IMG/VR virus record: IMGVR_UViG_3300017744_003666
Location: 1-22,019 of that record
Direction: 5' to 3' (one strand)
Source: a virus
DNA: 22,019 nt
How positions within the stretch are numbered: position 1 is the first letter of the stretch; each line of letters starts with the position of its first letter. The notes under the pieces were generated by a model, which saw nothing but the letters and a program-made list of their open reading frames with translations, was not told the DNA's origin and searched no databases. This document shows, piece after piece, positions 1 to 22,019 of this stretch. The translations under genes were made by a program, and so were the position numbers.

Positions 1-19
1 GGATTTTTTGTGTATATAT

Positions 20-603
20 ATATTATGTCTTTCGGGACAAAAGTTTTTTGACAAATTGAAAATGGAAAGTAGAGAGACTAATTATCTCTCTATGGGATTG
101 ACCGAACAATGAGTGACTTCGAAGCTCATAAGGTAATCCGCTCTTAGACTCGTGGTGCGTTGGTATTCGGGTAAATGTTCAAAATACCTTGCGACAGCAT
201 TAAGAGAATGTACTTTCAGATAAAATTAAGAACGCGATTCTTAGACCTTGTTATGGGTAAGGGTAAAACCGAAATCCCATCTTGTGACCGAATAAACTAA
301 ACTCAGAGAGTTAAGGTAATGGCACAGAGGTTGTACTCACTTTGACGATGACTAACCATCATTGAGGAGAACCAAAGTAACTTTTGGGTGTTAGGTACAA
401 GGTAAAAAAAATCTGAGTCTGAAAGTTGTAGGTATTCGCAAATCCTACATCCCCAAATTTTCATTTTTGGAAGGTATCTTTACAGATTGAAAAGATGAGA
501 AGGGTGTTATTGTATTCCCTAACTTTCCATTTATTTAGGTGGTGAGGCTTTCTTACATATACCCGATAATTTTAATTATCTAAAACTCACCACCTTTTTT
601 TTT
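20..603 (+). ncRNA. Candidate large structured noncoding RNA ending in an intrinsic terminator
   Basis: No credible reading frame covers this stretch, but it holds many perfect complementary segments consistent with one folded RNA. An outer helix pairs 60-70 with 522-532 (11 bp). Inside it are 71-77/85-91 (7 bp, 7-base loop), 95-103/132-139 (8 bp, G100 bulged) enclosing 109-113/125-129, 141-147/200-206, 162-167/183-188, 227-232/238-243, 253-257/276-280, 301-307/412-418 (7 bp) enclosing 331-337/394-400, 427-432/444-449, 453-457/466-470 and 501-504/517-520. A UUCG-capped 5-bp hairpin (26-39) precedes the outer helix. 164-170/288-294 (7 bp) and 245-251/397-403 (7 bp) are alternative or pseudoknot pairings. 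The terminator follows the outer helix directly. Length and ornate layout recall the phage-associated GOLLD and ROOL RNA classes, but I could not match a consensus. Ends are approximate. Confidence 0.6.
537..603 (+). terminator. Intrinsic terminator of the noncoding RNA region
   Basis: A perfect 10-bp stem pairs 537-546 (AGGTGGTGAG) with 586-595 and runs into nine T residues (595-603). The 39-base interior carries its own 6-bp hairpin (565-570/575-580). GC-rich stem plus U-tract is the classic Rho-independent layout. It separates the structured RNA region from the gp32 transcription unit. Confidence 0.8.
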
Positions 604-618
604 AGCAAAAAATTTGTG

Positions 619-648
619 TTGTTTTTAAAACAAACCAATACTTATAGT
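619..648 (+). promoter_or_regulatory. Possible sigma70-like promoter for the gp32 unit
   Basis: A TTGTTT box (619-624) and a TATAGT box (643-648) are separated by 18 bases, just downstream of the terminator and upstream of gp32. The region is AT-rich, so chance matches are likely, and the host sigma factor is unknown. The support is position as much as sequence. Confidence 0.3.
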
Positions 649-712
649 TGTACAGAAAAATATGTACAATTACAAAATAACAAATAAACATAAACAAATA
701 AGGAGATAACAA
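648..712 (+). promoter_or_regulatory. gp32 leader: hairpin plus unstructured A-rich tract (possible autoregulatory site)
   Basis: A perfect inverted repeat, TTGTAC (648-653) and GTACAA (664-669), with a 10-base A/T spacer, is followed by about 43 bases almost free of G and rich in repeated ACAAATAA-like units, up to the Shine-Dalgarno AAGGAG (700-705). In T4, gp32 represses its own translation by binding an upstream structured element and spreading along an unstructured AU-rich leader over the ribosome binding site. The layout here is analogous. The function is inferred; the repeat could instead be a DNA operator. Confidence 0.4.
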
Positions 713-1483
713 ATGGATATTGAAGCCGTAAGAAAGCGACTAAACCAGTTACAAACCTCAACTACAAGAACAACAAACTTGTGGAAACCTCAACCAGGAA
801 AGACACAAATCCGTCTTTTACCTTACAAACTAAATCAAGAAGTTCCTTTTATCGAGCTATTCTTTCATTATGATTTAGGTGGAAAGTCTTATCTTTCACC
901 AATCTCATTTGGTAGACCAGATCCGATTGAAGAATTTGCTGAAAAACTAAAGTCAAGTGGAAATCGTGAAGATTGGAGACTTGGTAAGAAGTTAGAAGCA
1001 AAACTCAGAACTTTTGCACCAGTTTGTGTTCGTGGTGAAGAAAACCAAGGCTCTAAGTTTTGGGGATTTGGTAAAACCGTATATCAAGAACTACTATCAA
1101 TTATAGCAGATCCTGATTATGGTGATATTAGTGATCCAGTTAATGGACGCGATGTAGTGGTTGAATTCCTAACAGCTGAAGAAACAGGAGCGTCGTTTCC
1201 TAAGACTAACATCCGTGTTAAACCAAACCAAACACCAGTTACAGAAGATAAAGCAGTTTTATCTACATTACTTGATGACCAAAAAGATATCCGTGAGGTA
1301 TATAATGAGTTAAGTTATGATGAACTTGCAGAAGCTTTACAAGATTGGTTAAACCCAAGTGAAGATGGTGAAGATAAAGGCTCAGACAATTCCGTACCAG
1401 CATCAACAACAAAGAAATTAGAAAGTGCAGTAACAAACACTTCTAATGTTAGTGATGCTTTTGATGACCTGTTTAATAAATAG
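713..1483 (+). CDS. 32: gp32-like single-stranded DNA-binding protein
   Basis: This 256-residue protein would coat single-stranded DNA at the replication fork and during recombination. It starts with a short basic/Ser-Thr stretch (KRLNQLQTSTTRTT, about residues 8-21), comparable to the cooperativity region of gp32. A core follows with typical marine T4-like gp32 blocks: WKPQPGKTQIRLLPY (24-38), APVCVRGEE (102-110) and FWGFGKTVYQELL (116-128). The tail is acidic and ends in SDAFDDLFNK, matching the acidic gp32 tail that recruits partner proteins. T4 gp32 holds zinc with one His and three Cys; only one Cys (C105) is present here, so the zinc site appears absent. The start is fixed by AAGGAG 8 bases upstream. 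It is followed after 14 bases by the recombinase gene, which has its own strong ribosome site. Confidence 0.9.
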   Translation: MDIEAVRKRLNQLQTSTTRTTNLWKPQPGKTQIRLLPYKLNQEVPFIELFFHYDLGGKSYLSPISFGRPDPIEEFAEKLKSSGNREDWRLGKKLEAKLRTFAPVCVRGEENQGSKFWGFGKTVYQELLSIIADPDYGDISDPVNGRDVVVEFLTAEETGASFPKTNIRVKPNQTPVTEDKAVLSTLLDDQKDIREVYNELSYDELAEALQDWLNPSEDGEDKGSDNSVPASTTKKLESAVTNTSNVSDAFDDLFNK

Positions 1484-1497
1484 AAAAGGAGACATAT

Positions 1498-2604
1498 ATG
1501 TCTATATCAGCAAAAGATGAACTTGCACAAGTTCTTGCCGATAACCTTAATAAGCAGTTCAAGGATACGAAAGTAGCCTATTTCTTAGATGGTTCAAATG
1601 CTACACCAACAGATGTAAAGGAATTTATATCAACTGGTTCATCAATTTTAGATCTAGCAATCTCCAATCGTCCTAATGGTGGAATAGCCGTAGGACGAAT
1701 TACGGAGATAAATGGTTTAGAATCAAGTGGTAAATCTCTAATAGGAACTCACATTCTTTCAGAAACTCAGAAGAAAGGTGGTATAGCAGTTTATATCGAT
1801 ACCGAAACTTCTGTTAGTAGAGAATGGTTAGAAACTATTGGTGTTAATGTTCAAGACTTGTTATATCTTCATGTCGAAACCGTAGAAGATATATTTCAAT
1901 GTATTGAAAACATTGTTACCAAGATTAGGGAATCAGATAGAGATAGGTTAGTTACAATCCTCGTGGATAGTTTAGCAGGGGCATCGACCAAAGTAGAGAT
2001 GGAAGCCGATTTCGAGAAAGATGGATGGGCAACAAGTAAAGCAATTATCGTTTCTAAAGCGATGAGGAAGGTTACACAAATGATTGGTAGAGAAAGAATA
2101 GCTCTTGTCTTTACTAATCAACTCAGACAGAAACTCGGAGTAATGTTCGGTGATCCTTGGACAACAAGTGGTGGTAAGGCATTACCATTTCACTCATCAA
2201 CTCGTATTCGTTTAAAGAATATGGGACAAATCAAAGATACAGCAAAAAATGTATTGGGTATGAAAACTCGATGTCAGATTATCAAGAATCGTTTAGGCCC
2301 ACCATTACGACATGCCGATTTCAATTTATACTTCGATAGTGGTATAGATGATATGGGAAGTTGGTTAACGGTCCTGAAAGAACACAAACTCTTGAAAGTT
2401 GCTGGAGCTTGGTACACTTTAGAATATAAAGGTAAGGATATCAAATTTCAATCTAAAGACTTTGATAAGAAGTTGAAAGAAACTGATGGACTACAAGAAC
2501 ACCTTTATGATTTAATCTGTGAAGCATCCATACTGAAATACCAATCAAAAGATTTAGGTATTGATGATGTGGTTTACACAGATGAAGTGATTGGTGATGA
2601 ATAA
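1498..2604 (+). CDS. uvsX: UvsX/RecA-like recombinase
   Basis: This is a RecA-fold ATPase that forms filaments on single-stranded DNA and catalyses strand exchange, central to recombination-dependent replication in T4-like phages. Of 368 residues, the Walker A is GLESSGKS (73-80) and the Walker B is TILVDSLAG (153-161). The region FTNQLRQKLGVMFGDP (205-220) followed by TTSGGKALPFHSSTRIRL corresponds to the RecA segment ending in the DNA-binding L2 loop and the conserved GGxALxFxSSxR block. The N-terminal 45 residues are probably the polymerisation segment. Length is close to T4 UvsX (about 390). AAAAGGAGA upstream of ATG 1498 sets the start. The stop overlaps the start of the 5' nuclease by 8 bases. 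It follows gp32, the partner it displaces from DNA. Confidence 0.92.
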   Translation: MSISAKDELAQVLADNLNKQFKDTKVAYFLDGSNATPTDVKEFISTGSSILDLAISNRPNGGIAVGRITEINGLESSGKSLIGTHILSETQKKGGIAVYIDTETSVSREWLETIGVNVQDLLYLHVETVEDIFQCIENIVTKIRESDRDRLVTILVDSLAGASTKVEMEADFEKDGWATSKAIIVSKAMRKVTQMIGRERIALVFTNQLRQKLGVMFGDPWTTSGGKALPFHSSTRIRLKNMGQIKDTAKNVLGMKTRCQIIKNRLGPPLRHADFNLYFDSGIDDMGSWLTVLKEHKLLKVAGAWYTLEYKGKDIKFQSKDFDKKLKETDGLQEHLYDLICEASILKYQSKDLGIDDVVYTDEVIGDE

Positions 2605-3655
2605 TGGCAAATACCTTTCTATTCTTGACGAAATAAAGAAGCACGGCGGTGAAACTAACACATCAAATCCCAATGAAAAAGTACTGATAATAGATGGCTT
2701 AAATACCTTTATTAGAGTATTCTCAGTTATACCAACTACTAATGATGATGGAATTCACATTGGTGGAATAGTTGGTTTTCTTAAATCAGTTGGTTACGCA
2801 ATTAAGATGTTAGCTCCTACCCGCACTATCATTACTTTTGATGGTAAAGGTGGGAGTAACCGCCGCCGTAAACTTTATCCTGAATATAAAGCGAAACGAA
2901 GAACAGGCAAAATTAGACTCAATCGTGTAAACGATTTTGAAAATATCGAAGATGAACGACACTCAATGATGATGCAATTATCTCGTTGTGTGGAATACTT
3001 AGAGAAGTTACCTGTAAGTATAATGTCTATTGATGGTATTGAGGCAGATGACGCTATAGGATATGTATCAAAGCAAATATTACCAAATAGTAATGTTGTT
3101 ATCATGTCCACCGATAAAGATTTCTTACAATTAGTAAATGACAGAATTTCAGTTTGGTCACCTACTAAGAAGAAGTTGTATAATCCTGAAATGGTATTAG
3201 AGGAATATAATGTAACATCAGAAAATCTATTATTGAGTAGAGTTTTTGAAGGTGATACTTCCGATAATATAAAAGGGGTAAAAGGTATTGGTGCTAAAAC
3301 CTTACTAAAACACTTTCCTGATTTAGGCACAGAAGGAAAGGTTATGTCGTATGATGATGTAATCAAAGAGGCACAGAAACATCAAGGAGAGAGATTTTAC
3401 AATCTAATACTTGATAACCAAGACACCATAGATATTAATCACAGATTGATGCAATTATCAGATGTGGATATTAGTGGTGGTGCTAAATTAAAGATTAACC
3501 GAATAGTAAATGGTAAGATACCTGAACTGAATAAAGTAATCTTTCAGAAGATGTTTATTGAGGATAGAATGTTTGGTGCCTTACCAAATATGGATAGTTG
3601 GATAATGCAAACTTGGACTCAACTCAATAGGTTTGCTAAAATAAACAATGGGTAG
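2597..3655 (+). CDS. RNase H / FEN-like 5'-3' exonuclease
   Basis: This is a PIN/FEN-superfamily 5' nuclease, the T4 RNase H type, which removes RNA primers and 5' flaps on the lagging strand. The acidic metal-binding residues are all visible: LIIDGLNTF (D33), ITFDGKGG (D82), IDGIEADDAIGY (E149, D151, D152), STDKDF (D173, D175) and GDTSDNIKG (D220, D223). The helix-three-turn-helix DNA-binding motif is GVKGIGAKT (227-235). A basic segment (RRRKLYPEYKAKRR, about 89-102) matches the helical arch that grips the flap. The first ATG in frame (2597) overlaps uvsX by 8 bases; a TTG six bases upstream is possible but less likely. At 352 residues it is somewhat longer than T4 RNase H (305). The stop overlaps the next gene by 8 bases. 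Confidence 0.88.
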   Translation: MNNGKYLSILDEIKKHGGETNTSNPNEKVLIIDGLNTFIRVFSVIPTTNDDGIHIGGIVGFLKSVGYAIKMLAPTRTIITFDGKGGSNRRRKLYPEYKAKRRTGKIRLNRVNDFENIEDERHSMMMQLSRCVEYLEKLPVSIMSIDGIEADDAIGYVSKQILPNSNVVIMSTDKDFLQLVNDRISVWSPTKKKLYNPEMVLEEYNVTSENLLLSRVFEGDTSDNIKGVKGIGAKTLLKHFPDLGTEGKVMSYDDVIKEAQKHQGERFYNLILDNQDTIDINHRLMQLSDVDISGGAKLKINRIVNGKIPELNKVIFQKMFIEDRMFGALPNMDSWIMQTWTQLNRFAKINNG

Positions 3656-3830
3656 AAAAAAGAAATATTATACCGAAAAGGAAAAACTCGAAGCCCAACG
3701 AAAGTGGCAGATGGATCACTATGAGCGCAATAAAGAGAGGATTCTAAAAAAGGCTAAAGAAAGGTATAGATTGAAAAAACTCGAAGAACGAAGAAGGGAA
3801 AAAAGGAGAAAAATGTATGGCGACCAGTAA
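3648..3830 (+). CDS. Small highly basic protein, unknown function
   Basis: A 60-residue protein composed largely of Lys, Arg and Glu (for example KERILKKAKERYRLKK at about residues 29-44). It is predicted to form one long charged helix after a short MGRKKKYYTEKEK head. It overlaps the 5' nuclease at its start (8 bases) and the methyltransferase at its end (14 bases), which supports it being translated. The composition suggests nucleic-acid binding, but there is no recognisable domain or metal site. Similar short 'GRKKKYxTExEK' basic proteins are common in phages and are uncharacterised. Its last codons also contain the ribosome site (AAGGAG, 3803-3808) for the downstream gene. Confidence 0.65.
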   Translation: MGRKKKYYTEKEKLEAQRKWQMDHYERNKERILKKAKERYRLKKLEERRREKRRKMYGDQ

Positions 3831-5133
3831 AACAATCAATGGGGATTGTTTAGAGGAACTAAAGAAACTCGATGATAATTCAATAGATTTACTTTGTACA
3901 GATCCACCATACGGATATGGATTTATGGGGAAACATTGGGATACATTTCAAGAAAAACAATCTACCAAATCCCAAACCGTAGGTTGGATGAGTCCTGGTA
4001 TGAAGAAATCCACATATGGGATGAAAGAGTTTTTTGTTCCTATTTGGGAAGAAGCATTACGAGTACTAAAACCTGGTTCATTTTCATTCGTGATGAGTGC
4101 ACCAAGAAGTGATGTTCAGATGGTTATGTTACAGACATTACAAGAGGCAGGATTTGATGTTAGTTTCACACCAATCTATTGGACATATGCTACAGGTTTT
4201 CCAAAGGCTATGAATGTTGGTAAGAAAACCGAAAAGGAAAATCTTGAAGGAAGTTACGCTGGATACCAACCAAAACCCGCTGTAGAAATCGTCATAGTCG
4301 CAATGAAACCATTAGACCAAAAAACTTATGTAGGTCAGGCACTTAATAATCAAAAAGGTGTAACTTGGTTAGATGATTGTAGAATACCATTCGGTGATAT
4401 GAACGATAAAGAACAATTTGATAAAGACAATGTGGCTGGACAAGTGAACTTCGATGGTAGATACGAAAAGGATAGTGGTAAAATGTATGAAGGTGGTTGG
4501 GATAAACCTATGAGAAAAACCACCAAGAGAAAACCAAGAGAAGAAAATACGGTATTCAAGACAAGTGGATTTAAGAGTGAAGATAATGATACAGCGGAAG
4601 CATCACCATTTGGTAGATTTGCAGCAAACCTATTAATAAGTGATGATATATTAGAAAAAGATTTTAGTAGATTTTATAGTTTAGATTCGTGGTGGGAAGA
4701 TAGATTGACTAAATTACCAGATGAAATTAAAAGAACATTTCCATTTTTAGCAGTTCCAAAACCAAGTAAATCAGAAAAGAATAATGGGTTGGGTAGATTT
4801 GAAAAACAAGAAAAAATATTTAATGGTCAAAGTGATAAACCGAGTAAAGATATGAAAGGTGTGGAACAGAAATTCACAACACAACCATCAGCAAATAATC
4901 ATCCAACCGTAAAACCAACAACCTTAATGAGCTACTTAATTACACTTGGTAGTCGTAAAGGTGATGTCGTATTAGATCCATTCGCAGGTAGTGGAACAAC
5001 AGCAATTAGTTGTGTGTTTTCAGAGCGAAATTACCTACTTATTGAAAGAGAAAAAGAGTATTATAAAATACTAAAAGCTCGAATTAAGAAGGCAGAAAAT
5101 CCTGCAGGAATCGTACAACATGAGTGGTTTTAA
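3817..5133 (+). CDS. Beta-class DNA N6-adenine/N4-cytosine methyltransferase
   Basis: This 438-residue enzyme would transfer a methyl group from S-adenosylmethionine to an exocyclic amino group in DNA. The catalytic motif DPPY (29-32, in LLCTDPPYGYGFMGKHW) comes first and the AdoMet-binding motif LDPFAGSGTT (386-395) near the C-terminus. That order defines the beta group, with the target-recognition region between them (roughly 150-330). The block NHPTVKPTTLMSYLI just before motif I is typical. No restriction endonuclease is adjacent, so this is a solitary phage methyltransferase, probably for evading host restriction or marking phage DNA. ATG 3817 is chosen because AAGGAG lies 8 bases upstream; it overlaps the basic protein. 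The target base and site cannot be read from sequence. The protein ends in HEWF. Confidence 0.88.
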   Translation: MATSKTINGDCLEELKKLDDNSIDLLCTDPPYGYGFMGKHWDTFQEKQSTKSQTVGWMSPGMKKSTYGMKEFFVPIWEEALRVLKPGSFSFVMSAPRSDVQMVMLQTLQEAGFDVSFTPIYWTYATGFPKAMNVGKKTEKENLEGSYAGYQPKPAVEIVIVAMKPLDQKTYVGQALNNQKGVTWLDDCRIPFGDMNDKEQFDKDNVAGQVNFDGRYEKDSGKMYEGGWDKPMRKTTKRKPREENTVFKTSGFKSEDNDTAEASPFGRFAANLLISDDILEKDFSRFYSLDSWWEDRLTKLPDEIKRTFPFLAVPKPSKSEKNNGLGRFEKQEKIFNGQSDKPSKDMKGVEQKFTTQPSANNHPTVKPTTLMSYLITLGSRKGDVVLDPFAGSGTTAISCVFSERNYLLIEREKEYYKILKARIKKAENPAGIVQHEWF

Positions 5134-5135
5134 AA

Positions 5136-6503
5136 ATGAGTGATAAATCAACTTTATCCCAATTCGGTCATGTCTTTCAATCAAAGACAATATCATCTTT
5201 ATTATCAGATAAGAAATTTATACAAACTATATCAGACATACTTGAACCAGAGTATTTTGATAGTGATGCCAACAAATGGATATGTAAGGAAATAAGAGAT
5301 TATTTCTTTGAGTATAAAACTCCACCAACACTTGAAGTGATGAAAGTTAAGATTGATGATATGGAGAATGAGGTTTTACAAGTTTCAGTAGTGGAGAATC
5401 TCAAGGAAGCTTGGAGAAATGTAAAATCAACTGATTTAAAATTTGTTCAAGAACAAACATTAGAGTTTTGTAAAAATCAAGTTATGAAACAGGCTATTAT
5501 GAATAGTGTGGATTTGATTGAGGTTGGTCAATATGACCAAATCAAAAAACTCGTGGATAATGCTATGAAGGCTGGTTCTGATAGAGATTTAGGACATGAT
5601 TATATTATTGGAATAGAAGAAAGATTAACTCAATCATCAAGGGTTACGGTAAAAACAGGTTGGGATCCGATAGATGAGGTTATGGATGGTGGATTGGGTG
5701 CAGGAGAACTTGGAGTTGTAGTGGCACCAGCTGGTATTGGTAAGTCTTGGTGTTTACAAACAATTGGTTCTGCAGCAGTTAAAGAAGGATTGAATGTAGT
5801 TCATTATACTTTGGAGTTGAATGAGAATTATGTTGGACTTCGTTATGATACGGTTTTTAGTGGAGTTACCACATCAGATATACAATTTTATCAAGAGGAT
5901 GTCAAGAAAAAAATAGACTCACTCAAGGGAACATTACTGATTAAGTATTTCCCCACAAAAAGTGCTTCAGTTCAAACCTTAACTTCACATCTAAGTCAGA
6001 TAGAAATTCAGAATCAAAAACCTGATTTAATATTAGTTGATTATGCAGATATTCTTAAAGGTGTGGGTAGTGAGAAACGGCATGTATTAGAAAATATCTA
6101 CGAGGATTTAAGAGGATTAGCAGGTGAATTAGATTGTCCAATATGGACAGCCTCACAGGCAAATCGTAGTTCATTGGAAGAAGAAGTGATTGACGCTACA
6201 AAGGTCGCAGAAGCTTATAGTAAAGTAATGATAGCAGATTTTGTAGTATCGGTTAGTAGAAAAGTAGAGGATAAAATAGCAAACACAGGTAGGTTTCATG
6301 TAATAAAAAATAGATTCGGTCCTGATGGAATTACGTTTCCATCAAGTATTAATACTAATATTGGTAAGATAGATGTTTATGAAGCCAATACACAAGATGG
6401 TCAAAGTACTCAAGGAAAAATGGATAACAGCCAAGAGTATTTGAGAAAAACTTTAGCAAACAAATATAACAATTCTCAGAAAGATACCGATGGCTTCGAA
6501 TAA
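5136..6503 (+). CDS. 41: gp41-like replicative DNA helicase (DnaB family)
   Basis: This hexameric 5'-3' helicase would unwind the phage replication fork. The protein has 455 residues from ATG 5136, two bases after the methyltransferase stop; a GTG 12 bases earlier is an alternative. The N-terminal domain (about 1-150) is helical and begins like DnaB-type helicases (FGHVFQSKTISSLLSDKKF). The RecA-like motor holds GAGELGVVVAPAGIGKS (Walker A 197-204), YTLEL with the likely catalytic Glu (E227), LILVDYADIL (Walker B 298-307) and WTASQANRSS (337-346), the sensor motif with the conserved SQ. The length is close to T4 gp41 (475). Its usual partner, the gp61 primase, is not in this window. A 55-base gap separates it from the reductase region, so a new transcription unit may start there. 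Confidence 0.9.
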   Translation: MSDKSTLSQFGHVFQSKTISSLLSDKKFIQTISDILEPEYFDSDANKWICKEIRDYFFEYKTPPTLEVMKVKIDDMENEVLQVSVVENLKEAWRNVKSTDLKFVQEQTLEFCKNQVMKQAIMNSVDLIEVGQYDQIKKLVDNAMKAGSDRDLGHDYIIGIEERLTQSSRVTVKTGWDPIDEVMDGGLGAGELGVVVAPAGIGKSWCLQTIGSAAVKEGLNVVHYTLELNENYVGLRYDTVFSGVTTSDIQFYQEDVKKKIDSLKGTLLIKYFPTKSASVQTLTSHLSQIEIQNQKPDLILVDYADILKGVGSEKRHVLENIYEDLRGLAGELDCPIWTASQANRSSLEEEVIDATKVAEAYSKVMIADFVVSVSRKVEDKIANTGRFHVIKNRFGPDGITFPSSINTNIGKIDVYEANTQDGQSTQGKMDNSQEYLRKTLANKYNNSQKDTDGFE

Positions 6504-6510
6504 AAATCTA

Positions 6511-6532
6511 TATATATCATACTTATATGAGG
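6511..6532 (+). promoter_or_regulatory. Conserved 11-base AT element spaced 8 bases from an AGG ribosome site (reductase unit)
   Basis: TATATATCATA (6511-6521) is followed by 8 bases and then AGG (6530-6532). The identical 11-mer, again 8 bases before an AGG, precedes the sliding clamp gene at 13712. Both copies sit in the short gaps where new transcription units could start. This suggests a phage promoter or an mRNA control element. If it is a -10 box, the leader would be very short. Which of these it is remains inference. Confidence 0.45.
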
Positions 6533-6539
6533 TAAAGTT

Positions 6540-6590
6540 ATGGAAAGCAAATTAAAAAATGGGAGAAATCGTGAAGATGGAAAAGTTTAA
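6540..6590 (+). CDS. Possible 16-residue leader peptide ahead of the reductase
   Basis: An ATG at 6540 lies 7 bases after TGAGG (6528-6532), a better ribosome site than anything near the first in-frame reductase ATG. It opens a frame of 16 codons that ends at TAA 6588-6590, overlapping the start of the reductase in another frame. It may be a translated leader that couples to the reductase gene, or the ribosome site may simply have no product of value. The peptide is charged (MESKLKNGRNREDGKV) and matches nothing I recognise. Confidence 0.25.
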   Translation: MESKLKNGRNREDGKV

Positions 6591-8592
6591 GTTATCAGAA
6601 AATTTTATTAATAAGTACAAAAGAAGAAAAGCTCCCTTTGGTTTTAACGGATTAGGTGAGTTAGTTTATATGAGAACCTATTCTCGAATCAAAGAGGATG
6701 GTAAAAATGAGAGATGGTGGGAAACCGTTCAACGAGTTGTTGAAGGTACTTACACTATGCAAAAAAATTGGATTGATTCACATCAATTAGGGTGGAATCC
6801 GTGGCAAGCTCAAGCGTCCGCACAGGATATGTATGAGCGAATATTCACTATGAAATTCTTGCCACCCGGCCGAGGTCTTTGGGCAATGGGAACAGCCGTT
6901 ACCGAAGAAAAAGGTTTGTACGCCGCCCTAAACAATTGTGCATTTGTATCAACTAAAACACTAAAAGAAGATTACTCGAAACCATTTTGTTTCCTTATGG
7001 ATGCAAGTATGTTAGGAGTGGGTGTTGGATTTGATACAAAGGGTGCTGGAGAAATAGTAGTTAAAGGAGTGGACAAGGATAGAGATGTACAGACATTTGA
7101 AATACCTGATACTCGTGAGGGTTGGGTAGAATCTTTAAAACTACTATTAGAAGCTTACTTTCATGGTCAAGCGCCAATCGAGTTTGACTATTCAAAAGTC
7201 AGACCAGCTGGAGTACCAATCAAAGGTTTTGGTGGAGTTAGTTCAGGTCCTGAACCATTAGAAGAAGTTCATGTGGATATCAAAGGGGTATTAGAAAAGA
7301 ATAGTGGAGAACCAATTACCGTAACAACGATTGTAGACATAATGAACCTTATTGGTAAATGTGTCGTGGCAGGTAATGTAAGACGAACAGCAGAGATTGT
7401 ATTTGGTGATCCTTATGATGAGGAATACTTAGATTTAAAGAATTATAAAGTAAATCCACATCGTGACCAATATGGTTGGACTTCTAATAATTCAATATTC
7501 GCAGAACTTGGTATGGATTATACGGAAGCATCTGAAAGAATTAATGACAACGGAGAACCAGGATTTGCATGGTTAGAAAACATGAGAAAATATTCTCGTA
7601 TGAAAAATGGTGGAGATGATAAAGACCATAGAGTTATGGGTGGTAATCCTTGTTTGGAACAATCATTAGAAAGTTATGAATTATGTTGTTTAGTAGAGAC
7701 ATTTCCAAATAACCACGATTCATTAGAGGACTATCAAAGAACACTTAAATATGCTTATCTGTATGCCAAATCAGTAACATTAGGTAAGACACATTGGAGT
7801 GATACCAATCGAGTTATGTTGAGAAACAGAAGAATTGGATGTAGTGTGAGTGGAGTTGCTCAGTTTATTACTCAACGAGGATTACACGAATTAAAAAATT
7901 GGTTAGAGGAAGGATACGACACAATACAAGAATGGGATAAGATGTATTCTGATTGGTTCGCAATTCCAAAGTCAATTAAAACCACAAGTGTAAAACCAAG
8001 TGGAACGGTTTCGTTATTAGCAGGAGCAACACCAGGATTACACTATCCTGAATCAAGATTCTATATCAGAAGAATTAGGGTTTCAAAACATTCAGAATTA
8101 TTAGAACCTATGAAAAAGGCTGGATATAAAGTTGAACCAGCTTTCGGTTCAGAGGACACAACAATGGTTGTTGAAGTTCCTGTTGATGTGGGAGAAGGAA
8201 TTAGAACCGTGGGTGAGTTATCCATATGGGAACAATTCAGTTTAGCTGCATTTATGCAAAGACATTGGGCTGATAATCAAGTTAGTTGTACCGTAACATT
8301 CAATCCTGAAACAGAGGGTGAAATGATACCACAAGTATTAAACTATTTCCAATATCATCTAAAAGGTATAAGTTTATTACCACGACATGAATTGGGTGCA
8401 TATAAACAAATGCCATATGAGTCGATTGACGAAAAGGAATATAAGAAGCAAGTTAAAAAACTTGGTAAGTTATCTTTTGGGGTTATACATAAAGAAGAAG
8501 CCAATATAGAAAAGTTTTGTGATGGTGATTTTTGTGATGTAGAAATAATACCCACAACAGGAGATAATGACGACCAAGAATATGCAAATTAA
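6577..8592 (+). CDS. nrdJ: Class II (adenosylcobalamin-dependent) ribonucleoside-triphosphate reductase
   Basis: This enzyme reduces ribonucleotides to deoxyribonucleotides using a radical made from vitamin B12 coenzyme, so it works with or without oxygen and needs no separate small subunit. In 671 residues from ATG 6577 it shows NNCAFVS with the redox Cys C121, the catalytic NPCLE block (N357, thiyl-radical C359, E361), the partner Cys in YELCCLVET, KPSGTVSLLAGATPGLHYP, and a C-terminal C-x4-C pair (C648, C653 in FCDGDFCDVE) like the swinging thiol arm of the Lactobacillus RTPR. The set fits the monomeric RTPR subfamily (about 740 residues), though it is shorter. Start 6577 has GGAGA 10 bases upstream; ATG 6559 lacks a ribosome site. 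Glutamine synthetase follows 11 bases after the stop. B12 must come from the host. Confidence 0.9.
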   Translation: MEKFKLSENFINKYKRRKAPFGFNGLGELVYMRTYSRIKEDGKNERWWETVQRVVEGTYTMQKNWIDSHQLGWNPWQAQASAQDMYERIFTMKFLPPGRGLWAMGTAVTEEKGLYAALNNCAFVSTKTLKEDYSKPFCFLMDASMLGVGVGFDTKGAGEIVVKGVDKDRDVQTFEIPDTREGWVESLKLLLEAYFHGQAPIEFDYSKVRPAGVPIKGFGGVSSGPEPLEEVHVDIKGVLEKNSGEPITVTTIVDIMNLIGKCVVAGNVRRTAEIVFGDPYDEEYLDLKNYKVNPHRDQYGWTSNNSIFAELGMDYTEASERINDNGEPGFAWLENMRKYSRMKNGGDDKDHRVMGGNPCLEQSLESYELCCLVETFPNNHDSLEDYQRTLKYAYLYAKSVTLGKTHWSDTNRVMLRNRRIGCSVSGVAQFITQRGLHELKNWLEEGYDTIQEWDKMYSDWFAIPKSIKTTSVKPSGTVSLLAGATPGLHYPESRFYIRRIRVSKHSELLEPMKKAGYKVEPAFGSEDTTMVVEVPVDVGEGIRTVGELSIWEQFSLAAFMQRHWADNQVSCTVTFNPETEGEMIPQVLNYFQYHLKGISLLPRHELGAYKQMPYESIDEKEYKKQVKKLGKLSFGVIHKEEANIEKFCDGDFCDVEIIPTTGDNDDQEYAN

Positions 8593-8603
8593 GGAGTAAG
8601 GTT

Positions 8604-9590
8604 ATGTATAAATTGGAATATCTATGGTTGGATGGATGTACACCAACTCAAATTAGGTATAAAACAAAAGTTGTAAAAGAACCATTAAAAGTACCTGAAT
8701 GGGGATTCGATCCTATTTGGGGATTTGATGGTAGTTCTACTGAACAGGCAGATGGTGGTAGTTCTGATTGTCAATTAAAACCAGTAAGGGTTTATCCAAA
8801 TCCATTAGAAGAAGATAGTTCTATCGTATTGTGTGAAGTCTATAATGTAGACGATACACCACACAAATCTAATACGAGAAGATTATTAGAAGAAACTATA
8901 CCTGATGGTATTGATGAATGGGTTGGCTTTGAACAAGAATACACATTATTTAAAAATGATAGACCATTAGGTTGGCCAGGACATGGTGAACCAGCTCCAC
9001 AAGGAGATTATTATTGTGGTAGAAATATCGGTGAAAATATTTCAAGAGAACATTTAAATGCTTGTATCAAAGCTGGTATTAGTATTTGTGGAACAAACGC
9101 AGAGGTAATGTTAGGACAATGGGAATATCAGATTGGTGCAGGTGGTTCAATCAATATGAGTGATGACTTATGGGTTGCTCGTTGGTTATTAGAAAGAATC
9201 TGTGAGAAGAATGGAGTTTCAGTATCACTACATCCAAAACCAATTGAAGGTGATTGGAATGGTGCAGGATGTCATACCAATTTTTCTACGAAATATATGA
9301 GAGATGAAGGTGGATATATAGAAATTATAAATGCCTGTGAAAAGTTATCAAAAAATCCACAAGAACATATTGATGTGTATGGTCAAGATAATGACAAAAG
9401 ACTTACAGGAGAACATGAAACTTGTTCTATTGAAGAATTTCGTTATGGTGTTTCAGATAGAGGAGCATCTATCCGTATTCCGTGGCAGGTGGAAAGGGAC
9501 GGTAAAGGTTATTTAGAAGATAGACGACCATCTTCAAATTGTGATCCATATGTGGTTTCACAAAAACTAATTCAAACAATTTGTAGCTAA
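8604..9590 (+). CDS. Glutamine synthetase, eukaryotic-type (GSII) family
   Basis: This enzyme would form glutamine from glutamate, ammonia and ATP. The 328 residues match the GSII family throughout: EYLWLDG (5-11), WGFDGSSTEQA (39-49), GFEQEYTLF (108-116, metal-binding Glu), PLGWPGHGEPAPQGDYYC (121-138), NAEVMLGQWEYQIG (165-178), HPKPIEGDWNGAGCHTNFS (210-228), DRGASIRIP (285-293) and YLEDRRPSSNCDPY (303-316). All catalytic blocks look intact, so it is probably active. It is slightly shorter than usual (about 340-370). AAGGAG overlaps the reductase stop and sits 7 bases before ATG 8604, so the two genes are probably co-transcribed. A likely role is supplying glutamine nitrogen for purine and pyrimidine synthesis during infection. 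GSII in a phage suggests capture from a cellular genome. Confidence 0.93.
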   Translation: MYKLEYLWLDGCTPTQIRYKTKVVKEPLKVPEWGFDPIWGFDGSSTEQADGGSSDCQLKPVRVYPNPLEEDSSIVLCEVYNVDDTPHKSNTRRLLEETIPDGIDEWVGFEQEYTLFKNDRPLGWPGHGEPAPQGDYYCGRNIGENISREHLNACIKAGISICGTNAEVMLGQWEYQIGAGGSINMSDDLWVARWLLERICEKNGVSVSLHPKPIEGDWNGAGCHTNFSTKYMRDEGGYIEIINACEKLSKNPQEHIDVYGQDNDKRLTGEHETCSIEEFRYGVSDRGASIRIPWQVERDGKGYLEDRRPSSNCDPYVVSQKLIQTICS

Positions 9591-9649
9591 AAAGTATTAG
9601 GAATTATCAAATATTATTAGTAAGATCAAGTATAAATTAAGAGGTTATA

Positions 9650-12157
9650 TTGTACCAAAACATATATTACGAAAGTCGTAAGAATAAAGTACATATATGG
9701 GATGACAAGAGTGGTCATGTAATCGTGCCTTACAAAAGGTATGCTTATATAAAAGACGGATACGGAACTCATGTTTCCCTATATGGTGATAGGTTAAAAA
9801 AGACATATAAGTGGGATAAATCCGTAGAAGGATTACACGAAAGTGATATTAATCCTGAAACGAGAACTCTCATTGATATGTATACTAATAGTGATGAACC
9901 ATCAGTAGGTCATCGTATTATGATAATCGATATAGAGGTAGAAGTAACCGAAGGTTTCCCAAGTCCACAAAAGGCAGAAAACAAGATTACTTCCATCGCG
10001 ATTCACGATAGTGAAACCGACCATTATTGGTGTTTTGTTCTTGATGAACAAGAAAAACTGATACCAGATGAATGGGGTAAAAATGTAACCGTAGAAACTT
10101 TCAAAAAAGAGTACGAGTTACTACAAAGGTTTTACGCTAAATATTTAGAAATGCGACCAACCATTATAACAGGTTGGAACATAGATGGTTTTGATATTCC
10201 CTACCTTTACAATCGTTCAGCTCAGATAGTCGGTAAGAATGTTGCAGATTGTCTTTCTCCAATATCCAATGTCTATTGGAATAAATACAGAGAACGATTT
10301 ATGATAGCAGGTGTGAGTTGCTTAGATTACTTAGCCCTATATAAAAACTTTACATTTAGTTCAAAACCATCATATCGATTGGACGATATCGGTGCCTCAG
10401 AGGTTGGAACAAATAAAATTTCATACGAAGGAACACTAAATGACCTATACGAGAATCACTTAAATGACTTTGTGAAATATAACATTCACGATGTTAGGAT
10501 TGTTAAGAAGTTAGATGATAAGTTAGACTTTATTGATGTCGCTCGAGGGATTTGTCATGTAGGTCATGTTCCATATGAAGATATACAATATGACTCTCGA
10601 TTTTTGGAAGGGGCTATATTGGTGTACCTGAAAAAACTCGGAGTTGTAGCTCCAAACAAGACACCACGAGATGATGTGAAGAAAGATGGTAAATTCACAG
10701 GAGCTTATGTACAGGACCCACAAAAAGGAAAACACGATTGGGTTTATGATTTGGATATTACGAGTATGTATCCGTCAATCATTATGAGTTTAAATATATC
10801 ACCTGAAACTAAGATTGGTAAAATCGAAGGGTGGAGTCCAAAGGAGTTTATTGCTGGTAGAAATAAAACCTACTCTATTATTATGAATGGTAAGAAAAAA
10901 GGACAATTTACCGAAACAGAATTAAAAGATTTCTTTGATAAGAATCAAGTATCTGTATCTAACAATGGTATCATATACAGAACAGATAAACAAGGATTAA
11001 TTCCAACTCTATTATCAGAGTGGTTTGATAAACGAAAAGAGTTTAGAAAACTAGCAAAGAAGTTCGGTGATGCTGGAGATGACGACCAATATGGATACTT
11101 CAATAGACGACAACACATTCAGAAGATTGTGTTGAACTCCATGTATGGTGTTTTGGGTTTACCTGTATTTAGGTTTTACGATTTGGATAACGCTGAAGCC
11201 ACCACAAAGACAGGCCAAGAGTTAATTAAATTCACAAAGAAAATTGGTAATCATTTCTACAATAAAGAGTTGGGAACAGAAAAGGACTATTGTATCTATA
11301 TTGATACAGATTCAGTTTTCTATTCAGCAGTTCCTTTAATTGAACATAGATTTCCAAATCAAGAGTTAAGTGATGTTATGAAAACTCAACGGATTAATGA
11401 GATAGCTACAGAAGTACAGAAATATCTAAACGATAGTTATCATTACTTCGCCAAGAAGTTCTGTAATCTTGATGTTCATAGATTTGAGATTAAACAAGAA
11501 ATTGTAGCTAAGGCTGGTTTGTTCATTGTGAAGAAAAGATATGGTATGAAGATTATATCGGATAATGGTGTTCAAGTTAATAAAACTATGGTAAAGGGTT
11601 TGGATACGGTTCGTAGTAACTTCGCCCCATTGTTCAGAAAACTATTGTCTGATGTGTTGGATGATATTCTGGCAAGTGTTCCAAAGGATAAAATAGATCA
11701 TAGGATAACAAGATTTAAGAAGAATATGAAATACAACGAACTCGATGATATCTCATCACCAACAGGTGTCAAGGGAATATGGAAGTATATGGAAAAGAAG
11801 GACAAGGAAAATAGTTCAGTATTTACCACATTCAAAAAAGGGTGTCCTGTTCATGTAAAAGCAGCAATAGCATATAATGATTTGGTTAGGTATTTTAAAC
11901 AAGATAAGAAATATCAATTCATCAATAATGGTGATAAGATTCGTTGGGTGTATTTGAAGAACAATACATTAGGATTAAATGCAGTTGCTTACAAAGGACA
12001 CGAGGACCCACCTGAAATAATGGAATTTATAAATAAAAATATTAACCATGATAAGATATATGGACAGGCACTAACCAAAAAGTTACAAATGTTCTATGAT
12101 TGTTTGGATTGGGGAAAGCCAGTAGATGAAGAACAGAGTATCGAAAGGTTTTTTTAG
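9650..12157 (+). CDS. 43: Family B DNA polymerase (gp43-like)
   Basis: This is the replicative polymerase with 3'-5' proofreading. In 835 residues the exonuclease motifs are MIIDIEVE (D94, E96), NIDGFDIPYL (177-186) and YNIHD (277-281). The polymerase motifs are DLDITSMYPSI (A, 367-377), KIVLNSMYG (B, 492-500) and IDTDSV (C, 551-556), with KKRYGMK downstream. All catalytic Asp residues are present. The start is a TTG with AAGAGG 5 bases upstream; no in-frame ATG near the start fits, and the sequence MYQNIYYESRKNKVHIWDD is the expected family N-terminus. It ends in EEQSIERFF, which resembles a PIP-type clamp-binding tail, as expected for a polymerase that docks on gp45. The stop TAG overlaps the next GTG by one base. 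It is somewhat shorter than T4 gp43 (898). Confidence 0.94.
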   Translation: MYQNIYYESRKNKVHIWDDKSGHVIVPYKRYAYIKDGYGTHVSLYGDRLKKTYKWDKSVEGLHESDINPETRTLIDMYTNSDEPSVGHRIMIIDIEVEVTEGFPSPQKAENKITSIAIHDSETDHYWCFVLDEQEKLIPDEWGKNVTVETFKKEYELLQRFYAKYLEMRPTIITGWNIDGFDIPYLYNRSAQIVGKNVADCLSPISNVYWNKYRERFMIAGVSCLDYLALYKNFTFSSKPSYRLDDIGASEVGTNKISYEGTLNDLYENHLNDFVKYNIHDVRIVKKLDDKLDFIDVARGICHVGHVPYEDIQYDSRFLEGAILVYLKKLGVVAPNKTPRDDVKKDGKFTGAYVQDPQKGKHDWVYDLDITSMYPSIIMSLNISPETKIGKIEGWSPKEFIAGRNKTYSIIMNGKKKGQFTETELKDFFDKNQVSVSNNGIIYRTDKQGLIPTLLSEWFDKRKEFRKLAKKFGDAGDDDQYGYFNRRQHIQKIVLNSMYGVLGLPVFRFYDLDNAEATTKTGQELIKFTKKIGNHFYNKELGTEKDYCIYIDTDSVFYSAVPLIEHRFPNQELSDVMKTQRINEIATEVQKYLNDSYHYFAKKFCNLDVHRFEIKQEIVAKAGLFIVKKRYGMKIISDNGVQVNKTMVKGLDTVRSNFAPLFRKLLSDVLDDILASVPKDKIDHRITRFKKNMKYNELDDISSPTGVKGIWKYMEKKDKENSSVFTTFKKGCPVHVKAAIAYNDLVRYFKQDKKYQFINNGDKIRWVYLKNNTLGLNAVAYKGHEDPPEIMEFINKNINHDKIYGQALTKKLQMFYDCLDWGKPVDEEQSIERFF

Positions 12158-12867
12158 TGAACACGGAAGAAATAAAAAAATTAGTAAAAACTCATGTGGA
12201 TATTACTGATAAAGAATTAGATGATTTAGATAGGGAAACTAATTTCGAGGGGGTTTTAACTAAAAGAAAACCTAAGACAATTATTACCAAATACAATACC
12301 ACAGATAATATTAATGAATACGGATATAGGTCAGATTCATTTGATGATGATACAGATGGTTTTATGTTTTTGGGATGTTCGCTAACAGCAGGAGTTGGAT
12401 TAGAGGAACACGAAACATGGCCTTGGATGGTGGGAAAACATTTTGATGTGAGGGTTTGGAATCTATCCCAAAATGGTAGGGGAGATGATTTATGTTTTAT
12501 GAATGCTGTTAGGTGGATTCCAAAATTAAAACCTAAAGTTGTTAGTGTTCTACTTCCAACAGCAGGTAGATTTCAATTCTTCGACTATGATAACGATAAA
12601 TTATCTAACGAATTTTATATATACAATTTACCCAAGAAACCTAAGTTCCCTTGGCTGTATAATTCTAAGCATTTATATCTATCAGTATTAAAAAATGTCA
12701 TGGGAATTAAATTGATTTGTGATGAATATAATATACCTTTTATAGTAGAATCTTCTACTGAAATTTTGGATTGGCCAGATAAAGCAAGAGATGACTCACA
12801 TCCAGGCCCTAAGTGGCAAAAAATAGTATCTAATTTATATATAGAAAGTATAGAAAGGTTCTTCTAA
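12157..12867 (+). CDS. SGNH/GDSL-hydrolase-like protein 1
   Basis: This 236-residue protein has the layout of SGNH hydrolases, which remove or move acyl groups on sugars, lipids and other esters. Block I is FLGCSLTAGVGL (Ser75 as nucleophile, with Cys in place of the Asp of GDS). QNGRGDD (105-111) supplies the oxyanion Gly/Asn block. DDSHPGP (212-218) is the Asp-x-His block (D213, H215). The N-terminal half has the NTTDNINEYGYRSD segment (47-60) seen in related phage proteins. It starts at a GTG inside the polymerase stop codon (TAGTG), so translation is probably coupled. It ends in SIERFF, the same last six residues as the polymerase. The substrate is unknown. It lies between two replication genes, which is not the T4 order, so it looks like an accessory insertion. 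Confidence 0.65.
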   Translation: MNTEEIKKLVKTHVDITDKELDDLDRETNFEGVLTKRKPKTIITKYNTTDNINEYGYRSDSFDDDTDGFMFLGCSLTAGVGLEEHETWPWMVGKHFDVRVWNLSQNGRGDDLCFMNAVRWIPKLKPKVVSVLLPTAGRFQFFDYDNDKLSNEFYIYNLPKKPKFPWLYNSKHLYLSVLKNVMGIKLICDEYNIPFIVESSTEILDWPDKARDDSHPGPKWQKIVSNLYIESIERFF

Positions 12868-12868
12868 A

Positions 12869-13663
12869 ATGTTTAAACTTGCCTATTTAAATGGTTGTAG
12901 TTTTGTGGATGGATTTAAAGGACTTGATGATTCAATTGTTAAAACAGAACTTGATATTAAAAAAATTATTAATAATGCTTCACATGGATGTGGTAATGAT
13001 AAAATCAGAAGGACAACGATAGATTTTCTTTTAAAGAATAAAAATTTGTGGGAAGATTTATTGGTTGTGATTGGTTGGACTCAATTTACACGATTTGAAT
13101 TGTGGGATGAGTTTAAAAACAAGAATGGGAAAGAATCATCAAGTTTTATACAGTTGAATTCTAAATTAGTACACAATAAAAAAAAGAGTACTGATTTTTT
13201 AGAACGAATGGATTCATCTCAAGCTTTTCCTTCTCCAGAAAAGTCACTAATTAGATTTGGTCTGAAAAAAGATATTCATGGTAATGATATGTCAGATAAG
13301 TTTTGGAAGTGGTTTATGGTAAGACATTACAATGTTAGAGACAGATATGATAAATATTTAGATAACATTTTGTATTTACAGATGTTTTTAAAGACTAATA
13401 ATATTAAGTATGTGATGTTTGATAGTTTATGGAGTATAAACGAAACTAAGTTATCAGATAAGTACAAATTTAAATATAATGAAATAGATTTTGATAGATG
13501 GGTGTGGGGTGATGATAAAACGAGTTGGTCAGAATACCTAACTGATATAGATCCATCTCATACCGAAACAAGAATCAGTAATACTGATGACCATCCAAAC
13601 GAAAATGGTCAAAAAATATGGCTTAAAATTATATCTAATAAGGTAAAAGAATTATATGAATAA
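12869..13663 (+). CDS. SGNH-hydrolase-like protein 2
   Basis: The protein has 264 residues and begins one base after the preceding gene stops. It carries NGCSFVDG (8-15, candidate nucleophile S11), SHGCGNDKIRRTTID (G and N of the oxyanion hole), VVIGWTQFTRFELW and the C-terminal DDHPNENGQKIW (D240-W251, with D240 and H242). The order and spacing fit the SGNH fold. It is closer to the third copy at 20369 than to its neighbour: both share NGCSF, VIGW followed by R[FY]E, and D-x-HP ending in [IL]W. No signal peptide or membrane segment is visible. Composition is more AT-rich than the polymerase. The role is unknown; deacylation of a surface glycan is a plausible but unproven guess. Confidence 0.55.
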   Translation: MFKLAYLNGCSFVDGFKGLDDSIVKTELDIKKIINNASHGCGNDKIRRTTIDFLLKNKNLWEDLLVVIGWTQFTRFELWDEFKNKNGKESSSFIQLNSKLVHNKKKSTDFLERMDSSQAFPSPEKSLIRFGLKKDIHGNDMSDKFWKWFMVRHYNVRDRYDKYLDNILYLQMFLKTNNIKYVMFDSLWSINETKLSDKYKFKYNEIDFDRWVWGDDKTSWSEYLTDIDPSHTETRISNTDDHPNENGQKIWLKIISNKVKELYE

Positions 13664-13700
13664 TAATGTCAAAGATTTTTTTGATTTTGAGAAATAAGTT

Positions 13701-13736
13701 TGATATATATGTATATATCATATTAACATAAGGAGA
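13701..13736 (+). promoter_or_regulatory. Palindrome and conserved 11-base element ahead of the sliding clamp gene
   Basis: TGATATATA (13701-13709) and TATATATCA (13712-13720) form a perfect 9-bp inverted repeat with a 2-base centre. The right arm is part of TATATATCATA (13712-13722), the same 11-mer found before the reductase at 6511, and is again followed by 8 bases and AGG (13731-13733). The clamp's AAGGAGA ribosome site follows. This could be a promoter, a protein-binding operator or an mRNA element; the fixed spacing is the main support. Confidence 0.45.
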
Positions 13737-13744
13737 AATGATAA

Positions 13745-14464
13745 ATGAATAAATACAAATTAACTCGATTCATTGACAAGTACCATTTAGGTGGTAATGT
13801 TAATGCAGTAGTTATCAACAGCAAGAGTGATAAATTATCTACTCGATTCATTACTGGTGATAAAGCACTACTCGGAGAATTGAAGATGAATAATTGGACA
13901 TTCGAGGATTCCGAATTGGGAGTTTATGATACAGAACAACTTAGTAGATTACTTGGTGTTTTGGATGATGATGTAACCCTTAATTTGACTCAGGCGGGTG
14001 ATAAGGCAATCGCCGTTGAGATTTCTGATGCACTATCCAAAGTCAACTTTATGTTGTCGGATAAATCAGTTATCAATCAACCACCGCCACTAAAACAACT
14101 TCCTGAATTTCAGGTAGAGATTAAAGTGGATTCCAATTTCATTAATAGATTCATTAGTGGTAAATCTGCATTACCAGATACAGATACCTTTACGGTAATA
14201 GCTGATGATGATGGAGTGAAACTTGTAATAGGTTATTCTTCAATCAACACAAACAGAGTTACAATTCCTGTTGAGACTACAGCAACATCTAAAATAGAAA
14301 ATGTATCTTTTAACGCAAATCTATTTAAGGATGTTCTTACAGCAAATAAAGAATGTGAAAGTGCAACACTATATGTTAGTGAACAAGGGTTATCAAAAAT
14401 CAACTTCAAGGTTGATGATTATGATGCTACTTACTTTCTTGTAGCCGTTCAAGACGTTGATTGA
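13745..14464 (+). CDS. 45: gp45-like sliding clamp
   Basis: The 239-residue protein fits the T4 gp45 clamp (228 residues), a trimeric ring that tethers polymerase to DNA and, in T4, also activates late transcription. Family hallmarks are an overall acidic two-domain beta-rich sequence, the N-terminal KLTRFIDKYHLGGNVNAVVI, WTFEDSELGVYDTEQLSRLLGVL (first-domain middle) and a hydrophobic linker-like stretch about 110-118 containing PPPLKQLP. The second domain runs from about 120 to the acidic end DYDATYFLVAVQDVD. The start ATG lies 8 bases after AAGGAGA. It is the first gene after an 81-base gap that holds a palindrome and shared element. Its stop is overlapped by the PLP enzyme start, so the following genes may depend on this unit. 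The clamp loader genes gp44/gp62 are not visible here. Confidence 0.82.
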   Translation: MNKYKLTRFIDKYHLGGNVNAVVINSKSDKLSTRFITGDKALLGELKMNNWTFEDSELGVYDTEQLSRLLGVLDDDVTLNLTQAGDKAIAVEISDALSKVNFMLSDKSVINQPPPLKQLPEFQVEIKVDSNFINRFISGKSALPDTDTFTVIADDDGVKLVIGYSSINTNRVTIPVETTATSKIENVSFNANLFKDVLTANKECESATLYVSEQGLSKINFKVDDYDATYFLVAVQDVD

Positions 14465-15431
14465 TTTTGACAACTTCCCAACTTTTAGTGAAGAACATTT
14501 TAATACTTGGATAAACGAATTAACACCAATAGAGGAACATAATGGTTACTTGGTTAAACGAGACGACCTTTTCAATCTTGGTGGTGTTAGTGGTGGAAAA
14601 GTTAGACAATGTTCTAAACTTGTCTATGATAATTTAGACCATATACTCAACGAGTGTAATGGTGGAATACTTACAGCTGCTGGAATACCATCTCCACAGA
14701 GTTGTATAACTTCGGCAGTTGCAAAGTATTTTGGGTTGAAATGTTTGGTTACAATACCACATTATCCCGACCATATCAAAGATAGTTATAGAGTAAATGC
14801 TTCACTATCTCAAAAGTTTGGTGCCAAAATGTATGGGGTGGGAAACCCTAATATATCGGGTCCCGAACTTGATGCCAAAAAACTCGTTGGTGAAACAGGT
14901 TATTTCCAAATAAAATTTGGAATGAATGGAAAACAAGTGATGGAAACCATTGCCCAACAAGTGAAAAATATTCCTGACTGTGTAGAGACTGTCGTGGGAA
15001 TAGCTGGGAGTGGATTATCTATGCTAGGTGTAGCATTAGGGTGTAAGTTGTATAACAAAAATGTTAAAGTTATACATCCTGTAGCATTAAGTGGATATGT
15101 GTATAAAAATAAGAAAACTTGGTATGATCGTCTCCTTCCCAAAGACCAATTTGACGGAGAATTTCATGTGGTACAATCTGATTATCCATATCAACACAAA
15201 CTTAAATTAGATGAATCATTACCGCTTGACCAAACATACGAAGCTAAGGCTTGGGATTGGATGACCAAAAATCTAAAACCATCTGAAAAGGTGTTGTTTT
15301 GGGATGTTGGTATTAAAGAATATGACTTGGATTACATTGAACCTATCAAGTGGCACAAATCAGAATATGAAATGATTATCGATAGAGAACTGAGAAGGAA
15401 ACATGAGCAAGTCAAACACGACTTTTTCTAA
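14457..15431 (+). CDS. Fold-type-II PLP enzyme (ACC deaminase/D-cysteine desulfhydrase-like)
   Basis: A 324-residue tryptophan-synthase-beta-fold enzyme. LVKRDDLFNLGGVSGGKVRQ (32-51) matches the family's RxDxxx-GGNKxRK block, with K48 as the likely PLP-binding lysine. GGILTAAGIPSPQSCITSAVAKYFGLKCLVTIP (69 onward) is the typical cofactor-side helix. VVGIAGSGLSMLGVALG is the Gly-rich phosphate loop. Reactions in this family include breaking C-N and C-S bonds in small amino acids; the substrate here cannot be told. Motif residues differ from canonical ACC deaminases (SGGKV in place of GGNKT), so function may have drifted. The start is TTG inside the clamp gene's last codons and no ribosome site is evident, suggesting translational coupling. 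It ends in QVKHDFF and overlaps the next gene by 29 bases. Confidence 0.75.
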   Translation: MIDFDNFPTFSEEHFNTWINELTPIEEHNGYLVKRDDLFNLGGVSGGKVRQCSKLVYDNLDHILNECNGGILTAAGIPSPQSCITSAVAKYFGLKCLVTIPHYPDHIKDSYRVNASLSQKFGAKMYGVGNPNISGPELDAKKLVGETGYFQIKFGMNGKQVMETIAQQVKNIPDCVETVVGIAGSGLSMLGVALGCKLYNKNVKVIHPVALSGYVYKNKKTWYDRLLPKDQFDGEFHVVQSDYPYQHKLKLDESLPLDQTYEAKAWDWMTKNLKPSEKVLFWDVGIKEYDLDYIEPIKWHKSEYEMIIDRELRRKHEQVKHDFF

Positions 15432-15951
15432 GGCCTGGTTAGAAAAGAAAATAATGTGTGGGTTATGTAACTTTGGTTGCTGTAACCACAATTCTTTTCA
15501 TGTAGAGATTACTGAGGAAGAACAAGAAAAATACAAAAAACAATTTGGACTTGATTTAGAATTGGAATGGCCACAAGATGGTTGTTGTGATTTACTAAGT
15601 AAGGATGGAACGGGTTGTAGTTTGGGTGATGAACGACCTGTATTCTGTAAAACATATCCATTAGTGGAGAACAAAACAGGTCGTGTGGTGATTAATAATT
15701 GGGCATATTTACATTGTCCAAAGCCTGAGAATTACGAGTTAGATAGAGAAGTGGATGGTAAGTATCATTACAAGTTGAAAAAGAAACATAAGAACAAACG
15801 AGATGAATTGATATTAGATGATAAGATAGAAAATGTAGTTAAACAAATATGGTTACAATCCAAAGAGGCACTTGTCGAAACATACGGACAAGAGTTTTAC
15901 GAAAAGATAAAAATAGAAATGAAACAAACAATTAAACACGGATTCTTTTAA
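15403..15951 (+). CDS. YkgJ-like Cys-rich zinc/iron-chelating protein
   Basis: A 182-residue protein with nine Cys in the first 105 residues: C19, C22, C26, C27, C61, C62, C72, C82 and C105. The arrangement (CGLCNFGCC, then DGCCDLLSKDGTGCSLGDERPVFCKTYP) is typical of the YkgJ family of putative zinc- or iron-chelating proteins, whose biochemical role is largely unknown. The C-terminal 70 residues are Lys/Glu-rich and probably helical. Its ATG has GAAGGAA just upstream and lies 29 bases inside the PLP gene; the next gene starts on the last base of its stop (TAATG). It ends in IKHGFF, much like the (V)KHDFF end of its upstream neighbour. Position suggests it supports the PLP or methyltransferase-like enzymes, perhaps as a metal or Fe-S carrier; this is inference. 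Confidence 0.72.
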   Translation: MSKSNTTFSKAWLEKKIMCGLCNFGCCNHNSFHVEITEEEQEKYKKQFGLDLELEWPQDGCCDLLSKDGTGCSLGDERPVFCKTYPLVENKTGRVVINNWAYLHCPKPENYELDREVDGKYHYKLKKKHKNKRDELILDDKIENVVKQIWLQSKEALVETYGQEFYEKIKIEMKQTIKHGFF

Positions 15952-17171
15952 TGTATATAGATTACTTTGATAAATTTTACAATATGAAACCCTATCTCGA
16001 AATTGATGAAAAGGATTGGGAGTACATTAAAGAAACATTTGATAAAGATGATGTTAAGGAAAGTCTTGCAAAAGTAGCAATGACATACCCACTTCCATAT
16101 CCTGATTTAACCGAAAAGAGAGCATACAAGGATTTCCAAAAACTCAAGGGTATGAAATGGAATGAAATTATGGTAGAGGGTGAGTGGTATGCTAGAGAAG
16201 GAACAGAATATACCTATAATTTAAATTATGATAAAAAACAATTATATTTTAGAAGATTAAATGCTGGTAATGAGGCAAGTAACTACTTTCAGATAGAAAA
16301 TCGTTGGTCAGTTGATGGTTCGGTTTCACCAGGTCCTAAACGAACTTGGGGAAGTCATAAGTTTATGACCACACTTATGGGAAGTGCTTACTCGTTGAAG
16401 ATGCCCAAGATAAACAAGAACATATTGAGAACTATGATTGGGTTGAGAAAATATATTTGTTCTCAGTTCAAACCAAATGTGGCAAAGATAATTTACGATA
16501 TGTTTAAGTCAGAAAACATATTAGACTTTTCGATGGGGTGGGGTGATAGGTTGGCTGGATTTTACGCAAGTGAATATGGTAAACACTATGTTGGTTTAGA
16601 TCCAAGAGGAGAGAATCACCCTATCTACAAGGAACAATCTGAATTCTATGAAAAACATTTGGGATTCTTTGAACACGATAGAAAGTCTGAGTTTCATTGT
16701 AGTCCAGCAGAAGATTTTGACTTCGCCCCGTACAACGAACATTTTGACATGGTATTTACAAGTCCACCATACTTTAGCGTGGAGCGTTATAGTTACGATG
16801 ATACACAAAGTTGGGTTAGATACAAAGATATAAACGATTGGAATAAGGATTTTCTACAATCGACCTTGGGTAACTTATGGGGAAGTATAAAAAAAGGTGG
16901 ATATTTATTAGTGAATATATCAGATGTCTATACAAATTCAAAATGGTCAACCGAAAGAGGTTGGTTGGAGATTTGTAATCCTATGAATGACTACTTATCC
17001 AAGATGGGAGAGTATCAAGGTTGTATTGGAATGGAGATGGCCAAACGACCTAATAGTGGTGGAGCTGGAACGGCTAAAAGTTACGAGGGTTCTGTGTGGA
17101 CGGAGAAATCATTAGAGAACAAACAGGATAAGAAGTTTGGAGAACCAATATGGGTATGGAAAAAGTTGTAA
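15951..17171 (+). CDS. DNA methyltransferase-like protein with a long N-terminal extension
   Basis: Of 406 residues, the first 185 have no recognisable motif (Tyr/Trp-rich, with an EWYAREGTEYTYNL segment). The rest is a Rossmann methyltransferase: motif I ILDFSMGWGDRLAGF (190-204), the acidic strand YVGLDPRG (213-220), and the catalytic motif FTSPPYF (269-275), the SPPY form often seen in N4-cytosine methyltransferases. AdoMet motif first and catalytic motif about 75 residues later, with about 130 residues after it, differs from the beta-class enzyme at 3817. So it is not a recent duplicate. It could methylate DNA or act on another nucleic acid. It overlaps the YkgJ-like gene by one base and the amidinotransferase by 22 bases, so all are probably translated together. 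Confidence 0.75.
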   Translation: MYIDYFDKFYNMKPYLEIDEKDWEYIKETFDKDDVKESLAKVAMTYPLPYPDLTEKRAYKDFQKLKGMKWNEIMVEGEWYAREGTEYTYNLNYDKKQLYFRRLNAGNEASNYFQIENRWSVDGSVSPGPKRTWGSHKFMTTLMGSAYSLKMPKINKNILRTMIGLRKYICSQFKPNVAKIIYDMFKSENILDFSMGWGDRLAGFYASEYGKHYVGLDPRGENHPIYKEQSEFYEKHLGFFEHDRKSEFHCSPAEDFDFAPYNEHFDMVFTSPPYFSVERYSYDDTQSWVRYKDINDWNKDFLQSTLGNLWGSIKKGGYLLVNISDVYTNSKWSTERGWLEICNPMNDYLSKMGEYQGCIGMEMAKRPNSGGAGTAKSYEGSVWTEKSLENKQDKKFGEPIWVWKKL

Positions 17172-18178
17172 GTAGTAATAATGAATGGGATACCTTAAAA
17201 GAAGTTTATGTTGGTATTATAGATAATCCAAATAATCCTGACCACGATGTAGACTTACATTGTATAAATTATGCCGATAGGGATGAGATGTTAGGTGTGG
17301 AGGAAGGATTATATCCCAAACAAGTAATTGAAGAAACTCAAGAAGATTTAGAAGGATTGGTTTCTATTCTTAAATCACTTGGTGTAAAGGTAAAACGACC
17401 TCAACCACAGGATAACCAATCACATTTTGCAACACTTGATTGGTGTACAAATGGATATTACAATTATTGTCCACGAGATAGTGTGGTGGTTGTAGGAGAT
17501 ACAATTATAGAATCACCTATGACTTTAAGGTCAAGGTACTTTGAAACATTTTCATTTCGTGATGATTTCATTGATTATATGAAAAAGGGTGCAAGGTGGG
17601 TTTCAGCACCAAAACCAAGATTAAGAGATGATTGTTATCAAAGAGACGATTTAGATAAATTAACATTAACAGAAGTAGAACCCATATTTGATGCAGCAAA
17701 TATTCTTAGATGTAACGATGATATATTATATTTGGTTTCAAACACGGGCAACAAGTTAGGTGCACAATGGTTACAGAATTTTCTTGGAAGTAAATATAAG
17801 GTACATACTTTAGAAAATATGTATAGTTATGTTCATTTAGATTCGACTATATCCCTATTAAGAGAAGGATTGTGTTTGTTAAATCCTGAAAGGGTGAATG
17901 AAGATAATATACCCGAACCATTAAAATCTTGGGATAAGATTTGGTGTCCTGATATGGTGGATATAGGACATTATCCTAATTACAATCACGCTTCAGTTTG
18001 GATTGGTATTAATTTATTGTCTCTGAATGAAAATTTGGTTATATGTGATGAAAATCAAACAGAGTTACATAAGGAACTATATAAAAATAATATAGAAGTC
18101 ATTCCTATGAAATTAAGACATGCAAGAACACTTGGTGGTAGTTTTCATTGCACTACTTTGGATATTTGTCGTGGATAA
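17150..18178 (+). CDS. Glycine amidinotransferase-like enzyme
   Basis: This 342-residue enzyme of the amidinotransferase (GME) fold would move an amidino group, typically from arginine to an amine. Family blocks are complete: EWDTLKEVYVG (12-22), YNYCPRDSVVVVGDTIIESPM (104-124), PIFDAANILR (178-187; D181 equals the catalytic Asp), VSNTGNKLGAQWLQ (196-209), VHLDSTI (228-234; catalytic H229) and ARTLGGSFHCTTLD (325-338; nucleophile C334). All three catalytic residues are intact, so activity is expected. The acceptor is unknown: glycine gives guanidinoacetate, but other relatives use lysine or larger amines, including in natural-product pathways. TGGAG lies 7 bases before ATG 17150. It overlaps the methyltransferase gene and the following glycosyltransferase. 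Guanidinylation of a sugar amine or nucleobase is possible but speculative. Confidence 0.85.
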   Translation: MGMEKVVSSNNEWDTLKEVYVGIIDNPNNPDHDVDLHCINYADRDEMLGVEEGLYPKQVIEETQEDLEGLVSILKSLGVKVKRPQPQDNQSHFATLDWCTNGYYNYCPRDSVVVVGDTIIESPMTLRSRYFETFSFRDDFIDYMKKGARWVSAPKPRLRDDCYQRDDLDKLTLTEVEPIFDAANILRCNDDILYLVSNTGNKLGAQWLQNFLGSKYKVHTLENMYSYVHLDSTISLLREGLCLLNPERVNEDNIPEPLKSWDKIWCPDMVDIGHYPNYNHASVWIGINLLSLNENLVICDENQTELHKELYKNNIEVIPMKLRHARTLGGSFHCTTLDICRG

Positions 18179-18962
18179 ATCATATGTAAAGTTTGTAAAT
18201 TTTAAAAAAAATGCAGGACTTTGGCATCACACATATAATCTAAAAGTAATTTTAAAATATGCATATCACAATAATAAAATACCAATAATCCCTATGTTTG
18301 AATTTGGAGAACCAGAGGGATTAGGATCAGAAAGAATATTTGATACAAATTTAAGTCAGTACTATGATTATTCTAAATTAAAAATCGATGGAAAACCATA
18401 TGAAGTTGTATTAGATAATGAGTTCGAAAATAGTAGGACAGAAGTTTTTGATTTCTATAAAACACATTTAGGAAAACAAGGTAAATATGTTGGTTATTTT
18501 CCTGATATTGAAGAATTAATGGTTGATGGAAATGTTGATATTGAATTACCATTTCATCAACATTTAGTAGACATTTCTTCTAATGTAATAAATCATTTGG
18601 GTAAATATGTATGTGTTCATGTGAGACGAGGAGATGTTTTAAGTCAATATTCAGATACAGATGAGGCCACTCAATCAGAAAATATTTTGAAGGTTTTGGA
18701 CGAGTTAGTTGATGATTCTTATAAGGTTTATATTATGACGAATGAGGAAGATTTAACCTTATTTGATAAGATAACTCAAAAATATGATACTTATTTTTGG
18801 ATAGACTTTGATGTATTGACGGAGTGGTATAATAAAGACAATTATTTATTATTTTGTATAGAGTTATTAATAATGAAAAGTGCAAATAAAAAAGTTTCAA
18901 CTTTTGAAAGAAATTATATACACAATATTAACCAATGTGATAGGTGGTTATATGAAAGTTAA
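18171..18962 (+). CDS. Fucosyltransferase-like glycosyltransferase (GT11-type)
   Basis: The 263-residue protein (from GTG 18171) carries YVCVHVRRGDVLS (147-159). The HxRRGD motif is the GDP-fucose binding signature of alpha-1,2- and alpha-1,6-fucosyltransferases. The N-terminal GLWHHTYNLKVILKYAY (16-32) stands where GT11 enzymes have their GNQMFQYA block, so the match is distant. YKVYIMTNEEDLTLFDKI fits the later alpha/beta core. The frame is open to an ATG at 18120, but that would overlap the amidinotransferase by 59 bases; GTG 18171, overlapping by 8, fits the compact style better. A start at another codon is possible. It probably transfers fucose or a related sugar to a surface glycan. It ends inside the next gene. 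Composition drops sharply in GC from here on. Confidence 0.7.
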   Translation: MDKSYVKFVNFKKNAGLWHHTYNLKVILKYAYHNNKIPIIPMFEFGEPEGLGSERIFDTNLSQYYDYSKLKIDGKPYEVVLDNEFENSRTEVFDFYKTHLGKQGKYVGYFPDIEELMVDGNVDIELPFHQHLVDISSNVINHLGKYVCVHVRRGDVLSQYSDTDEATQSENILKVLDELVDDSYKVYIMTNEEDLTLFDKITQKYDTYFWIDFDVLTEWYNKDNYLLFCIELLIMKSANKKVSTFERNYIHNINQCDRWLYES

Positions 18963-19572
18963 TGGATTTTGGATTGGTGAGTTGGGTGAGATACAATATG
19001 AATGTATCAATTCTTGGGAAAAGAATGGTTATGAATTTAAGTTATGGAATGAAAAAGATTATCACGAGATAGTTGACTCTGATGAATATTTTACATATCA
19101 ACACGGACATTCAAAAGGTACACCGATTGCATTTTCAAATCTGTTTAGATCAGAATTGTTATATCAACGAGGTGGGTTGTATGTTGATTTGGATATGTTA
19201 TGTTTGAAACCATATGAGTTCAATAGACGATTTGTATTTTCAGAGCAGATAGATAGTGGTTGGGATTATCATGTTGCAACTTGTATTATATATAGTGAGA
19301 GTAGTGGGGAACAAATTTTTAAAGATTGGGCAAATCGTATACGAAAGATTGGTGAGAATTCTACACACGGAGATTTAGGACCTAATTTAATCACACCATT
19401 GGTTGAGCAATATGGTTATGAAGATTATGTATTACCTAAAAAGTATTTTTGTTCAGTAGATTGGCAATCATATGAAGATGTTTTTACATATGATGGTGAT
19501 TCGTATGGAATACATTTGTTTACGAGTCTATGGAATGAAGAAGATTATAAAAATATAAATAAATTAAAATGA
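18952..19572 (+). CDS. DXD glycosyltransferase (GT32-like)
   Basis: This 206-residue protein belongs to the 'glycosyltransferase sugar-binding region with DXD motif' type. The diagnostic segment FSNLFRSELLYQRGGLYVDL (61-80) continues into DMLCLKP, with D79-L80-D81 as the metal- and nucleotide-sugar-binding DXD. It starts KVNGFWIGELGEIQYECINSW, which fits the WxG and INSW positions of the family. ATG 18952 follows AGGTGG by 4 bases and overlaps the fucosyltransferase by 11 bases; its frame is open further upstream but those starts are internal to that gene. The stop overlaps the next ATG (ATGA). No membrane segment is seen, so it should act in the cytoplasm on a lipid-linked or protein acceptor. 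The sugar is unknown. Confidence 0.82.
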   Translation: MKVNGFWIGELGEIQYECINSWEKNGYEFKLWNEKDYHEIVDSDEYFTYQHGHSKGTPIAFSNLFRSELLYQRGGLYVDLDMLCLKPYEFNRRFVFSEQIDSGWDYHVATCIIYSESSGEQIFKDWANRIRKIGENSTHGDLGPNLITPLVEQYGYEDYVLPKKYFCSVDWQSYEDVFTYDGDSYGIHLFTSLWNEEDYKNINKLK

Positions 19573-20372
19573 GAATAGAACAGGCATATATTTCACCATC
19601 GTTATCACATTTCAAAAATGAATTTTTGGAATGTTGGAATTTAAAAGATTATGATAATTCAGAAGAACCTGCACTATTTTGGGGATTATATCCTGATTGG
19701 GATGGAGAGTTAGAATGTGAGAAAAATTCTTCATCAGATGTAGATGTCTATAACAATCACATCGGTTTTAAAGTTTTAATTCCTGGTGGGGTTGAATGGA
19801 CACGAGGTATGTTTGATCTAATAGATACTGAAAATATTAATTTGGTAGCTGTTGATGAGATTGAAATCGATTTAAATAAAAAGTATAATCTTCCACATAA
19901 ATTTTTAAAAATCCCATACTTTGATTTTGAGAAATACGAACCTACGATTTTGGGTGATAAGATATATTCTCATATACCACTAAGAGAAAATAGTGGAGAT
20001 TGGGGAAAAAATTTTGAAAAAATGTTTCATTATGATAAATTGATGAATTTATTTGGAGAGGATAGGTTTTGTTTTCCCAAAGAATGGGTAACGCCACAAG
20101 AATGTATTAAATATTTTAATCAGAGTTTTGTTAACATAAAACCACATCTAATTAGAGGATTTAATACATCTTGGAAGTTGGGAAGTATGGGTAGAAATAC
20201 AATTACTACCAATATAACGAGTGCACCAAATTATTTACATTATGATTCTGATGATGAATTAAAAAGATTAGTAGATGAAGAATCAAAAAAGATTGGAACT
20301 ATACAAGAGAATAAATTGTGGGATTACTTTCATCAATCCGATGATTGGTTAAACGAGGAGTATTGGAAATGA
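19569..20372 (+). CDS. Unknown protein, possibly a GT-B-type glycosyltransferase
   Basis: The 267 residues have no motif I can name firmly. The stretch SFVNIKPHLIRGFNTSWKLGSMGRNTITTNI (about 185-215), followed by YDSDDELKRLVDEESKKIGT, resembles the nucleotide-sugar-binding half of GT-B glycosyltransferases, where a small-residue loop (here SMGR) is followed by a helix beginning at a D/E-rich segment. The first half has a FWGLYPDWDGELEC block and strands such as HIGFKVLIPGGVEWTRG (69-85). It overlaps its neighbours by four bases at each end (ATGA), so it belongs to the glycan cassette and is very likely expressed. A glycosyltransferase role is inferred from context and this faint resemblance only. 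Confidence 0.6.
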   Translation: MRIEQAYISPSLSHFKNEFLECWNLKDYDNSEEPALFWGLYPDWDGELECEKNSSSDVDVYNNHIGFKVLIPGGVEWTRGMFDLIDTENINLVAVDEIEIDLNKKYNLPHKFLKIPYFDFEKYEPTILGDKIYSHIPLRENSGDWGKNFEKMFHYDKLMNLFGEDRFCFPKEWVTPQECIKYFNQSFVNIKPHLIRGFNTSWKLGSMGRNTITTNITSAPNYLHYDSDDELKRLVDEESKKIGTIQENKLWDYFHQSDDWLNEEYWK

Positions 20373-21097
20373 AATTATACACTAATGGATGTAGTTTTGT
20401 TTGGGGAGACGAATTAAAGGATAGAGAAAACGAAGCTTTTCCATTTTTATTACAAAAGAGGTTAGGATGTGAATTGTTACAAGAATCATCTTGTGGTTCA
20501 AACAACCAACGAATACTTAGGAGTACAATAGGATTACCAGATCATAGGGCACGTGAAGAAAGTGATAGAGATTATAAACTTCACGAGAAATTTACAAAGG
20601 ATGATTTTGTGATAATCGGTTGGAGTTCAATATATAGATATGAATATTATTCAGATGAGTTATGGAATGAAGTTATACCATTTAATGGTGAGAAATTTAA
20701 AGTTATAAAGTATTTTAAGGAAGAATGGTTTATTGTAAATTTTCTCAATCAAGTTTTAGCATTACAGAATTATTTAAAATATCATAACATTCCATTCTTC
20801 TTTTTTCTATCTTTTGCAGGTGCACCTGTTTATGGTGTAAAAGATTATGGGTATGATGAAAGAAATGCAGTTTTTCCTGATAAACCAATAGTGGATTGGG
20901 TGGATTATTATAGTGAGTTTTTTGAATTGGTAGACAGAGAAACATTTCCAAGTCTATTTAATAATGATTTGGTTTTTAGGGATTATTGTTTTGGACACGG
21001 AGAAGAAATGGTATCTGGACTCGATGGACACCCTACAAAAGAATCACATAAATTATGGGCAGATTATTTATATGAAAATAGCGGCATCGCAAAGTAA
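20369..21097 (+). CDS. SGNH-hydrolase-like protein 3
   Basis: This 242-residue relative of the proteins at 12157 and 12869 sits in the glycan cassette. It has NGCSFVWGD (6-14, nucleophile S9), SSCGSNNQRILRSTI (oxyanion Gly and Asn), VIGWSSIYRYEYY and LDGHPTKESHKLWADYL near the C-terminus (D219, H221). GAGGAG lies 8 bases before ATG 20369, which fixes that start over an upstream frame extension inside the previous gene. The context suggests action on O-acyl groups of the surface sugar made by the neighbouring enzymes, but no substrate is known. The stop lies 26 bases inside the WbqC-like gene. Confidence 0.6.
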   Translation: MKLYTNGCSFVWGDELKDRENEAFPFLLQKRLGCELLQESSCGSNNQRILRSTIGLPDHRAREESDRDYKLHEKFTKDDFVIIGWSSIYRYEYYSDELWNEVIPFNGEKFKVIKYFKEEWFIVNFLNQVLALQNYLKYHNIPFFFFLSFAGAPVYGVKDYGYDERNAVFPDKPIVDWVDYYSEFFELVDRETFPSLFNNDLVFRDYCFGHGEEMVSGLDGHPTKESHKLWADYLYENSGIAK

Positions 21098-21698
21098 TTA
21101 TTTACCTTGGACAGGAATGTTCGAGCTAATCAACTCAGTTGATAAGTTTGTATTTTTTGATACATTACAATTTACAAAGAAGGATTGGAGAACAAGAAAT
21201 CTAATAAAGTCTACTCATGGCGAAATGTGGTTGAATGTACCAGTTCATAAAGAAAATATAAATACTAATATTATAGACATAAAAATAGATAATGGACAGA
21301 AATGGCGTGAAAAACATTATAAGAGTTTTTACAATTTTTATTCTCGGTCTAAGTATTTTAGTGAGTATAAGTATTTATTAGATTATTTAAAAATGGATTG
21401 GAAATTTTTATATGACTTAAATAGATATACTATGGAATCAATTTGTGATGCACTTGAAATAAAAACAGAGATATATTATTCAGAGAAAATTAATTTAAAA
21501 TCCAATGATAAAAATGGTAGAATATTGGAAGTGGTAAAGGAACTTGATGGGGATCATTATATAACAGGACCAAAGGCAAAAAATTATATTGATGAGGGAT
21601 TATTTGGTAATGTTGAATTAGAATATATGAAATATAAAACAAAAAACAATTTTACAGTATTAGATAATATTTTTAATAATGGAGTAGATATATTATGA
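21072..21698 (+). CDS. WbqC-like protein
   Basis: This 208-residue protein matches the WbqC family, found in O-antigen and other glycan loci. The N-terminus KIAASQSNYLPWTGMFELI (2-20) corresponds to the Q-x-NYxPWxGxF block; FVFFDTLQFTKKDWRTRN (26-43) is the next conserved block, and MWLNVPV follows. ITGPKAKNYIDEGLF in the C-terminal half is also typical. The start is placed at ATG 21072 because the conserved block begins right after it; the frame is open to 20964 but that part lies over the SGNH gene. WbqC genes often neighbour DegT-type aminotransferases, as here (ATGA overlap). They are thought to act in making or attaching an N-acylated amino sugar, but the exact reaction is not settled. 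Confidence 0.85.
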   Translation: MKIAASQSNYLPWTGMFELINSVDKFVFFDTLQFTKKDWRTRNLIKSTHGEMWLNVPVHKENINTNIIDIKIDNGQKWREKHYKSFYNFYSRSKYFSEYKYLLDYLKMDWKFLYDLNRYTMESICDALEIKTEIYYSEKINLKSNDKNGRILEVVKELDGDHYITGPKAKNYIDEGLFGNVELEYMKYKTKNNFTVLDNIFNNGVDIL

Positions 21699-22019
21699 AT
21701 CCGTATGAAGCAGTAAGAGAGTTCGAATCTCAATTAAGTGATTACACAGGTGCACCTTATGTGGTTTGTGTGGATAGTTCAACTGATGCATTATTTCTAT
21801 GTTGTTACAGATTGAAAGTTGATGTTGTTACAATTCCTAAACACACATATTTATCTGTTCCTATGTCAGTTATTCATTCGGGTGGTCAAGTAGAGTTTGA
21901 GGATTTAGAGTGGAGTGGTATTTACCAACTTAAACCATATCCAATATGGGATTCTGCCAAAAGAATGAAAAGGAATATGTATGTTAAAGGTAGTTATATG
22001 ACATTATCTTTTCATATAC
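21695..22019 (+). CDS. DegT/DnrJ/EryC1-type sugar aminotransferase, 5' part only
   Basis: The gene runs off the window end; 108 codons are visible. VVCVDSSTDALFLC (23-36) is the Gly/Ser/Thr PLP-phosphate loop, VTIPKHTYLSVPMSVIHSG (45-63) the substrate-side strand and helix, IWDSAKR (84-90) the Asp that contacts the PLP ring nitrogen (D86), and YMTLSFHI (101-108) the start of the SFH-x-K block; the catalytic Lys lies past the end. These enzymes add an amino group to nucleotide-linked keto sugars. The ATG overlaps the WbqC stop (ATGA), so the two are translationally coupled. It points to an amino sugar as part of the glycan. Confidence 0.85.
   Translation, partial: MNPYEAVREFESQLSDYTGAPYVVCVDSSTDALFLCCYRLKVDVVTIPKHTYLSVPMSVIHSGGQVEFEDLEWSGIYQLKPYPIWDSAKRMKRNMYVKGSYMTLSFHI

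Follow-up and report, generated by a model that had tools for sequence, protein, structure and literature searches.

A conserved, structured RNA lies at the head of the viral DNA window analysed in this study, by which we mean the whole stretch of 22,019 nucleotides (positions 1 to 22,019 of IMG/VR record IMGVR_UViG_3300017744_003666). This folded RNA is not a new family, but an enlarged form of the known phage RNA manA. Comparison of homologues indicates that a single molecule carries two manA-type cores, with an outer fold in the manA order, a second core apparently located inside the penultimate stem and equipped with its own closing helix and pseudoknot, and a predicted kissing contact between the penultimate and terminal hairpins. 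In the reading that we favor with modest confidence, the stretch is a free-standing noncoding RNA gene of the manA family, with two cores, its own promoter and its own terminator, whose product acts in trans. It is likely to be a stand-alone gene rather than a gene switch, and we infer that the RNA would act in trans with two equal binding cores.

A conserved RNA precedes the SSB gene

Positions 1 to 712 of the window precede a gene for a gp32-like single-stranded DNA-binding protein (SSB; 713 to 1483; PHROG 1192 and 224, with E values of 2.4e-13 and 5.6e-12), which is followed by a UvsX-like recombinase gene and, further on, by a DnaB-like helicase gene (PHROG profiles). All features described below lie, like SSB, on the + strand. 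The list of open reading frames (ORFs), which excludes ORFs running off the window end, holds none of at least 60 amino acids before the SSB gene at 713, in agreement with an initial annotation made from the letters alone, which had seen no gene in the first ~600 bases. Elsewhere in the window, an ORF at 8604-9590 is assigned by PHROGs only to a family of unknown function, and has what we take to be the look of a glutamine synthetase.

Related viral contigs were fetched by means of the SSB and UvsX proteins, using the best 80 among the matches listed for each. A profile search located the RNA in 122 fetched loci, several of which share contigs; 105 of these copies are full length, and 54 distinct sequences were left once identical and cut copies had been removed. 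A smaller alignment (A1) comprises 34 of 36 distinct sequences, two near-identical ones having been dropped and 13 loci skipped that are cut by contig ends. Identity to the window falls as low as ~54% among the homologues.

BLAST and profile matches, the 54 full-length homologues and covariation place the conserved two-core RNA at roughly 41 to 465 (~430 nucleotides), which is about twice the length of the segment (252-453) that is matched by Rfam. The initial annotation had drawn the RNA from 60 to 532, closed by an 11-bp outer helix (60-70/522-532). This helix is exact in the window, but an equally long inverted repeat occurs in 34 of 500 dinucleotide shuffles, and at least 9 bp can form in only two of the 54 homologues, namely the window and a near-identical sequence. 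Moreover, positions 522-532 fall outside the part that BLAST finds conserved among related contigs, one of which (L003) lacks 463-533 altogether. Another closing helix, at 58-63/457-462, is plausible by eye; none of its six pairs has covariation support, and we do not claim it.

That the structured RNA at the head of the window is real is as good as certain. Only one of 100 shuffles folds as well as positions 55-540 (z -3.09), and the strong covariation described below likewise bears out the large, ornate phage RNA that had been suspected. The enrichment in G and C over the genes, previously sampled by eye, is mild (37.9% for 41-465, compared with 34.9% for eight genes and 33.3% for the whole window). 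A conserved reading frame, which the initial annotation had set against an RNA, is not found: no long open frame runs through the 54 homologues, whose longest stop-to-stop runs are 25-62 amino acids on the + strand (median 41) and 43-102 on the - strand (median 54).

Searches of named phages for the two-core RNA returned either no match or only matches of chance size (31-39 nucleotides). Two named phages with a near SSB whose regions were examined, Mel-JY01 and immuto_2-6A, have only ~110 nucleotides before this gene, which leaves no room for the RNA. As a clue to the host, psbA was found in none of 11 long records, which are fragments.

Covariation supports the proposed structure

RNAalifold applied to the 34 sequences yields 78 pairs, 57 of which show two-sided changes. 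The structure named in this study has 118 pairs, including two pseudoknot-type contacts, and 91.2% of its cells are kept across the 34 sequences, versus 75.6% in shuffles and 36-45% when the structure is slid. Both sides change in 80 of the 118 pairs, such that the covariation sought by the initial annotation in an alignment of homologues is present. The covariation score is 0.500 versus at most 0.124 for the slid versions, a comparison that favors the named structure because it was partly derived from the same alignment. Further pair types are not above shuffles (358 of 500 as high).

A null test of 100 simulations for the 54 sequences, in which each column evolved independently of the others along a FastTree tree, returned 20 pairs at E up to 0.05. 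Fifteen belong to the named structure, one is a new contact (234/439), and four (149/191, 149/198, 161/170 and 470/485) fall in no helix; 149/198 and 470/485 are never Watson-Crick, and 470/485 is outside the RNA. In a smaller null run, limited to 34 sequences, 13 pairs reached E up to 0.1, and each of them is a standard pair in 85% or more of the sequences.

The RNA is an enlarged relative of manA

The Rfam manA RNA (RF01745) matches window positions 252-453 with 67.7 bits against a cut-off of 55.2 (E 1.6e-15), and is the sole Rfam family above cut-off in the whole window. At a lax threshold (E up to 5), the only further match is a sub-threshold one to DUF2693. When applied to 44 records that carry the RNA, the manA model matches 43 (E up to 10) and exceeds its cut-off in 31; at such lax limits, chance matches appear in five of 14 control genomes, none of them above cut-off. 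In 14 of the 44 records, the model also aligns over its full length to the 5′ half, with E values from 6.1e-12 to 3.3e-6 and scores under the family cut-off. An earlier search of 22 records had given a double match in two and no match in 13. In the window itself, the manA model finds nothing in the 5′ half at E up to 5, which counts against the two-core reading.

The motif GACCGAAYAA-hairpin-UAAGGUAAU is present twice, at 100-139 and 286-320, and a test for manA that combines core and multiloop finds both elements twice, at these same places. Two cores are aligned in the 54 distinct homologues. Because there are two cores rather than a single unit of ~190 nucleotides, we regard the RNA as a variant of manA. 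The relationship of the 3′ half to manA is as good as certain, and that of the 5′ half is very likely.

Like RF01745, the RNA has the core GACYGAAUAA-hairpin-UAAGGURAU, a GUGGUG loop, a multiloop, penultimate and terminal hairpins, and a GGG/CCC outer pairing. Unlike RF01745, which has one core and 192 model positions, it has two cores in ~430 nucleotides, together with a further closing helix and a further pseudoknot. It also comes with a promoter-like block and a terminator of its own, and its neighbor is SSB wherever the contig extends far enough. Another cyanophage RNA, wcaG (RF01761), has a UGGUGCGGA stretch that recalls the GUGGUG loop of manA, but it differs in having 98 positions and another fold, and no wcaG match was found here. 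The tRNA cluster of phage S-CREM1 holds both wcaG and manA RNAs (1246-1343 and 1716-1930 of L293).

The outer unit follows the manA order

Ordinary manA, according to the Rfam structure lines, runs from a 5′ hairpin through a GGGaG strand, the core, a GUGGUG multiloop, a penultimate stem with an inner hairpin, and a terminal hairpin to a CUCCC strand, and the same order is found in the window. The 5′ hairpin (69-93; two of nine pairs significant) is followed by a GGGAU strand (94-98) that pairs with AUCCC at 449-453, as the counterpart of the GGGaG/CUCCC pseudoknot of manA. These strands are 350 nucleotides apart, around the second core, and are 100% paired in the 34 sequences; two of their five pairs show two-sided change and none is significant in the null test. 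The five pseudoknot positions are empty in the Rfam alignment of 252-453. Core 1 (100-139) consists of GACCGAAYAA, a hairpin at 109-129 and UAAGGUAAUC. Its columns are conserved and covarying, and it is contained in the second manA match of the 14 records mentioned above.

The outer multiloop (141-206) is formed by stem 141-145/202-206 (five of five pairs significant), a GUGGUG-loop hairpin at 149-159 (one of three, with pair 150/158 being a U-C mismatch in the window), and hairpins at 162-188 (one of six) and 190-199 (three of three). A 7-bp pairing of 164-170 with 288-294, previously put forward as a possible pseudoknot or switch state, is by eye not kept in the alignment: the first strand belongs to a local hairpin and the second to the second core. 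The penultimate stem, which we call helix X (212-219/419-426), encloses an inner hairpin (227-243) and the nested unit. It has at least seven pairs in 26 of 30 distinct strand pairs, with none of 1000 permutations as good, and 77.5% of its cells are paired in A1. The unit ends (428-453) with the terminal hairpin at 428-448 (430/446 and 431/445 significant) and the AUCCC strand at 449-453.

A second unit is probably nested in the penultimate stem

The nested manA unit (245-403) sits between the inner hairpin 227-243 and the 3′ strand of helix X, and the Rfam match begins within it at 252. It is closed by helix 245-251/397-403, three of whose seven pairs are significant. The initial annotation had proposed this pairing as a possible pseudoknot or switch state; the pairing is real and covaries, and we read it as a closing helix. 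At the head of the unit is a hairpin (253-280; GGGUAAGGG..AAAUCCC) that the manA model also takes as the end of the first unit, and that is 89.4% paired in the 34 sequences, with none of five pairs significant in the null test. Core 2 (286-320) comprises GACCGAAUAA, a hairpin at 295-312 and UAAGGUAAU, with 287/317 and 296/311 significant. The loop of this hairpin (302-307) forms a pseudoknot with 412-417 that is 100% paired in the 34 sequences and includes two significant pairs (305/414 and 304/415). The multiloop of the nested unit (320-393) has stem 320-325/388-393 (three of six pairs significant) and hairpins at 327-338 (one of three), 340-369 (one of nine) and 372-387 (four of six).

One manA core is likely to be nested in another, within the penultimate stem of the outer fold. 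We base this reading on the layout and the contacts, as the outer unit is by sequence alone far from ordinary manA: a sequence-only profile of ordinary manA matches the outer unit without its insert weakly (median 2.8 bits), while shuffled controls give no hits in 54. With this arrangement, the Rfam match at 252-453 would link the nested core with the terminal hairpin of the outer unit.

Two hairpin loops form a kissing contact

Pair 234/439, which had not been proposed beforehand, is Watson-Crick in all 54 sequences (AU in 29, GC in 17, CG in eight), and no simulation among 100 gave a value as high. It belongs to a contact between the loop of the inner hairpin (234-237) and that of the terminal hairpin (436-439), wherein at least four bases are complementary in 25 of 27 distinct loop pairs. 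Mean complementarity is 5.19 in the two-core RNAs versus 3.97 when loops are permuted (none of 2000 as high).

Ordinary manA has the same property. Among 116 sequences, at least four complementary loop bases are present in 49 of 49 distinct loop pairs, with a mean of 4.69 versus 4.36 permuted (none of 2000 as high). The loops change and yet stay matched, as in CUGUA/UACAG, AUGUA/UACAU, UGUCA/UGACA (S-CREM1) and GAGUA/UACUC (AG-345-L05). Four pairs, each within a local stem, reached E up to 0.1 in a general null test on 103 ordinary manA sequences; the loop contact, varying little there, is not among them. The contact is absent from the Rfam structure line of manA, and in a literature search of titles, abstract openings and passages, neither it nor a two-core manA was described.

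Promoter-like blocks and a terminator flank the RNA

A promoter-like block (1-26), made up of the tail of ..CGTTTGGGATTTTTTG.. and then TATATATATTAT, precedes the RNA, and by eye a similar block is present in the 54 distinct loci. Transcription would start near 26-30. A 5′ hairpin with a UUCG loop follows at 27-38, and then a U run at 44-49; a hairpin of varying sequence is seen by eye at the same place elsewhere. The UUCG hairpin noted in the initial annotation is thus present, with pair 29/36 covarying significantly and the other three of its four pairs not. The SSB message has a promoter-like block and 5′ hairpin of its own (611-669), and by eye the 53 loci shown have a similar block ahead of SSB. 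When the two blocks of the same genome are aligned, 29 of 52 loci score above 95 or more of 100 shuffles and the other 23 do not (mean score 24.6 versus 16.5 shuffled).

The strong intrinsic terminator that had been recognized behind the RNA is located at 537-602, and consists of a long hairpin and a T run. If a terminator is scored as a hairpin of -11 kcal/mol or better plus a T run, all 53 distinct loci that extend to SSB have one within 240 nucleotides of the RNA, versus two of 53 shuffled stretches. Its median distance from the RNA end is 5 nucleotides. The hairpin has a conserved inner AGTTTCCAC in 34 of the 53 loci and a ACATATACC stretch in the clade of the window. The RNA is missing from this place in relatives whose SSB is 95, 93, 90 and 87% identical, which keep the promoter-like block and the terminator hairpin; the latter may be an element of its own.

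Across all loci, the partner of the 5′ arm of the terminator within the RNA is no longer than in shuffled RNA (7.44 versus 7.42). In 14 of 53 loci, which form the clade of the window, this arm can pair with 246-254 through eight or nine pairs; the window has nine, five of which are G-U. Such a pairing is a possible antiterminator in this clade, and would be in competition with the helix that closes the nested unit.

SSB is downstream in 40 of 44 stretches found by the RNA pattern alone, a pattern that was itself derived from copies adjoining SSB, and the other four stretches end within 56 nucleotides of the RNA. Five loci have a small ORF between RNA and SSB, and these are five of the six loci (of 53) with more than 300 nucleotides there; in the three checked, the ORF is placed 3′ of the terminator and before SSB. 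An ORF of ~70 amino acids beginning MxIYWNKYYGYD lies between terminator and SSB in L320, L327 and L109, and occurs also in L004, L005, L087 and L092. A different small ORF, with CxxC pairs, precedes SSB in L020 and L021. In L087, L092, L010 and L014, SSB is preceded by an ORF (MNTGTVKWFDAKKGYGFISD) that we presume to be cold-shock-like, and no such RNA was found in the fetched stretch.

Ordinary manA RNAs occupy varied places

In passages of Weinberg 2010 (PMC2864571), manA is described as a marine RNA of cyanophage and gamma-proteobacteria (two copies in the latter) that lies before diverse genes and is a possible riboswitch, its pseudoknot being given a question mark. It is typed as cis-regulatory there and in the Rfam annotation, and the same label recurs in passages of PMC9964418, PMC12197685 and PMC10665884.

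The core pattern of ordinary manA is found with one core in 120 of 120 viral loci listed, a set that numbers at least 120, is biased by the pattern and includes several loci cut by contig ends. Ten annotated phage genomes out of 37 matching records were examined. The RNA follows gp23 in five (MED4-213, P-HM1, metaG-MbCM1, S-SSM5 and P-RSM4). It is located between regA and purL in P-SSM2, after pstS in P-SSM4, before gp32 in P-HM2, before a carbamoyltransferase gene in P-SSM7, and after NAD synthetase in P-TIM68, where the next gene is on the opposite strand. In S-CREM1, it fills the gap that separates tRNA-Leu from tRNA-Asn, with hardly any spacer left. A tRNA starts 177-183 nucleotides after the start of the manA core in seven of 120 viral loci, among the matches listed. 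GOLLD and ROOL, large phage RNAs that are frequently near tRNA islands, resemble the manA copy of S-CREM1 in that respect, and the word manA is absent from the passages of the text that reports this (PMC12286853).

Where an ordinary manA locus has room, the next ORF is on the same strand in 90 of 101 cases, often within 60 nucleotides, and a terminator-like site precedes it in only 37 of those 90. Some ordinary copies may therefore act in cis. Regarding the phage-borne status of manA, one exact pattern gave 11 stretches in genome contigs, two of which are real manA, and both of these contigs carry phage genes. The manA contigs L341 (QCLS01000003.1) and L346 (PARM01000056.1), filed under Prochlorococcus and a gamma-proteobacterium, look like phage: one has a late sigma factor and an SbcC-like nuclease, the other a tail fibre and a transaldolase. 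Hypothetical proteins are annotated over the manA RNA in P-HM1, P-SSM4, P-HM2 and S-SSM5 (L355, L356, L358 and L359), and are probably spurious.

Discussion

According to the reading that we favor, the RNA would be transcribed from its own promoter, of the same kind as that of SSB, and transcription would be stopped by its own terminator. The compact product would then act in trans, presenting the same binding surface twice to a protein, an RNA or a ligand. A stand-alone gene is suggested by the terminator in 53 of 53 loci, by the promoter-like blocks before both RNA and SSB, by the small ORFs between them, and by relatives of SSB without the RNA. The varied places of ordinary manA (between two tRNA genes, behind gp23, or before an opposite-strand gene) point the same way.

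An alternative that we consider unlikely, and yet worth serious attention, is that the RNA is a cis-acting, riboswitch-like leader of the SSB and UvsX genes, with tandem aptamers and with the terminator serving as the expression platform. Cooperative riboswitches have tandem cores, as does this RNA. A fixed place upstream of SSB is also expected of a leader, and the closeness of the terminator (median 5 nucleotides), its possible alternative pairing with 246-254, and the frequent same-strand ORFs behind ordinary manA, a minority of which have a terminator-like site before them, all suit action in cis, in keeping with the published label. However, the promoter-like block of SSB sits after the terminator, small ORFs intervene in five loci, close relatives have SSB without the RNA, and manA copies elsewhere are flanked by tRNAs or opposite in orientation. 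Likewise, the antiterminator pairing over all loci does not exceed that of shuffled RNA, and more than half of its pairs in the window are G-U. The possible antiterminator in the clade of the window nevertheless led us to raise our estimate for a leader slightly, and to lower that for our favored reading to the same extent.

A quite improbable alternative concerns the route to two cores. A tandem duplication with re-paired strands would give a side-by-side dimer that shares hairpin 253-280, with no insertion. The two manA matches do overlap in this hairpin, by 32 nucleotides, in 10 of 14 records (by 2 nucleotides in the other four), and the hairpin is similar to a terminal hairpin as well as to a 5′ hairpin. 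However, the full manA order of the outer unit is preserved around the inner one, including the penultimate stem and the loop-loop contact. Even less probable is a plain manA at 252-453 behind an unrelated structured stretch. The Rfam match in the window is limited to that segment, but this idea is largely refuted by the manA matches of the 5′ half alone in 14 of 44 records, and by helix X, which together with the loop contact ties the halves to each other. The proposal of the initial annotation, that this is an undescribed RNA, be it a divergent GOLLD or ROOL or an ornate RNA of a new class, can be dismissed along with OLE and group I introns as highly improbable, since only size and complexity speak for it, none of these models matched at E up to 5 (which refutes them at the sensitivity of cmscan), and manA is above its cut-off.

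We tentatively extend the preferred reading of a trans-acting, stand-alone RNA to manA in general, which would then be a phage-borne, trans-acting RNA held by the loop-loop contact and not a riboswitch. The RNA in this window would be an intramolecular dimer, with a core in the penultimate stem and its own gene beside the replication genes.

For manA, an orphan among 'riboswitch candidates' since 2010, the choice between a cis switch and a free RNA can be tested directly in a form that has two cores, a terminator of its own and a promoter-like block, with the loop-loop contact as a point to break. More broadly, the nesting of an RNA domain within itself would be one route by which ornate RNAs grow.
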